DNA of 64,000 bases from Pseudolabrys sp. (GCA_030684935.1 JAUXXH010000013.1:1-64000); one strand, 5' to 3'. Counted from the first letter of the stretch, positions 1 through 64,000 are shown. The notes: a model not told the origin generated them from the letters alone. Numbers and translations are program-made.

Positions 1-212
1 GTCGAACAAACTCTTGTCGCTGCTGCATTACCGACACCTCTTGCCACGGCATGGAAGGCCCTCCTGAAAGCCGATTCCACGCAATGATGATGTGTCAGCT
101 ATGTCCCCGAACACCCGTCAGTCATGTGTCCGGGCTGAACACTTGACCCGCGCATCCATGGTGGGCCGCCACGCGGCAAAGCCTTGCCTAACGCTGCACC
201 TGGCGATCCGCC

Positions 213-280
213 TCATGGATGGCCGGGTCAAGTGACACGGCCGGGCCGGCCGAAGGCCGGACCCGGTTGCCCGGCCATGA
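213..280. repeat. Intergenic palindrome, 'ATGGCCGGG...CCCGGCCAT' family
   Basis: GGATGGCCGGGTCAAG...GTTGCCCGGCCATGACG; similar arms at about 24098, 58821 and 60673. Confidence 0.6.
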
Positions 281-443
281 CGGCGGTGAGGTCGTGGCGC
301 TTCCCCACCACCGAGCCATGCAAATTTCCTCTGGCATGGCGCTGCATCGGCATGTTGCGTGGCGCGGCATTCCGGCTATGGTCGCGCGCCCGCGTGTCGT
401 CCGCGCGGCCAATCAATACAAAACGTTCCTTGGGAAGAAACAC

Positions 444-1424
444 ATGACAATGCGCGCCCTTGTTGCAGCCGGACTCCTCGTCGCGACCGCCATCGCCGGT
501 GTTTCGCCCGCCGCTGCCCAGAATTTCCCCACGCGGCCGATCACCATGATCGTACCGTTCGCCGCCGGCGGCGGCACCGATGCAGTCGGCCGCGCCATCG
601 CCGACACCATGTCGTCGGCGCTTGGCCAGACGGTTGTCATCGAAAATGCCGGCGGCGGCGGCGGCACCATCGGTGCGGTGCGCGCTGCGCGTGCGGCGCC
701 CGACGGCTACACCATTCTGCTGCACCAGCCGGGCCTCGCGGCCGCGGTGTCGCTCTATCCGAAATTCGGCATCAATCCCGAGAAGGATCTGGTCGGCGTC
801 GGCCTGGTCAATGTCGGCTCGCTGATGATCGTCGGCCACAAATCGTTGCAGGGCGACACGCTCAAGGACCTCGTCGATGGGGCAAAGAAGAGCGGCAAGA
901 AGCTGACCTTCGGCCATCCCGGCGCGGGCTCGATGGGCCATTTCTGCGGCGCGCTGCTGCAGCAGGCGCTGCAGGCGCCGATCGATCTTGTGCCGTATCG
1001 CGGCGGCGGACCGGCCATGGCCGATACCATCGCAGGCCATGTCGACCTGACCTGCGTCGGCCTGAACTTCGGCGTCGAGCAGATGGAAGCCGGCACGCTC
1101 AAGGGCTTCGGTATTACCGGCCGCGAACCGTTCGCGCCGGCGCCCAAGGTCGAGCCGCTGGCGATCGCCTATCCGGATCTCGATCTGCCGTACTGGCACG
1201 CGCTGTTCGCGCCGGCCGGCACGCCGCAGCCCATCATCGACCGCCTCAACGCCGCCTTGCGCAAGAGCTTCTCGGACCCGCGCGTGCAGAAGATCTTCGC
1301 GTCGAACGGCATGGCGGTCTATCCGGAATCCCAGCACGGGCCGGAAGCCGCCACCACGCTGCTGAGCAGCGAGATCAAGCGCCTCGGCGAGGTCATCCGC
1401 GTCCACAACATCAAGCCGCAGTAA
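444..1424 (+). CDS. Bug/TctC-family tripartite tricarboxylate transporter substrate-binding protein
   Basis: Signal peptide MTMRALVAAGLLVATAIAGVSPAAAQ, then FPTRPITMIVPFAAGGGTDAVGR typical of the Bug family; ATG at 444 preferred over ORF start 219. Confidence 0.92.
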   Translation: MTMRALVAAGLLVATAIAGVSPAAAQNFPTRPITMIVPFAAGGGTDAVGRAIADTMSSALGQTVVIENAGGGGGTIGAVRAARAAPDGYTILLHQPGLAAAVSLYPKFGINPEKDLVGVGLVNVGSLMIVGHKSLQGDTLKDLVDGAKKSGKKLTFGHPGAGSMGHFCGALLQQALQAPIDLVPYRGGGPAMADTIAGHVDLTCVGLNFGVEQMEAGTLKGFGITGREPFAPAPKVEPLAIAYPDLDLPYWHALFAPAGTPQPIIDRLNAALRKSFSDPRVQKIFASNGMAVYPESQHGPEAATTLLSSEIKRLGEVIRVHNIKPQ

Positions 1425-1448
1425 AGTCCGCGCCCGGTAACCGATGAC

Positions 1449-2636
1449 ATGAGTGTCGAGCAGGCCATCAACATCGAAGACCTCCGCCGGATGTGCCGGC
1501 GGCGGCTGCCGCGTATCGCCTTCGATTACATCGAAGGCGGCACCGAGGACGAACGCGGCATGCCGACCAACACGGCCGGCTTTCTGCGCTACCGGCTGCT
1601 GCCGCGCTATCTCGTCGATGTCAGCAAGCGCGAGCAGTCGGTCACGCTGTTCGGCAAGGCCTATTCGAGCCCGTTCGGCTTCGGCCCGACCGGCACCATG
1701 GGCCTGTTCCGCCGCGGCAGCGAACTGATGCTGGCCGAGGCCGCGCGCGACGCCAACATTCCCTATGTCATGTCGGGCGCCAGCAACGCCTCGATGGAAG
1801 CGGCGGCGCGCATCGCGCCCGATCATCTCTGGTACCAGCTCTATTCGGCGACTGATCAGGGCATCTGCGCCGATCTGTTGCGCCGCGCGCACAACGCCGG
1901 CATCGGCGTGCTCATGGTCACGGTCGACGTGCCGGTGCGCACGCGGCGCGAGCGCAACATTCGCAACGGCTTCAACTTCCAGCACAAGCTCAAGCCCTCG
2001 ATCGTTGCCGAGGCGCTGCGGCATCCGGCCTGGATCGTCGAATATCTGCGCCATGGCGGCGCGCCGATCCTCGACAACTGGGCGCCCTACGCCGCCAAGG
2101 GCGCCAACGCCACCGAGGTCGCGCAGTTCTTCAATTCGCAGGTGCCGGCGCCGTCGCAGACCTGGCGCGAACTCGACACCTTCCGCAAGCTGTGGCCGGG
2201 CAAGCTGGTGGTGAAGGGCGTCATGACCACGGGCGATGCCGAGCGCGCGGTGGCGGCCGGCGCCGACGGCATCCTGGTGTCCAACCACGGCGGCCGGCAG
2301 CTCGACCGCGCGCCGGCGCCGATCGACATGTTCCCGGCGATCGACGCGGCGGTCGGCGACAAGGTCACGCTGATGCTGGACAGCGGCATCCGCCGCGGCT
2401 CGGACATCATCACCGCGCTGTGCGTGGGCGCCAAGTTCACATTCCTCGGCCGCGCGGGTTTGTACGGCGTGTCGGCCGGTGGGCTCGCCGGCGCCAAGCG
2501 CGTGATCGAGATTTTCCGCACCGAGCTCGACCTCACCATGGGGCAGATGGGCTGCCCGACGGTCGCCGATCTCGGGCCGGAGTGTCTGTGGACCGAGCGC
2601 GACCTCGCGCCGGTGGTGACGCGGCCGAGGGGGTAG
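1449..2636 (+). CDS. FMN-dependent alpha-hydroxy-acid oxidizing protein (lactate/mandelate dehydrogenase-like)
   Basis: RIAFDYIEGGTEDE, PFGFGPTGTMGL, LVVKGVMTTGDAERAVAAGADGILVSNHGGRQLDRAPAPID; classic active-site segment SNHGGRQLD. Confidence 0.93.
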   Translation: MSVEQAINIEDLRRMCRRRLPRIAFDYIEGGTEDERGMPTNTAGFLRYRLLPRYLVDVSKREQSVTLFGKAYSSPFGFGPTGTMGLFRRGSELMLAEAARDANIPYVMSGASNASMEAAARIAPDHLWYQLYSATDQGICADLLRRAHNAGIGVLMVTVDVPVRTRRERNIRNGFNFQHKLKPSIVAEALRHPAWIVEYLRHGGAPILDNWAPYAAKGANATEVAQFFNSQVPAPSQTWRELDTFRKLWPGKLVVKGVMTTGDAERAVAAGADGILVSNHGGRQLDRAPAPIDMFPAIDAAVGDKVTLMLDSGIRRGSDIITALCVGAKFTFLGRAGLYGVSAGGLAGAKRVIEIFRTELDLTMGQMGCPTVADLGPECLWTERDLAPVVTRPRG

Positions 2637-2660
2637 GGCTACCAGCGCATCACGACTGCG

Positions 2661-2909
2661 CTACGTCTTCGCCGCCTTGCTTATGACCCGGTCGGCGGAG
2701 CGGTCGACCTGCGTGTGGTCGCGAAACCACGACAGCGCGGCGGTGGCGAGCGCCAGCGGGTCGGTTTCGCCGGCTTCCATCAACTCGTAGATCTTGGCCT
2801 TCATCGGCTCGTAGCCGCGCGCGCGCTCGTCGGCGGTGAACACACCCATCTCCTCGATGTGCTCCCAGGCCAGCATGAATGACTCGGCGTAGAGGTCGCG
2901 CTGATCCAT
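2661..2909 (-). CDS. Small conserved-type hypothetical protein
   Basis: 82 aa ORF with plausible composition (MDQRDLYAESFMLAWEHIEEMGVF...), no overlapping stronger ORF. Confidence 0.6.
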   Translation of the reverse strand: MDQRDLYAESFMLAWEHIEEMGVFTADERARGYEPMKAKIYELMEAGETDPLALATAALSWFRDHTQVDRSADRVISKAAKT

Positions 2910-3043
2910 CTCATCCTCCGGGGGCCTACCCCGTTAACGGGCGATCGCCGCCGCAGTTCCGGCGCTTTGTGCGGCGAGAGGAAGGCGCTTCCCGCGCAGC
3001 CTATCCCGGCTGGCGGGCATTGGCAGCGGACACGCGATCGACT

Positions 3044-3769
3044 ATGACCCTGTCCGCCCCATCCCCGGCCCGCAAAGTCACCAAACTCCACCCCAAACCG
3101 CATCCCATGGCCAACCCCCGTCGATGGCTTCTCGCGGCCGTGGTGCTGCTGATCCTCGCCGGCATGGCGACGGCGGCGTGGGGCCTGAGCCTCGGCATCA
3201 CCCCCGACATGTTGCGCGGCTGGATCGCCCGCCTCGGGGTCTGGGCGCCGATCGGCTTTGTGGTGATCTATGCTGTCTCCAGCGTCGCAATGCTGCCGGG
3301 CGGCATCTTCGACGTCGTCGGCGGCGCGATGTTCGGCCCCTATCTCGGCAGCGTCATCAATCTGGCCGGTGCCACGCTCGGGGCCGTGCTGAGTTTCCTG
3401 GTGGCGCGGTACCTCGCCCGCGACTGGGCGGAGGCGCGGGCAGGGCCGCGGCTGCAGGGCGTCATGCGCAACGTCGACGCCGAAGGCTGGCGCTTCGTCG
3501 CCTTCCTGCGGCTGGTCCCGGTGTTTCCCTACGCGATCATCAATTACCTGCTGGGCGTGACGCGCATTCCGTTCCTGCACTATCTGCTGGCGACGGTGGT
3601 ATTCATGGCGCCGTCGACCATCGCCTATACCTGGCTCGGCCACGCCGGCCGCGCGCTGGTGGCGGGCGATGAGGACGTGATCCAGTACGCCTTGATCGCA
3701 CTCGGCGTGCTCGGCGCGCTGATGGTGCTGCCGCGCTTCATGATGCGGATGCGGAAGAAAGACAGCTAG
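3044..3769 (+). CDS. TVP38/TMEM64 (DedA-like/SNARE-associated) family membrane protein
   Basis: GGIFDVVGGAMFGPYLGSVINLAGATLGAVLSFLVARYLARDW and LRLVPVFPYAIINYLLGVTRIPFLHYLLAT; start chosen at MTLSAPSP. Confidence 0.88.
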   Translation: MTLSAPSPARKVTKLHPKPHPMANPRRWLLAAVVLLILAGMATAAWGLSLGITPDMLRGWIARLGVWAPIGFVVIYAVSSVAMLPGGIFDVVGGAMFGPYLGSVINLAGATLGAVLSFLVARYLARDWAEARAGPRLQGVMRNVDAEGWRFVAFLRLVPVFPYAIINYLLGVTRIPFLHYLLATVVFMAPSTIAYTWLGHAGRALVAGDEDVIQYALIALGVLGALMVLPRFMMRMRKKDS

Positions 3770-3810
3770 CGCCGCTGGGACTGAATCGGTCAGCGACGAG
3801 ACGCTCTTAA

Positions 3811-3955
3811 CCTCTCCCATAGGGAGAGGTCGGATTGCCATAAGCGCGCTAACGCGCGTCTTCGACGCGCTATGGCAATCCGGGTGAGGGGTTATGGGCT
3901 ATCGAGAGTCCTAGAACCCCCTCACCCCAACCCTCTCCCCAAAGGGGAGAGGGAG
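3811..3955. repeat. Composite intergenic palindromic repeat (copy 1), with nested GC-rich hairpin
   Basis: CCTCTCCCATAGGGAGAGG / CGGATTGCCATA...TATGGCAATCCG / CCCCTCACCCCAACCCTCTCCCC. Confidence 0.85.
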
Positions 3956-4203
3956 CAGGCGGAGTGCGCCGATCCGCTTTAGATAAATTTCTAGCTTCAA
4001 CGCCTCCAATTCCCGCGATGGTGGCATTCGTCCCGCCTGCGCGGCGCCAACTCATTTTCAAACATCTCGGGCGCAATTGTTTTGACTTCGCATCGCGCCG
4101 CATCGACACTTGGCGGCAGGCAAGTGCCTCAACAAAAGACGGGACGACAGGGAGAAGACGACCGAGGAGCGCGTGTGAAGGTCCATACGAACAAGGAATC
4201 ACA

Positions 4204-5730
4204 ATGGCGCGCCCTGACGATCAATCTGCCGGCTCCCCCGCCGATCCCGCCAAACATGGCGTCATGCCCGGCGGCGGCGTCGTGCCGTTCCGGCTGCCGG
4301 CCGGCGCCCTGACCTATCTCGACCGCAATCAGTACATCTCCAACATGGAGGTGATTTCCTACTTCCCCGACATCGACATCATGATCTTCGGCGACGAGCA
4401 CTCGTGCCTGTGGGCCAAGGGCAAGCGCCGCCTGATCGCCTTCAAGGGCGGCTTCGTCGACATCACCGAGCCGAAGCAGGCGACCGTGATCGCCAACAAG
4501 ACCGGCGGCGTGTTCCAGAGCTGCGTCTACAACACGCGGCTGAAGAAGTGGCTGACCGTCGTCGCGCACCAGATGCCGCTGACGCCGGGCACGACGCAAT
4601 ATCCGCGCGGCAAATATCATCCGGAATATGCGCAGAAGGCGATCGACGATCCCGGCTTCCGCGGCATCAAGACCTATGACGTCACCGACCCGGACAAGGT
4701 CGAGCTGCTCAACGAATTCAACACCGGCAAGACCGGCCACGGCGTCCATCTGCCGTTCTACGACGGCGGGCAATACGGCTATCTGGCCTGCGGCTGGGAC
4801 GACCAGCTGCGCATGGAGAGCACCGAGCGCGTCTACAGCAACGGCCTGATGATCGTCGACATGACCGACCCGTCCAAGGTCAAGGAAGTGTCGCGCTGGT
4901 GGGTGCCGGGACAGCGTCTCGACGAGGAGGAACTGTACCGCACCACCTATCCCTTCGCCGGTGATCAGTGCTCATGGACCAACAACCGCACGCCCTGCAT
5001 CGTGCCGGTGCGCGTCGAGGACGGCGGCACGGTCGGCTATGGCGGCTGGGGTCATTTCGGCATGTATGTCCATGACCTCACCGACATCCGCAACCCGAAG
5101 GTCTACGGCAAGGTCACGCATCCGCTCGAGCCGATCGGCGGCATTCCGTTCCATCACGTCGTGCCGGTGCAGGCCGACCCGGTGCGCTTCCCGAAGCTGC
5201 AGAACCTCGTCATCGGCATTCCGGAATCGCTGGAGGCGGATTGCCGCGAGCCGTTCCACACCAGCTATGTCGTCGACGTGTCGGACAGGACGAAGCCGCG
5301 CATCGTCGGGCTGTTTCCGCGGCCGATGCCGCATCCGGATGCGCCCTACAAGGACTTCGCCATGGCGCGCGGCCGCTTCAGCTCGCGCGTCATGCAGCAC
5401 TGGATCGCGCCGGGCAAGGCGCGCCCGGACATCGTCGCGCTGTCATATCTCAACGCCGGGGTCCGGCTGTTCGACATCTCGGACCCGACCGAGCCGAAGG
5501 AGGTGGCCTATTTCGTGCCGCCGCGCGACGGCGAGATCGAGGACTACATGAGCTGGCGCCGCGGCACGACCGAAGCGGTGTTCATCGAGTGGGACCGCAA
5601 GCTGATCTGGGTCTCGACGCATGCCGGGCTCTATTGCCTGTCGGCGCCGTTCCTCGGCGAGCCGGTGCTCGAGCCGCAGGCGGTCACCGAATGGTCGGTG
5701 CCGCACGTGAATGTCGGCTGGGACGGGTAG
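4204..5730 (+). CDS. LVIVD-repeat/beta-propeller-like protein
   Basis: 508 aa, repeated 'GIKTYDVTDPDKVEL', 'GLMIVDMTDPSKVKE', 'GVRLFDISDPTEPKE' blades; start at MARPDDQ. Confidence 0.75.
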   Translation: MARPDDQSAGSPADPAKHGVMPGGGVVPFRLPAGALTYLDRNQYISNMEVISYFPDIDIMIFGDEHSCLWAKGKRRLIAFKGGFVDITEPKQATVIANKTGGVFQSCVYNTRLKKWLTVVAHQMPLTPGTTQYPRGKYHPEYAQKAIDDPGFRGIKTYDVTDPDKVELLNEFNTGKTGHGVHLPFYDGGQYGYLACGWDDQLRMESTERVYSNGLMIVDMTDPSKVKEVSRWWVPGQRLDEEELYRTTYPFAGDQCSWTNNRTPCIVPVRVEDGGTVGYGGWGHFGMYVHDLTDIRNPKVYGKVTHPLEPIGGIPFHHVVPVQADPVRFPKLQNLVIGIPESLEADCREPFHTSYVVDVSDRTKPRIVGLFPRPMPHPDAPYKDFAMARGRFSSRVMQHWIAPGKARPDIVALSYLNAGVRLFDISDPTEPKEVAYFVPPRDGEIEDYMSWRRGTTEAVFIEWDRKLIWVSTHAGLYCLSAPFLGEPVLEPQAVTEWSVPHVNVGWDG

Positions 5731-5751
5731 GGACGGCGACTCTCTTCTTCA

Positions 5752-5861
5752 CCTCTCCCATAGGGAGAGGTCGGATTGCGAAGCAATCCGGGTGAGGGGT
5801 TATGGCTCATCGAGAGTCACTTGCCCCCTCACCCCAACCCTCTCCCCCAAGGGGAGAGGGA
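5752..5861. repeat. Composite intergenic palindromic repeat (copy 2)
   Basis: Same order and orientation as 3811..3955: CCTCTCCCATAGGGAGAGGTCGGATTGC...GCAATCCGGGTGAGGGGTTATGG...CCCCTCACCCCAACCCTCTCCC. Confidence 0.85.
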
Positions 5862-5927
5862 GTACTCTGAGTTCGTCGATCTGCTTCGAACCGTAATGAT
5901 CGCCGTCTTGCAGCGCGACTTTCGGCT

Positions 5928-6668
5928 TTAATGCTGCTGCTGGTCGTTCATGGCGCCGCGCATGCGGTGCATCATGCCGCCGCGGTTCTTCATCATGGCT
6001 TCGTGGGCCGCGACCATCCCGCGCTTGGCGAGATCGCTGACTTCCGCCGCATGCTCCTGCAGCGCCTTGACGGCGGCGGCGTCGGCCGATGTCTGCACCA
6101 CGATGATGCCCTTGTCGGTGGGTTCATAGACGCTCTGGATTTTATCCTTGTGGGCGAAGATGGCGCGCAGCGCCGGCGTTTCGATCGGCAGATCCGGGTC
6201 GCGGCCTTCCTCGACGCGCTGCCCCATTTCGACGACATGCTTCTTGATGACTTCGGCAAGCCGCGGATCGTCGGATTCGGTGACGGTGCGAATGCCGTCG
6301 GGCAAGTTCGTCACGGTGCGCTTGATCTTGTCGTGATTGGCGAACAGGTCGTGGAGGTCGCCGCGCTCGTCGGCGGTGGCGTTGCCGCCCATCATCCCCA
6401 TACCCATCATGCCTTGGCCCATGCCGGGACCCATGCCTTGGCCCCTGCCTGGCCCCATGCCTTGCCTGTTGCCGGGCCCCATCTGGCCGCGCATGCCCGG
6501 TCCCATCTGGCCGTGCATGCCGGGGCCCATGCCCTGACCCATGCCCTGACCCATGCCGTGCATGCCGCGCGGGCCGTGGCCGTCCGACTGCGCGAACGCC
6601 AGGCCGCCGGCGAGGGCGACAGCGGCAACGATGCCGCCGATCACCAAGACTTTCTTCTTCATGTCCAT
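5928..6668 (-). CDS. Periplasmic Met/Gly-rich protein, putative metal-binding
   Basis: Signal peptide MDMKKKVLVIGGIVAAVALAGGLAFAQ, then GMHGMGQGMGQGMGPGMHGQMGPGMRGQMGPG... tandem repeats. Confidence 0.85.
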   Translation of the reverse strand: MDMKKKVLVIGGIVAAVALAGGLAFAQSDGHGPRGMHGMGQGMGQGMGPGMHGQMGPGMRGQMGPGNRQGMGPGRGQGMGPGMGQGMMGMGMMGGNATADERGDLHDLFANHDKIKRTVTNLPDGIRTVTESDDPRLAEVIKKHVVEMGQRVEEGRDPDLPIETPALRAIFAHKDKIQSVYEPTDKGIIVVQTSADAAAVKALQEHAAEVSDLAKRGMVAAHEAMMKNRGGMMHRMRGAMNDQQQH

Positions 6669-6755
6669 CTCCAATGTCTGGGCAACGGATGCTCCGTTGC
6701 CGGTGCCGCATTGGCGGCCGCGGACGTCACCCAAGTTTTTCAGGCGTGGCGGTTT

Positions 6756-6773
6756 TTGTGACAAATTGTGTCA
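6756..6773. promoter_or_regulatory. OmpR-type tandem direct repeat TTGTGACAAA-TTGTGTCA (10 bp period)
   Basis: TTGTGACA at 6756 and TTGTGTCA at 6766 in the divergent intergenic region. Confidence 0.5.
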
Positions 6774-6790
6774 GGCGCGCCGCCTGACAC
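6768..6790. promoter_or_regulatory. Perfect inverted repeat GTGTCAGGCG-CGC-CGCCTGACAC
   Basis: 10 bp perfect arms, 3 nt spacer, overlapping the direct repeat. Confidence 0.5.
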
Positions 6791-6845
6791 GGCTGGACAT
6801 ATCTTTGGCGAAACGCCCGTGACGGGTTCGTCTATAGTCCTCTTC

Positions 6846-7568
6846 ATGCCGAACGGGCCGCACATCCTGATCGTTGACGACCATCGCGAGATTCGCGACC
6901 TGGTGTCACGGGCGCTGGTCAAGGAAGGCTTTCGCGTCAGCGGCGCCGCCGACGGCCGCGCCATGCGCAAGGTTCTGGCCGACAACCGCATTGACCTCAT
7001 CCTGCTCGATCTGATGCTGCCGGGCGAGGACGGCCTTGCGCTGTGCCGCGCCGTGCGCGCCGAATCGAACCTGCCGATCATCATGCTGACGGCCAAGGGC
7101 GACGAGGTCGACCGCGTCATCGGCCTGGAAATGGGCGCCGACGACTACCTCGGCAAACCGTTCGGCAGCCGCGAATTGATCGCGCGCATCAAGGCCGTCC
7201 TGCGCCGCAGCCAGGACAAGGCGCCGGCCGCCGGTCCGGAAGGCCGGCCCAAACGGTACAGTTTCGAGCGGTGGGAGCTGGATACCGGCGCGCGCGCGCT
7301 GTTGCGCGACGGCACCGTGACCGTGCCGCTCAGCACCGGGGAGTACGATCTCCTGATCGCGCTGGTCGAGCGGCCGCAGCGCGTGCTCAACCGCGACCAG
7401 CTACTCGATCTGGCGCGCGGCCGGTCGACGGCGGGTCTCGACCGCAGCATCGATACGCAGGTGAGCCGCCTGCGCAAGAAACTCGAGACCGATCCCGCCG
7501 ATCCGCAGATCATCAAGACGGTGTGGGGCGGGGGCTATATCTTCACCGCCGCGGTCACGCCCACATGA
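6846..7568 (+). CDS. OmpR/PhoB-family response regulator
   Basis: HILIVDDHREIRDLV, LILLDLMLPGEDGL, MLTAKGDEVDRVIGLEMGADDYLGKPF, C-terminal winged helix. Confidence 0.96.
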   Translation: MPNGPHILIVDDHREIRDLVSRALVKEGFRVSGAADGRAMRKVLADNRIDLILLDLMLPGEDGLALCRAVRAESNLPIIMLTAKGDEVDRVIGLEMGADDYLGKPFGSRELIARIKAVLRRSQDKAPAAGPEGRPKRYSFERWELDTGARALLRDGTVTVPLSTGEYDLLIALVERPQRVLNRDQLLDLARGRSTAGLDRSIDTQVSRLRKKLETDPADPQIIKTVWGGGYIFTAAVTPT

Positions 7569-8956
7569 GCGGCCTGTTGCCCCGGAGCCTGTTTGGCCAG
7601 ACCTTGCTCGTGCTCGTCGCCGGTCTGGTCGTCTCGGTCCTGGTCGGATCGTGGATCTTCACCAAGGATCGCGAGCAGGCGGTGCGGGCGGTCGGCGGCC
7701 TTGCCGCGGCCCAGCGCATCACCAACCTCGTCACGCTGGTGCAGGACACGCCGCGCGAATGGCGCGAGCGCATCGTCACCGGGCTGAGCGATCAGACCTT
7801 TCGCGTGTCCCTCTCGGCCGGGCCGCCGGCGGCCATCCCGGCCGGCGACGACGCGCCGGTGGCCGAGGCGATCAAGGACTTCCTCGTCGATCAGTTGTCG
7901 CTCGGACCGGCGCGGCAGCCGCGCGTGTCGGCCACACAGACGGATGTTCCGGCATTCGCGGGCCGTGGCCAGATGATGGGGCGCGGCCCCATGATGCACG
8001 GCTTCGGCGGCGGCTTTGGCGGTTTCCGCGATCTCCAGGTCGCGCTTCCTTTGGCCGACGGCCAGTGGCTTTCGGTCGTGACCGCATTGCCGGAAAGCGG
8101 CGCCACGCTGTCGCGCCAGTTTCTGCTGTCGATGGCGATCATGGCGTTTGTCATTCTGCTGGTGTCGGTGTGGGCCGTGCGCCGCGTCACCGCGCCGTTG
8201 GCTCAGCTTTCCGGCGCCGCCGAACGGCTTGGCAACGATCTCAACGCGCCGCCGATGGCCGAGACCGGCACCATCGAGACGCGGCAGGCGTCACGTGCGT
8301 TCAATAATATGCAGGCGCGGCTGCGCGGTCTGGTCGAGAACCGCACGCGGCTGCTGGCTGCCATTTCGCACGATCTGCGCACGCCGTTGACGCTGTTGCG
8401 CTTGCGGACCGAAAGCGTCGAGAACGCGGCCGAGCGCGACAAGATGCTGGCCACGATCGCCGAGATGGATTCCATGATCGGCGCGACCTTGCAGTTCGCG
8501 CGGGATGAAGCCACGGCCGAGCCGCGGCAGCCGACCGATCTGACCGCGCTGCTGGCCAGTATTGTCGACGATCTGGCGGATGCGGGATTTCCGGTCTCCG
8601 TCGCGCCCGCGGCGCCGATCGTGCGTGAATGCCGGCCGGGCGCCTTGAAGCGGGCGCTGACGAACCTGCTCGACAACGCCGTGAAATACGGCAAGCGCGC
8701 GCGGGCAACGATCCGTCTTGTGTCCGGCGCGGTCGAGATCGTCATCGACGACGACGGTCCGGGCATTCCCGACAGTGAAATCAAGCGCGTGTTCGAGCCG
8801 TTCTACAGAGTCGAGGAATCGCGCAGCCGGGAAACCGGCGGCATCGGCCTCGGGCTGGCGATCGCGCTGTCCGTGGTGCAGGCGCATGGCGGCCAGCTCA
8901 CGCTGACCAACCGCCCGGAAGGCGGCCTGCGCGCCACCGTTAGTCTTCCGTCGTGA
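7565..8956 (+). CDS. Sensor histidine kinase (HAMP/HisKA/HATPase) with Met-rich periplasmic loop
   Basis: AAISHDLRTPLTLLRLRTE, NLLDNAVKYGK, DDGPGIPDSE, GGIGLGLAI; loop GRGQMMGRGPMMHGFGGGFGGF; overlaps the RR stop by 4 nt. Confidence 0.95.
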   Translation: MSGLLPRSLFGQTLLVLVAGLVVSVLVGSWIFTKDREQAVRAVGGLAAAQRITNLVTLVQDTPREWRERIVTGLSDQTFRVSLSAGPPAAIPAGDDAPVAEAIKDFLVDQLSLGPARQPRVSATQTDVPAFAGRGQMMGRGPMMHGFGGGFGGFRDLQVALPLADGQWLSVVTALPESGATLSRQFLLSMAIMAFVILLVSVWAVRRVTAPLAQLSGAAERLGNDLNAPPMAETGTIETRQASRAFNNMQARLRGLVENRTRLLAAISHDLRTPLTLLRLRTESVENAAERDKMLATIAEMDSMIGATLQFARDEATAEPRQPTDLTALLASIVDDLADAGFPVSVAPAAPIVRECRPGALKRALTNLLDNAVKYGKRARATIRLVSGAVEIVIDDDGPGIPDSEIKRVFEPFYRVEESRSRETGGIGLGLAIALSVVQAHGGQLTLTNRPEGGLRATVSLPS

Positions 8957-8969
8957 TAGGGCGCATACA

Positions 8970-10115
8970 TTACTTCCAGAATTCCCTGCTGGCGATGCGC
9001 GCGCCTTCGGCCATGGCGGCGAGCTTGGCGAACACCACGTCGGGGTCGACCGCGGCCTGGCCAACCCAGGTGCCGTAGCCGCAATCGGAGCCGGCGATGA
9101 CGTTCTCGCGCCCGACCAGCTTCGCGTAGCGGCCGATGCGCTGCGCGATCAGCTCCGGGTGCTCGATGAAATTCGATTTCGATTCCAGCACGCCCGGGAT
9201 CAGCACCTTGCCGTCGGGCAGCTTCACCGTCTCGAACAGCGCCCATTCGTGCGCATGGCGCGGATTGGCGGCTTCCAGCGAAATCGCGGCGGGGCGGGCC
9301 GAGAACACGATGTCGATGATGTCGGCAAGCGGCACGTCGAAATGGTGCGGGCCCTCGTAATTGCCCCAGCACAGATGCATGCGCAATTGCTCGGGCGGAA
9401 TGCCGCTGAGCGCGTGGTTGAGCGCCTCGATGTGCAGCTGCGCGCGCTTGCGGAACGCCGGCAGGTCGAGGTCGGCATATTGGATGTGCCGGCCCATCGC
9501 GAGGTCGGGGCAGTCGATCTGCAGGACGAAGCCGGCTTTGGCGACGGTTTCGTATTCGTGCCGCATGGCGTCGGCGATGGCGTAGATGTAGCTCTCGAAG
9601 TCCTTGTAGTAGTCGTTGCGGAAAAACAGCGACACCACGCCGGGCGAGGCCGCGCTCATGAAGCCGCCGGTCGCCGCCACGCCGCTGAGCGCGCTCGCGA
9701 GATTGTCGGCATCGACCTGCGGCGCGACCTTGTCGCGCACGGCGATCGGCGCGTTGCAGGCCGGCGTCTTGCGGCGCGAGCGGCCGGGATCGCCGAACAC
9801 TTTCTTCTCCAGCCGCGGAAATTCGTGCACGTCCTGATAGACGAAGGTGTTGCCGGTGCCGCCGAAGCCGTCGAGCCGGTCCTTGATGTAGGTGGCGTAG
9901 CTCGGCTTCGACATTTCGCCGTCATTGATCAGGTCGACCTGCGCGCCGGCCTGCTTGCGCACCACCGCGGCGACCGCCTCCTTGAACCGCGCGGCCAGCG
10001 CGTCGGGGTCGACCGGCACGCCTTCTTCCTTGGCGTACATGATGCGGATCAGGTCGTCCGGCCGCGGCAGGCTGCCGGTATGCGTGGTCAGAAAACGGTC
10101 GGTGCTGCGGTGCAT
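8970..10115 (-). CDS. Cobalamin-independent methionine synthase C-terminal domain (MetE-like/UROD-fold) protein
   Basis: FLTTHTGSLPRPDDL, VFVYQDVHEF, HLCWGNYEGPHHFDVPLADI, VIAGSDCGYGTW. Confidence 0.88.
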   Translation of the reverse strand: MHRSTDRFLTTHTGSLPRPDDLIRIMYAKEEGVPVDPDALAARFKEAVAAVVRKQAGAQVDLINDGEMSKPSYATYIKDRLDGFGGTGNTFVYQDVHEFPRLEKKVFGDPGRSRRKTPACNAPIAVRDKVAPQVDADNLASALSGVAATGGFMSAASPGVVSLFFRNDYYKDFESYIYAIADAMRHEYETVAKAGFVLQIDCPDLAMGRHIQYADLDLPAFRKRAQLHIEALNHALSGIPPEQLRMHLCWGNYEGPHHFDVPLADIIDIVFSARPAAISLEAANPRHAHEWALFETVKLPDGKVLIPGVLESKSNFIEHPELIAQRIGRYAKLVGRENVIAGSDCGYGTWVGQAAVDPDVVFAKLAAMAEGARIASREFWK

Positions 10116-10240
10116 GGCATGGTCTCCCCGGGCGGAACCTAGCGCAGCGCCGCGGCGGTAACCATTGGTGGGCAGAGGCGCGTTGACAGGAGCGGGTGGG
10201 GTCCCTATTAACCCCCTAACAGAGAGCCAAGAGTAGAGCC

Positions 10241-10366
10241 ATGAAAGTCCGTAACTCGTTGAAATCGCTGCGTGCCCGGCACCGGAACAACAAGATTGTC
10301 CGGCGCAAGGGTCGCGTTTTCATCATCAACAAGACCAATCCCCGGTTCAAGGCGCGCCAGGGCTAA
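10241..10366 (+). CDS. rpmJ: 50S ribosomal protein L36
   Basis: Read by eye, below ORF-track length cutoff: [41 protein letters not shown]. Confidence 0.95.
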
Positions 10367-10401
10367 CGCCCGCACGTCCTGTTGCCGTCGCGTGATCGGC
10401 C

Positions 10402-10426
10402 AGCCGCCCCTTACCGGGCGGCTTCT
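10402..10426 (+). terminator. Possible hairpin terminator after rpmJ
   Basis: AGCCGCCC-CTTACC-GGGCGGCT followed by a weak T-rich tract. Confidence 0.4.
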
Positions 10427-10481
10427 GCGTTTCGGCGCCCGCCATCTTGTTTACGGCCGCGGAGCGACTAGACTTGTTCGC

Positions 10482-11120
10482 ATGCGCGCACGATTCCAGG
10501 TGATGCTCATTGCTGCCGCCCTGGCCGTTTCGGCCGGCGCGCCCGTGGCTGCCCAGGTCGTGACGCCGGAGCCGCCGCCGGGCGAGGGCACCTGGGTCGA
10601 GCCGCCGAAGACCCTGCCGCCGGTCGCGCGCGGCGACCGCCTGCGCAATCTCGATTTCCTGTTCGGCGCGCTGAAGGTGGCGCCCGACGACACCAGCGCC
10701 AAGGCCATCGAGGGCCGCATCTGGGCGGTCTGGGCGAGTTCGCGCAGCGACACCGCCAATCTCCTGATGACGCGGGTCCGCACCGCGATCGAGGCCAAGA
10801 ACACCGATCTGGCGCTCCAGCTGCTCGACGGCGTCGTCAAGATCAGGCCGGATTTCGTCGAGGCCTGGAACCGGCGCGCGACGCTGCATTACATGAACCG
10901 CGATTTCGGCCGCGCGCTGGGCGATATCCGCGAGATCCTGCGGCGCGAGCCGCGCCATTTCGGCGCGCTGTCGGGGCTGGGCATGATCCTGCAGGAGATC
11001 GGCGACGACAAGCAGGCGCTGGAGGTCTATCGCCGCGCGCTGGCGGTGCATCCCCGGCTGGAGCGGATTCCCGACGTGGTGAAGACGCTGCAGGAAAAAG
11101 TCGAAGGCCGCGACATCTAA
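10482..11120 (+). CDS. Secreted TPR-repeat protein
   Basis: Signal peptide MRARFQVMLIAAALAVSAGAPVAAQ; TPR-like AWNRRATLHYMNRDFGRALGDIREILRREPRHFGALSGLGMI. Confidence 0.85.
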   Translation: MRARFQVMLIAAALAVSAGAPVAAQVVTPEPPPGEGTWVEPPKTLPPVARGDRLRNLDFLFGALKVAPDDTSAKAIEGRIWAVWASSRSDTANLLMTRVRTAIEAKNTDLALQLLDGVVKIRPDFVEAWNRRATLHYMNRDFGRALGDIREILRREPRHFGALSGLGMILQEIGDDKQALEVYRRALAVHPRLERIPDVVKTLQEKVEGRDI

Positions 11121-11147
11121 TCGCCATCGCGCGTCGTACAGTTCTTC

Positions 11148-12135
11148 ATGGCCTCCGCCGCGCGCTTCCTCCGCAAATCCCTGATTGTCATCGCCGCCGT
11201 CACCGGCGCGACGCTGGCCATGCTGGCGGTCGTGACCGTCGCCGGAACTTTCGCCATCGACCGCGGCAACCCGCCGACGGGCCGCTTCGTCGATGTCGAC
11301 GGCGGCCGGCTGCACATCGTCGAGCGCGGCCCGCCGGATGCGCCGGTGGTCGTGTTGCTCCATGGCGCCACCGCCAATCTCGGCGATCCGCAGCTTGCGC
11401 TCGGCGACCGGCTGGCGGAGCGCTACCGCGTCATTCTCGTCGGATCGTCCCGGCCATGGCTGGAGCGACCGGCCGGGCGGCCGCGCCGCGTCGTCGCCGG
11501 CCGTGCAGGCGGTGCTGATCCATCAGGCGCTGACGCGCATCGGCGTGACGCGGCCGATCGTGGTCGGACATTCCTGGTCAGGCGCGCTGGCGACGGCCTA
11601 TGCGCTGGCGTTTCCCGACGCGGTGGCGGGGCTGGTCTTGCTGGCGCCGGTCACGCATTCCTGGCCGGGCGGCGTCGGCCTGATCAATGAACTCGCCGCC
11701 GCACCGGTGATCGGGCAGTTGATCGCGCGCACCGTGGTGCTGCCGGCCGGCTATCTGATGATGAGGCCGGCCGTGCACATGATCTTCGCGCCGCAGGCGC
11801 CGCCCGCCGATTATGTCGCGCGCACCGGCGCTCGCCTGGTGCTGCGGCCGGCGGAATTCATCGCCAATGCCGAGGACCTGGTCGACCTGAAGGCCAACAT
11901 CGCCGCGCAGGCGCCGCGCTACGGCGCGATCAAGGCGCCGGTGACGATCATCGCCGGCGACAAGGACACCATCGTCTCGACCGACATTCATTCCCGCGTC
12001 ATCGCGGCGCAATTGCCAAGCGCCACGCTCACGGTGCTGCCGGGCGTCGGCCACATGGTCAACTTCGCCGCGCCCGGCCGCATCGTGGAGGCGGTCGATG
12101 CGATGGCGGCGGTGGCGCCTCGCTCGATCAATTGA
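11148..12135 (+). pseudogene. Alpha/beta hydrolase with single-base frameshift near 11442
   Basis: ORF 11148..11690 supplies N-term (VVLLHGATANLGDP...RYRVILV); frame +1 ORF continues DRPGHGWSDRPGG...VVGHSWSGALATAYA...GVGHMVNF. One extra G in CTCGTCGGATCGTCCC. Confidence 0.8.
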
Positions 12136-12245
12136 ATTTTACCGTCTGCCGACAGGGCGCTTTAACCGTTGGGCCAACTCCCGGTGGTCGCCAACCGTCC
12201 ATTCAGGTCACCCCGGTAAGGTGACTTTGCAGACGCAATTTCATC

Positions 12246-12788
12246 GTGACGGAGCACGCCGTGACAATTCCCCCGAAAAACGGCTACGAGGCCGCGCGCC
12301 GCGCGGCGCTGCTGCTGCGCGGTGAAGTGATCGACCTTTTCGCACAGGTCGAGTGTGCCATTGGCGATGTTCTCGTCCGCGCCGCGATCATGCCCGAATA
12401 CAAGGCGCTGAAGCTGGCATTGCCGAGTTTGATGGGCCAGAAGCTCGAGCGGCTGCGTACCTTGTCGACCAAGGCCGGCCCGTTGCAGACGCAGGCGAAT
12501 GGTGTTGCCTCACTGGTTGAGAAGCTGGCGTCGTTCGAGCGCTACCGGCATTTCATGGCGCACGGAGTCGTCGAGGTGGCGCTCAAGGAGAGCGGCGAGG
12601 CGATCTATATCTTCAGAATGGTCTGTGCGCCTTCCAAGGAGTATCCGGATTCCACGCTCGTTCTCACGCGGCCTGAAGCGCAAAGCCGAACTGCGCGGCT
12701 CGCGGGCACCGTGAAATCGCTGGTGGCTGCGCTTGATCCGATCGATGCGAAGGCGGGGAAGAAGGGGCTCTCTTCACCTCGCCCATAG
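12246..12788 (+). CDS. Hypothetical protein
   Basis: 180 aa ORF; YEAARRAALLLRGEVIDLFAQVECAIGDVLVRAA; C-terminus runs into the intergenic repeat. Confidence 0.65.
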   Translation: MTEHAVTIPPKNGYEAARRAALLLRGEVIDLFAQVECAIGDVLVRAAIMPEYKALKLALPSLMGQKLERLRTLSTKAGPLQTQANGVASLVEKLASFERYRHFMAHGVVEVALKESGEAIYIFRMVCAPSKEYPDSTLVLTRPEAQSRTARLAGTVKSLVAALDPIDAKAGKKGLSSPRP

Positions 12789-12938
12789 GGAGTTGAATAG
12801 CCGCATCTCGTAGCCCGGGTGGAGCCAACGGGTCCGCGCGTAGCGCGGTCCGATGATAAATTCCGCGCAACCCGGGGGGCATCGGCAGGCTGCCCCGGAT
12901 TTCGCTGCGCTCCATCCGGGCTACGCGGGAGAGGTGAA
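12776..12938. repeat. Nested intergenic palindromes
   Basis: CACCTCGCCCATAGGGAG ... [GTAGCCCGGGTGGAG ... CTCCATCCGGGCTACG] ... GGGAGAGGTGA. Confidence 0.65.
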
Positions 12939-12956
12939 AAGCGTGTGCCTCAAACG

Positions 12957-14393
12957 CTAATCCGTGCTCTCCGCCTCGGCGCCGACAAACGCGATGCGCA
13001 ACATGTTGGTCGCGCCCGGCGTGCCGAGCGGCACGCCGGCGACGATGATCACGCGCTGGCCGGTCTTGGCGAAACCTTCCTTGAAGGCGATGCGGCAGGC
13101 GCGGCTGACCATGTCGTCCTGGTCCTGCGCGTCCTCGGTGACCACGCAATGCACGCCCCAGACGACGGCGAGACGGCGGCCGGTCGATATGTTCGGCGAC
13201 AGCGCCACGATCGGCGGCCGCGGCCGCTCGCGCGCCACGCGCAAGCCGGTCGAGCCGGACGAGGTCCAGCACACCACCGCGGCGAGATCGAGCGTGTCGG
13301 CGATCTGGCGCGCGGCGTCGGCGATGGCGTCGGCGCCGGTTGCTTCCGGCACGGCGCGCTGCGCATTGATGATGTTGCGGAAGAAGCCGTCGCGTTCGAC
13401 TTCCTCGGCGATGCGGTTCATGGTCGCGACCGCCTCTTCGGGAAATTTCCCGGCGGCGGATTCGGCCGACAGCATCACGGCGTCGGCGCCCTCGAAGATG
13501 GCGGTGGCGACGTCGGAGACTTCGGCGCGCGTCGGCACCGGCGCGGTGATCATCGATTCCAGCATCTGCGTCGCCACCACCACCGGCTTGCCGGTGGCGC
13601 GGCCGGCGCGCGTCATCAGCTTCTGCACGCCGGGCACTTTTTCCAGCGGCATTTCGACGCCGAGATCGCCGCGCGCCACCATCAGCGCGTCGGCGAGATC
13701 CATGATCTCGTGGAGGCGATGCACCGCCTGCGGCTTCTCGATCTTGGCCATGATCAGCGCGCGGCCGCGCGTGATCTTCTTGGCCTCGGCGATATCTTCC
13801 GGGCGCTGCACGAAAGACAGCGCGATCCAGTCGACGCCGGTCTCCAGCGCCGCCTCCAGATCGGACAGGTCCTTGGCGGTGAGGGCGGATACCGGAATCG
13901 TCGAATCCGGAACGCTGACGCCCTTGCGGTCCGACAGCGTGCCGCCGACCGCCACGCGCGTGGTCATGCGGGTGGGTTCGGCCTCGGTGACCGTGAGGCG
14001 CACCTTGCCGTCGTCGATCAGCAGCGTGTGGCCGGCCGCCACCGCGGCGAAAATTTCCGGATGCGGCAGAAAGGCGCGGGACGTGTCGCCCGGCGCCGGA
14101 TCGCAATCGAGCACGAAGGTGTCGCCGTTCTTCACCACGGCCGATCCGCCGGCAAACGTGCCGAGGCGCAGCTTCGGGCCCTGCAGGTCGACCAGAATGC
14201 CGATGGGCCGGCCGGAGTCCTTCTCAACGGTGCGGATCAGTCCGACCAGCTCGCGCATGCGGTCGTGGCTGGTGTGACTCATGTTGATGCGGAACACATC
14301 GGCGCCGGCGGCGAACAGCCGGGCGATCATGTCGGCGCTGGAGGAGGCGGGACCGAGCGTGGCGACGATCTTGGCGCGGCGCAGACGTCTCAT
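12957..14393 (-). CDS. pyk: Pyruvate kinase
   Basis: RRAKIVATLGPASSS, FRINMSHTSHDRM, LVDLQGPKLRLG, VDWIALSFVQRPEDI, MVARGDLGVEMPLEKVPGVQK. Confidence 0.98.
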   Translation of the reverse strand: MRRLRRAKIVATLGPASSSADMIARLFAAGADVFRINMSHTSHDRMRELVGLIRTVEKDSGRPIGILVDLQGPKLRLGTFAGGSAVVKNGDTFVLDCDPAPGDTSRAFLPHPEIFAAVAAGHTLLIDDGKVRLTVTEAEPTRMTTRVAVGGTLSDRKGVSVPDSTIPVSALTAKDLSDLEAALETGVDWIALSFVQRPEDIAEAKKITRGRALIMAKIEKPQAVHRLHEIMDLADALMVARGDLGVEMPLEKVPGVQKLMTRAGRATGKPVVVATQMLESMITAPVPTRAEVSDVATAIFEGADAVMLSAESAAGKFPEEAVATMNRIAEEVERDGFFRNIINAQRAVPEATGADAIADAARQIADTLDLAAVVCWTSSGSTGLRVARERPRPPIVALSPNISTGRRLAVVWGVHCVVTEDAQDQDDMVSRACRIAFKEGFAKTGQRVIIVAGVPLGTPGATNMLRIAFVGAEAESTD

Positions 14394-15007
14394 TTCTTGA
14401 GGCTCCCCGGGGCCGGTGGTGGCACCAGCGGCGCGCCCGGCGGCAGGAGGCGGCCGGGGGCGAGCGGCGTGCGCGACGGCATTCCGAGGGCGGGGGGTTG
14501 ATCGGCGCTTTCGGTCAATTGCACGGTCCAGGAGCGTTGTTCGTTGGTGTCGACCTCGAAAAACCCGGTCCGGTCAAAGCCGCGGGCGAGGCAGTTGTCG
14601 GTGCCGCGAATGGTGAACTCCTTCTCGCGTGAACACATGTAGGCTTGGCCGGACCATTCGCCGCCGCGGTCGTAGTCTACCGCATAAATGTAATAGTATC
14701 GTGCCACCAGGGTGCCGCGCAGCAACGTATCGCACGAACGGGCGGAGATATTCCACCACCCCTCGGTAATCCAGCCCTCGCTGTCCTTGTAGCCGAGCGC
14801 CACGCCGACCCGGCTGCCGGTGTTGTTGCAGAGGCGGAAATCGGCCAGCACCGGGACGTTCCACAGCGCCAGCAACAGGCCGGCGCCCGCGAGGCGGGCG
14901 AGGGGGCGGCAAAGGCGGCGCGTGGCGGCGTTCAACGTCAATGCGGTCACGGCTTTGTTGAAAGGGGTCCGAACTGGGTTTTGACGTGGCCGGTCACGGC
15001 GTGTCAA
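14390..15007 (-). CDS. DUF1036 domain-containing protein
   Basis: FRLCNNTGSRVGVALGYKDSEGWITEGWWNI; ATGA overlap with pyk. Confidence 0.9.
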   Translation of the reverse strand: MTRRDRPRQNPVRTPFNKAVTALTLNAATRRLCRPLARLAGAGLLLALWNVPVLADFRLCNNTGSRVGVALGYKDSEGWITEGWWNISARSCDTLLRGTLVARYYYIYAVDYDRGGEWSGQAYMCSREKEFTIRGTDNCLARGFDRTGFFEVDTNEQRSWTVQLTESADQPPALGMPSRTPLAPGRLLPPGAPLVPPPAPGSLKK

Positions 15008-16292
15008 CGACGATGGCCCGGAAGTCGTTGACGTTGGTGAAGGTCGGTCCCGGCGTCAGCAGGTCGCCGAGCGCCTCGAAGAATCCGGTGGAATTGTTGT
15101 CGGCGAGAAAGGCGGCAGGATCGAGGCCAAGGGCCCGGGCCCGCGACACCGTGTCTCCATCGAGAATCGCGCCGGCCGGATCGGCCGCGCTGCCGCCGCC
15201 GCCGTCGGTGCCGTCGGTATCGCCCGCCAAGGCCGCCATGCCCGGCATGCCGTCCAGCGCCATCGCCAGCGCCAGGGCATATTCCTGGTTGGGCCCGCCG
15301 CGGCCCTGGCCGCGGATGGTGACGGTGAGTTCGCCGCCGGACAAAATGACCGCGCGCTTGCCCTGCGCCCGCAGCTCCTGCGCGAGCCGCGCGTGGGCGG
15401 CGGCGACCTCGCGTGCCTCGCCCTCGACGTCGGCGCCGAGTGCGATGCAGTCGTAGCCGGCGGCGCGCACCTGCGCCTCGACCGCGCGCATCGAATCCGA
15501 CGGCCGCGCCGCCAGCGCAAAGGTGCTGCCGGCGAAGGCCGGGTCGCCCGGCTTGGGCGATTCATTGGCCGCATCGTTCAGGGCCCGCGTCACCGTCTCC
15601 GGCAGATCGAGCCCGAATTTGGCAACGATCGCGCGCGCATCCTGCAAAGTCGAGGGATCGGGCACGGTCGGCCCCGATCCGATCGCCGAGGGATCGTCGC
15701 CCGGCACGTCGGAAATGGCGATGGTGACCAGCCGCGCCGGGTAGGCGTGGCGCGCCAGCCGGCCGCCCTTGATGCGCGACAGATGTTTGCGCACCACATT
15801 CATCTCGCCGATCGTGGCGCCGGAGCGCAGCAGCGCCCGGGTGACCGATTGTTTGTCCTCAAACGATATACCCTTCGCCGGGGCGATCCAGTTGGCCGAG
15901 GCGCCGCCCGACATCAGCACCAGCACCAGGTCGTTGGGTCCCCCACTATCGGCCAAAGCCAGAACGCGCAGCGCCGCGGCCAGTCCGGCGGCGTCCGGCA
16001 CCGGATGTCCGGCCTCGACCACGTCGACCACGCGCGCCGGTCTTGCATAGCCGTGACGGGCCACAGCCAGTCCACAGAGCCTGTCGGTGTTTTGCGCTAA
16101 ACCCTTGAGATAATGACTTTCCGCGACCTCCGTCATGGCGCCGGCGGCCTTGCCGGCGGCCAGCAGAATGAGCTTCCCAGCCGGCATGGGCGGCAGCAGA
16201 TTGGGCAGACATTGGGCCGGATGCGCGGTCGCTACTGCGGTGCGAAACAATTCTGCGATGAATGCGCGCGACGTGTCATTTGTTGTCAGCAT
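14994..16292 (-). CDS. Glycerate 2-kinase type (MOFRL/DUF4147; TtuD-like)
   Basis: LILLAAGKAAGAM, VEAGHPVPD, LVLMSGGASANW, VVRKHLSRIKGGRLA, SGGELTVTIRGQGRGGPNQEYALALA, AGDTDGTDGGG. Confidence 0.93.
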   Translation of the reverse strand: MLTTNDTSRAFIAELFRTAVATAHPAQCLPNLLPPMPAGKLILLAAGKAAGAMTEVAESHYLKGLAQNTDRLCGLAVARHGYARPARVVDVVEAGHPVPDAAGLAAALRVLALADSGGPNDLVLVLMSGGASANWIAPAKGISFEDKQSVTRALLRSGATIGEMNVVRKHLSRIKGGRLARHAYPARLVTIAISDVPGDDPSAIGSGPTVPDPSTLQDARAIVAKFGLDLPETVTRALNDAANESPKPGDPAFAGSTFALAARPSDSMRAVEAQVRAAGYDCIALGADVEGEAREVAAAHARLAQELRAQGKRAVILSGGELTVTIRGQGRGGPNQEYALALAMALDGMPGMAALAGDTDGTDGGGGSAADPAGAILDGDTVSRARALGLDPAAFLADNNSTGFFEALGDLLTPGPTFTNVNDFRAIVVDTP

Positions 16293-16500
16293 TGCTGCTC
16301 ACTTTCGAAAAACCTGTATATATAACCCCATTGATCGGCAGCCGAAAAATTGCCGATTGGGAGTCCGTGCAGGACGCCGGCAGGAGACCATGACGTCGCA
16401 CAGCAACGGTCGATATTCGAACGGGGGAATAACCCTTGGCGAAGACCGATCCGCCGACGTTAGCATCCGGCCGTGGAAACGAACAACGGAGGGGACTGTA

Positions 16501-17694
16501 ATGACACTGAATCGAATTGCCGCGTTCGCGGCGCTGGCCATGACGGCGGCCTTGTGCGCGCCGGCGCAGGCGCAGGACACACTCAAGATCGGCTGGGCGA
16601 TTTCCAAGACCGGTCCGTTCGCGGCCGGCGCCGCCGTGACGACGCTGCCGAACTATCAGGTCTGGGTGAAGGACGTGAACGACGCCGGCGGCATCAATGT
16701 CGGCGGCAAGAAGATGAAGATCGAAGTCATCGAGTATGATGACCGCAGCAATTCGGAAGACATGATCAAGGCGGTCGAACGCCTGGCCACGCAGGACAAG
16801 GTCGACTTCATCCTCCCGCCGTGGTCGACCGGCATGAATCTGGCCGCCGCGCCGATCTTCAACAAGCTCGGCTATCCGCAGCTCGCGGTCACCGCCAACA
16901 CCAACCGCGCGCCGGAAATGGTCAAGCGCTGGCCGAACCTGACCTTCTGGCTGGGCCTGCCATCGGAAATCGTCGACGGCGTGGTCGAAACCTTCAGCAA
17001 GATGCAGAAGGAAGGCAAGATCGGCAAGCGGATCGCCATGATCGCGGTCGCCGACCAGTTCGGCATCGAGCAGTCGACCGCCGCGCGCGCCGGCCTCAAG
17101 AAGGCGGGCTTCGAGCTGGTCTACGACAAGTCCTATCCGTTCGGCAGCCAGGACATGCAGCCGGTCTTGAAGGACGCGCAGGCCGCCAACCCGGACGTGC
17201 TGCTGGCGTTCAGCTATCCGCCGGACACCTTCGCCATCACCGATACCGCCAAGGTCATCAATTTCAATCCGAAGGCGATGTTCCTCGGCGTCGGCACGGC
17301 GTTCCCCGGCTACAAGGGCAAGTTCGGCGCTAGCGCCGAAGGCATCATGGGTATCGGCGGTTCGGATGCCAATCTGAAGGGCATCAAGTGGTACATCCAG
17401 CACCACAAGGAAGTAATCGGCCGCGAGCCGGATCGCTGGGCGAGCCCGATCACCTATGCCAGCCTGCAGGTGCTGCAGCAGGCGATCGAACGCGTCGGCA
17501 AGGACCGCGCCGCGGTGATCAAGGAGATCAACACCGGCTCGTTTGAGACCATCATCGGCACCGTCAAGCTCAAGGACAACCAGAACACCAATATCTGGAC
17601 GGTCGGGCAGTGGCAGGGCAACGACTTCTTCGGCATCGCCCCGACCAACAAGCCCGGCGCCAAGGCGCCGATCCCGAAGCCGGAGTGGAAGTAG
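16501..17694 (+). CDS. Branched-chain amino acid-type ABC transporter substrate-binding protein
   Basis: Signal peptide; KIGWAISKTGPFAAGAA, VWVKDVNDAGGINVGGKKMKIEVIEYDDRSN. Confidence 0.93.
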   Translation: MTLNRIAAFAALAMTAALCAPAQAQDTLKIGWAISKTGPFAAGAAVTTLPNYQVWVKDVNDAGGINVGGKKMKIEVIEYDDRSNSEDMIKAVERLATQDKVDFILPPWSTGMNLAAAPIFNKLGYPQLAVTANTNRAPEMVKRWPNLTFWLGLPSEIVDGVVETFSKMQKEGKIGKRIAMIAVADQFGIEQSTAARAGLKKAGFELVYDKSYPFGSQDMQPVLKDAQAANPDVLLAFSYPPDTFAITDTAKVINFNPKAMFLGVGTAFPGYKGKFGASAEGIMGIGGSDANLKGIKWYIQHHKEVIGREPDRWASPITYASLQVLQQAIERVGKDRAAVIKEINTGSFETIIGTVKLKDNQNTNIWTVGQWQGNDFFGIAPTNKPGAKAPIPKPEWK

Positions 17695-17734
17695 AATCGA
17701 CTGAACGCCGATCATGCGTCGGCTTCCTTCCTTA

Positions 17735-17896
17735 CCCTCCCCCCGCGAAGCGGCGGGGAGGGTCGGTTCGCGTCGCGCAAGCGATGCGAACCGGGGTGGG
17801 GGGCCTTGTTGAACGATCGGTGTGACGTCGTGTTGTAAGCGCCCCCCACCCCCGACCCCTCCCCGCCGCTCGCAAGAGCTCGCGGGGGGGAGGGGA
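17735..17896. repeat. Intergenic palindromic repeat (CCCTCCCCCC...GGGGAGGG family)
   Basis: CCCTCCCCCCGCGAAGCGGCGGGGAGGGTCGG ... CCCCCCACCCCCGACCCCTCCCCGCC...GGGGGGAGGGGAG. Confidence 0.75.
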
Positions 17897-17937
17897 GTGC
17901 AGGCGCGGCGATCCCTGCAGCAGATGAAACGCGGTTC

Positions 17938-18816
17938 ATGGCTCTCACCTTCGATATCGTTCTCTCCGGGCTGGTGCTCGGCGGCATGTATGCGCTGATC
18001 GCCATGGGGCTGACGCTCCAGTACGGCATCGCGCGCATCATGAACCTGTCCTATGGCGAGTCGCTGATCGCGTCCGCCTTTGCCGCGATGTTTCTCTACA
18101 CCGGCATGGCGGTGAACCCGGTGCTCGGCCTGCTGGTGATCGTGCCGCTGTCGTTCGCCGCCAACTGGCTGCTCTACCAGGTCGTGCTGATGCCGCTGGT
18201 CAAGCGCGCCAAGAACCAGGGCATGCTGGAAGTCGACAGCATCCTCGGCACCTTCGGCGTGCTGTTCGTCATCCAGGGCGTCATGCTGGTGGCCTTCGGC
18301 GGCAGCCTGCAAAGCTATTCCTATCTGTCGGTGCCGGTGCACATTCTCACCACCACGCTCGCCGCCAACCGCATTCTGGCGCTGCTGTTCGCGCTGGTGA
18401 TCGGCGGCGGCATCTATCTGATCCTGACCCGCACGCGCTTCGGCACCGCCTTGCGCGCGGTAGCGGTCAATCCGGTGGCGGCGCAACTGTCGGGCATCGA
18501 TATCCGCGCCGCCTCGGCCCTGGCTTTCGCCGGCGGCGGCGCCATCGCCGCGGCGGGCGGCGTCCTCATCAGCATGTTTCTCACCTTCAGCGCCGCCTCG
18601 GGCGTCGTCTTCACCATGAAGGCGCTGATCGTCGTCATCATGGGCGGCGTCGGCAACATGCTCGGCGCGCTGGTCGCCGGTCTGCTGCTCGGCGTGTCCG
18701 AGACAGCCGTGGCGCGGCTGGTCGATCCGGGGCTGACCATCGCCGTCACCTATGCGCTGTTCCTGAGCGTGCTGCTGTGGCGGCCGACCGGCCTGTTCGG
18801 GAGGCCCGCCCGTTGA
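17938..18816 (+). CDS. ABC transporter permease, LivH family
   Basis: LVLGGMYALIAMGLTLQYGIARIMNLSYGE; multi-TM; GVLISMFLTFSAASGVVFTMKALIVVIMGGVGNMLGAL. Confidence 0.93.
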   Translation: MALTFDIVLSGLVLGGMYALIAMGLTLQYGIARIMNLSYGESLIASAFAAMFLYTGMAVNPVLGLLVIVPLSFAANWLLYQVVLMPLVKRAKNQGMLEVDSILGTFGVLFVIQGVMLVAFGGSLQSYSYLSVPVHILTTTLAANRILALLFALVIGGGIYLILTRTRFGTALRAVAVNPVAAQLSGIDIRAASALAFAGGGAIAAAGGVLISMFLTFSAASGVVFTMKALIVVIMGGVGNMLGALVAGLLLGVSETAVARLVDPGLTIAVTYALFLSVLLWRPTGLFGRPAR

Positions 18817-20538
18817 CCTCGCGCAGCCTTGCCTCCACCGCGGCGGCGATCGTCCTTGTCGCCGCGCTGGCCAGCGTGCCGCTGTTCGCCAGCGGCTATC
18901 ACCTCGCGCTCGGCATCAGCCTGTTGTACTTCACCGTGCTGGCGACGGCCTGGGCGATGTTCTCCGGGCCGACGCATTACATCTCGCTCGCCACCGCCGC
19001 CTTCTTCGGCATCGGCGCCTATACCACCGCGGTGCTGACCGACTTCCTGCCGTGGCCGGTGGTGATCCTGGCGGCGATGGTGGTCGGCATTCTCATCGCG
19101 CTAGTGGTCGGCCTGTCGACCTTGCGGCTGTCGGGCATCTATTTCGTCATCTTCAGTTTCGGTCTGGCCGAACTGATCCGCCAGATCGTCACCTGGTACG
19201 AGGTCAACATCGCCGGCTCGATCGGCCGCTACATCTTCGCCGACACCACCACCGAAGGCATCTACTGGCGGCTGCTGGCGCTGGCCGGGATGGTGCTCGG
19301 CGCCGGCTGGCTGATCCGCCATTCGCGGCTCGGGCTGGCCGTGCGGGTCATCGGCCAGGACGAGATGGTGGCGCGCCACTGCGGCATCGACACCACGCGC
19401 GCCAAGCTGGTGCTGTTTGCCGTCAGCGCCGCGTTCATGACGGTGACCGGCGCGGTGATGGCGCCGCGCTGGACCTATCTCGATCCCATGATCGCCTTCA
19501 GCCCGGTGGTGTCGTTCGAGGTGGTGATCATGGCGCTGTTCGGCGGCGCCGGCACGCTGTTCGGGCCGCTGCTCGGCGTCATCCCGCTGGTGCTGCTGTT
19601 CGATGTGCTCGGCGCCTACTTCCCGAACTACTTCAGCATTCTGCTCGGCCTCGTTTTCATCCTGATCGTCTACGCGCTGCCGCGCGGCGTGGTCGGTCTG
19701 TTGCAGCAGCGGCTGCCGGCGCTGCGCCGCGCCGCGTTGCAGGTGAAGATGTCGGCGCCGGCCGAAACCGTGATGCGCCCGGTGTGGCCGCGCGCCGCCG
19801 AACGCATGGCGGCCGGCGATGCGCCGGTGTTGCAGCTTGCCAACGTGCGCAAATCGTTCGGCGGGCTGGTCGCGGTCGACGATCTCAGCTTCGACCTGAA
19901 GCGCGGCGAAATCCTCGGCCTGATCGGACCGAACGGCTCCGGCAAGACCACCGCGCTCAATCTGATATCGGGAGCGATTTTGCCCGACGCCGGCGAGATC
20001 AGCCTCGAAGGCCGTCCGATCACGCTGTTGCCGGCGCACCGCATCGCCCAGCGCGGCGTCGCCCGCACCTTCCAGTTGGTGCGCGTGCTCGGCGAATCGT
20101 CGTGCCGGGAAAACGTCATCGCCGGCATGGCCTTTCACGGGCCGGGCCTGTGGGGCGCGGCGGCCGATGCGCGCGCCGATGCGCTGCTGGCCCGCGTCGG
20201 CCTCGGCGACAAGGCCGACACGCCGGCCGGACAACTCACTTACATCGACCAGAAGCGGCTGGAGCTGGCGCGCGCGCTTGCGCTCGATCCCGACGTGCTG
20301 CTGCTCGACGAATGGCTGGCCGGGCTCAACCCGTCGGAGCTTCAGGTCGGCATCGCGCTCGTCAGAATGCTGCGCGAGGAGGGGCTCACCATCATCATCG
20401 TCGAGCATGTGATGGACGCCATCCGCTCGCTGTGCGACCGCTGCGTCGTCATGAACACCGGCCGCAAGATCGCCGAAGGCCCGCCGTCGGCGGTGCTGGC
20501 CGACCGCGAAGTGATCCGCGCCTATCTGGGAGACGCCG

Positions 20539-20546
<8 letters not shown>
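18813..20546 (+). CDS. Fused LivM-type permease and LivG-type ATP-binding protein
   Basis: N-terminal permease (YFTVLATAWAMFSGPTHYISLATAAFFGIGAYTTAVL) joined to ATPase with GLIGPNGSGKTTALNLISG and LDEWLAGLNPSE; likely TTG start at 18813. Confidence 0.92.
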
Positions 20547-21252
<706 letters not shown>

Positions 21253-21310
21253 GCCCTTCAAAGGTCAGCCGGCGATCGCTATCTTACGGTGACGTAGCCC
21301 CACAACCGCT

Positions 21311-21365
21311 CATTCCCGCGGAAGCGGGAATCCAGCACTGGGTCCCCGCTTTCGCGGGGACGAGC
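21311..21365. repeat. Intergenic palindrome pair
   Basis: ATTCCCGCGGAAGCGGGAATCCAG...TCCCCGCTTTCGCGGGGACGAGC; second copy at 48533. Confidence 0.8.
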
Positions 21366-21396
21366 GGAAAACGACGCCTACACCGAGGACTTCACC

Positions 21397-21693
21397 ATGG
21401 ACGACAAAACCCGCATCGAGCTGGAAGCCGCCGTTTACCGGCGTCTGGTCGAGCATCTGCGCAGCCGCACCGACGTGCAGAACATCGACCTGATGAACCT
21501 CGCCGGGTTCTGCCGCAATTGCCTGTCGAACTGGATGAAGGATGCGGCCGATGCCTCCGGCCAGCCGCTGACCAAGGACCAGAGCCGCGAGATCGTCTAC
21601 GGCATGCCCTATGACGAGTGGCGCAAAAAGTACCAGAAGGAAGCCTCGCCCGAGCAGAAAGCGGCATTTGAAAAGTCCAGTCCGGGTCACTAG
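21397..21693 (+). CDS. DUF1244 domain-containing protein
   Basis: LEAAVYRRLVEHLRSRTDVQNIDLMNLAGFCRNCLSNWM...MPYDEWRKKYQ. Confidence 0.93.
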   Translation: MDDKTRIELEAAVYRRLVEHLRSRTDVQNIDLMNLAGFCRNCLSNWMKDAADASGQPLTKDQSREIVYGMPYDEWRKKYQKEASPEQKAAFEKSSPGH

Positions 21694-21805
21694 CGCTTGT
21701 GATTAGCGTGGATGACGGCGCGCTCGCCTTGACCTGACCCGGCCCAGATCCCAAACCTTCTTGCCAATGCAGCGGTTGCGACCGCCATCTGCCAAGGAGA
21801 TATCG

Positions 21806-22084
21806 ATGCCTGCATCCGCAGCGGCTGAACAAGTAGAACAACCATCAACCCGCTTCGCGAAGGATCAGCTCAAGGCGATCATCGAGCGCATCGAGAAGCT
21901 TGAGGAAGAGAAGAAGGCGACCGCCGACGACATCCGCGACGTCTATGCCGAGGCCAAGGGCAACGGCTTCGACACCAAGGCGCTGCGCAAGATCGTGCAG
22001 CTGCGCAAGATGGATTCCGACGAGCGCCGCGAGGCCGAGGAAATCCTCGAGACCTACCTGCACGCGCTCGGCATGTTGCAGTAG
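21806..22084 (+). CDS. DUF2312 (UPF0335) family protein
   Basis: [49 protein letters not shown]. Confidence 0.95.
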
Positions 22085-22092
22085 CGGCTCGT

Positions 22093-22204
22093 ATCCCGGG
22101 CGCGGTGCGTCACGCAGTGACGCGCTGCCGACCCGGGATCGTTACACCCTCATTGTCTAAAACGATCCCGGGTCTGCGGCGCGAAGAGCGCGCCTTGCCC
22201 GGGA
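22093..22204. repeat. Intergenic paired hairpins (TCCCGGG...GACCCGGGA family)
   Basis: TCCCGGGCGCGGTGCGTCACGCAGTGACGCGCTGCCGACCCGGGA ... TCCCGGGTCTGCGGCGCGAAGAGCGCGCCTTGCCCGGGA. Confidence 0.8.
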
Positions 22205-22238
22205 AAAGTCGTTGGCGCGTCGCGCCCGGGAAAAGCCG

Positions 22239-23945
22239 CTACCGCAGCGACGCCGTCGTCTGTGCCGTGAAGGTGGCGGTGGCCAGGAACACAACGGCGC
22301 TGCCGGTGAACGCGTTCGCCACCAGGCCGAGATGCGGGTCGGCCGAGAACGACATCAGCAGAACGTCGCGCGGCTTGTGCAGCATGTCCTGCAGCGGCCG
22401 CATGTCGACTTCGCCGAGGCGGGTCGCGGTCATGTAGCCGCTGACGCTCGGCGTCAGCATCGCGGCGCGCAGCCACGGGCTGTCGGTGCGCTGGGCGCCG
22501 CTCATCATCGGCGATGATTTCTGCGCCACGGTGGTGCTGGCGGCGGGTATCTGCGTGACCGTGGCTTCACGGGCCACCGGCGCTCCCGCGGCGCCCATCG
22601 GACGGGCGCGGGCCGGGCGGGCCGGTTCGGCATCGGCGGCATAGCCGAGCGCGATCGGGGCGGACGGATCGGCGCTGGCGACCTGGAACGGCTGCTCCGC
22701 CGTGCCGTACAGCACGCCGGCGTTGACCGCGCCCTGCCAGTAGCCGCGGCTCTGGAACAGGTTGGCCGGCAGCGCGGCGCTCATGACCGCCGGAAGCGCC
22801 GGCTTGGCCTGCGGCAGCACCGCCGCCACGGCGACCGGCGCCGGAGGCAGTTTCGGCCGCGCCGATGGCATCGGCACGGTCGGTTCGACGGCGACCGGCT
22901 TCGGAGCGGGCGCGGCGGCCGGCATGGGGGCCGCCATCGCCACGGTGATCGGCTTCGGCGGTGCAATGCTCGCGACCGCGACCGGCGCGGCGGGGGCGCG
23001 CGGGCGGGCGGGCGGTGCGGCGGCCGGTTCTTCGCTGGCTTCGTCGATGGTGTTGTTGGCGTTCAGGCCGCCGAACAGGCCTTCAAGCAGCCCCCGGCGC
23101 GGCTGCTGCGCGGTTTCCAGGCTGGCGGTGGTGATGACGCCGGCGTCGCGGGCGGCGGCCAGCGACACGCCGGACGGACGGCTGCCGCCACGGCGCTCGA
23201 GATCGGCCATCGCCAGCGCATAGCCGGCCAGCGGCTGGCCGTCGGACGGGATATGTACGGTGCGACCGTCGGGGAACACCTTGGCCAGTTGATCGTGAGT
23301 GAGGCGCGGCCAGTGGCGCACCGAGCCGACATCCATGTGGATGAAAGGCGAGCCCGAGGTCGGATAGAAGCCGACGCCGCCGCGCTGCATGCGCAGACCG
23401 ACATTGCGCACCTTTTCCAGCGGCACGCCGGGGATGTGAAAGTCGATCGCCTGGCCTTGCGTGTGCTGGCTGGTCTGCGCGACGCCGCTGGAGCGGGCGC
23501 GCAGCATCGAATTGGTTTCCGGCGAACGGTACGCCGAGATGATCTCGATCGGCTGGCTGCCGCCGACCTCGCGGTAGGTTTCCCAAAGCAGGTCGAACAG
23601 ATGCGGTTCCATCCGGATCTGCGCATCGCGGCGCCAGTCGCGCAGGAACCAGTTGAGCTGCTTCAGCCCGGCCTCGTCATAGCGGCCGTTGCGCTTGAAG
23701 GTGACGGTGATGGATTCTTTGGTGTGCAGGTGGAAGAACGAGAGGGTGCGGGTGTCGCCGTTGGCGACCGCGACCTGCAGCGAGTTGCCGGCGGCGAGGA
23801 AACACAGCCCGGCGGCTCCCAGCGTCACGCCGGCGCGCTTGATCCACGGAACAACACTGAGCCTGCGCGCGGCATTCACCAACACTGTACGCTTCCGTGA
23901 CAATCGCGGTTTCAAAACGTCGCCATGCCCCCGAATGGCGGTCAC
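22239..23945 (-). CDS. DUF882 / YcbK-MepK-like murein hydrolase with long Pro/Ala-rich C-terminal region
   Basis: LNWFLRDWRRDAQIRMEPHLFDLLWETYREVGGSQPIEIISAYRSPETNSMLR...SQHTQGQAIDFHIPGV...HMDVGSVRHW. Confidence 0.9.
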   Translation of the reverse strand: MTAIRGHGDVLKPRLSRKRTVLVNAARRLSVVPWIKRAGVTLGAAGLCFLAAGNSLQVAVANGDTRTLSFFHLHTKESITVTFKRNGRYDEAGLKQLNWFLRDWRRDAQIRMEPHLFDLLWETYREVGGSQPIEIISAYRSPETNSMLRARSSGVAQTSQHTQGQAIDFHIPGVPLEKVRNVGLRMQRGGVGFYPTSGSPFIHMDVGSVRHWPRLTHDQLAKVFPDGRTVHIPSDGQPLAGYALAMADLERRGGSRPSGVSLAAARDAGVITTASLETAQQPRRGLLEGLFGGLNANNTIDEASEEPAAAPPARPRAPAAPVAVASIAPPKPITVAMAAPMPAAAPAPKPVAVEPTVPMPSARPKLPPAPVAVAAVLPQAKPALPAVMSAALPANLFQSRGYWQGAVNAGVLYGTAEQPFQVASADPSAPIALGYAADAEPARPARARPMGAAGAPVAREATVTQIPAASTTVAQKSSPMMSGAQRTDSPWLRAAMLTPSVSGYMTATRLGEVDMRPLQDMLHKPRDVLLMSFSADPHLGLVANAFTGSAVVFLATATFTAQTTASLR

Positions 23946-24097
23946 GCGACGACCGCAGTGTTGGTCGGGATTGGTTAACGCACCCTTTAGCGGCGCGTTG
24001 TTGTCCCGTCCGATCCCTCTTGGGTAAAACCGGAAGACGGCTGAATCTAGGCCGATTGGCCGATGTGTGGCAATGGAACTTTCAAGGCCGAAACGCC

Positions 24098-24126
24098 GAT
24101 GGCCGGGCGCGAGGCCCGGCCATCCA
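24098..24126. repeat. Palindrome GATGGCCGGGC..GGCCCGGCCATC
   Basis: Same arm family as at 213, 58821 and 60673. Confidence 0.6.
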
Positions 24127-24148
24127 CAAAACTTATGGCGCTACGCGA

Positions 24149-26101
24149 TTACCGGAACAGCCGCTCGAAGAAGGCCAGCGGGTTGCCGGTCTCGCGCCGC
24201 TCGACGCGGCGCAGGATTTCCTGGTTCGACTTCAGGGTCGCCAGCGCCCGCGTCGGATCCTGCGGCGGCGCCTGATCGGCGACGCGGCGTTCATTGGTGC
24301 TCATGATCGCCTTGATGCGGGCGTCGAAGCCGTAGATGTCGTCGCGCAGCACCAGTTTGCCGGCGTCGTCCACATAAGCGGTCTGATAGGTGAGGTGGAC
24401 CATCGCGCGGTTGGTCAGCCTGAAGGTCTTCTCTTCCTGGCCGAACATGGCGGTGATCTGCCGCGAGTCCGGCGTCGCGCCGTTGATGCCGAGGCCGAGC
24501 ATGACCTCGCCGAACTTGGTCGGATCCTCGACCCGCATGCAGCCGTGGCTGAAGGCGCGCTGATCGCGCGCGAACAGCCGCTTCTCCGGCGTGTCGTGCA
24601 AATAGACGTGATACTTGTTCTGGAAGTTGAACTTGATGCGGCCGAGCGCATTGGCGGCGCCGGGCGGCTGCACCACGTTGATGTGTCCGTCCGGACCGCG
24701 CTTCACCTCATAGCCGAGGCGGTTGAAGATGTTCGGATCGCTGGCGTAGAGCGGCAGCAGTTCGTTCTGGATGATCGACTGCGGCACGTACCAGGATGGA
24801 TTGACGATGATGTTGTCCATCACCGCGGTCAAAAGCGGCGTCGGCGTCTGCGGCTTGCCGACCACGATCTTGGTGTTCCAGACCAGATTGTTGTCGCGCA
24901 TCACGCGCAGCGTGTAATCCGGCACGTTGACCATCACATAGACCCTGCCGAGATCGCGCGGCAGCCAGCGCCAGCGTTCCAGGTTGGCGACGATGCGGTC
25001 GATCTGCTGGGCGGTATTCGGCCCGTTGATGGCGGCGATCGTCTGCGCGCCGATCAGCCCGCTCTGACGCAGATTGGCGTTGGCCTGCACGCGCTTGATG
25101 GCTTCGAACAGCGCCTTGTCATAGGTCGTGTCACCCGGCTTGCCGGCGACACGCAGCCGCTGGCGCAAGGCCGGGATGCGGGGATCGCGGGCGCCGGGCT
25201 TGATCACCGGGCCGTCGGGAATGCCGGTGTCCTGCTGCACCGGCTCGCGGCGCAATTCGGCGAGTTTCTGCTTCAGCGCGCGGAAGGCGGCGTGCGGCGG
25301 GTTGAAGCCCTCGAAGGTGGCGTTGACGTTGCCCGCCTCGGCGACGCGCTGCAGCGCGTCGGCGGCATCGAACTGGCGGTTGCCGTGATCGACTTCCGCG
25401 GTGACGCGGGTCGGCGCGATGCGGCCGAGCGACAGATGACGGGCATAGATGAGAACCGTAGCGGTGAACGCGATGTCGGCATCGGCCAGCGCATCGGCAT
25501 TGGTGAGCGCGCCGAAATCCGGCACCGGATAATCCGGCGCGTCGAGACCGTCGGCGGAGGCATTGTTCAGCCGCTCGACGATCGATCTGGCGCGCGGCGT
25601 GACCAGGCCGTCCTTGATCCACAGCGGCGCGAAATTGCGCGACGCATAGAACGCCTCGATGGCGCGGCGGTCCGCGACACGATCGACGCGCTTTTCCAGA
25701 TCCTTCCCGGTGGCCAGGCTGCGCAGCCGGTCGGCGATTTGCTGGTCGCTGGCGGCCAGCGGCCTGTCGAGGGAGACACTGTTGGCAGGAGCCACCGTTT
25801 CGCGCGGCGTCTCGGCGCGGGCATCGGCAGCCGGCGGCTCGGCCGGCGGCGCAATATTGATGACGCGCGGCTCGGTCGCGACCGGTTGGGCGCGCGGCAG
25901 CGGGGTGGATGGCAGCGGCGCCGGCGGCAGGGGCGCGGCTTCGCGCGGCCGCGGCATCCGGCCGTTGAGCGACGGCGCCAGCGGCGCGACCGACTGGATG
26001 CGGTCCGGTGTCGCGACGGCGACCGTCGGCACGGCAACGATAAGGCTGAGGACCGTGCTGGCCAGCAAACGGTCGACGCGATGCTTGCGCATGTCACACA
26101 C
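24149..26101 (-). CDS. L,D-transpeptidase (YcbB/LdtD-like) with peptidoglycan-binding region
   Basis: VMVNVPDYTLRVMRDNNLVWNTKIVVGKPQTPTPLLTAVMDNIIVNPSW...AFSHGCMRVEDPTKF (YkuD HGCxR motif). Confidence 0.93.
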   Translation of the reverse strand: MCDMRKHRVDRLLASTVLSLIVAVPTVAVATPDRIQSVAPLAPSLNGRMPRPREAAPLPPAPLPSTPLPRAQPVATEPRVINIAPPAEPPAADARAETPRETVAPANSVSLDRPLAASDQQIADRLRSLATGKDLEKRVDRVADRRAIEAFYASRNFAPLWIKDGLVTPRARSIVERLNNASADGLDAPDYPVPDFGALTNADALADADIAFTATVLIYARHLSLGRIAPTRVTAEVDHGNRQFDAADALQRVAEAGNVNATFEGFNPPHAAFRALKQKLAELRREPVQQDTGIPDGPVIKPGARDPRIPALRQRLRVAGKPGDTTYDKALFEAIKRVQANANLRQSGLIGAQTIAAINGPNTAQQIDRIVANLERWRWLPRDLGRVYVMVNVPDYTLRVMRDNNLVWNTKIVVGKPQTPTPLLTAVMDNIIVNPSWYVPQSIIQNELLPLYASDPNIFNRLGYEVKRGPDGHINVVQPPGAANALGRIKFNFQNKYHVYLHDTPEKRLFARDQRAFSHGCMRVEDPTKFGEVMLGLGINGATPDSRQITAMFGQEEKTFRLTNRAMVHLTYQTAYVDDAGKLVLRDDIYGFDARIKAIMSTNERRVADQAPPQDPTRALATLKSNQEILRRVERRETGNPLAFFERLFR

Positions 26102-26344
26102 TCCACTGCACGCAACAGGACGTGAATTCGATCAAATTGTTCGTAGCGTTTTAACCGGGAATGCCGCTGTCACGCCACGTGTCAGACTGCCTCGGCATTA
26201 TGGGGATGCACGCGGGCGGTGACGAATGAAATCCGACGTTTGGCCGCATTAACCTTCGCTTAAAGCTAACGCGGGGGGAATTTACTTAAAATTTTAATCA
26301 ACCAGTTGTTATCGCGCGTCGCATCGGCGCGCCGCTGCGCGGCT

Positions 26345-26530
26345 TTTCCCGGGCCAGGCGCGCGACAAGCGCGTTTACGCGCGTCTTCGACGCGCTGTTG
26401 CGCCGCAGACCCGGGATCGTTTCAAATGCTGAGGTCGGAAAGGTCCCGGCTCAGCGGCGCATCGCTTCGCGCGGCGCCGCGGCCGGGACAAGTGTCGCAA
26501 CACGATCGCGCCGCGGCCGGGACAAGGCAG
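26345..26530. repeat. Composite palindromic repeat carrying the same inner hairpin as 3843..3871
   Basis: TCCCGGGCC...AGCGCGTTTACGCGCGTCTTCGACGCGCT...AGACCCGGGATCG. Confidence 0.75.
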
Positions 26531-26533
26531 AGC

Positions 26534-28105
26534 TTAACCGGCCGCCACAGTGGCCTTGTCCGCCGGCGTCTTCGCGTCGCCCTCGCCATCGAGGCCCAGG
26601 CCTTCGAGCTTGCGGTACAGCGTCGAGCGGCCGATCTGCAGGCGGCGCGCCACTTCCGACATCTGGCCGCGATAATGCGCGATGGCGAAGCGCATCACTT
26701 CGCGCTCGATGTCGTCGATCGGACGCACCTCGCCGCGGGCATCGGTCAGCCGCAGCGACGGCATCGACGCCGATATCCCCGATGTGTCCCGCCCATGCGC
26801 GCCGGTGGTCTCGCCGGCCTCGGGCCAGGCGGCGGCCAGCGACGGCGACGGTTCGATCATGTGCGCCATGCTGGGTTGCGCGGCGACCGTGTCGGGATCG
26901 ACCTCGACGGCCACGTCAACGCCGAGTTGGGCGGCGATCTGCGGGAATTCGTTGACGCCGATTTCCTCCCCCTCGCTCAGCACCACGGCGCGGAAGATGG
27001 CGTTCTCCAACTGGCGGACATTGCCGGGCCAGCGGTAGGCGGACAGGAGGTCGAGCGCGGCGCCGCTGATGGCGCGCACGCGTTTGCCTTCTTCCGCCGC
27101 GATCCGGGCGAGGAAGTGCCGCGCCAGATCGGGAATATCGTCGACGCGCTTGCGCAGCGGCGGCACCAAAATCGGAAACACGTGCAGGCGGTAGAACAGA
27201 TCCTCGCGGAAGCGGCCGGCCTTCACGTCGGCGATCAGGTCGCGGTTGGTGGCGGACACAATGCGCACGTCGACCTTGACCGCCTTGCGGCCGCCGACCG
27301 GCTCGACCTCGCCTTCCTGCAAGGCGCGCAGCAGCTTGACCTGCGCCGCCATCGGCAGTTCGCCGACTTCGTCGAGAAACAGTGTGCCGCCATCGGCCTC
27401 CAGGAACTTGCCGTTGTGTTTTTCGGTGGCGCCGGTGAAGGCGCCTTTCTCGTGGCCGAACAGAATGGACTCGACCAGGTTCTCCGGCATGGCGCCGCAG
27501 TTGACCGCGATGAAAGGCATGGCGCGGCGCGCGCCGCTGCCGTGCACGGCGCGGGCGATCAGCTCCTTGCCGACGCCGGACTCGCCGTCGATCAGCACCG
27601 GGATGTTGGAAGCGGATGCCTTGTCGGCGGCGTGCAGCACCGGCCGCATCGCGGCGGAGCGGGTGATGACGTCGTTGATGGTCAGCGTGCCGTCGCGGCG
27701 GCGCTTGAGCCGCTGCAACTCGCCGGCCAGCCGTTTGGTGGCGAGCGCATTGCGCAGGCTCACTTGCAGGCGCTCGGCGCCGGCCGGCTTGACGACGAAG
27801 TCGGTGGCGCCGGCGCGCATGGCGGCGACCGCATTGTCGATGCCGCCATGGGCGGTCTGTACGATGACGGGAATATCGAGGTGGGCCTCGCGCATGCGCG
27901 CCAGCACGCCGAGCCCGTCGAGGTCGGGCATCACCATGTCGAGCACCAGGCAGTCGACCCGCGCCGGGGCAGGGCCTGTCAGCATGTGTACCGCCGCGTC
28001 GCCGCCGTCGGCGACCAGCGCGCAATAGCCGAGCCGCTCGACCAGCGCCTCGAGCAGGCGGCGCTGCACCGGATCGTCGTCGACTATGAGCACGGTTTCG
28101 GACAT
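26534..28105 (-). CDS. Sigma-54-dependent NtrC-family response regulator
   Basis: VLIVDDDPVQRRLL receiver; GESGVGKELIARAVHGSG; GAFTGA; DEVGELPMAAQVKLLRALQEGEVEPVGG; C-terminal Fis-type HTH EVARRLQIGRSTLYRKLEGLGLD. Confidence 0.96.
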   Translation of the reverse strand: MSETVLIVDDDPVQRRLLEALVERLGYCALVADGGDAAVHMLTGPAPARVDCLVLDMVMPDLDGLGVLARMREAHLDIPVIVQTAHGGIDNAVAAMRAGATDFVVKPAGAERLQVSLRNALATKRLAGELQRLKRRRDGTLTINDVITRSAAMRPVLHAADKASASNIPVLIDGESGVGKELIARAVHGSGARRAMPFIAVNCGAMPENLVESILFGHEKGAFTGATEKHNGKFLEADGGTLFLDEVGELPMAAQVKLLRALQEGEVEPVGGRKAVKVDVRIVSATNRDLIADVKAGRFREDLFYRLHVFPILVPPLRKRVDDIPDLARHFLARIAAEEGKRVRAISGAALDLLSAYRWPGNVRQLENAIFRAVVLSEGEEIGVNEFPQIAAQLGVDVAVEVDPDTVAAQPSMAHMIEPSPSLAAAWPEAGETTGAHGRDTSGISASMPSLRLTDARGEVRPIDDIEREVMRFAIAHYRGQMSEVARRLQIGRSTLYRKLEGLGLDGEGDAKTPADKATVAAG

Positions 28106-28225
28106 GGCAACTCCTCACCGGCGGGTGTGCCGATTTGGTGCAGTGTCGCCGCTGTTGCTTAACGGGCTGTGAAGACCGGCCGACACACAGGGCTACCGCG
28201 AGGGGCAGTTTTGGCTCCCCGAATT

Positions 28226-28245
28226 ATTTCAACGATCGTCGAAAT
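28226..28245. promoter_or_regulatory. ArsR-type operator O1
   Basis: ATTTCAACGATCGTCGAAAT, near-perfect 20 bp palindrome. Confidence 0.8.
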
Positions 28246-28250
28246 GATGC

Positions 28251-28279
28251 TTGACTCCGGTCCATCATTTCAGTAATCG
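28251..28279 (+). promoter_or_regulatory. Predicted promoter: -35 TTGACT, 17 bp spacer, -10 TAATCG
   Basis: TTGACT at 28251-28256 and TAATCG at 28274-28279, the latter within operator O2. Confidence 0.55.
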
Positions 28280-28286
28280 TCGAAAT
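28267..28286. promoter_or_regulatory. ArsR-type operator O2, abutting the ATG
   Basis: ATTTCAGTAATCGTCGAAAT, same outer arms as O1; arsR ATG at 28287. Confidence 0.8.
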
Positions 28287-28637
28287 ATGGAAAAATCAGA
28301 TGTGGTCGCGGCGCTGGCCGCCCTGGCCCAAGACAACCGGCTCGACGTGTTCCGCCTGCTGGTGCAGGCGGGGCCCGATGGCATGGCGGCGGGCAGCGTC
28401 GCCAGCGCGCTCGGCCTGGCGCCGAACACGCTGACCTTTCACTTCGACCGGCTGCGCAATGCCGGCCTGGTGACGGTGCGGCGCGACGGCCGCTCGATGA
28501 TCTATGCGGCGCGCTACGACGTGATGAACGGCGTGCTCGGCTTTCTCACCGCGAACTGTTGTCAGGGTGCGGAAGCGCAAGGCGCGGCCGGCTGTGCGCC
28601 GAAAGTCAAACGCAAGCGTATCAAGGAGCGAGCATGA
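28287..28637 (+). CDS. ArsR/SmtB-family regulator, probably arsenical-responsive
   Basis: ALAQDNRLDVFRLLVQAGPDGMAAGSVASALGLAPNTLTFHFDRLRNAGLVTVRRDGRSMIYAA; C-terminal NCCQGAEAQGAAGC. Confidence 0.92.
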   Translation: MEKSDVVAALAALAQDNRLDVFRLLVQAGPDGMAAGSVASALGLAPNTLTFHFDRLRNAGLVTVRRDGRSMIYAARYDVMNGVLGFLTANCCQGAEAQGAAGCAPKVKRKRIKERA

Positions 28638-30088
28638 ACAACGATCTTCCTATCGCCGTGATCGGCGCCGGTCCGGTGGGGTTGGCCGCTGCAGCGCATC
28701 TGGTCGGCCGCGGCATCGCGGTCAGGGTTTACGAGGCCGGCGAGACCGCCGGCGCGCATGTCCGCGACTGGGGGCATGTGCGGGTGTTTTCGCCGTGGCG
28801 CTACAATATCGACAGCGCCGCGCGCGACATTCTTCTCAAACACGGCTGGCAGGAGCCGGACGGCGATGGCCTGCCGACCGGTGAGGAACTTTATGCGCAG
28901 TATCTGCGGCCGCTGGCGGAGACGCCGGACCTGCGCCGCGTCATCGAGACCGGCGCGCGGGTCCGCGCCGTGTCGCGCCAGGGCATCGACAAGGTCAGCA
29001 GCCGGCAGCGCGAGAGCCATCCTTTCGTGCTGACCGTTGCGACCGCGCAGGGCGAGCGCATCGATCTGGCGCGGGCGGTGATCGACGCCTCCGGCACCTG
29101 GAGCCAGCCCAACCCGATGGGCGCCACCGGACTGCCGGCGATCGGCGAGGATAAATGCGGCGATGTCATCGCCTATGGCATTCCCGATATTCTGGGACGC
29201 GATCGGGCCCGCTATGCCGGGCAGCGGGTGCTGGTGGTCGGGGCCGGGCACTCCGCGGCCAACGCCTTGCTCGACCTCGCCCGCCTGGCCGAAAGCGATA
29301 CCGCGCTGCGGCTGACCTGGGTGGTGCGCGGCCGCGACCTTACCCGTGTCTTCGGCGGCGGCGCCGCCGATCAATTGCCGGCGCGCGGCCGGCTCGGCAC
29401 CGAACTCAAGAGACTGGTCGACAGCGGCCGCCTGACTTTGGTGACGGGCTTTGCCGTCGAGCGGATCGCGCGTGATCGAGACGGCGTCACGGTCAGCGGC
29501 TCCACGGCGGACGGCCCGCGCGCGCTGGCGCCCGTGGATCGCATTGTTGTGGCGACCGGCCAGCGGCCAGACCTCGGCATGGTGCGCGAACTGCGCCTCG
29601 ATCTCGATCCGTGGCTGGAGAGCCCGCGCGCGCTGGGGCCGATGATCGATCCCAATTTGCATTCCTGCGGCAGCGTGCCGCCGCATGGCCACAGGGAACT
29701 GTCGCATCCGGAGCCCGGCTATTACGCCGTCGGCATCAAGAGCTATGGCCGCGCGCCCACCTTCCTGATGGCGACCGGCTATGAACAGGTGCGTTCCATC
29801 GCCGCCCAACTGGCCGGCGACACGGTTGCGGCCGACGATGTCCGTCTGGTGCTGCCGGAGACCGGCGTGTGCTCGGCCGATCCGGTCATCACGGGCGAAA
29901 GCGCCGGGTGTTGTGGCGGACCGGCGCCCGCGGGTGTCGACGCCTGTTGCAGCGATGATGCCGCCGCCAAATCGGAAGGCAAGGCGGGTTGCGGTTGCTC
30001 ATCGGCGGCGCCGTCCGCTACGGTCGCCAAGGCCTCCTGCTGCGGAAGCGCGAAGGCGGACAGGGTTGTTGAAACCGAGAACGCTTGA
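28634..30088 (+). CDS. FAD/NAD(P)-binding oxidoreductase with Cys-rich C-terminal tail
   Basis: IAVIGAGPVGLAAAAHLVGRGIAVRVYEAG, VLVVGAGHSAANALLDLA; tail ESAGCCGGPAPAGVDACCSDD...GCGCSS...ASCCGSAK; ATGA overlap with arsR. Confidence 0.9.
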   Translation: MNNDLPIAVIGAGPVGLAAAAHLVGRGIAVRVYEAGETAGAHVRDWGHVRVFSPWRYNIDSAARDILLKHGWQEPDGDGLPTGEELYAQYLRPLAETPDLRRVIETGARVRAVSRQGIDKVSSRQRESHPFVLTVATAQGERIDLARAVIDASGTWSQPNPMGATGLPAIGEDKCGDVIAYGIPDILGRDRARYAGQRVLVVGAGHSAANALLDLARLAESDTALRLTWVVRGRDLTRVFGGGAADQLPARGRLGTELKRLVDSGRLTLVTGFAVERIARDRDGVTVSGSTADGPRALAPVDRIVVATGQRPDLGMVRELRLDLDPWLESPRALGPMIDPNLHSCGSVPPHGHRELSHPEPGYYAVGIKSYGRAPTFLMATGYEQVRSIAAQLAGDTVAADDVRLVLPETGVCSADPVITGESAGCCGGPAPAGVDACCSDDAAAKSEGKAGCGCSSAAPSATVAKASCCGSAKADRVVETENA

Positions 30089-30094
30089 CCGCGC

Positions 30095-31294
30095 ATGACC
30101 GACACGACCGCCGACGGCAGGCCGAACCCGCGTGTCGTCGTGACGGTGCTGGGGTTCCTGCAGATCCTCGCCTGGGGATCGACCTTCTATCTCCTGGCCG
30201 TGCTGGCGCCGGCGATCGTCGCCGACACCGGCTGGACCACCGACTGGGTCATTGCCGGTGTGTCGGTCGGCCTGCTGGTGGCCGGCATTGTATCGCCGCG
30301 CGTCGGCCGCCTGATCGGCGCCAAAGGCGGCCGGCTGCCGCTGGCGGTTGGCGCGGCGCTGATGGGCCTTGGACTGCTGCTGCTCGGGACGGCGCAGAAT
30401 TACGTCTGGTATCTCGCCGCCTGGCTGGTGATCGGCGCCGGCATGGGAGCGGGCCTTTATGACGCGGCCTTCGCCACGCTCGGCAGCATCTATGGCCGCG
30501 ACGCGCGCAACGCCATCGCCTCCGTCACGCTGTTTGGCGGCTTCGCCAGCACCGTCTGCTGGCCGATCACGGCGCTGCTTATCGAGTATGCGGGCTGGCG
30601 CGGCGCCTGTTTCGCCTATGCATTTGTTTTTATCGGCGTGGCGCTGCCGGGCTATCTGCTGATCCTGCCGCGCCGCTCCTTTCTGGCGCCGGCCGCCGAC
30701 ACGGTCCTGGCGCCGCAGGTGCGGTTGGCGGGGCAGGAGCTTTGGCTGTTCGTGCTGCTGGCGGCGGTGATCACCATCGCCGCCGCGATCCTGTCGATGA
30801 TGGGCAACCTTATTCTGCTGCTGCTGCAGGCGCGCGGCCTCGATCTGGCCGCTGCCGTCGCGCTCGGCGCGCTGATCGGTCCGTCCGCGGTCGGCGCGCG
30901 CATGGTCGAACGCTTCGCCGGCAACCAGTATCATCCGATCTGGACCATGATCGCGTCGACGCTGCTGGTCGCGTCCGGCGTGCTGCTGTTTCTGTTCGAG
31001 TTCCGGTTCATCGCGCTGGGCGTCATCGGCTATGCCGCCGGCAACGGCATCGGCACCATTGCCAAGGGCACGCTGCCGCTGGCGCTGTTCGGCGCGGCCC
31101 GCTACCCGGCGCTGGTCGGCCGGCTCGGCCTGCCGGTGATGGTGGCCATGGCGGCCGCGCCCTTTGCCGGCGCCGTCGCATACCGGCTCGGCGGCGCCGA
31201 CTGGACGCTGCTGATCCTGACGGCGCTGGCGCTCACCAATGTGGGGCTGGTGGCGCTATTGTTTGTGCTGAGCCGCCGCGCGCGCACGGCGTAA
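30095..31294 (+). CDS. MFS transporter
   Basis: VVVTVLGFLQILAWGSTFYLLAVLAPAIVADTGW, IVSPRVGRLIGAKGGR; about 12 hydrophobic segments; 6 nt after the flavoprotein. Confidence 0.92.
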   Translation: MTDTTADGRPNPRVVVTVLGFLQILAWGSTFYLLAVLAPAIVADTGWTTDWVIAGVSVGLLVAGIVSPRVGRLIGAKGGRLPLAVGAALMGLGLLLLGTAQNYVWYLAAWLVIGAGMGAGLYDAAFATLGSIYGRDARNAIASVTLFGGFASTVCWPITALLIEYAGWRGACFAYAFVFIGVALPGYLLILPRRSFLAPAADTVLAPQVRLAGQELWLFVLLAAVITIAAAILSMMGNLILLLLQARGLDLAAAVALGALIGPSAVGARMVERFAGNQYHPIWTMIASTLLVASGVLLFLFEFRFIALGVIGYAAGNGIGTIAKGTLPLALFGAARYPALVGRLGLPVMVAMAAAPFAGAVAYRLGGADWTLLILTALALTNVGLVALLFVLSRRARTA

Positions 31295-31319
31295 CCACGC
31301 GCGCGGCTGCCGCGAACGC

Positions 31320-32336
31320 TTAGCCGCTCAGCCCGATGCCGGCCGCGGCCTGCTTGACCGGTCCGAATACCCGCTCGACGCCGTAATATTGCAGCACCGT
31401 GTAGGCGACGAACAGCGCCAGGAAGGCTGCGCCGACCGGCCGGGCGAGGCCCTTCCGCACCATCAGGAAGAACATCAGCGCGCCGGTGACGGCCAGCATG
31501 AACCACAGGTCGAAGGCCAGGATCTGCCGCGGCACATCGACCGGCGACACCGCCGAGACCAGTCCCATGATCGCCAGCAGATTGTAGATGCCGGCGCCCA
31601 TGATGTTGCCGACCGCGACTTCGGAATGCTTCTTGAGGGCGGCGACGGTGGCGGTGGCGAGCTCCGGCAGCGACGTGCCGACGGCGACGATGGTGAGGCC
31701 GATGATTTCCTCGCCGACGCCGAGCGAGCGGGCGGTGAACACCGCGGCGGTGACCAGCAGCTTGGCGCCGGTGACGACCGCGGCGACGCCGCCGAGCACC
31801 GAGAGGATCGACAGCCAGGTCGCCTGCGGCGGATCCTTGAACTCATCGGCCAGTTCTTCCGCCATGTCGCCGGGGTCATTGGCCTTGCCGCGCTTTCGCT
31901 CGGACCAGAATGCATAGACCGAATAGCCGATCAGCACCGCGACCATCAGGATGCCCTGCCAGCGCTCGATGCGGCCCGACAGCGCCAGCGCCGTGAACAG
32001 CAGCGCCGAGCCGCCCATCACCGCGGCGTCGCGGTACAGCGCCTTCGGATTGACCACGATCGGAAAGATGACGGACGAGACGCCGAGGATCAGCAGGATG
32101 TTGGCGATGTTGGAGCCGACCACATTGCCGACGGCGATGCCGGGCAGGCCGTCGATCGCCGCCTGCAAACTCACCACCAGTTCCGGCGCGGTGGTGCCAT
32201 AGGCGACGATGGTCATGCCGATGATCATCGGCGATACATTGAGGCGGCGCGCCAGCGAGACCGCGCCCCGCACCAGATACTCGGCCCCGAACAGCAACAG
32301 CACGAAACCGCCGATAAACTGCAGAATGGTAATCAT
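31320..32336 (-). CDS. Calcium/sodium antiporter (YrbG/CaxA family)
   Basis: Two internally repeated Na_Ca_ex halves: VAYGTTAPELVVSLQAAIDGLPGIAVGNVVGSNIANILLILG and VAVGTSLPELATATVAALKKHSEVAVGNIMGAGIYNLLAIMG. Confidence 0.95.
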   Translation of the reverse strand: MITILQFIGGFVLLLFGAEYLVRGAVSLARRLNVSPMIIGMTIVAYGTTAPELVVSLQAAIDGLPGIAVGNVVGSNIANILLILGVSSVIFPIVVNPKALYRDAAVMGGSALLFTALALSGRIERWQGILMVAVLIGYSVYAFWSERKRGKANDPGDMAEELADEFKDPPQATWLSILSVLGGVAAVVTGAKLLVTAAVFTARSLGVGEEIIGLTIVAVGTSLPELATATVAALKKHSEVAVGNIMGAGIYNLLAIMGLVSAVSPVDVPRQILAFDLWFMLAVTGALMFFLMVRKGLARPVGAAFLALFVAYTVLQYYGVERVFGPVKQAAAGIGLSG

Positions 32337-32428
32337 GGGACCGTTCCTCCTGTCTCGGCGGCTGGGCCGCGTTTGATCTGTACTGTCTTAAACTGCGGCG
32401 GCCGCGCGCGGTGCGGCCGCCGCGGGCT

Positions 32429-33091
32429 TTATCCGAGGAGCTGGCCGAAGTAGGGCTGGACCTCATGGGCGCCGCGCCAGATCATCTCACCGGCGACGTA
32501 GAGGATGACGGCCAGGCCGACATAGGCGATCCAGCGATGCTTCTGCAGCAGGTTCGCGATGAAGTTCGCGGCGATGCCCATCAGCGCGATCGACAGGATC
32601 AGGCCGAAGATCAGCACGTAAGGATGGTCGCGGGCGGCGCCGGCGACGGCGAGCACGTTGTCGAGCGACATCGTGACGTCGGCGACGAGGATCTGCACGG
32701 CGGCCTGACGGAAGGTCTTGCGCGGCGCGCCGCCGGCGATGGTGCCGTCGCCGTCGAGATCGGCATTGGCCAGCGCCTCCTGGGCGGCATGCTCTTCCTG
32801 GTGCGACGTGCGCAGCTCGCGCCACATCTTCCAGCAGACCCACAACAGCAGCACGCCGCCGGCAAGCAACAGGCCGACGATCTGAAGCAGTTGCGTCGTG
32901 ATGCCGGCAAAGACGATGCGCAGGACGGTGGCGGCGATGATGCCGACCAGGATCGCCTTGGTGCGCTGATCGGCGGGAAGGCCGGCCGCGGCCAGCCCGA
33001 TGACGATGGCATTGTCACCGGCGAGCACGAGGTCGATCATGACGACCTGGAAGAAGGCCACCATTACGGGGGAAGCGAGAAATTCCATCAT
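32429..33091 (-). CDS. TerC family (YjbE-type) integral membrane protein
   Basis: VVMIDLVLAGDNAIVIGLAAAGLP and ILVADVTMSLDNVLAVAGAA. Confidence 0.93.
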   Translation of the reverse strand: MMEFLASPVMVAFFQVVMIDLVLAGDNAIVIGLAAAGLPADQRTKAILVGIIAATVLRIVFAGITTQLLQIVGLLLAGGVLLLWVCWKMWRELRTSHQEEHAAQEALANADLDGDGTIAGGAPRKTFRQAAVQILVADVTMSLDNVLAVAGAARDHPYVLIFGLILSIALMGIAANFIANLLQKHRWIAYVGLAVILYVAGEMIWRGAHEVQPYFGQLLG

Positions 33092-33549
33092 TTGCGCATG
33101 CCGTTTCTGATGCTGGGGTTCAGGCGGCGCGCCATGTCATGAACCTGCCGTGTCCGCGGCCGAAGGCGCGGAACGGCAAATGCCGAACGAAGTTCGATCA
33201 TTATGGTCGACAAGGGGGCCGCTCTCGATTTCCAGCCGACATCGCAGCCTCGCGGCTGCCAGAGGGGCCCGGTCTGGGGGTGTTCTTCGTCCGGGGAGGC
33301 CCGGACGTCTGCAAATATCTAAAGGTCGCTCGGTGTCGCGGCTGCAAAGGTCCGCGAACCGGCCGAGGTACTACCGCCGAAATACGCCGAAAGCAATATG
33401 ATTGACGGCGGACCGGCCGCTAAAATGGGGACGAAGGCATTGGTCCGGCGGTTGCCAGACCGGCGTTCCTGCCTATCTTGTTACCGAGCCGCGACCGCTG
33501 CTTGAAGGCGCAACCTGCAACGCGCAACCTCTAACGATTGTCGGATTGA

Positions 33550-35391
33550 ATGGCCCCTCGCTCGAAAACCCGCACCGCCGCCGTCCGCAAGCCCGCGCCT
33601 GGCGCCAAACTGGGCGCCTTGCCGGAATGGAACCTCAACGATCTCTATTCCGGCCTCGACAGCCCGGCGCTGGCGCGCGACCTGGAGTCGGTTGCCACCC
33701 GGAGCTCGGAATTCGAAACGGACTATAAAGGCAGATTGGCGGCGCTGGCGGCCGAGCCGGGCGCGCCCGGCCTGCTCGAGGCGGTGAAGCGTTACGAGGC
33801 GCTGGGCGATCTGCTCGGCCGCATCGGCTCGTACTCGGGTCTGCTGCATGCCACCGACAGCACCAACCCGGCCTATACCAAATTCTACGGCGACATGAGC
33901 GAGCGCATCACCGATGCCTATTCGCATCTGCTGTTCTTCGACCTCGAGATCAACCGCATCGACGACGCCGTGCTCGACACCGCGATGCGCGACGGCCCGC
34001 TCGGCCATTACCGGCCGTGGATCGAGGACGTGCGCAAGGAGAAGCCGTACCAGCTCGAGGACCGGCTGGAGCAATTGTTTCACGAGAAGTCGCTGACCGG
34101 CTATTCGGCCTGGAACCGGCAATACGATGACACCGTCGCCGCCTTGCGCTTCAGGATCGGCGGCAAGGATCTCGGCATCGAGCCCGCGCTGAGCCTGTTG
34201 CAGGATGCCGACGGCAAGAAGCGCAAGGCCGCCGCCGAGGCGCTGGCCAGGACGTTCAAGGAAAACCTGCGGCCGTTCACGCTGATCACCAACACGCTGG
34301 CCAAGGACAAAGAGATTTCCGACCGCTGGCGCGGCTTCAAGGATGTCGCCGAGGCGCGGCATCTGTCGAACCGGGTCGAGCCGGAGGTGGTCGAAGCGCT
34401 GGTCGAGGCGGTGCGCGCCGCCTATCCGAAGCTGTCGCACCGCTATTATGCCTTGAAGGCGAAATGGTTCGGCAAGAAGCGTCTGCCGCACTGGGACCGC
34501 AACGCGCCGCTGCCCAAGGTGGCGCAGCGCACGATTCCCTGGGCCGATGCGCGCGCCACTGTAATCACCGCTTATGGCGCCTTCTCGCCGCGCATGGCGG
34601 AAGTCGCCGACCAGTTTTTCGTCAAGAACTGGATCGACGCGCCGGTGCGGCCGGGCAAGCAGCCGGGCGCCTTCGCGCATCCGACCGTGCCGTCGGCGCA
34701 TCCTTATGTGCTGCTCAACTACCAGGGCAAGCCGCGCGATGTGATGACGCTGGCGCATGAACTGGGCCACGGCGTGCACCAGGTGCTGGCGGCGCCGAAC
34801 GGGCCGCTGATGGCGCCGACGCCGCTGACGCTGGCCGAGACCGCCAGCGTGTTCGGCGAGATGCTGACGTTCCGCAAGCTGCTCGCCAACACCACCGACA
34901 AGAAGCAGCGCAAGGCCATGCTCGCTGCCAAGGTCGAGGACATGATCAACACCGTGGTGCGGCAGATCGCGTTCTACACCTTCGAGCGCAAGGTGCATCT
35001 GGAGCGGCGCAAGGGCGAACTGACGCCGGACAAAATCTGCGAATTGTGGATGTCGGTGCAGAGCGAGAGCCTGGGCCCCGCAATCGAGCTCAAGCCCGGC
35101 TACGAGACGTTCTGGACCTACATCCCGCACTTCATCCATTCGCCGTTCTACGTCTACGCCTATGCCTTCGGCGACTGCCTGGTGAACTCGCTCTATGCGG
35201 TCTACGAGCGGTCCGACGAAGGCTTCGCCGAACGCTATCTCGACATGCTGGCGGCGGGTGGCACCAAGCACCATTCCGAACTGCTGGCGCCGTTCGGGCT
35301 GGACGCCCGCGACCCGCAATTCTGGGACGGCGGCCTGAGCGTGATCGCCAACCTGATCGGGGAGTTGGAGGGGCTGGACGCCTCTAGATAG
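33550..35391 (+). CDS. M3 family oligoendopeptidase (PepF-like)
   Basis: Zinc motif LAHELGHGVHQ; YFxxKW-type region and C-terminal M3 features. Confidence 0.95.
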   Translation: MAPRSKTRTAAVRKPAPGAKLGALPEWNLNDLYSGLDSPALARDLESVATRSSEFETDYKGRLAALAAEPGAPGLLEAVKRYEALGDLLGRIGSYSGLLHATDSTNPAYTKFYGDMSERITDAYSHLLFFDLEINRIDDAVLDTAMRDGPLGHYRPWIEDVRKEKPYQLEDRLEQLFHEKSLTGYSAWNRQYDDTVAALRFRIGGKDLGIEPALSLLQDADGKKRKAAAEALARTFKENLRPFTLITNTLAKDKEISDRWRGFKDVAEARHLSNRVEPEVVEALVEAVRAAYPKLSHRYYALKAKWFGKKRLPHWDRNAPLPKVAQRTIPWADARATVITAYGAFSPRMAEVADQFFVKNWIDAPVRPGKQPGAFAHPTVPSAHPYVLLNYQGKPRDVMTLAHELGHGVHQVLAAPNGPLMAPTPLTLAETASVFGEMLTFRKLLANTTDKKQRKAMLAAKVEDMINTVVRQIAFYTFERKVHLERRKGELTPDKICELWMSVQSESLGPAIELKPGYETFWTYIPHFIHSPFYVYAYAFGDCLVNSLYAVYERSDEGFAERYLDMLAAGGTKHHSELLAPFGLDARDPQFWDGGLSVIANLIGELEGLDASR

Positions 35392-35430
35392 AAAATACAA
35401 TTACTTCAATTACTTGAGGTGCGTTGAACA

Positions 35431-35463
35431 GCCGTATAACATGTGTTATACGGCTGTATAACG
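35431..35463. promoter_or_regulatory. Perfect palindrome plus extra half-site upstream of AbrB/Doc module
   Basis: GCCGTATAACA-TG-TGTTATACGGC (35431-35454) followed by GTATAACG (35456-35463). Confidence 0.8.
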
Positions 35464-35478
35464 TTAGGACGCACACCG

Positions 35479-35703
35479 ATGAAGATTGAGATCAAGAAAA
35501 TCGGCAATTCTGACGGCGTGATCCTGCCGCGCGAGGCGATGGAACGGTTCGATCTCAAGCGCGGCCAGCAATTGCACCTGACCGAACTGGCTGGTGGTGG
35601 TTTCCAGGCGTTGCCATACGATCCGGATTTCGAGGCGACGATGGAAATCGCCGACGACATTATGGACGACTACAAAGATACGCTTTCCACCCTTGCAAAA
35701 TAG
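35479..35703 (+). CDS. AbrB/MazE-family antitoxin
   Basis: MKIEIKKIGNSDGVILPREAMERFDLKRGQQLHLTE. Confidence 0.9.
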   Translation: MKIEIKKIGNSDGVILPREAMERFDLKRGQQLHLTELAGGGFQALPYDPDFEATMEIADDIMDDYKDTLSTLAK

Positions 35704-35705
35704 CC

Positions 35706-36101
35706 ATGACCGATCCCACCGCGCCGAAGTGGGTCACTTACGAGCAGGTCGTCGCCATCCACAGTCGCCAGCTTCGCCGGTTCGGCGGAGCACCGGGTTT
35801 GCGCGACGAGGGCATGCTGCGATCTGCGCTGGAGCGGCCCGTGAACAAGTGGCAGTACGAACAGCCTGAGATGCCGGTTCTCGCTGCCGCTTATGCCTAT
35901 GGCTTGGCCAAGAACCACGCCTTTGTCGACGGCAACAAGCGGATCGCCTTTATGTCGATGATGGCATTCCTGCGCAAAAATGGAATCGGTTTTGCGCCGG
36001 AGCAGGCGCATGCGACCAAGATCATCCTTGCCCTCGCCGCCGGCGAGGTGAGCGAGGAGAGCCTGGCGCGTTGGATCAGGGACAATTGGCCCAAAGCGTG
36101 A
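35706..36101 (+). CDS. Death-on-curing (Doc/Fic) family toxin
   Basis: LYxA-type region AAAYAYGLAKNHAFVDGNKRIAFMSMMAFL with Doc motif HxFxDGNKR; 2 nt after antitoxin stop. Confidence 0.93.
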   Translation: MTDPTAPKWVTYEQVVAIHSRQLRRFGGAPGLRDEGMLRSALERPVNKWQYEQPEMPVLAAAYAYGLAKNHAFVDGNKRIAFMSMMAFLRKNGIGFAPEQAHATKIILALAAGEVSEESLARWIRDNWPKA

Positions 36102-36159
36102 ATGTCGCAGGCGCATAGCGCGCCTTCCTATTCGGCCATCTGCTATTAGATGATGGCCC

Positions 36160-37530
36160 ATGGCCGACCTCGAAAAGAACCGCTTCTCCGCCCGCGCCAA
36201 GCGCTATGCCCGCGTCGGCCACAAAGTCGGCGGCGTCGCCGCGCGCATGGCCGGGGCGCGCTTCTTCGGCATGTCGCTCGATCGCGCCGCCAATGCGGTG
36301 GCGCTGACCGCGGCGCTCGGCGGTCTCAAGGGGCCGATGATGAAGGTGGCGCAACTGCTCGCCACCATCCCCGACGCGCTGCCGCCGGAATACGCCAACG
36401 AGTTGATGAAGCTGCAAAGCAATGCGCCGCCGATGGGCTGGGCCTTCGTCAAGCGCCGCATGAGCGCCGAGCTGGGCGCAAGCTGGCAGGACAAGTTCAA
36501 ATCGTTCGAGCATCACCCGGCCGCCGCCGCCTCGCTCGGCCAGGTGCACCGCGCCGAAGCGATCGACGGGTCGGCGCTGGCCTGCAAGCTGCAATATTCC
36601 GACATGCAGTCGGCGGTCGAAGCCGATCTCAGCCAGCTCGGCATGTTGTTCTCGATCCGCAAGCGCTTCGATCCTGTCATCGACACCAGCGAGATCGCCG
36701 TCGAGATCGCCGCCCGCCTGCGCGAGGAACTCGATTACGAGCGCGAGGCCAAGCACACGCTGCTCTATCAGCACATGCTCAAGGACGAGCCGTTGATCCG
36801 GGTGCCGAAAGTGTGGCCCGAATTGTCGACCGGCCGGCTGCTGACCATGGACTGGCTCGAGGGCCACAAGCTGCTCGACCACAAGGACGACCCGCTCAAG
36901 CAGCGCAACAAACTCGCCAACGCCATGTTCACCGCCTGGTGGCAGCCGTTCAGCCGCTTCGGCGTCATCCACGGCGATCCGCATCTAGGCAACTACACCG
37001 TGTTCGACGATGCGAAAGGCAAGCCGGGCGGCATCAATCTGCTGGACTACGGTTGCATTCGCATCTTTCCGCCCAGCTTTGTCGGCGGCGTGGTCGATCT
37101 CTATCGCGGCCTGCAAGAGGACGACAACGACCGCGTGGTCCATGCCTACGAGACCTGGGGCTTCAAGCGGCTCAATCGCGACCTGATCGATACCCTGAAC
37201 ATCTGGGCGCGCTTTATTTACGGGCCGATGCTGGACGACCGGGTGCGCACCATCGCCGACGGCGTCAAACCGTCGGAATACGGCCGCAAGGAAGCCTTCC
37301 GGGTGCACCAGGCGCTCAAGGCCAAGGGCCCGGTCACGGTGCCGCGCGAATTCGTCTTCATGGACCGCGCCGCCATCGGGCTGGGCGCGGTGTTCCTGCA
37401 TCTGGCGGCGGAGCTGAATTTCCATCGCCTGTTCAACGAGGCGATCGAGGACTTTTCGGTCAAAAAGGTGGCGGCGCGGCAAACCGCCGCTTTGGCGGCG
37501 ATCGACCTCCGGCCGTCCACAGCGGACTGA
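36160..37530 (+). CDS. ABC1/AarF/UbiB-family atypical kinase
   Basis: GPMMKVAQLLATIPDALPPEYANELMKLQSNAPPM, AAASLGQVHRAEA, GVIHGDPHLGNYTVFDD. Confidence 0.95.
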   Translation: MADLEKNRFSARAKRYARVGHKVGGVAARMAGARFFGMSLDRAANAVALTAALGGLKGPMMKVAQLLATIPDALPPEYANELMKLQSNAPPMGWAFVKRRMSAELGASWQDKFKSFEHHPAAAASLGQVHRAEAIDGSALACKLQYSDMQSAVEADLSQLGMLFSIRKRFDPVIDTSEIAVEIAARLREELDYEREAKHTLLYQHMLKDEPLIRVPKVWPELSTGRLLTMDWLEGHKLLDHKDDPLKQRNKLANAMFTAWWQPFSRFGVIHGDPHLGNYTVFDDAKGKPGGINLLDYGCIRIFPPSFVGGVVDLYRGLQEDDNDRVVHAYETWGFKRLNRDLIDTLNIWARFIYGPMLDDRVRTIADGVKPSEYGRKEAFRVHQALKAKGPVTVPREFVFMDRAAIGLGAVFLHLAAELNFHRLFNEAIEDFSVKKVAARQTAALAAIDLRPSTAD

Positions 37531-37640
37531 GCCGGGCGACAGTTCTCCCTGCGCCCGTAGCGTTTCCGCCCGTTGCCCTTGGGCTGCAATTGCGCTAACC
37601 CCACAAGCGCCGCAATTGCTAGTCCCGGAGACCTGCCCCT

Positions 37641-37937
37641 ATGGCCGACCACGGCAATACCGAATACCTGACCGCTACCGGCAACGATCTTCCGGCGCAC
37701 GAGAATACCTACGAGCGCTTCATCGAGATCACCTTCGTCGGCACCATCCACGTCATCAATCTGCTGCTCGGCCTGACCGTCGGCGGCGTGTTCGGGCGCT
37801 GGTTCACGGCGCTGCCGATATTCATCATCGCCATCATCGGCGCGATCCCCGGCCTGGTCACCGGCAGCAAGACCTCGAGCTATGTCGCCTTCGCGATCTG
37901 CTTCGTGATCTTCGCTCTTGTGGCAATCTCTAAATAG
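37641..37937 (+). CDS. aa3-type cytochrome c oxidase subunit IV-like protein
   Basis: ENTYERFIEITFVGTIHVINLLLGLTVGGVFGRW, small membrane protein. Confidence 0.8.
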   Translation: MADHGNTEYLTATGNDLPAHENTYERFIEITFVGTIHVINLLLGLTVGGVFGRWFTALPIFIIAIIGAIPGLVTGSKTSSYVAFAICFVIFALVAISK

Positions 37938-37978
37938 CGGCGGGACTTTCAAGGGCTTAGGCCGGGCGGGGGAGGCGA

Positions 37979-39112
37979 ATGCGGATTGCCATAGCGCGTG
38001 AGACCGACGCCGGTGAGCCCCGGGTCGCGGCGACTCCGGAGACCGTCAAGAAGTTCAAGGCGCTGGGCGCCGAGGTCGCGGTGGCGCGCGGCGCCGGCAT
38101 TGCATCGGGCATTTCCGATGCCGAATACGAAGCCGCCGGCGCCGAGATCGGCGAGAACGTCACCAAGACCGCCGATCTGGTGCTCAAGGTGCGCCGGCCC
38201 GCGGCCAACGAACTCGGCGCCTACAAGCAGGGCGCGCTGGTCGTCGCCATCATGGATCCCTACGGCAACGAGGCTGCGCTCAAGCAGATGGCCGATGCCG
38301 GGCTGACCACGGTCGCGATGGAGCTGATGCCACGCATCACCCGCGCGCAGTCGATGGACGTGCTGTCCAGCCAGGCCAATCTGGCCGGCTACCGCGCCGT
38401 GATCGATGCCGCGGCGGAATACGGCCGGGCGCTGCCGATGATGATGACCGCGGCCGGCACCGTGCCGGCGGCCAAGATCTTCGTCATGGGCGTCGGCGTC
38501 GCCGGCCTGCAGGCGATCGCCACCGCGCGCCGCATGGGCGGCGTCGTCACCGCCACCGACGTCCGCCCCGCCACCAAGGAACAGGTCGAAAGTCTCGGCG
38601 CCAAGTTCCTCGCCGTCGAGGACGAGGAGTTCAAGAACGCCCAGACCGCCGGCGGCTATGCCAAGGAAATGTCGAAGGAATACCAGGCCAAGCAGGCGGC
38701 GCTGGTGGCCGAGCACATCAAGAAGCAGGACATCGTCATCACCACCGCGCTGATCCCGGGGCGCCCGGCGCCGCGGCTGATCACCAAGGAGATGGTGGCC
38801 TCGATGCGGCCCGGCTCGGTGATCATCGATCTGGCGGTCGAGCGCGGCGGCAATGTCGAAGGCGCCAAGCCGGGCGCAACCGAGATCGTCGGCGGCGTCA
38901 AGATCGTCGGCAATCTCAACGTCGCGGGACGTCTCGCGGCGTCGGCCTCGGCGCTTTACGCCAAGAACCTGCTGACCTTCGTCGACACGCTGATCGACAA
39001 GAAGGAAAAGAAGCTGGCGATCGACTGGGACGACGAACTCGTCAAGGCGACCGTGCTGACGCGCGACGGCGCCATCGTCCATCCGAACTTCATGCCGAAG
39101 ACGGCGGCGTGA
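37979..39112 (+). CDS. pntA1: NAD(P) transhydrogenase subunit alpha part 1
   Basis: MRIAIARETDAGEPRVAATPETVKKFKALGAEVAV; VPAAKIFVMGVGVAGLQAIATARRMGGVVTATDVR. Confidence 0.96.
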   Translation: MRIAIARETDAGEPRVAATPETVKKFKALGAEVAVARGAGIASGISDAEYEAAGAEIGENVTKTADLVLKVRRPAANELGAYKQGALVVAIMDPYGNEAALKQMADAGLTTVAMELMPRITRAQSMDVLSSQANLAGYRAVIDAAAEYGRALPMMMTAAGTVPAAKIFVMGVGVAGLQAIATARRMGGVVTATDVRPATKEQVESLGAKFLAVEDEEFKNAQTAGGYAKEMSKEYQAKQAALVAEHIKKQDIVITTALIPGRPAPRLITKEMVASMRPGSVIIDLAVERGGNVEGAKPGATEIVGGVKIVGNLNVAGRLAASASALYAKNLLTFVDTLIDKKEKKLAIDWDDELVKATVLTRDGAIVHPNFMPKTAA

Positions 39113-39159
39113 GATGACGACGCTGACGATGGCGCGATTATAAGAACTAAGGAATTGCC

Positions 39160-39483
39160 ATGGACCACATAGCGACCGCGGTTGATCCCTTCGTCTTCCG
39201 GCTCTCAATTTTCGTGCTGGCCGTTTTCGTCGGCTACTACGTGGTGTGGTCGGTGACGCCGGCGCTGCACACGCCGCTGATGTCGGTCACCAACGCCATC
39301 TCGTCGGTGATCGTGGTCGGCGCGCTGCTCGCAGTTGGCGTACCGCTGGCCGCCGACAGCAGCGGCCCGATCTGGGCGCGCGCGCTCGGTTTCGTCGCGC
39401 TGGTGTTCGCCTCGGTCAATATTTTCGGCGGCTTCCTGGTCACCAGCCGCATGCTGGCGATGTATCAGAAAAAGAAGAAGTAG
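39160..39483 (+). CDS. pntA2: NAD(P) transhydrogenase subunit alpha part 2
   Basis: VGYYVVWSVTPALHTPLMSVTNAISSVIVVGAL. Confidence 0.96.
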   Translation: MDHIATAVDPFVFRLSIFVLAVFVGYYVVWSVTPALHTPLMSVTNAISSVIVVGALLAVGVPLAADSSGPIWARALGFVALVFASVNIFGGFLVTSRMLAMYQKKKK

Positions 39484-39487
39484 CAGC

Positions 39488-40882
39488 ATGAGCGCCAACC
39501 TCGCCGCTTTGCTTTACCTCGTCGCCGGCGTCCTGTTCATTCAGGCGCTGCGCGGACTGTCCTCGCCCGACACCAGCCGGCGCGGCAACCTGCTCGGCAT
39601 GACCGGCATGGCCATCGCCGTGCTGACGACGCTGGCGGCGCATCCGCCGACCGACGCTATCGGCTGGATTCTGGTGGTCGGCGGCATCGCCATCGGCGGC
39701 GGCATCGGCGCCGTCATCGCCCGCAAGGTGCCGATGACCTCGATGCCGGAACTGGTGGCGGCCTTCCATTCGCTGGTCGGCATGGCGGCGGTGCTGGTTG
39801 CGGCGGGCGCGTTCTATGCGCCGCAGGCCTTCGACATCGGCACCGTCGGCAACATCCACAAAGCGAGCCTGGTCGAAATGGCGATTGGCGTCGCCATCGG
39901 CGCCCTGACCTTCACCGGTTCGGTGATCGCCTTCCTCAAGCTGTCGGGCCGCATGGGCGGCGCGCCGATCATGCTGCCGGGGCGGCACGTCATCAACATT
40001 CTGCTCGTCCTGGCGATGGTGTTCTTCATCTACGGCCTGGTAGTGTCGCAGAGCACGCTGGATTTCTGGCTGGTCACGGTGATCGCGCTGGTGCTCGGCG
40101 TGCTGATCATCATTCCGATCGGCGGCGCCGACATGCCGGTCGTCATCTCGATGCTGAACTCCTATTCCGGATGGGCGGCGGCCGGCATCGGCTTCACGCT
40201 CGGCAATTCGGCGCTGATCATCACCGGCGCGCTGGTCGGCTCCTCCGGCGCGATCCTGTCCTACATCATGTGCAAGGGCATGAACCGCTCGTTCATCTCG
40301 GTCATTCTCGGCGGCTTCGGCGGCGAGGTGGCGGGACCGGCCGGCGGCGGCGAGCAGAAGCCGGTCAAGCTCGGCTCGGCCGAAGACGCCGCCTACATCA
40401 TGAAGAATGCGCAGAAGGTCATCATCGTGCCGGGCTACGGCATGGCGGTGGCGCAGGCCCAGCATGCGCTGCGCGAGATGGCCGACCATCTCAAGAAGGA
40501 AGGCGTCGAGGTCAAATACGCCATTCACCCGGTGGCCGGCCGCATGCCGGGCCACATGAACGTGCTGCTGGCCGAGGCCAACGTGCCCTACGACGAAGTG
40601 TTCGAGCTGGAAGACATCAACTCGGAATTCGCCCAGGCCGACATCGCCTTCGTCATCGGCGCCAACGACGTCACCAATCCGGCGGCGGAAGACGACAAGA
40701 CCTCGCCGATCTACGGCATGCCGGTGCTGCAGGTCTGGAAGGCCGGCACCGTGATGTTCATCAAGCGGTCGCTGGCGTCGGGCTACGCCGGCATCGACAA
40801 TCCGCTGTTCTACCGCGACAACACCATGATGCTGCTCGGCGATGCCAAGAAGATGACCGAGAGCATCGTCAAGGGAATGTAA
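39488..40882 (+). CDS. pntB: NAD(P) transhydrogenase subunit beta
   Basis: ISMLNSYSGWAAAGIGFTLGNSALIITGALVGSSGAILSYIMCKGMNRS; VIIVPGYGMAVAQAQHALREM. Confidence 0.97.
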   Translation: MSANLAALLYLVAGVLFIQALRGLSSPDTSRRGNLLGMTGMAIAVLTTLAAHPPTDAIGWILVVGGIAIGGGIGAVIARKVPMTSMPELVAAFHSLVGMAAVLVAAGAFYAPQAFDIGTVGNIHKASLVEMAIGVAIGALTFTGSVIAFLKLSGRMGGAPIMLPGRHVINILLVLAMVFFIYGLVVSQSTLDFWLVTVIALVLGVLIIIPIGGADMPVVISMLNSYSGWAAAGIGFTLGNSALIITGALVGSSGAILSYIMCKGMNRSFISVILGGFGGEVAGPAGGGEQKPVKLGSAEDAAYIMKNAQKVIIVPGYGMAVAQAQHALREMADHLKKEGVEVKYAIHPVAGRMPGHMNVLLAEANVPYDEVFELEDINSEFAQADIAFVIGANDVTNPAAEDDKTSPIYGMPVLQVWKAGTVMFIKRSLASGYAGIDNPLFYRDNTMMLLGDAKKMTESIVKGM

Positions 40883-40900
40883 GGCTGCGCCAGGTTGCCG

Positions 40901-41629
40901 CTACACCGCCGCCAGGCTGTGCGCGTCGCCGGGCACCAGCGCCGGCGCTTCGACACCGGCATTCGGTTCCGCCACCAGCCGGAAGCGGTGGCCGTGCAGC
41001 GTCACCGCCGGGACCGGCCCGTCCTGTGCGCCGCTGAAGGCCGCGATGCGGCGGTCCAGATCGTCCTTTGAAATGTCGGGCGGGATCTCGCACATCGCCT
41101 CGTACATCCGGCGCGTACTTTTGCGGCCGCTCCAGGCGACCGGCAATTCGGTCAGCGGCTCAGCCTGCGTCGCCAGCGGCCCGGCCTGCTGCCAGAACAG
41201 CCGCGCCAGCGCCTTGAAGGCCATGCGCTCCAGATCGAGCACCGAGGTGCCGGGCGGCACCTCGAACAAGCCGACATCGACGATCGGGCCGGCATCGACC
41301 CGCGCGACCATCGCATGCGCGGTGGCGCCGTATTGCGTGGCGCGCTCGTAGACCGCCAGATGCGATGGCACCCAGCCGGGATAATGCGGCGGGCCGGGGT
41401 GGAAATTGTAGGCGCCATGGCCGAGCTGGCTGAGAAGCCGCGCCGGCACGATCACCGGGGTGACAAAAGCAATGAGCCGCGCCCGCGCCAGCGTTTCGGC
41501 ACCGACGGCCTCCAGCTCGGCCAGCGTCTTGACCGAGCGGATGGAAAGGTTCGGATTGTGCCGTTGCAGCACCGCGGCCAGCACCGTTTCGTCGACGGGC
41601 CCGGTCAGCAGGATCACGGTATCGAGCAT
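40901..41629 (-). CDS. Formyltransferase-like protein (methionyl-tRNA formyltransferase fold)
   Basis: YNFHPGPPHYPGWVPSHLAVYERATQYGATAHAMVARVDAGPIVD. Confidence 0.88.
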   Translation of the reverse strand: MLDTVILLTGPVDETVLAAVLQRHNPNLSIRSVKTLAELEAVGAETLARARLIAFVTPVIVPARLLSQLGHGAYNFHPGPPHYPGWVPSHLAVYERATQYGATAHAMVARVDAGPIVDVGLFEVPPGTSVLDLERMAFKALARLFWQQAGPLATQAEPLTELPVAWSGRKSTRRMYEAMCEIPPDISKDDLDRRIAAFSGAQDGPVPAVTLHGHRFRLVAEPNAGVEAPALVPGDAHSLAAV

Positions 41630-41696
41630 TGGCGCTCCGGAGCGGACAAGGGCGCAGGCGGTTTACGAAACGTAAACAGACGTGGTTTGCAATTCG

Positions 41697-42887
41697 TTAA
41701 CGGGGCGGGCAGCCCGTGTCGTCCGCGCTATCGGCTTCGGGTTCCGCCGGCAGCGGCACCACGCAGTGGATGCGCACGCCTTCGCGGGCGTAATCGACCG
41801 TGGCCTTGGCCTGGATCTGGCCGGGCAGCACGAAGTCCAGGAGCCGCGAGCCGAAGCCGTGCCGGGCCGGCTCCGACACCGCCGGTCCGCTGCTTTCCAC
41901 CCAGTCGAACGTCAGGGTGCGCCGGGACTTCTCGATGGCGACGTTCCAGGTGACGTCGACCTTGCCGCCATAGATCGAGAGCGCACCGAACTTGGCGGCG
42001 TTGGTGGTCAGTTCATGCACCGCCATGCCGAGCGACACCGCGAGTTGCGACGACAGCAGCACGTCCGGGCCGGTCAAGGTGATGCGGCCTTCGCTGCCGT
42101 CGTCGAAGGCATCGAGTTCGTTCTTCAGGATATCGCCGAACGACACCGTCGGACCGTCATCGGTCAGCAGCCGGTGCGTGCGCGCCAGCGAGCCGATACG
42201 CGCGATCAAGGCGGTCTTGAAATCCTCGATCGTCTCCGACGACCGCGCGGTCGAGCCCATGATCGCCTGCACGGTGGCCAGCGTGTTCTTCACGCGATGG
42301 TGCAGCTCGCGCACCATCAGCGACTGCTGTTCCTCGATGCGCTTGCGCTCGGTGATATCGACCAGCATGTTGACGGCGCCGACCAGCTGGCCGGCCTCGT
42401 CATGCAGCGGCGTCGGGTAGGCCAGCCAGGGAACGCAGGTGCCGTCGGGCCGCTCGGTGCAGCCTTCAAAGCCGCGTACGGCGCGGTTTTCCTTGACTGC
42501 GATGGCCATCGGCGACTGGTCGTGCGGCAGCGGGGTGCCATCCGGCCAGAGCAACCTGGGCGAGCCGCACCACGCCAGCTTTCCCAGGGGCGGACGGCTG
42601 CCCCAGAGTTCGGCGGCGGCATCATTGTAGTAGTTCACATGGCCGTCGGTGTCGGTGGTGTAGACGGCCGCGGGCAGCGCGTTGAGCAGCGAATGGAACC
42701 GGCGTTCACGCTCGCGCAAAGTCGGCTCCGGGCGGGGGCTGTCGGGGAACGGCACGACATTGCCATCGGCGGCCACGTCGTCGCGCGTCGCCACCAGCCG
42801 CTCAAACTCGCTTTCCAGAAAGCCCCTCGGCTTGTCCATCGTCAGTTCAATCCCGAATCCGCCTGCAAAGGCCCCAGTGTTCGCCAT
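41697..42887 (-). CDS. PAS-domain HWE/HisKA_2-type sensor histidine kinase
   Basis: LVREHHRVKNTLATVQAIMGSTARSS-type H-box (LHHRVKNTLATVQAI), HELTTNAAKFGALS. Confidence 0.92.
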   Translation of the reverse strand: MANTGAFAGGFGIELTMDKPRGFLESEFERLVATRDDVAADGNVVPFPDSPRPEPTLRERERRFHSLLNALPAAVYTTDTDGHVNYYNDAAAELWGSRPPLGKLAWCGSPRLLWPDGTPLPHDQSPMAIAVKENRAVRGFEGCTERPDGTCVPWLAYPTPLHDEAGQLVGAVNMLVDITERKRIEEQQSLMVRELHHRVKNTLATVQAIMGSTARSSETIEDFKTALIARIGSLARTHRLLTDDGPTVSFGDILKNELDAFDDGSEGRITLTGPDVLLSSQLAVSLGMAVHELTTNAAKFGALSIYGGKVDVTWNVAIEKSRRTLTFDWVESSGPAVSEPARHGFGSRLLDFVLPGQIQAKATVDYAREGVRIHCVVPLPAEPEADSADDTGCPPR

Positions 42888-42996
42888 ATCTTCCGGTGAC
42901 CCCCCTTGATCGAAACGTCCCCCGGCTCAAATGGTTGCACCGCAAACGAGTTTAGCCCGGAGCAGCCGCCGTTTCCTTAAGGCCGGAGGCGTGCGG

Positions 42997-43491
42997 CTAG
43001 AGGGTCCGGTGCATGACCAGCGCATCGACCGCGCCGCGGCTGGGGTGGATAAAAGCCCCGGGGAGCCGTCCTACGACCTCAAAACCGCAGGCCTGCCAAA
43101 GCCTTACCGCCCGCTCGTTAGAGGCGATGACGAAATTGAACTGCATGGCGGAAAACCCCTTTTTCCTGGCGGTTTCCAGCGCGTGCGCACACATGGCGCG
43201 CGCCACCCCGCGGCCGTTCGCGGCGGGCGCTACCATGAAACCGCAATTGCTGACATGGGCGCCGCCGCCACGGTTGTTGGCGCGCAAATAATAGCTGCCC
43301 AGAATCGCATCGCTGGTTTGCGCCACGAACACCGCGTGGCCGGGGCTGCGCCAGTAGGCGAGGGCGTCGGCACGCGTGATGTCGCGCGGAATCGGATAGG
43401 TCTCGCCGGCGCGGAAGGTCGGCTCGAGTATCCGCCAGATGGCGTCATCGTCGGCGGCCGTCGCGGGACGAATTGTCAGATTCGGAACCAT
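42997..43491 (-). CDS. GNAT family N-acetyltransferase
   Basis: LTIRPATAADDDAIWRILEPTFRAGETYPIPRDI...GFMVAPAANGRGVARAMCAHAL. Confidence 0.92.
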   Translation of the reverse strand: MVPNLTIRPATAADDDAIWRILEPTFRAGETYPIPRDITRADALAYWRSPGHAVFVAQTSDAILGSYYLRANNRGGGAHVSNCGFMVAPAANGRGVARAMCAHALETARKKGFSAMQFNFVIASNERAVRLWQACGFEVVGRLPGAFIHPSRGAVDALVMHRTL

Positions 43492-43513
43492 GGCTGCCGT
43501 GCTATCATTTCTG

Positions 43514-44311
43514 ATGTCCACATTGAAATCGATCGTCACCGTCGCCGTGCTTGGCTATGTCGCTTTGCTGGCGGTGATGTACGTGTTCCAGCGCTCGCTG
43601 ATGTATTTCCCCGACCCCACGCATCGGACGGCGGCGCAGGGCGGATTGCCGCAGGCCCAGGACATCAGGCTGACGACCGACGACGGCGAGACGCTGAACG
43701 CCTGGCTGGCGCCGCCGCGCGACGGCAAACCGGTGGTGATCTATTTCCACGGCAATGCGGGCGGGCTCAATCTGCGCGCCGGACGGTTCCGCTGGCTGAC
43801 CGCCGACGGCACCGGCCTCTTGGCGCTCAGCTATCGCGGCTATGGCGGGTCGAGCGGCAAGCCCAGCGAAGACGGGCTGATCCGCGATGCGCGCGCGGCG
43901 TATGATTTTGTCAGCGCGAAGTTCCCGGGTCAGCGCATTGTGCCGTTCGGCGAATCGCTCGGCAGCGCGGTCGCGGTGGCGCTGGCCGCGGAACGCCCGG
44001 TCGCCGGCCTCATTCTCGATGCGCCCTTCGTCAGCGCCGCCGCACTCGGCGCCGCGGTCTATCCCTTTGTGCCGGTGCGCTGGCTGATGAAGGACACGTT
44101 CCGCTCCGACCTGCGCATCGCAAACGTGACGGCGCCGCTTCTGGTCATGCACGGCGAGCGCGACGGCGTGGTGCCGATCGCGTCCGGCGAACGCCTGTTC
44201 GCCCTGGCACCCGAGCCCAAGCGCATGGTGCGCTTCCCGCAGGGCCGCCACGTCGATCTCGACGATCATGGGGCGGAGGAAACGGTGAAGGCGTTTCTGG
44301 CGGGACTTTAG
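43514..44311 (+). CDS. Alpha/beta hydrolase (BEM46-like)
   Basis: VVIYFHGNAGGLNLRAGRFRWL, LSYRGYGGSSGKPSEDG, FGESLGSAVAVALA, GRHVDLDDHG. Confidence 0.93.
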   Translation: MSTLKSIVTVAVLGYVALLAVMYVFQRSLMYFPDPTHRTAAQGGLPQAQDIRLTTDDGETLNAWLAPPRDGKPVVIYFHGNAGGLNLRAGRFRWLTADGTGLLALSYRGYGGSSGKPSEDGLIRDARAAYDFVSAKFPGQRIVPFGESLGSAVAVALAAERPVAGLILDAPFVSAAALGAAVYPFVPVRWLMKDTFRSDLRIANVTAPLLVMHGERDGVVPIASGERLFALAPEPKRMVRFPQGRHVDLDDHGAEETVKAFLAGL

Positions 44312-44385
44312 CCATTGCCGGTTGTTGGACAACGACACCGTCCGGCGCCTACCATCCGTAACGACAATTCTGCCGGGGGAAATTC

Positions 44386-45531
44386 ATGCTGTTCAATGTG
44401 TGTAACTGCGTCACGCCAGCCGCCGAGCTCGGCGCGCTGTGTTCCGGTGGCGCCGGATTCGTGTCGGCGATGATCGCGGCGATGGCGGCCGGCAAGCAGA
44501 CCGCCCCGGCCAAGACGCTGCGCGGCGAGGTGCCGGTGGTCGACCGGCTGGCGGTGCGCATGGTCACCGACAACATCGTCATCCAGTTCGTCGCCAGCGA
44601 GAAGCGCGACGGCCTGACCATCGAGCGCAAGAGCGGCAACACCCACCCGGACCGGCCGCCGCGCACCATTCTCAACGGCGAATGGGGCCTCGCCATGCAC
44701 GCGCAGTCGTTCATGGGCGATGTCGAGCGCAACGTCATGATCGACTTCGGCTATACGCCGGAAGTGCTGCTCAACAACCTGGCGATCCTCAACATCGACC
44801 CGGCCAAGTTCGACGCCATGGTGCTGAGCCACGGCCATTACGACCATTTCGGCGGCATGGTCGGCTTTCTCAACGCCCATGGCGCGGCGCTGAAGAAGAA
44901 GCTGCCGTTCTATGTCGGCGGCGAGGACTGCTTCTGCCTGCGGCGCAATCCGGGCGGCAATTTCGGCGCGCTCGACCGCAAGGCCATTCTCGACGCCGAC
45001 CTGACGCTGATGATGGCCTCCGAGCCGGCGATCGTCGCCGACCATGCCTTCACCACCGGCCGCATCGGCCAGACCTCGTTCGAAAAGCCGCTGCAGCCGA
45101 GCACGGAGTTCGTCGGCATCGTCGACGGCTTCGGCTGCTTCCCCGAGGACATGCCGCCGGAAAAGAACACCGGCACCTATATCCCCGACGATTTCGACCA
45201 CGAGATCGCGACCAATTACATGGTGCGCGACCGAGGGCTGGTGGTGCTGACCTCGTGCAGCCACCGTGGCGTCATCAACACGGTGCGGCAGGCGATGGCG
45301 GCCTCGGGCATCGACAGAGTGCACGCCGTGATCGGCGGCTTCCATGTGGTGCCGCCGCTCGGCGACGACTACATCAACAAGACCATCGATGAATTCCGCG
45401 ACATCGATCCGGATTATCTGGTCACCGCGCATTGCACCGGCGACCGCTTTTACGATCTGGCGCGCGCGGCGCTGGGCGACAAGGTGACCCACTCGGCGGT
45501 CGGCACGCGCTTTGTGTTCGGGCCGAACTGA
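44386..45531 (+). CDS. MBL-fold metallo-hydrolase
   Basis: DAMVLSHGHYDHFGGMVGFL (HxHxDH), LTSCSHRGVINTV, GGFHVVPP. Confidence 0.93.
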   Translation: MLFNVCNCVTPAAELGALCSGGAGFVSAMIAAMAAGKQTAPAKTLRGEVPVVDRLAVRMVTDNIVIQFVASEKRDGLTIERKSGNTHPDRPPRTILNGEWGLAMHAQSFMGDVERNVMIDFGYTPEVLLNNLAILNIDPAKFDAMVLSHGHYDHFGGMVGFLNAHGAALKKKLPFYVGGEDCFCLRRNPGGNFGALDRKAILDADLTLMMASEPAIVADHAFTTGRIGQTSFEKPLQPSTEFVGIVDGFGCFPEDMPPEKNTGTYIPDDFDHEIATNYMVRDRGLVVLTSCSHRGVINTVRQAMAASGIDRVHAVIGGFHVVPPLGDDYINKTIDEFRDIDPDYLVTAHCTGDRFYDLARAALGDKVTHSAVGTRFVFGPN

Positions 45532-45534
45532 CCG

Positions 45535-45768
45535 TGTCCCGGACGCGGTGCAACGCGACAGCGCTGTGCACTTTCTTTTCCCTCCCCCCCTTGTGGGGGA
45601 GGGTTAGGGAGGGGGGTGATGGTGAGGCATTACCATGCACCCCCACCCCCAACCCCTCCCCACAAGGGGGAGGGGAGCGCACTGCATCACCCTCTGAATT
45701 CATGACGGTCCCGGGTCTGCAGCGCACCGCGAAGAGCGCGCTGCGCTGCGCCCGGGACAAGAGCGAAC
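45535..45768. repeat. Composite intergenic repeat: CCCTCCCC-family element inside a TCCCGG-family element
   Basis: GTCCCGGACGCGGTGCAACGCGACAGCGCTG [CCCTCCCCCCCTTGTGGGGGAGGG...CCCCTCCCCACAAGGGGGAGGGG] GTCCCGGGTCTGCAGCGC...CGCTGCGCCCGGGAC. Confidence 0.75.
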
Positions 45769-45769
45769 G

Positions 45770-46279
45770 TCATCGCGGCCGGGTGAAATCGACTCTGGTC
45801 AGCGTCGAGCCCAGCGTCGAGACCGTCAGTCCGAACGAGGTCGGCGACGTCAGCTCCATCGTCACCGTGGCATTGGGCGTCAGGCCGGGAAACCGCACCG
45901 TCAGAACCGCCGTGTCGCCGCGCCTTGTGCCGGTGACCGTGCCGCTGCGCCGTTTCGGCGCCGCATTGCTGCCGCGCGTCGAACTGGTCTGCTCGGCGGT
46001 GCCGGTGAAACGCGTGCCGCGCAACGTGACGGCGAGGCGCACCTGCTTCATCAGCCCGGCCTGGCCGTTGCAGGTCATGTCGCTGGTGAGCCGCGTCTGA
46101 TCCGCGGTGACGCGGGCGCGGCATTGCGTCGGCTGGGCCGTCGCCATCGGCGTGTCGCGATCGGTGCCGCGGCCGGTCCACGTGCCGGCGAGATCGCCCA
46201 ACTTCGTTTCCGCCGCAGCGGGCGTTGCCGCCAGCAGCGATGCGAGCAGCAGTCCGGCGATCAGACGACAGTCACGCAT
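45770..46279 (-). CDS. Secreted hypothetical protein
   Basis: Signal peptide MRDCRLIAGLLLASLLAATPAAA; LAGTWTGRGTDRDTPMATAQPTQCRARV. Confidence 0.78.
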   Translation of the reverse strand: MRDCRLIAGLLLASLLAATPAAAETKLGDLAGTWTGRGTDRDTPMATAQPTQCRARVTADQTRLTSDMTCNGQAGLMKQVRLAVTLRGTRFTGTAEQTSSTRGSNAAPKRRSGTVTGTRRGDTAVLTVRFPGLTPNATVTMELTSPTSFGLTVSTLGSTLTRVDFTRPR

Positions 46280-46295
46280 GCTGCACCTCAAACGC

Positions 46296-46326
46296 AAAGC
46301 GCGGGCGTCCAGCGCCCGCGCTTTTT
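46296..46326. terminator. Strong GC-rich hairpin with T-run on + strand (possibly bidirectional)
   Basis: AAAGCGCGGGCG-TCCAG-CGCCCGCGCTTTTT, 12 bp perfect stem. Confidence 0.65.
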
Positions 46327-46353
46327 CGACCGAAACCCGTCGAAGCGAATTCT

Positions 46354-46665
46354 TTAGAAGCGCGGCGGGCCGCTGCGGCCTGCGCCACCGGCGCCGCCAC
46401 GTCCGCCTGCACCCGCACCGCCCGGACCGGCAGCGCCGGGAATGACACGCGGCTTCATCGGCAGCAGGCCTTCGCGCTGCATCTTCTTGCGCGCCAGCTT
46501 ACGGGCGCGACGGATCGCTTCCGCCTTTTCCCGCGCCTTCTTTTCCGACGGCTTTTCGTAATGGCCGCGAAGCTTCATTTCGCGGAAAATGCCCTCACGC
46601 TGCATCTTTTTCTTAAGCGCCTTGAGGGCCTGGTCGACGTTGTTATCGCGAACGAGAACTTGCAC
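46354..46665 (-). CDS. rpsU: 30S ribosomal protein S21 with Gly-rich C-terminal extension
   Basis: [66 protein letters not shown]...[22 protein letters not shown]. Confidence 0.95.
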
Positions 46666-46815
46666 GCTTGCTCCTTCGTTGGTGGCTCGGACGGGTTTTC
46701 GGTCAAAACCCCAGCAATCGCGGGGCCTTTTGAGTCGCGCGGCTGTAGCAGAATTGGGACAGCGAGTCCATTGGCGGGCCCGAAACGAGCCTCCCGGACG
46801 CCCTGTATATAGGCC

Positions 46816-47418
46816 CTAAAGCGCCGGCGCGCCAGCCAAAGCCCGCGCAAACAGGGCGCCGACCCAGTCATTGACCGCAGCGTCGATCACCAGGTGGACC
46901 CGGTCGGTTCCACCACGGTTGGCGACGCTGTGCGGGTCGGACAGCCGCAGGTACCAGACCGAGCCGGGCGCCATGACGCAGCGGACCCCGTTGAGGCGGA
47001 AATCGACCCCGCCATTGGTCGTCACCGGGACATGGATGCGCACCATGCCGTCCTCAAAGCAGAGGTCGTGGTCGCGGTGTTCCCTGATCAGCGAGCCCGG
47101 GGTCAGCCGCATCAGCCGCACCGCCCGCAGCGGGCAGGCGAAGGCCGCCAGCACCCGCCGGAACGACGCCGAGGCCGCCAGCAGCGGCGTATCGACGAAG
47201 TCGGCGCAGGCGGGGTCGGAATAGATCATCTGGATCGGGTGGCGGGCGCCGGCCGGCGCCCGCAGCGGGATCACGTCCCAGTCGCCCTCGTAGTTCTGCC
47301 GGACGAAGTGTTCGGTCCAGCCGGCGAGCGTGATCGCGGCCATGTCGGCGGCCAGCGGTCCCGGGTCGAAGTCCAGCGGCAGGCGCAGGCGATCGGGGAT
47401 ACGGGTGTTGCGCGGCAA
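46816..47418 (-). CDS. Aspartyl/asparaginyl beta-hydroxylase-like dioxygenase
   Basis: RLTPGSLIREHRDHDLCFEDGMVRIHVPVTTNGGVDFRLNGVRCVMAPGSVWYLRLSDPHSVANRG; probable TTG start at 47418; upstream ORF extension is antisense purK. Confidence 0.85.
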   Translation of the reverse strand: MPRNTRIPDRLRLPLDFDPGPLAADMAAITLAGWTEHFVRQNYEGDWDVIPLRAPAGARHPIQMIYSDPACADFVDTPLLAASASFRRVLAAFACPLRAVRLMRLTPGSLIREHRDHDLCFEDGMVRIHVPVTTNGGVDFRLNGVRCVMAPGSVWYLRLSDPHSVANRGGTDRVHLVIDAAVNDWVGALFARALAGAPAL

Positions 47419-47444
47419 GAGGGCCTCCCGTGAGGGGCGCAACC

Positions 47445-48521
47445 TTACCGCGAAAATACCTTTGTGACATGCCCCATTTTGCGGCCCGGGCTGGGCGCAC
47501 CCTTGCCGTACACGTGGACCGAGGCGCCGGGCACGGTGAGCCACTGCGCGGCGTCGTTCACCTCGTCGCCGATCAGGTTCACCATCTCGACCCGGCCGAG
47601 CCGGACGGGCTTGGCCAGCGGCCAGCCGGCGACCGCGCGGATGTGCTGCTCGAACTGCGAGACGGTGGCGCCGTCGATGGTCCAGTGGCCGGAATTGTGC
47701 ACCCGCGGCGCGATCTCGTTGACCATCAGCGTCCGCTTGCGCCCTTTGCGGACCTCGAACATTTCCACCGCCAGAACGCCGACATAGTCGAAAGCCTTGG
47801 CGATGCGGGTGGCGATGCGTTTGGCGTCGGCGGCGAGCGCCGGCGTCACCTTGGCCGGCACGCGCGAGGTGTACAGGATGTGATCGCGGTGCTCGTTCTC
47901 GGTCACCTCGAAGCATTCGACCTTGCCGTCGGCGCCGCGCGCCGCGATCACCGAGACCTCGCGCTCGAAGGCGATAAAGCCCTCGACGATGCAGGGCGCG
48001 CCGCGCACGCTGCGCCAAGCCGCCGCCGGATCGCCGTTCCTGGCGATCCTGGCCTGGCCCTTGCCGTCATAGCCGAGCTGCTTGGTCTTCAGCACGGCGG
48101 GCAGGCCGACCTTGGCGATGCCGTCGGCCAGTTGCGTGGCGCTGTGCACCGAAGCGTAAGGCGCGGTCGGAATCTTGAGCTCGGTGAGGAAGTTCTTCTC
48201 GATCAGGCGGTCCTGGGTGATTTCCAGCACCCGCGGGTCCGGCAGCACCGGCTTGCGCTTGGCAAGAAAGGCGGCGGTTTTCGCCGGCACGTTCTCGAAC
48301 TCGTAGGTGATGACGTCGCAAGCCGCGGCGAAGCGCGCCAGCGCCGTCTCGTCCTCGTAAGGCGCGCAGGTCGCGGCCGCCGCCACCTCGAAGGCGCAGG
48401 AGTTCTTCTCCGGCGCATAGATGTGGCAGTGCAGGCCGAGCCGTGCCGCCGCGAGCGCCAGCATGCGGCCGAGCTGGCCGCCGCCGACAATGCCGATGGT
48501 GCCGCCTGCTTTCAGCACCAC
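47445..48521 (-). CDS. purK: 5-(carboxyamino)imidazole ribonucleotide synthase
   Basis: TIGIVGGGQLGRMLALAAARLGL, TKQLGYDGKGQ, VNEIAPRVHNSGHWTIDGA; probable GTG start about 48518-48521. Confidence 0.95.
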   Translation of the reverse strand: MVLKAGGTIGIVGGGQLGRMLALAAARLGLHCHIYAPEKNSCAFEVAAAATCAPYEDETALARFAAACDVITYEFENVPAKTAAFLAKRKPVLPDPRVLEITQDRLIEKNFLTELKIPTAPYASVHSATQLADGIAKVGLPAVLKTKQLGYDGKGQARIARNGDPAAAWRSVRGAPCIVEGFIAFEREVSVIAARGADGKVECFEVTENEHRDHILYTSRVPAKVTPALAADAKRIATRIAKAFDYVGVLAVEMFEVRKGRKRTLMVNEIAPRVHNSGHWTIDGATVSQFEQHIRAVAGWPLAKPVRLGRVEMVNLIGDEVNDAAQWLTVPGASVHVYGKGAPSPGRKMGHVTKVFSR

Positions 48522-48532
48522 ACACTCCGTTC

Positions 48533-48614
48533 GTTCCCGCGCAAGCGGGAATCCAGAGTCAAAACCGATGGCGTGGAATTTTCTACGACTGGATCCCCGC
48601 TTTCGCGGGGACGA
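48533..48614. repeat. Intergenic palindrome pair (second copy of family at 21311)
   Basis: TTCCCGCGCAAGCGGGAATCCAG...TGGATCCCCGCTTTCGCGGGGACGAGC. Confidence 0.8.
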
Positions 48615-48639
48615 GCAGAGACTACGTCGCGGCGCATCG

Positions 48640-49125
48640 TCAGTCCTTCGGCTTCTTCGCGACGGAGGCGGTCTGGCGGGCGCGCCAGGCGTCGAGCCGC
48701 TTGGCGATTTTGTCGTCCGACAGCGCCAGCACCGCGGCCGCCAGCAGGCCGGCATTGATGGCGCCCGGCTTGCCGATCGCCAGCGTGCCGACCGGGATGC
48801 CGCCCGGCATCTGCAGGATCGACAGCAGCGAATCCTTGCCCTCCAGCGCGTGGGTATTCATCGGTACGCCGAGCACCGGCAGCGCCGTCATCGACGCCGC
48901 CATGCCGGGCAGGTGGGCGGCGCCGCCGGCGCCTGCGATGATCACCTTGAAGCCGTTCTCGCGGGCGCTGCTGGCGAAGTCGTACAGCCGCTTCGGCGTG
49001 CGATGGGCGGAGACGATGCGTGCGTCATAACCGATCTTGAGGGCGTCGAGGGTCTCGGCGGCATGCTTCATGGTGGCCCAGTCAGACTGACTGCCCATGA
49101 TGATCGCTACCGGTTTTGCCGCCAT
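48640..49125 (-). CDS. purE: N5-carboxyaminoimidazole ribonucleotide mutase
   Basis: [63 protein letters not shown]. Confidence 0.97.
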
Positions 49126-49205
49126 GATATCGTGCCCCCGCTCCCGCACTGCTTGCGGAAGGAAGCGGCGGATTATAGGTTCCGACCCCCCGGTGGCAAG
49201 GCGAA

Positions 49206-49850
49206 ATGCCTGTGCCGCGCGTCAGGCTCACAGAATACGGGATAACCGACGTGGCATCTGAACAACGGAACCGGAAAGACAGTCCTGCCGCCGACCCGGC
49301 CGACATGGCTGCGGAGATCGAGCGGCTGAAGGGCGAACTGCTCGACGCCGAGTGGAAGATCGCCGAGCTCGAAGCGCGCGCCGACGTCGACCCGCTGCTG
49401 GATATTTTCAACCGCCGCGGCTTCGAGCGCGAACTGGCGCGCTCGCTGTCCTACATCACGCGCTATGGCGCCGAGGCGGCCTTGCTCTACATCGATCTCG
49501 ACGGCTTCAAGTCGGTCAACGACCGGCACGGCCATGCGGCCGGCGATGCCTTGCTCAAGGCGGTCGTCGCCCAGATCAAGGCGCATGTGCGCGCCTCGGA
49601 TGTGGTGGCGCGGCTCGGCGGCGACGAGTTCGCCGTGCTGATGTGGAATGTCGGTGAGGCGCAGGCCGCGTCGAAGACGCGCGACCTCGAGCGGGCGGTC
49701 GCCTCGGCCTGCGTCATGTGGGACGGCGCGCGCATCGCCGTCGAAGCCAGCGCCGGGGCCGTGTCGCTGGCGCCGGACGCCGCCGCTGCGGCGATTATCG
49801 ATGCCGCGGACCGGGCGATGTATGTGCGCAAGAAGGAGCGGCGGGGGTAG
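49206..49850 (+). CDS. GGDEF-domain diguanylate cyclase
   Basis: [58 protein letters not shown]. Confidence 0.93.
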
Positions 49851-49916
49851 TTTTTTTGGATGTCTCCCCCGCAGGCGGGAATCGCGCGCGCTACAGGCTC
49901 GTTTAGTCCTTGCCTC

Positions 49917-49938
49917 ATTATAGGGGTATCCCTATAAT
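49917..49938. promoter_or_regulatory. Perfect palindromic operator upstream of XRE gene
   Basis: ATTATAGGG-GTAT-CCCTATAAT, 9 bp arms. Confidence 0.75.
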
Positions 49939-49958
49939 TGTTTCGGAGGCCGCAAGCC

Positions 49959-50297
49959 ATGACCAAACGCAAAGCAAAAGTCGACGTAAGCAGCGGCAAT
50001 GTTTTTGCCGACCTTGGCTTGCCCCACCCCGAAGAACGCAAGCTCAAGGCCAGTATCGTGATTGAGCTGCACCGGCTTGTAAAAGAGCGCGGGCTGACGC
50101 AAGTCAAAGCCGCCAAGCTGGTCGGGATTTCCCAACCTGACCTTTCGAACTTGCTGCGCGGCGATTTCGAGGACTATTCGGCCGAGCGCCTGATGAAAAT
50201 GCTCACCGTGTTCGAGCAGGACATCGAGATCGTCATGAAGCCTCACGGCAAGGCAGGAGAGCGGGGCCGGATCACCTTCCGGCCTGTCGCCGCTTAA
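49959..50297 (+). CDS. XRE-family HTH protein (HigA-like antitoxin type)
   Basis: LHRLVKERGLTQVKAAKLVGISQPDLSNLLRGDFEDYSAERLMKMLTVFEQDIEIVM. Confidence 0.9.
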   Translation: MTKRKAKVDVSSGNVFADLGLPHPEERKLKASIVIELHRLVKERGLTQVKAAKLVGISQPDLSNLLRGDFEDYSAERLMKMLTVFEQDIEIVMKPHGKAGERGRITFRPVAA

Positions 50298-50331
50298 GGG
50301 AGCAGAGTGCGCGGGACAGTCCGGCCCAAAC

Positions 50332-50544
50332 CTAAGCGATGATGTCCGGCGTCAGAATATCCTCGATCTGCCGGATTTTGTCGCGCAGCACCAGCTTGCG
50401 CTTTTTCAGCCGCTGCACCTGGATCAGGTCGGAGCCGGGCGAGGTGGCGAGCGCCGCGATTGCAGCGTCGAGATCGCGATGCTCTTGTTGCAGCCGCGCC
50501 AACTGCTCCCGCAATGTGCGTTCGTCTTCGTAATTCATCGGCAC
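50332..50544 (-). CDS. YdcH/DUF465 family protein
   Basis: LREQLARLQQEHRDLDAAIAAL...QVQRLKKRKLVLRDKIRQIEDIL. Confidence 0.9.
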   Translation of the reverse strand: MPMNYEDERTLREQLARLQQEHRDLDAAIAALATSPGSDLIQVQRLKKRKLVLRDKIRQIEDILTPDIIA

Positions 50545-50760
50545 CGCGGGTTTGTTGCCGCGCGGCCGGCCGGCGCGGCATCAAGGTTAATGGTACCACG
50601 TTTTCCACAACCCGGTACAGGCGGCGCGAAAAATTACGGCCGTTCAAGCACTTCGTGTTGGATTGCCGGAAGGTGCGGCCGGGTGTAGCGTCGCTCTTGT
50701 ATTGAGTCTGCGCTAGACTTAATTGGGAGACAGGGGCCATTGATTGAGGAGACATAGTGG

Positions 50761-50946
50761 ATGTCGCTGCAATCGCACCTTACGGAACTTGTTCGGAAGC
50801 ACCAGGCACTCGAAGCCGAGATCAACGACTGCCTGGTCCATCGCGCGGTCGACGATTTGAAGGTCGTCGAATTGAAGCGCAAGAAGCTGCTCCTTAAAGA
50901 TCAGATCGAGCGTATCAGGCACAACGGTCACGCCAGCGTGCACTGA
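50761..50946 (+). CDS. YdcH/DUF465 family protein (second paralog)
   Basis: MSLQSHLTELVRKHQALEAEINDCL...LKVVELKRKKLLLKDQIERIRH. Confidence 0.88.
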   Translation: MSLQSHLTELVRKHQALEAEINDCLVHRAVDDLKVVELKRKKLLLKDQIERIRHNGHASVH

Positions 50947-51005
50947 CCGTCTCGCTTTCGTGGCGTCGTTCTAGAATAGCCGGCGGCCTTACCGCCCTCA
51001 CGCTC

Positions 51006-51038
51006 GCCGAGTCCGGTTTTGCCGGGCTCGGCTTATTT
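51006..51038 (+). terminator. Rho-independent terminator
   Basis: GCCGAGTCCGG-TTTTG-CCGGGCTCGGC-TTATTTTT. Confidence 0.85.
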
Positions 51039-51157
51039 TTGCGTTGCGGAATCGACTGCGGCGGTTGCAATCCGATTGCATATTGTGAGTTTCGACTGCA
51101 CCATCCCGGAATGACAAAAGGCCGCAGAATGGCCTGATCGTATCCGGGAGGATTTCA

Positions 51158-52147
51158 ATGACTGTATCCGTTGCGGGCGTTTCCGCTCGCCTTGCCGCCA
51201 TCGTGCTGGCTGCCTGCGTTCTGCTCTCCGGTGGCGCGCAGGCCTCGGACTATCCGACCCGTCCGATCACGCTGGTCGTTCCATTCCCGCCCGGCGGCGG
51301 CGTTGACGCCATGGCGCGCGTCGTCGGCCAGAAACTGTCGGAGGCCTTCAAGCAGCAGGTCATCGTCGACAACCGGGGCGGTGCCGGCGGCACGCTCGGC
51401 ACCAAGGCGGTGTCGCGCGCCGCGCCGGACGGCTACACGCTGCTGCTCGCCCATACCGGCACCGTGTCGATCAACCCCAGCCTTTACGTGAATGCCGGCA
51501 TCGACCCGCGCAAGGATTTCACGGCGATCGGCATGGTCGCCACCTTCCCGGTGGCGCTGCTGGCGCATCCGTCGTTTCCGGCCAAGTCGGTCGCCGAGTT
51601 CATCGCCATGGCCAAGAAGGACCCGGGCAAGATCAATCTCGGCACCTCGGCGGTGGGCACCGGCGGCTACATGTGCGCCGAATTGTTCAAGTCGGAAGCC
51701 GGCATCGATGTCGCCATCATTCCCTACAAGGGCACCGCGCCGGTGATGAGCGATCTGCTCGGCGGCCACGTGCCGGTGGCCTTCGGCGTTCTGCCGCCGG
51801 CGCTGGGCAACATCGCCTCCGGCAATCTGCGGGCCATTGCGGTGACCAGCAAGAAGCGCTTCTCGCTGCTGCCGGATGTGCCCACCTTCGATGAATCCGG
51901 TCTGCCCGGCTTCGATGCGGAATTGCGGTATGGCGTCATGGCGCCGGCCGGAACGCCGAAGGAGATCGTCGAAAAACTCAGCGCCGAGTTGCGCAAGCTG
52001 GTCGAGACTGACGACGTGAAGAAGCGCATCCGCATGGAAGGCGGCGACCCGCTGACCTCGACGGCGGCCGAATACACCGTCGATATCGACCGCGAAGAAA
52101 AGAAGTGGGGCAACCTGGTGCGCAAGCTCGGCCTGAAGGTCGAGTAA
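51158..52147 (+). CDS. Bug/TctC-family tripartite tricarboxylate transporter substrate-binding protein (second in window)
   Basis: Signal peptide; DYPTRPITLVVPFPPGGGVDAMARVVGQKL; AAPDGYTLLLAHTGT. Confidence 0.93.
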   Translation: MTVSVAGVSARLAAIVLAACVLLSGGAQASDYPTRPITLVVPFPPGGGVDAMARVVGQKLSEAFKQQVIVDNRGGAGGTLGTKAVSRAAPDGYTLLLAHTGTVSINPSLYVNAGIDPRKDFTAIGMVATFPVALLAHPSFPAKSVAEFIAMAKKDPGKINLGTSAVGTGGYMCAELFKSEAGIDVAIIPYKGTAPVMSDLLGGHVPVAFGVLPPALGNIASGNLRAIAVTSKKRFSLLPDVPTFDESGLPGFDAELRYGVMAPAGTPKEIVEKLSAELRKLVETDDVKKRIRMEGGDPLTSTAAEYTVDIDREEKKWGNLVRKLGLKVE

Positions 52148-52287
52148 GCGGGGCGGGGTGCCTGAGCCGGCCTCGCGGCCGCGGGAACTGTGACGCACGG
52201 CGGATTTGCCAAGCCGCCGCCGTGCCGCCATATTGGTGCGATCTCCTCTTTGTTCGCGCGCGCATTAACCCGTTCGAGAGGCCGTCC

Positions 52288-52605
52288 ATGAAGCTATCGC
52301 CGCTGTGCCCGCCGCGTCATCGTCTGGTCCTGGCCGCCGCCGGGTTCGGTCTGGCGCTGCTGGCCGCTCCGGTGGCACAGGCGTTCACCTTCGAGGATCT
52401 CGGCGGCGGCACCGGCGACAGCGCCTCCCGCTATGCCGCGCCGGAGACGCCGCACTCGCGCTTCGGCACCATCGGCAGCCCCACGGGTCCGGCCATCCGC
52501 CAGGGCAATACGACGCTGCAGTTCGGCGGCACCCAGCCGCGCGGCTCGTTCCACCAGCGCTACAATTCGGACCGGCTGTTCGACCCGATCGCCCCATACC
52601 GGTAG
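52288..52605 (+). CDS. Small secreted hypothetical protein
   Basis: MKLSPLCPPRHRLVLAAAGFGLALLAAPVAQAFTFEDLGGG; signal peptide. Confidence 0.75.
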   Translation: MKLSPLCPPRHRLVLAAAGFGLALLAAPVAQAFTFEDLGGGTGDSASRYAAPETPHSRFGTIGSPTGPAIRQGNTTLQFGGTQPRGSFHQRYNSDRLFDPIAPYR

Positions 52606-52657
52606 GGACGGGCGCCGTCACGCTCGGCGGCGACGGCACGCCTTCCGAGGTTCACGC

Positions 52658-52936
52658 ATGAAGGCCTACGCTTACTGGGCACAGTTTGAACCGGGCGACC
52701 GGCGCGGCAACGTGGTCGTGACGTTTCCCGATGTGCCGGAAGTTGTGACGCAAGGCCGCGGCGAGGCCGATGCCCGCGCCATGGCCGGGGAGGCGCTCGG
52801 CCTCGTGCTCCTAACCTACCTGAAGCAGGGAATGCCGCTGCCGAAGCCGCGCGCCCGGCGCCGTGGCCTCATCGACATCGCCGTCGCGCCGGAGGTGGCG
52901 GCGAAGCTGGCGGTTCTTGAGGCACGACAGTTTTAG
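52658..52936 (+). CDS. HicB-like antitoxin, short form lacking a C-terminal HTH
   Basis: VVVTFPDVPEVVTQGRGEADARAMAGEALGLVLLTYLKQGMPLPKP (HicB partial RNase H fold). Confidence 0.85.
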   Translation: MKAYAYWAQFEPGDRRGNVVVTFPDVPEVVTQGRGEADARAMAGEALGLVLLTYLKQGMPLPKPRARRRGLIDIAVAPEVAAKLAVLEARQF

Positions 52937-52954
52937 CCTGAATCAGATCGGCGG

Positions 52955-53257
52955 TCAGTCCTGCCGCAGGCGAACCTCGCTGTGACGCCACCTTGATACA
53001 TTCCCTTGGGATTCAATGCGGACAGCATCCGCCAATACCTGAATTCGCGCACCAATGATTTCAAGGTCAAGAAAGATTGCGCGGGCTTCGTAGTCGTTGC
53101 GCGTCCTGCTGATAATCATGGCGGTCTTGCACCAGTCATTTTGCAAGACTGACAGAATGACCGCATCTAAATCGGATTCGGTCACGGCTTGCGGCAGGCT
53201 TACGTCTTGCCATTTCAACGTGCTGCTGACGTGTGGTTCTTCCGGATCATCGGGCAT
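52955..53257 (-). CDS. Hypothetical protein
   Basis: 100 aa ORF, LSVLQNDWCKTAMIISRTRNDYEARAIFLDLEIIGARIQVLADA. Confidence 0.65.
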   Translation of the reverse strand: MPDDPEEPHVSSTLKWQDVSLPQAVTESDLDAVILSVLQNDWCKTAMIISRTRNDYEARAIFLDLEIIGARIQVLADAVRIESQGNVSRWRHSEVRLRQD

Positions 53258-53263
53258 TTTCCC

Positions 53264-54892
53264 TCACACCTCCTTCGCCATCTCCCTGAGCCTGAACTTC
53301 TGAATCTTCCCCGTGCTCGTCTTCGGGATCTCCGCGAACACGAAATAGCGCGGGACCTTGTAGCCGGCCAGGTTCGTCCGGCACCATTGCGTCAGCTCGT
53401 CGGCGGTGGCGCTGGCGCCGGGCTTGAGCTCGATGAAGGCGCAGGGCGTCTCGCCCCATTTGTCGTCGGGCTTTGAAACCACCGCGGCGGCGGCCACGGC
53501 GGGGTGCTTGTACAGCGCGTCCTCGACCTCGATCGACGAGATGTTCTCGCCGCCGGAGATGATGATGTCCTTGGAGCGGTCCTTGAGCTGCACATAGCCG
53601 TCCGGATACATCACCCCGAGATCGCCGGTGTGAAACCAGCCGCCGGCGAAGGCCGTGGCCGTCGAGGCCTTGTTCTTCAGGTAGCCCTTCATCACCACAT
53701 TGCCGCGCATCATCACTTCGCCCAGCGTTTGTCCGTCGCGCGCCACCGGAATCAAGGTCTCGGGGTCGCGCACGTCGAGCCCTTCCAGCACCGGATAGCG
53801 CACGCCCTGGCGCGCCTTCCTCGCCGCCTGGTCGTTGAGCGGCAGCGCATCCCAGTCATGGTGCCATTCGTTGACCACGGCCGGGCCATAGACCTCGGTC
53901 AGGCCGTAGACATGCGTGACGTTGAAGCCGGCTTCCTTCATCGCCGCCAGCACCGCTTCCGGCGGCGGCGCCGCCGCGGTGATGAACTCGACCACATGCG
54001 GCAGCGGCTTGCGTTCGGCCGCGGTGGCGTTGAGCAGCGTCGCCATCACGATCGGCGCGCCGCACATGTGCGTCACCTTGTGCGTGTGAATGGCCTCGAA
54101 CATGGCGCCGGCGCGCACCTGGCGCAGACAGACATGCGTGCCGGCGACGATGGACACCGTCCACGGGAAGCACCAGCCGTTGCAGTGAAACATCGGCAGT
54201 GTCCACAGATAGACCGGGTGCTGGCGCATGCCGCAGGTGACGATGTTGCCCATCGCCAGCAGGTAGGCGCCGCGGTGGTGATAGACCACGCCCTTCGGAT
54301 CGCCGGTGGTGCCGGAGGTGTAGTTCAGGCAGATGGCGTCCCATTCGTCGTCCGGCATCGCCCAGATGAAATCCGGATCGCCGGAGGCGATGAAATCCTC
54401 GTACTCGATCTCGCCGAGGCGTTCGCCGGGGCCGGCATATTCCGGATCGTCGTAGTCGATCACCAGCGGCCTGGCCTTGCAGAGCGCCAGCGCCTCTTTC
54501 ATCGTCTTCGAGAATTCGCGGTCGGTGATGACGACCTTGGCCTCGGCGTGGTCGAGCGAGAAGGCGATGATCGCGGCATCGAGCCGCGTGTTCAGCGTGT
54601 TGAGCACACCCTGCGTCATCGGCACGGCGTAATGGCATTCGAGGCAGGCCGGCGTATTGGCCAGCAGCACGGCGACGGTGTCGCCGCGCGCGATGCCGTG
54701 GCGGGCCAGCGCCGAAGCGAGGCGGCGCGCCCGCGCATAGAAGTCGGCATAGGACCGGCGCAGCGCGCCGTGGATGATGGCGGTGTGACCGGGAAACACG
54801 CCCGCCGCGCGCTCCAGATAGCCAAGCGGCGTCAGCGGCTGGAAATTGGCCGGATTGCGGTCCAGGTCGGTGTCGTAGGCCGTTGTCGCCAT
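53264..54892 (-). CDS. AMP-binding acyl-CoA synthetase
   Basis: CLNYTSGTTGDPKGVVYHHRGAYLLAMGN, GWFHTGDLGVMYPDGYVQLKDRSKDIIISGGENISSIEVEDALY; start at MATTAYDTD. Confidence 0.95.
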   Translation of the reverse strand: MATTAYDTDLDRNPANFQPLTPLGYLERAAGVFPGHTAIIHGALRRSYADFYARARRLASALARHGIARGDTVAVLLANTPACLECHYAVPMTQGVLNTLNTRLDAAIIAFSLDHAEAKVVITDREFSKTMKEALALCKARPLVIDYDDPEYAGPGERLGEIEYEDFIASGDPDFIWAMPDDEWDAICLNYTSGTTGDPKGVVYHHRGAYLLAMGNIVTCGMRQHPVYLWTLPMFHCNGWCFPWTVSIVAGTHVCLRQVRAGAMFEAIHTHKVTHMCGAPIVMATLLNATAAERKPLPHVVEFITAAAPPPEAVLAAMKEAGFNVTHVYGLTEVYGPAVVNEWHHDWDALPLNDQAARKARQGVRYPVLEGLDVRDPETLIPVARDGQTLGEVMMRGNVVMKGYLKNKASTATAFAGGWFHTGDLGVMYPDGYVQLKDRSKDIIISGGENISSIEVEDALYKHPAVAAAAVVSKPDDKWGETPCAFIELKPGASATADELTQWCRTNLAGYKVPRYFVFAEIPKTSTGKIQKFRLREMAKEV

Positions 54893-54942
54893 CGGTTGCT
54901 TCCCCTCGCAGGCAACGACGTTAGCCAACGGCCGCGGGCTTG

Positions 54943-55716
54943 TCAGCCGCGCCAGATCTCCAGCACGCCGGACCGCAGCAGTTCGACCGAGATCAGCAGC
55001 ATCGCCCACAGCGTGATCTTGTAGAACAGCTCCTGCGACACCCGGCGCACCAGCCAGAAGCCGAGCTGGTTGGCGGCCAGCGCCAGCGGCAGCAGCGCCA
55101 GCGAAGTGGCGAGGCCGGTCGTGGAAAACTGGCCGAGGGCGGCGTAGGGCACCACTTTCATGCCGTTCATGGTGGCGAGATAGAAGGCTGTGGTGCCGAC
55201 GAACACCATTTTCGGCAGATGCTGCGCCAGCACGTACATCTGGTAGGGCGGGCCGCCAGCCTGGCAGATGGTCGAGGTGAAGCCAGACAGGGCGCCCCAG
55301 GCGACGCCGGCGGGGATGCTCGGGCGGCCGACCGTGCGGGCCAGCCGCGCCGCGCCGAGCCAGCTGTAGAGCACGAAGGCGATGGTCAGCGCGCCGATGA
55401 AGGTGCGCACCGCCGCATCGGAGATATAGGCGGCCAGCAGCCCGGCCGCGGCGATGCCGATCACGGCGCCCGGCAGCATGATGGCGAGGATGCGGCCGTT
55501 CCATTCCTTGCGGAAGACCCACAGCGCGTTGGCGTCCTGCACGATCATGATCGGCAGGAAGATGGCGGCGGCCTCCAGCGGCGGCATGATCAGCGCCAGC
55601 AGCGGCGTGGCCATCTGCCCGACGCCGGCAAAGCCGCCCTTGGACAGGCCCAGCGCCACGACGGCGGGAATGGCCAGCAGATAGAACAGCGGGTCGGTGA
55701 TCAGGGTCACGGGCAC
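54943..55716 (-). CDS. TauE/SafE-family sulfite-exporter-like membrane protein
   Basis: VALGLSKGGFAGVGQMATPLLALIMPPLEAAAIFLPIMIVQDANALW...GFTSTICQAGGPPYQMYVL. Confidence 0.93.
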   Translation of the reverse strand: MPVTLITDPLFYLLAIPAVVALGLSKGGFAGVGQMATPLLALIMPPLEAAAIFLPIMIVQDANALWVFRKEWNGRILAIMLPGAVIGIAAAGLLAAYISDAAVRTFIGALTIAFVLYSWLGAARLARTVGRPSIPAGVAWGALSGFTSTICQAGGPPYQMYVLAQHLPKMVFVGTTAFYLATMNGMKVVPYAALGQFSTTGLATSLALLPLALAANQLGFWLVRRVSQELFYKITLWAMLLISVELLRSGVLEIWRG

Positions 55717-55724
55717 TCTTTTTC

Positions 55725-55855
55725 ACCTCTCCCCGCTGGCGAGAGGTCGGCGCGCAGCGCAGGCGGCGCGCCGGGTGAGGGGGGTCGAAGTCGGACGAAA
55801 CCCTCACCCGGCGTCGCTACGCTCGGTCGCTCCCTATGGGAGAGGTGATGGGTCA
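55725..55855. repeat. Intergenic palindromic repeat (CACCTCTCCC...GGGAGAGGTG family)
   Basis: CACCTCTCCCCGCTGGCGAGAGGTCGG...CCTCACCCGGCGTCGCTACGCTCGGTCGCTCCCTATGGGAGAGGTG. Confidence 0.75.
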
Positions 55856-55951
55856 GCGTCCCGAATTTGCGCCGGATCAAAGCCGAGCCGCGCGCTTCGC
55901 GCCAGCCTTGTTTGCGCATGACGCCCGTTCCACAATCGGGGGCGACGATAA

Positions 55952-56063
55952 TCCTCATCCTGAGGAGCGGTCCGCAGGACCGCGTCTCGAAGGATGAGGC
56001 CCCGGAAACTCGGGGCTTCGTCCTCTCCTTCGAGACGGCGCTTCGCGCCTCCTCAGGATGAGG
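55952..56063. repeat. Intergenic palindrome (CTCATCCTGAGGAGC...GCGCCTCCTCAGGATGAGG family)
   Basis: CCTCATCCTGAGGAGCGGTCC...CGTCTCGAAGGATGAGG...CTCCTTCGAGACG...CCTCAGGATGAGG. Confidence 0.8.
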
Positions 56064-56089
56064 ACGAAGATGAGCGGAGGAACAAGAGA

Positions 56090-58009
56090 ATGAATGCCCT
56101 GGCGAGCCGATATCACGATGTCTACGCGCACTGGCAGCGCAGCCCGGAGGTGTTCTGGGCCGAGGCCGCCGCCGGGATCGACTGGTACGACAAGCCGCAG
56201 AAGATCTTCGACCCCGAGGCCGGCATCTACGGCCGCTGGTTCACGGGGGCGACCTGCAACACCTGCTACAACGCGCTCGACCGTCACGTCGCCGCCGGCC
56301 GCGGCCAGCAGGCGGCGCTGATCTACGATTCGCCGGTCACCAACACGGTCAAGACCTTCACCTACGGCCGAATGCTGTCGGAGGTGCAGATCCTCGGCGC
56401 CATGCTGCGCGACTTCGGCGTCAAAAAGGGCGACGTCGTCATCCTCTATATGCCGATGGTGCCGGAGGCGGTGTTCGCCATGCTGGCCTGCGCCCGCATC
56501 GGCGCCATCCACTCGGTGGTGTTCGGCGGCTTCGCCGCCAAGGAACTGGCGACCCGCATCGACGACGCCAAACCCAAGCTGATCCTGTCGGCGAGCTGCG
56601 GCATCGAAGGCGCGCGCGTCATTCCCTACAAGCCGCTGCTCGACGAGGCGATCCGCCTCGCGGCCCACAAGCCCGATACCTGCCTGATCCTGCAGCGGCC
56701 GCAATGCCAGGCGGCGCTGACGCCGGGCCGCGACCACGACTGGCGCGCGGTGTGGGAAGACGCCGTCAACTACGCCAAGACGTCGGACTGCGTGCCGGTC
56801 GCCGCCACCGATCCGCTCTACATTCTCTACACCTCGGGCACCACCGGCATCCCCAAGGGCGTGGTGCGCGACAATGGCGGCCACATGGTCGCGCTGAAAT
56901 GGTCGATGCAGAACCTCTACAACATCAGCCCCGGCGAGGTGTGGTGGTGCGCCTCCGACATCGGCTGGGTGGTCGGCCATTCCTACATCGTCTATGGGCC
57001 GCTGCTGCATGGCGCCACCTCGGTGATGTACGAGGGCAAGCCGGTCGGCACGCCGGACGCCGGCGCGTTCTGGCGGGTCTGCGCCGAGCACAAAGTGGTG
57101 TCGCTGTTCACCGCGCCGACCGCCTTCCGCGCCATCCGCAAGGAGGACCCGGACGCCAGGCTCTTGTCGCAGCACGACCTGTCGCATTTCCGCGCGCTGT
57201 TTTTGGCCGGCGAGCGCGCCGATCCGCCGACGCTGCAATGGGCCGAGGAGGTGCTGAAGGTGCCGGTGATCGATCACTGGTGGCAGACCGAAACCGGCTG
57301 GTGCATTGCCGGCAATCCGCTCGGCCTGGGCGCGCTGCCGGTGCGCTACGGCTCGGCCTGCGTGCCGATGCCGGGCTACGCCATCGACATCGTCGACGAG
57401 GCCAACCACGTGCAGCCGGAGAACAAGATCGGCTCCATCGTCATCAAGCTGCCGATGCCGCCGGGCGCGTTCCCGACGCTGTGGCACAATGACGAGCGCT
57501 TCAGGCAGGCGTATCTGGAAGAATTCCCCGGCTACTACAAGACGGCGGACGCCGGCTACAAGGACGCCGACGGCTATGTCTATGTGATGAGCCGCACCGA
57601 CGACATCATCAACGTCGCCGGCCACAGGCTGTCGACCGGCGGCATGGAGGAGGTGCTGGCCGGTCATCCCGACGTCGCCGAATGCGCCGTGCTCGGCATC
57701 AAGGACGAGCTGAAGGGCGAGGTGCCGTGCGGCTTCATCGTGCTCAAGTCGGGCGTTACCAAGGCGCCGATCGAGATCGAGAAGGAAATCGTGGCGCTGG
57801 TGCGCGACAAGATCGGACCCGTCGCGGCGTTCAAGCTGGCGATCACGGTGGCGCGGCTGCCGAAGACGCGCTCCGGCAAGATCCTGCGCGGCACCATCAA
57901 GAAGATGGCCGACGGCGAGGTGTGGCAGATGCCCGCGACCATCGACGACCCGGCGGTGCTGGATGAGATCGGCGCGGCGTTGAAGGGGAAGGGAGTGGGG
58001 GGTAACTAA
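56090..58009 (+). CDS. Acyl-CoA synthetase, acetyl/propionyl-CoA synthetase family (PrpE/AcsA-like)
   Basis: YNALDRHVAAGRGQQAALIYDSPVT, YTSGTTGIPKGVVRDNGGH, WWCASDIGWVVGHSYIVYGPLLHG, VAGHRLSTGGMEEVLAGHPDVAECAVLG. Confidence 0.95.
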   Translation: MNALASRYHDVYAHWQRSPEVFWAEAAAGIDWYDKPQKIFDPEAGIYGRWFTGATCNTCYNALDRHVAAGRGQQAALIYDSPVTNTVKTFTYGRMLSEVQILGAMLRDFGVKKGDVVILYMPMVPEAVFAMLACARIGAIHSVVFGGFAAKELATRIDDAKPKLILSASCGIEGARVIPYKPLLDEAIRLAAHKPDTCLILQRPQCQAALTPGRDHDWRAVWEDAVNYAKTSDCVPVAATDPLYILYTSGTTGIPKGVVRDNGGHMVALKWSMQNLYNISPGEVWWCASDIGWVVGHSYIVYGPLLHGATSVMYEGKPVGTPDAGAFWRVCAEHKVVSLFTAPTAFRAIRKEDPDARLLSQHDLSHFRALFLAGERADPPTLQWAEEVLKVPVIDHWWQTETGWCIAGNPLGLGALPVRYGSACVPMPGYAIDIVDEANHVQPENKIGSIVIKLPMPPGAFPTLWHNDERFRQAYLEEFPGYYKTADAGYKDADGYVYVMSRTDDIINVAGHRLSTGGMEEVLAGHPDVAECAVLGIKDELKGEVPCGFIVLKSGVTKAPIEIEKEIVALVRDKIGPVAAFKLAITVARLPKTRSGKILRGTIKKMADGEVWQMPATIDDPAVLDEIGAALKGKGVGGN

Positions 58010-58071
58010 AAAGCCAGTTAGTCAAAATTGATGATACACACTTGGAGGTAGTACGCTTTCGTTGGGGAATT

Positions 58072-58521
58072 ATGAAAAAATCAAAATTGGCGCTCATTTC
58101 TCTGGCTTCAATGGCCGTCACAGGTTGTATTTCGACTCAGGAGATGCCGTTGGCGCCGAATGTAGTGCGCATTGATACTCAATCCAGAGGGTTGCTATTC
58201 ACCGGCCAGACAGTGCCGCAAACCATGCGCGCCGCGGCGCGGTCGACTCTTGATCGGGGTTACTCACACTTCAAATTCGTAGATGCGTCGATGAACCAAG
58301 GATCTGTTGTCGCGGGCGTTGTTTCCAACAGCAACTCCAGCTTCAGCGGCACCTACGGTGGCGGTTCTGTGAGTGGAAATTCAAGTGGATTTGGATCAGC
58401 AAGTGTCGTGCGCGCCCCAACAGCTTCCGCCGCCGCAACGGTGTTAATGTTTCATGCGAACGAGCCGGCGGCGCAAGGCGCGTTCGATGCAGCGCAGGTG
58501 CTTAAACAGTACTCCCAGTAG
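58072..58521 (+). CDS. Putative lipoprotein
   Basis: Lipobox MKKSKLALISLASMAVTGC; Ser/Gly/Asn-rich middle; lower GC than surroundings. Confidence 0.8.
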   Translation: MKKSKLALISLASMAVTGCISTQEMPLAPNVVRIDTQSRGLLFTGQTVPQTMRAAARSTLDRGYSHFKFVDASMNQGSVVAGVVSNSNSSFSGTYGGGSVSGNSSGFGSASVVRAPTASAAATVLMFHANEPAAQGAFDAAQVLKQYSQ

Positions 58522-58660
58522 CCTGTAGGGGTGGCTTGCGGGCAGATGCCGCGCTTCGTGACCTGTTGGGTGATGTGATGACGAATGCGCCCATGGTGCG
58601 ACACGCGCCTTCGGCGCTCCTCACCCTGAGGCCGGGCTCGTTACCCGTCGCAACACACTC

Positions 58661-58804
58661 CGTCATGGCCGGGAACGCTTCGACGATATCCGCAACGCCA
58701 TCTAACGCGAGAAGAAAATTAAGCATTGGCCGCGTGCATGGAAGGTGCGGCTGCTGCAGGGAATGAACCCGGATTGGGACGACTTGTCCGACTCGCTCAT
58801 CTGA
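58661..58804 (+). pseudogene. GIY-YIG nuclease C-terminal remnant
   Basis: Frame reads RHGRERFDDIRNAI*REKKIKHWPRAWKVRLLQGMNPDWDDLSDSLI*; no start codon, one in-frame stop; matches family C-terminal pattern REKxxKxWxRxWKxxLIexxNPdWxDL. Confidence 0.72.
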
Positions 58805-58820
58805 GCGATGTAAGCAAGGC

Positions 58821-58850
58821 GTGGATGGCCGGGACAAGCCCGGCCATGAC
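58821..58850. repeat. Palindrome GTGGATGGCCGGGACAAGCCCGGCCATGAC
   Basis: Same arm family as at 213, 24098 and 60673. Confidence 0.7.
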
Positions 58851-58883
58851 GAGATCGTAGCGACGTATCAAAGAATCGAACAC

Positions 58884-59102
58884 ATGACCGCCATCGTCAA
58901 GGACTCCAACGGCGCCACCCTCAGCGAGGGCGACAGCGTCACGGTCATCAAGGATCTGAAGGTCAAGGGCTCGTCCACCGTGCTCAAGCGCGGCACCGTT
59001 ATCCGCAACATCCATCTCACCGGCAACGACGGCGAGATCGAAGGCCGCACCGACAAGATCAAGGGTCTGGTGTTGAAGACGGAATTTCTGAAGAAGGCGT
59101 GA
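58884..59102 (+). CDS. PhnA-domain (alkylphosphonate utilization operon protein PhnA-like), short form
   Basis: VKDSNGATLSEGDSVTVIKDLKVKGSSTVLKRGTVIRNIHLTGNDGEIEGRTDKIKGLVLKTEFLKK. Confidence 0.93.
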   Translation: MTAIVKDSNGATLSEGDSVTVIKDLKVKGSSTVLKRGTVIRNIHLTGNDGEIEGRTDKIKGLVLKTEFLKKA

Positions 59103-59150
59103 GGCGCGGCCGGCCGCACGGCAGCTCTTCCGCCCTCATGCCGGGGCGGG

Positions 59151-59390
59151 CTACTTTCCCTCCTGCTTCTCCGCATAGGCATCCACCAGCGCCCGGATCA
59201 TCCGCTGATAGGGCACGCGGCGCTGCTTGGCGGCGCGCTTGAAATAGTCGACGCTGCTCTTCGACAGCGCGAGCGTCACCTTCACCGTATCCTCGCGCGG
59301 CACCAGTTCGTCGGGCGACGGCAGGAAGTCCTCGACGACGCGCACACGGCCGATCTCGCCGGTCGTATATTTAACGATTCGATTGCTCAT
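59151..59390 (-). CDS. BrnA/CopG-like antitoxin
   Basis: VKVTLALSKSSVDYFKRAAKQRRVPYQRMIRALVDAYAEKQ, RHH-type; overlaps BrnT 3' end. Confidence 0.88.
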   Translation of the reverse strand: MSNRIVKYTTGEIGRVRVVEDFLPSPDELVPREDTVKVTLALSKSSVDYFKRAAKQRRVPYQRMIRALVDAYAEKQEGK

Positions 59391-59655
59391 AGATCGTCTT
59401 TCCTTTTCGCCAGTACCCGGCACCGAAAATACGGACGCGGCCATCGCGCCACGTGAAACGCACCGTCATGATCCCGCCGCCGACCTCTCCGAAACAAAAG
59501 TAGCGCTGCTCGCCGATGCTATGGTCGATGTCTTCGGCGATGACGCGACGCGGGTCGAAGAACGCCTGCTGCGCCAATGCAAATCTAACGCCGTGTTTGT
59601 CGCCGTTCGCACGGTCCTTGTCCGGGTCCCACTCGAAGGTCGGCTCGTCCGCCAT
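59371..59655 (-). CDS. BrnT-family toxin
   Basis: FEWDPDKDRANGDKHGVRFALAQQAFFDPRRVIAEDIDHSIGEQRYFCFGEVGGGIMTVRFTWRDGRVRIFGAGYWRKGKTIYE. Confidence 0.94.
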   Translation of the reverse strand: MADEPTFEWDPDKDRANGDKHGVRFALAQQAFFDPRRVIAEDIDHSIGEQRYFCFGEVGGGIMTVRFTWRDGRVRIFGAGYWRKGKTIYEQSNR

Positions 59656-59669
59656 AGATATGTATTATA

Positions 59670-59689
59670 AGCCATATTTCTATATGGCT
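59670..59689. promoter_or_regulatory. Palindromic operator upstream of brnT
   Basis: AGCCATAT-TTCT-ATATGGCT, 8 bp perfect arms, in an AT-rich promoter patch. Confidence 0.7.
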
Positions 59690-59807
59690 CAAGTCGCGTT
59701 TTAACGGGAACGTATGCCTAGGGGCTGGTTGCACCGCCCCCCACACATTGCAAACCTCTCCCGAACAACCACAATGCGGGACGCAACGACCATTCCGGGG
59801 ATCTCAC

Positions 59808-60632
59808 ATGCCGTCTTTCATCTGCACCGCCTGCGGCACGCAATATCCGCCAAGCGACCAGCCGCCCGCGCACTGCACGATCTGCCAGGAGGAGCGGCAA
59901 TACGTGCCGCCCAGCGGGCAAGGCTGGACCACGCTCGAGGCGCTCGGCAAAAGCCACATGAACAGCTTCCGCCAGCACGAACCCAAAGTGATCGGGCTCG
60001 GCGCCGGCTTCGCCATCGGCCAGCGCGCGCTGCTGGTGCGCACACCGGGCGGCAATGTGCTGTGGGATTGCGTCGCCACGCTCGACGACGCCACCGTGAC
60101 GCTGATCAAGGGGCTCGGCGGCATCCAGGCGATGGCGATCTCGCACCCGCATTTCTACACCACCATGGGCGAATGGGCGCGCGCCTTCGACTGCCCGATC
60201 CATCTGCACGCCGCCGACAAGGAGTGGATCATGAATCCCAATCCGGCGGTGCGGCACTGGGACGGCGACACGCTGAAGTTATGGGACGGCGTCACGCTGG
60301 TGCGCTGCGGCGGTCATTTCCCCGGCGGCACGGTGATGCACTGGCAAAAAGAGGACAAAGCCGGCGCGGAGGGCCGCGGCGTCGTCTGCGCGGGCGACAT
60401 TCTCAGCGTCACCGTCGACCGCAAGTGGGTGTCGTTCATGCGCAGCTATCCGAACTTCATCCCGCTGTCGGCGCGCGAGGTGCGCGGCATCGGCGCGGCG
60501 CTGGCGCCGTTTTCCTTCGACACCATCTACGGCCACTACTTCACCAGCGTGATCGCCAGCGGCGGCAAGCAGGTGCTGGAGAAGTCGGTGGAGCGCTATG
60601 TCGGCGCGATCGAGGGGACCAGAGGGTATTAG
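59808..60632 (+). CDS. MBL-fold hydrolase with N-terminal zinc-ribbon/rubredoxin-like segment
   Basis: MPSFICTACGTQYPPSDQPPAHCTICQEERQYV; ISHPHFYTTMGEWARAFDCPIHLHAADKEWI. Confidence 0.85.
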   Translation: MPSFICTACGTQYPPSDQPPAHCTICQEERQYVPPSGQGWTTLEALGKSHMNSFRQHEPKVIGLGAGFAIGQRALLVRTPGGNVLWDCVATLDDATVTLIKGLGGIQAMAISHPHFYTTMGEWARAFDCPIHLHAADKEWIMNPNPAVRHWDGDTLKLWDGVTLVRCGGHFPGGTVMHWQKEDKAGAEGRGVVCAGDILSVTVDRKWVSFMRSYPNFIPLSAREVRGIGAALAPFSFDTIYGHYFTSVIASGGKQVLEKSVERYVGAIEGTRGY

Positions 60633-60672
60633 ATTCGCGGGGCGAATCGATCAGCACTGCCACAAACGCTGA

Positions 60673-60788
60673 GTCATGCCCGGGCTTGATCCGGGCATCC
60701 ATGATGAGCTGCAAAAGGACGCAGACTTACGAAAGGTCTTCGTTGTCTGACGGCATCATGGATTGCCGGGTCAAGCCCGGCAATGACA
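60673..60788. repeat. Long intergenic palindromic repeat
   Basis: GTCATGCCCGGGCTTGATCCGGGCATCCATGATGAGC...CATCATGGATTGCCGGGTCAAGCCCGGCAATGAC. Confidence 0.75.
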
Positions 60789-60833
60789 GGTAGAAAACGA
60801 CGCTCGGCTCGCGACCCGGAATGACCACGCGCT

Positions 60834-61559
60834 CTACTCGTCCTCATCTTTGTCGTGCTTGCCGCCGCCGAGCTGCTTGAGCTTGGCGAAAACGGCGCTG
60901 ACGTCGAGGTCGCCGCCCGGCTTCTGGCTGGCGGTTTCCGCGGCGGCGGCGACTTCCGCTTCCTTGCGCGCGGTGGTCTCGGAAGCCGGCAGCAGCGTCG
61001 CGCCGCCGTCGGACGGCAGCGGCTTTTCCTTGTTCGCGCGGTTGACCTCGAAATCGAGGTCGGTCTGCGTGCACAGGCCGAGCGTCACCGGGTCCATCGG
61101 CGCCAGCGCGGCGGCGTTCCAGTGGGTGCGGTCGCGAATCGCCGCGATGGTCGACTTGGTGGTGCCAACGAGGCGCATGATCGCCGCGTCCTTGAGCTCG
61201 GGGTGATTGCGCACCAGCCACAGAATGGCGTTCGGGCGGTCCTGGCGGCGCGACACCGGCGTGTAGCGCGGGCCTTTCTTGCCGCCGCTGCGGTCGGAAC
61301 TCATGGCCACCTTGGCCTCGGTCAGCTTGAGGCGGAGGCTCGGGTTGGCCTCGGCCTCGGAGATCTGCTCGCGGCTGAGCTGGCCGGTGGTGATCGGGTC
61401 CATGCCCTTGATGCCCTGGGCGGCATCGCCATCGGCGATCGCCTTCACCTCGAGCGGGTGGAGTTTGCAGAATTCGGCGACCTGGTCGAAGGTCAGCGCG
61501 GTGTTGTCCAGCAGCCAGACAGCGGTGGCTTTCGGCATCAGGGGTGCTGGTGTCGACAT
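60834..61559 (-). CDS. DUF1013 family / TrcR-type transcriptional regulator
   Basis: MPKATAVWLLDNTALTFDQVAEFCKLHPLEVKAIADGDAAQGIKGMDPITTGQLSREQI; NAILWLVRNHPELKDAAIMRLVGTTKSTIAAIRDRTHWN. Confidence 0.93.
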   Translation of the reverse strand: MSTPAPLMPKATAVWLLDNTALTFDQVAEFCKLHPLEVKAIADGDAAQGIKGMDPITTGQLSREQISEAEANPSLRLKLTEAKVAMSSDRSGGKKGPRYTPVSRRQDRPNAILWLVRNHPELKDAAIMRLVGTTKSTIAAIRDRTHWNAAALAPMDPVTLGLCTQTDLDFEVNRANKEKPLPSDGGATLLPASETTARKEAEVAAAAETASQKPGGDLDVSAVFAKLKQLGGGKHDKDEDE

Positions 61560-61757
61560 GGCAAATCTCCTCTACGCTTCGCCCGCCCGCCGGGCGAAGC
61601 AGTGGATCATCGGTGATGATCTGAAAGTGGCCGGAATATAGGGATTTGGCCCCGTCCATGCAATGCTTTAGGCCCCGTCCGGCCGCTTGACAGGGTGGGG
61701 TGGCGCGCCCCATGTCGGGGCTGATGGCGCTCAAAACGGGCGCGGTTCGAGGACTTT

Positions 61758-62732
61758 ATGGCGCTGAGCCCGGAAAAGCCCGCCCTCAAGGTATTGCTGT
61801 GCTCGCCGCGCGGTTTCTGCGCCGGCGTGGTGCGCGCCATCGAGTCGGTGGAGCGGGCGCTGACGCTGTACGGGCCGCCGGTCTACGTCCGGCACGAGAT
61901 TGTGCACAACCGCTATGTGGTCGAGAGCCTGCGCGCCAAAGGCGCCATTTTCGTCGAGGAACTCGACGAGGTTCCCGACACCGGGGCGCCGGTGATCTTC
62001 TCGGCCCACGGCGTGCCGCGCAGCGTGCCGCAGGAGGCCGGGCGGCGCAATCTGTTCGCGCTCGACGCCACCTGTCCGCTGGTCACCAAGGTGCACCGCG
62101 AGGCCGAGATCCATCACCGCCGCGGCCGCGACATCGTGCTGATCGGCCATGCCGGCCACCCCGAGGTGATCGGCACCATGGGCCAGTTGCCGCCGGGCGC
62201 CGTGACGCTGCTGGAGACGCTGGCCGACGCCGCGCAGTTCACGCCGCGCGATGCCGGCAATCTCGCTTACGTGACGCAGACGACGCTGTCGGTGCACGAC
62301 ACCGCCGAGATCGTCGAACTGCTCAAGCAGCGCTTTCCGGCCATCGTCGGGCCGCACAAGGAAGACATCTGCTACGCCACCACCAACCGGCAGGAAGCGG
62401 TCAAGCGCGTAGCGCCGATCGTCGACGCCATGATCGTGGTCGGCGCGCCGAATTCGTCGAACTCGCAGCGCCTCAAGGAGGTCGCGGTGCGGGCGGGCTG
62501 TGCGCGTGCGGCCTTGGTGCAGCGCGCCGCCGATATCGACTGGGACGAATTCGGCGCCATCGCCTCGCTCGGCATCACCGCCGGCGCCTCGGCGCCGGAA
62601 GTGCTGGTCGAGGAAATCATCGACGCCTTCGCCGCGCGCTACACCGTCAGCGTCGAGACCATGTCTGCCGCCGAGGAGGGGGTGTTCTTTCCGCTGCCCC
62701 GGCCCTTGCGCGAGAACCAGGCGGCGGAGTGA
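61758..62732 (+). CDS. ispH: 4-hydroxy-3-methylbut-2-enyl diphosphate reductase
   Basis: [67 protein letters not shown]. Confidence 0.98.
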
Positions 62733-62739
62733 CGTTGCC

Positions 62740-63705
62740 ATGGCGGTCTATACCGACGTCACGGCGGACGACCTGACGCGCTTTCTCGCCGGTTACGACA
62801 TCGGCGAATTGCGCTCCTACAAGGGCATCGCCGAGGGCGTCGAGAATTCGAATTTCCTGCTGCACACCAGCGGCGGCTATTTCATACTGACGCTGTACGA
62901 GAAGCGCGTCGCGGCCGGCGACCTGCCGTTCTTTCTCGGGCTGATGGAGCATCTCGCGAAGCGCGACATCAACTGCCCGCAGCCCGTGCGCAACCGCCAG
63001 GGCGGCACGCTCGGCGAGATCGCCGGCCGGCCGGCGGCCATCGTCACCTTTCTCGACGGCCTGTGGATCCGGCGGCCGACGGCGGCGCATTGCGGCGCGG
63101 TCGGCGAAGCGCTGGCGAAGCTGCATATCGCCGGCGCCGACTTTCCGATGCGGCGGCCGAATGCGCTGTCGATCGAAGGCTGGCGGCCGCTTTACGAACA
63201 GGCGAATTCCCGTGGCGACAGCGTGCGGCCGGGCCTGTGCGACGAGATCGCGGCGGAGCTCGACCGGCTGGAACGGGAATGGCCGCGCGATCTGCCCGAC
63301 GGCGTCATCCACGCCGACATGTTTCCCGACAACGTGTTCTTTCTCGGCGACGACCTGTCCGGGCTGATCGATTTCTATTTCGCCTGCACCGACACGCTGG
63401 CCTATGACGTCGCCATCTGCCTCAACGCCTGGTGCTTCGAGCCAGATCATTCCTACAACGTCACCAAGGGCCGCGCGTTGCTCAAGGGCTATGGCGGGGC
63501 GCGGGCGATGTCCGGGCCCGAGCGCGACGCGCTGCCGGTGCTGGCGCGCGGCGCGGCCATGCGGTTTCTGCTGACGCGGCTGGTCGACTGGCTGGCGGTG
63601 CCGAACGGCGCGCTGGTCAAGCCGAAGGACCCGCTGGAATATTACCGCAAGCTGCGCTTCCACCAGTCGGTGAAAAACGCCGGCGACTATGGAATGGATT
63701 CGTGA
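62740..63705 (+). CDS. thrB: Homoserine kinase (ThrB, aminoglycoside phosphotransferase fold)
   Basis: [77 protein letters not shown]. Confidence 0.96.
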
Positions 63706-64000
63706 GCGAGCAACGCGTCACCGTGCATACCGACGGCGCCTGCTCCGGCAATCCGGGGCCGGGCGGCTGGGGCGCCATTTTGACCTTCGGCGATCACGAG
63801 AAGGAACTGATGGGCGGCGAGCCGCACACCACCAACCACCGCATGGAGCTGATGGCGGCGATCGCGGCGCTGGAGGCGCTGAAGCGGCCCTGCATGGTCG
63901 ACCTGCACACCGACAGCCAGTACCTGCGCAACGGCATCATGAGCTGGATCAACAACTGGAAGAAGAACGGCTGGCGCACCGCCGACAAGAGCCCGGTCAA
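63702..64000 (+). CDS. rnhA: Ribonuclease HI (truncated by window end)
   Basis: GTG start overlapping thr[61 protein letters not shown]...[12 protein letters not shown]; not in ORF track. Confidence 0.95.

Follow-up and report, generated by a model that had tools for sequence, protein, structure and literature searches.

A regulator–flavoprotein–transporter trio of Pseudolabrys sp. as a probable arsenical detoxification operon of the arsR–arsV–arsW/arsK kind

Which thiophile is handled by a compact operon of Pseudolabrys sp., and is the system of a new kind? The question is raised by three genes within a stretch of 64,000 nucleotides (GCA_030684935.1 JAUXXH010000013.1:1-64000; hereafter, the window), for which a sequence-only reading had proposed that a redox enzyme acts on a trivalent or organic arsenical, or a similar thiophile, and that an MFS protein exports the product. 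All three genes lie on the plus strand. The first, arsR (28287..28637), encodes an ArsR-family repressor of 116 aa with an AfArsR-type C-terminal Cys91–Cys92–Cys103 set. The second (28634..30088) encodes P0002, a flavoprotein of 484 aa with two dinucleotide-binding domains and a candidate ArsV-like enzyme, and the third (30095..31294) encodes P0003, an MFS transporter of 399 aa related to ArsK. The respective Pfam families are HTH_20/ArsR, Pyr_redox_3, and MFS_1. The flavoprotein start overlaps the arsR end by ATGA, and the MFS gene begins 6 nt past the flavoprotein stop; re-derivation of the ORFs reproduced the coordinates, overlap, and gap of the sequence-only reading exactly. Its claim that the window holds no other ars genes was borne out as well, as tblastn with 20 ars-neighborhood reference proteins returned the trio alone, apart from weak GNAT and generic ABC matches. 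Convergent to the operon, on the minus strand, lie genes for a Na/Ca exchanger family protein (31320-32336) and a TerC-family membrane protein (32429-33091), and no evidence was found for their membership in the operon. Further along the plus strand, the region 35443-36101 contains a small AbrB-like ORF (86 aa, no Pfam match) followed by a Fic/Doc-family protein, possibly a toxin–antitoxin pair.

The region upstream of arsR contains two 23-nt direct repeats with the core ATTTC-N10-GAAAT. Each core forms an operator-like site of 20 bp, and these two sites are the sole matches in the 64 kb. Site 1, ATTTCAACGATCGTCGAAAT (28226..28245, plus strand), is an imperfect palindrome located 5' of a −35-like TTGACT (28251..28256, plus strand), which was read from the sequence and lies 36 nt ahead of the arsR ATG. 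Site 2, ATTTCAGTAATCGTCGAAAT (28267..28286, plus strand), spans the −10 region and abuts the same ATG. TTGACT is followed by a 17-nt spacer and TAATCG, so that transcription is expected to start approximately at the ATG at 28287; the position of site 2 over the −10 region and directly against the ATG likewise implies a leaderless transcript. A generic sigma-70 consensus scan lists no promoter at TTGACT, and the promoter is hence proposed because of its conservation across relatives, not from that scan: TTGAC lies 34-37 nt ahead of the arsR ATG in 29 of 34 relatives with arsR directly upstream. The operator motif occurs upstream of arsR in 26 of 35 loci exactly and in 32 with at most one mismatch, and 20 of the 35 regions contain two motifs (at most one mismatch), as opposed to 1.6% of segments drawn at random from these loci; the relatives behind these counts, as behind that for TTGAC, are not independent, but the layout nonetheless recurs across several families. 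The arrangement suggests a leaderless arsR transcript, which ArsR would silence from operators flanking the −35 element.

The closest solved relative of the repressor is AfArsR (PDB 6j05, E 4e-22), with an alignment that extends through the NCC motif. The As(III) site of AfArsR, a type-2 repressor from Acidithiobacillus ferrooxidans, is formed by Cys95, Cys96, and Cys102 (PMC11868830). The two proteins have in common an adjacent Cys pair and a third Cys near the C terminus, by which the window ArsR is of the type-2 (AfArsR-like) class in sequence; the third Cys follows the pair by 6 residues in AfArsR, whereas the distance is 11 in the window ArsR. The cysteines are located exactly at positions 91, 92, and 103, as had been read previously, and do not vary among 12 aligned ArsRs; of 34 ArsRs adjoining the flavoprotein gene, 33 keep the pair together with a third Cys. 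For MAs(III), two ligands suffice in ArArsR, a further member of this repressor family (PMC11868830).

The regulator varies among loci. Directly upstream of the flavoprotein gene, ArsR is replaced by a PadR-family regulator in six genome loci (L052, L063, L066, L068, L069, and L070) and in L126:4048-4470. These PadR proteins have conserved Cys pairs, which in the genome loci lie in a T-NGCCSP-like motif and at the C terminus (CC), and may possibly be arsenical sensors. The operon on the Cytobacillus plasmid pBO1 is headed by a MarR-type regulator (L106:5245-5694), which raises the number of regulator families that may govern the flavoprotein to three or more.

Databases label the flavoprotein "NAD(P)-binding domain-containing protein." It contains the FAD motif GAGPVG and the NADPH motif GAGHSA, and the corresponding GxGxxG and GxGxxA/G motifs were found in all 44 relatives; 43 aligned relatives are 50-69% identical to the window copy. 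The motif HSCGxVPPHG, including Cys345, is present in 43 of 44, and TGVC, including Cys413, is invariant. The AlphaFold2 model consists of a confident two-domain core with a mean pLDDT of 86.5. Its best fold match in the PDB is the bacillithiol disulfide reductase YpdA/Bdr (TM 0.81-0.84, normalized on the target), followed by ferredoxin-NADP reductases and by class B and N-hydroxylating monooxygenases, with the monooxygenase E-values being similar to those of YpdA/Bdr. Among the 44 relatives, none shows the class B FMO fingerprint FxGxxxHxxx(Y/F/W), and none has a redox-active, thioredoxin reductase-like CxxC in the core. The column of the YpdA catalytic Cys14 (GGGPCG) is occupied by V in 41, I in 2, and T in 1, with no Cys in any of the 44. 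With all three signatures absent, the fold indicates an NADPH-dependent flavoprotein and no more.

These data bear on an alternative in which the enzyme, in the manner of YpdA/Bdr, reduces arsenic–thiol or mixed-disulfide adducts and thereby restores thiols or makes As(III) available to the MFS pump, instead of oxidizing arsenic. Both the top structural match and the missing FMO fingerprint favor it. Against this stand the YpdA Cys14 position, which is V, I, or T in every relative, the lack of a core CxxC, and a fold that is common to monooxygenases at similar E-values. We consider this reading quite improbable, and identity with a thioredoxin reductase or a YpdA disulfide reductase was rejected, as the catalytic cysteines are absent in the 44 relatives.

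Past the invariant ETGVC, the flavoprotein continues into a Cys-rich C-terminal tail (29873..30085, plus strand; residues 414-484) that is predicted to be disordered. In the AlphaFold2 model, this tail is largely disordered, with low pLDDT at 410-426 and 456-484. The protein contains 11 Cys in total (175, 345, 413, 426, 427, 438, 439, 453, 455, 469, and 470), 8 of which follow residue 413, which confirms the metalloid-binding-like tail noticed previously insofar as its cysteines are concerned. In 79 sequences, the tail has a median length of 60 residues, and Cys makes up 10.2% of tail residues versus 0.6% of the core. A CC pair is found in 79 of 79 tails and at least two pairs in 69; judged from these sequences, the Cys tail is a trait of the family. 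The one in-frame TGA flagged in each of many relatives proved on translation to be an ordinary stop after a shorter tail, so that selenocysteine was discarded. A precedent for such a tail is the mercuric reductase MerA, a flavoprotein in which a mobile C-terminal Cys pair hands the thiophile to the active site. The likeness is a mechanistic analogy, with no homology claimed beyond the superfamily; MerA acts on another substrate, and the P0002 family differs in having no active-site disulfide in the core and several Cys pairs in the tail.

A genome scan confirmed at least 545 stretches with relatives of the flavoprotein in hundreds of species. The matches listed, together with plasmid records, cover Pseudomonadota, Actinomycetota, Verrucomicrobiota, Acidobacteriota, and Bacillota. 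Within the window's own order, the distribution is patchy, with the family found in 38 of 298 sampled species genomes (~13%). Gene neighborhoods were sampled from the best 80 of the at least 545 stretches, with neighbors found by tblastn with reference proteins. Of these best 80, 61 carry arsC, acr3, arsH, arsN, aqpS, or arsJ within ~6 kb, 67 carry an ArsR anywhere in the retrieved stretch, and in 55 the flavoprotein gene is immediately followed by an MFS gene. On plasmids, the module is located inside arsenic islands: in Ensifer adhaerens E-60, an arsN-type GNAT gene, arsR, the flavoprotein gene, and arsK lie within an aioAB/pst island, and in Rhizobium rhizogenes, arsR–arsC–acr3–arsC–arsH–arsR–flavoprotein–arsK is placed between Tni-type transposition genes. 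Plasmid records also place it in arsenic islands or ars transposons of Shinella, Afipia, Streptomyces FR-008, Rhodococcus, and Cytobacillus. In relatives, the module is as a rule an addition to a canonical ars cluster and not a substitute for one; stand-alone trios like that of the window recur (e.g., L034, L036, L048, and L051).

The same survey speaks to whether arsenic is the substrate at all. The enzyme might instead serve another thiophile, such as a natural organoarsenical antibiotic (e.g., trivalent arsinothricin) or a Cd, Te, or Bi species, with the ars linkage reflecting co-selection. It could be argued from the 15 of the best 80 stretches with a neighboring arsN (arsinothricin acetyltransferase family), from the arsN neighbors on the Ensifer and Cytobacillus plasmids, and from the approximately one quarter of these 80 loci without any canonical ars gene. 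However, arsC and acr3 are the commoner neighbors, and aioAB arsenite-oxidation islands house some of the copies, which leaves this explanation very improbable. The arsenic link of the trio is strongly supported, as far as sequence can carry it, because of the 80 neighborhoods, the plasmid trios in ars islands, the invariant ArsR cysteines, and the conserved operators. The core of the sequence-only reading, an ArsR-controlled redox enzyme and an MFS protein acting on arsenicals or a related thiophile, is thereby upheld, with substrate and redox direction as its conjectural parts; its view of the system as separate from arsC and acr3 is qualified by the canonical ars clusters that usually stand beside the module in relatives.

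In the host genome assembly (3.67 Mb, 59 contigs, 89.6% complete), the flavoprotein gene is single-copy, and an acr3 gene above the cut-off was found on contig C20 (2572-3636), apparently solitary, since neither arsR nor arsC adjoins it in the portion read. Contig C34 encodes a PF03960 ArsC-type protein. For ArsH and ArsM, nothing above the cut-offs was detected in this 89.6% complete assembly.

Among known systems, the trio is best compared with ArsV and ArsW, the latter being an MFS protein. The flavin monooxygenase ArsV and the exporter ArsW are reported to confer methylarsenite resistance jointly (Environ Microbiol 2021 23:7550; 2022 24:752), and ArsV oxidizes methylarsenite, which ArsW, ArsP, or ArsK then extrude (PMC10080717). 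The ArsV/ArsW pair is reported to be widespread among soil bacteria. The comparison follows published descriptions: a flavoprotein is combined with an exporter, P0002 has the cofactor motifs to be expected of a flavin monooxygenase-type protein such as ArsV (44 of 44 relatives) and the ars-operon setting (61 of the best 80 of at least 545 stretches), and the MFS gene sits at a position consistent with arsW (directly downstream in 55 of the same 80). By that description, P0002 is rather likely an ArsV orthologue. An NCBIfam profile search of the flavoprotein gave no match named ArsV. Two observations stand against an ArsV-type reading, namely the missing FMO fingerprint in all 44 relatives and the best fold match to YpdA/Bdr, not to a monooxygenase.

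ArsO (NF040505) belongs to the same two-domain flavoprotein superfamily and also occurs in ars operons; in Streptomyces FR-008, the ArsO and P0002 families are encoded only a few genes apart. P0002, however, reaches 46.8 bits versus a cut-off of 425 and is 32% identical over 191 residues only. ArsO has 356 aa, keeps FxGxxxHxxxY, and is without a Cys tail. Being below the cut-off and lacking key features, P0002 is not ArsO. A third flavoprotein, also of 356 aa and annotated apart from ArsO as "NAD(P)/FAD-dependent oxidoreductase," is encoded beside the flavoprotein–MFS pair on plasmids of Streptomyces (L104:6808-7878) and Rhodococcus (L105:9617-10687); over 326 aligned positions, the Rhodococcus copy and P0002 share 30% identity.

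Among named exporter families, ArsK comes closest to P0003, which matches the ArsK model NF033733 end to end (162.4 bits, E 1e-47) and does not reach the equivalog cut-off of 400 bits. The MFS partner in Ensifer, an ArsK sited after a flavoprotein of the same family, scores 513 bits and is 29% identical to P0003. In the tree, P0003 groups with the MFS proteins that are encoded in ars operons of Methylorubrum, Rhodobacter, Paracoccus, and Shinella and with that of a Roseomonas PadR–flavoprotein operon, in a clade that is sister to the ArsK-containing one. The exporter partner varies among MFS subfamilies (ArsK-type, P0003-type, and actinobacterial types), whereas the enzyme is conserved. No significant similarity to an ArsJ-like MFS protein was found and the trio is without a gapdh gene, so that arsenate export of the ArsJ/GAPDH type was dismissed. 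In an earlier survey, ars operons contained 35 MFS genes whose function had not been proven by experiment (PMC4435449). Outside an ars context, the host genome encodes two P0003 paralogues, at 10923-12086 of contig C3 (51%) and at 25367-26386 of contig C50 (41%). Since the 51% paralogue lies away from ars genes, membership in this MFS family alone is no proof of an arsenical substrate, and this observation also counts against the arsenical reading.

Given these partners, enzyme and exporter might work in parallel rather than in series: the flavoprotein would oxidize part of the trivalent pool, and the MFS protein would independently export As(III), Sb(III), or MAs(III) as ArsK does, both acting on the same substrate. 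The Rhizobiaceae partner is a bona fide ArsK by score and annotation, ArsK substrates are reported as trivalent in the title of Shi et al. 2018 (cited in PMC7533571), and the conserved enzyme pairs with several MFS subfamilies. P0003 itself is, however, no ArsK equivalog, at 162 of 400 bits, and the recurrence of a single enzyme as the partner in different phyla points to a common step in the pathway. A parallel arrangement seems rather unlikely.

The operon is, in our judgment, probably an arsenical- or antimonial-inducible detoxification system of the arsR–arsV–arsW/arsK kind, in which oxidation and export may occur in series. The proposal builds on the observed gene order, folds, cofactor motifs, conserved operators, invariant cysteines, and ars neighborhood; from these, we infer the substrate, oxidation rather than reduction, the tail relay, and the exporter cargo. 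In the resting state, the type-2 ArsR would occupy the two operators around the TTGACT promoter and keep the operon off. A trivalent thiophile, i.e., MAs(III), As(III), or Sb(III), would bind to Cys91, Cys92, and Cys103 and release ArsR. The NADPH/FAD flavoprotein would then most likely oxidize these trivalent compounds, foremost organoarsenicals and Sb(III), to the pentavalent form, which is far less thiol-reactive. Herein, the flexible tail may capture the thiophile with its Cys pairs and pass it on to the flavin site, by analogy with the C-terminal Cys pair of MerA. Finally, the MFS protein would expel the product, leftover trivalent substrate, or both. Derepression and the arsenic link are proposed because of conserved sequence evidence, and oxidation because of the published behavior of ArsV and the lack of disulfide-reductase cysteines.

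A more far-reaching interpretation is that the flavoprotein is not ArsV but represents a separate arsenical-transforming family, in which the disordered Cys-pair tail relays the thiophile to a flavin site lacking both the FMO fingerprint and a disulfide-reductase cysteine. This would amount to a MerA-like solution for metalloids, combined with interchangeable regulators (ArsR, PadR, and MarR) and exporters; it is put forward tentatively, as a minor possibility.

With the detoxification operon of the arsR–arsV–arsW/arsK kind as the preferred reading, the novelty suggested by the sequence-only reading is not sustained, since ArsV/ArsW and ArsK systems have been published. The trio appears to be a new example of an already published type of system and not new in kind, with a putative orthology to ArsV/ArsW. 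Its meaning lies in pointing to a common but poorly annotated arsenic defense: once the window copy is linked to a family present in ~13% of the sampled genomes of its order (38 of 298), such genes can be annotated. It also raises the questions of why the Cys-pair tail is conserved and how the enzyme works without an FMO fingerprint. The stand-alone copies may suggest a defense against trivalent organoarsenicals produced by neighbors rather than against inorganic arsenate.
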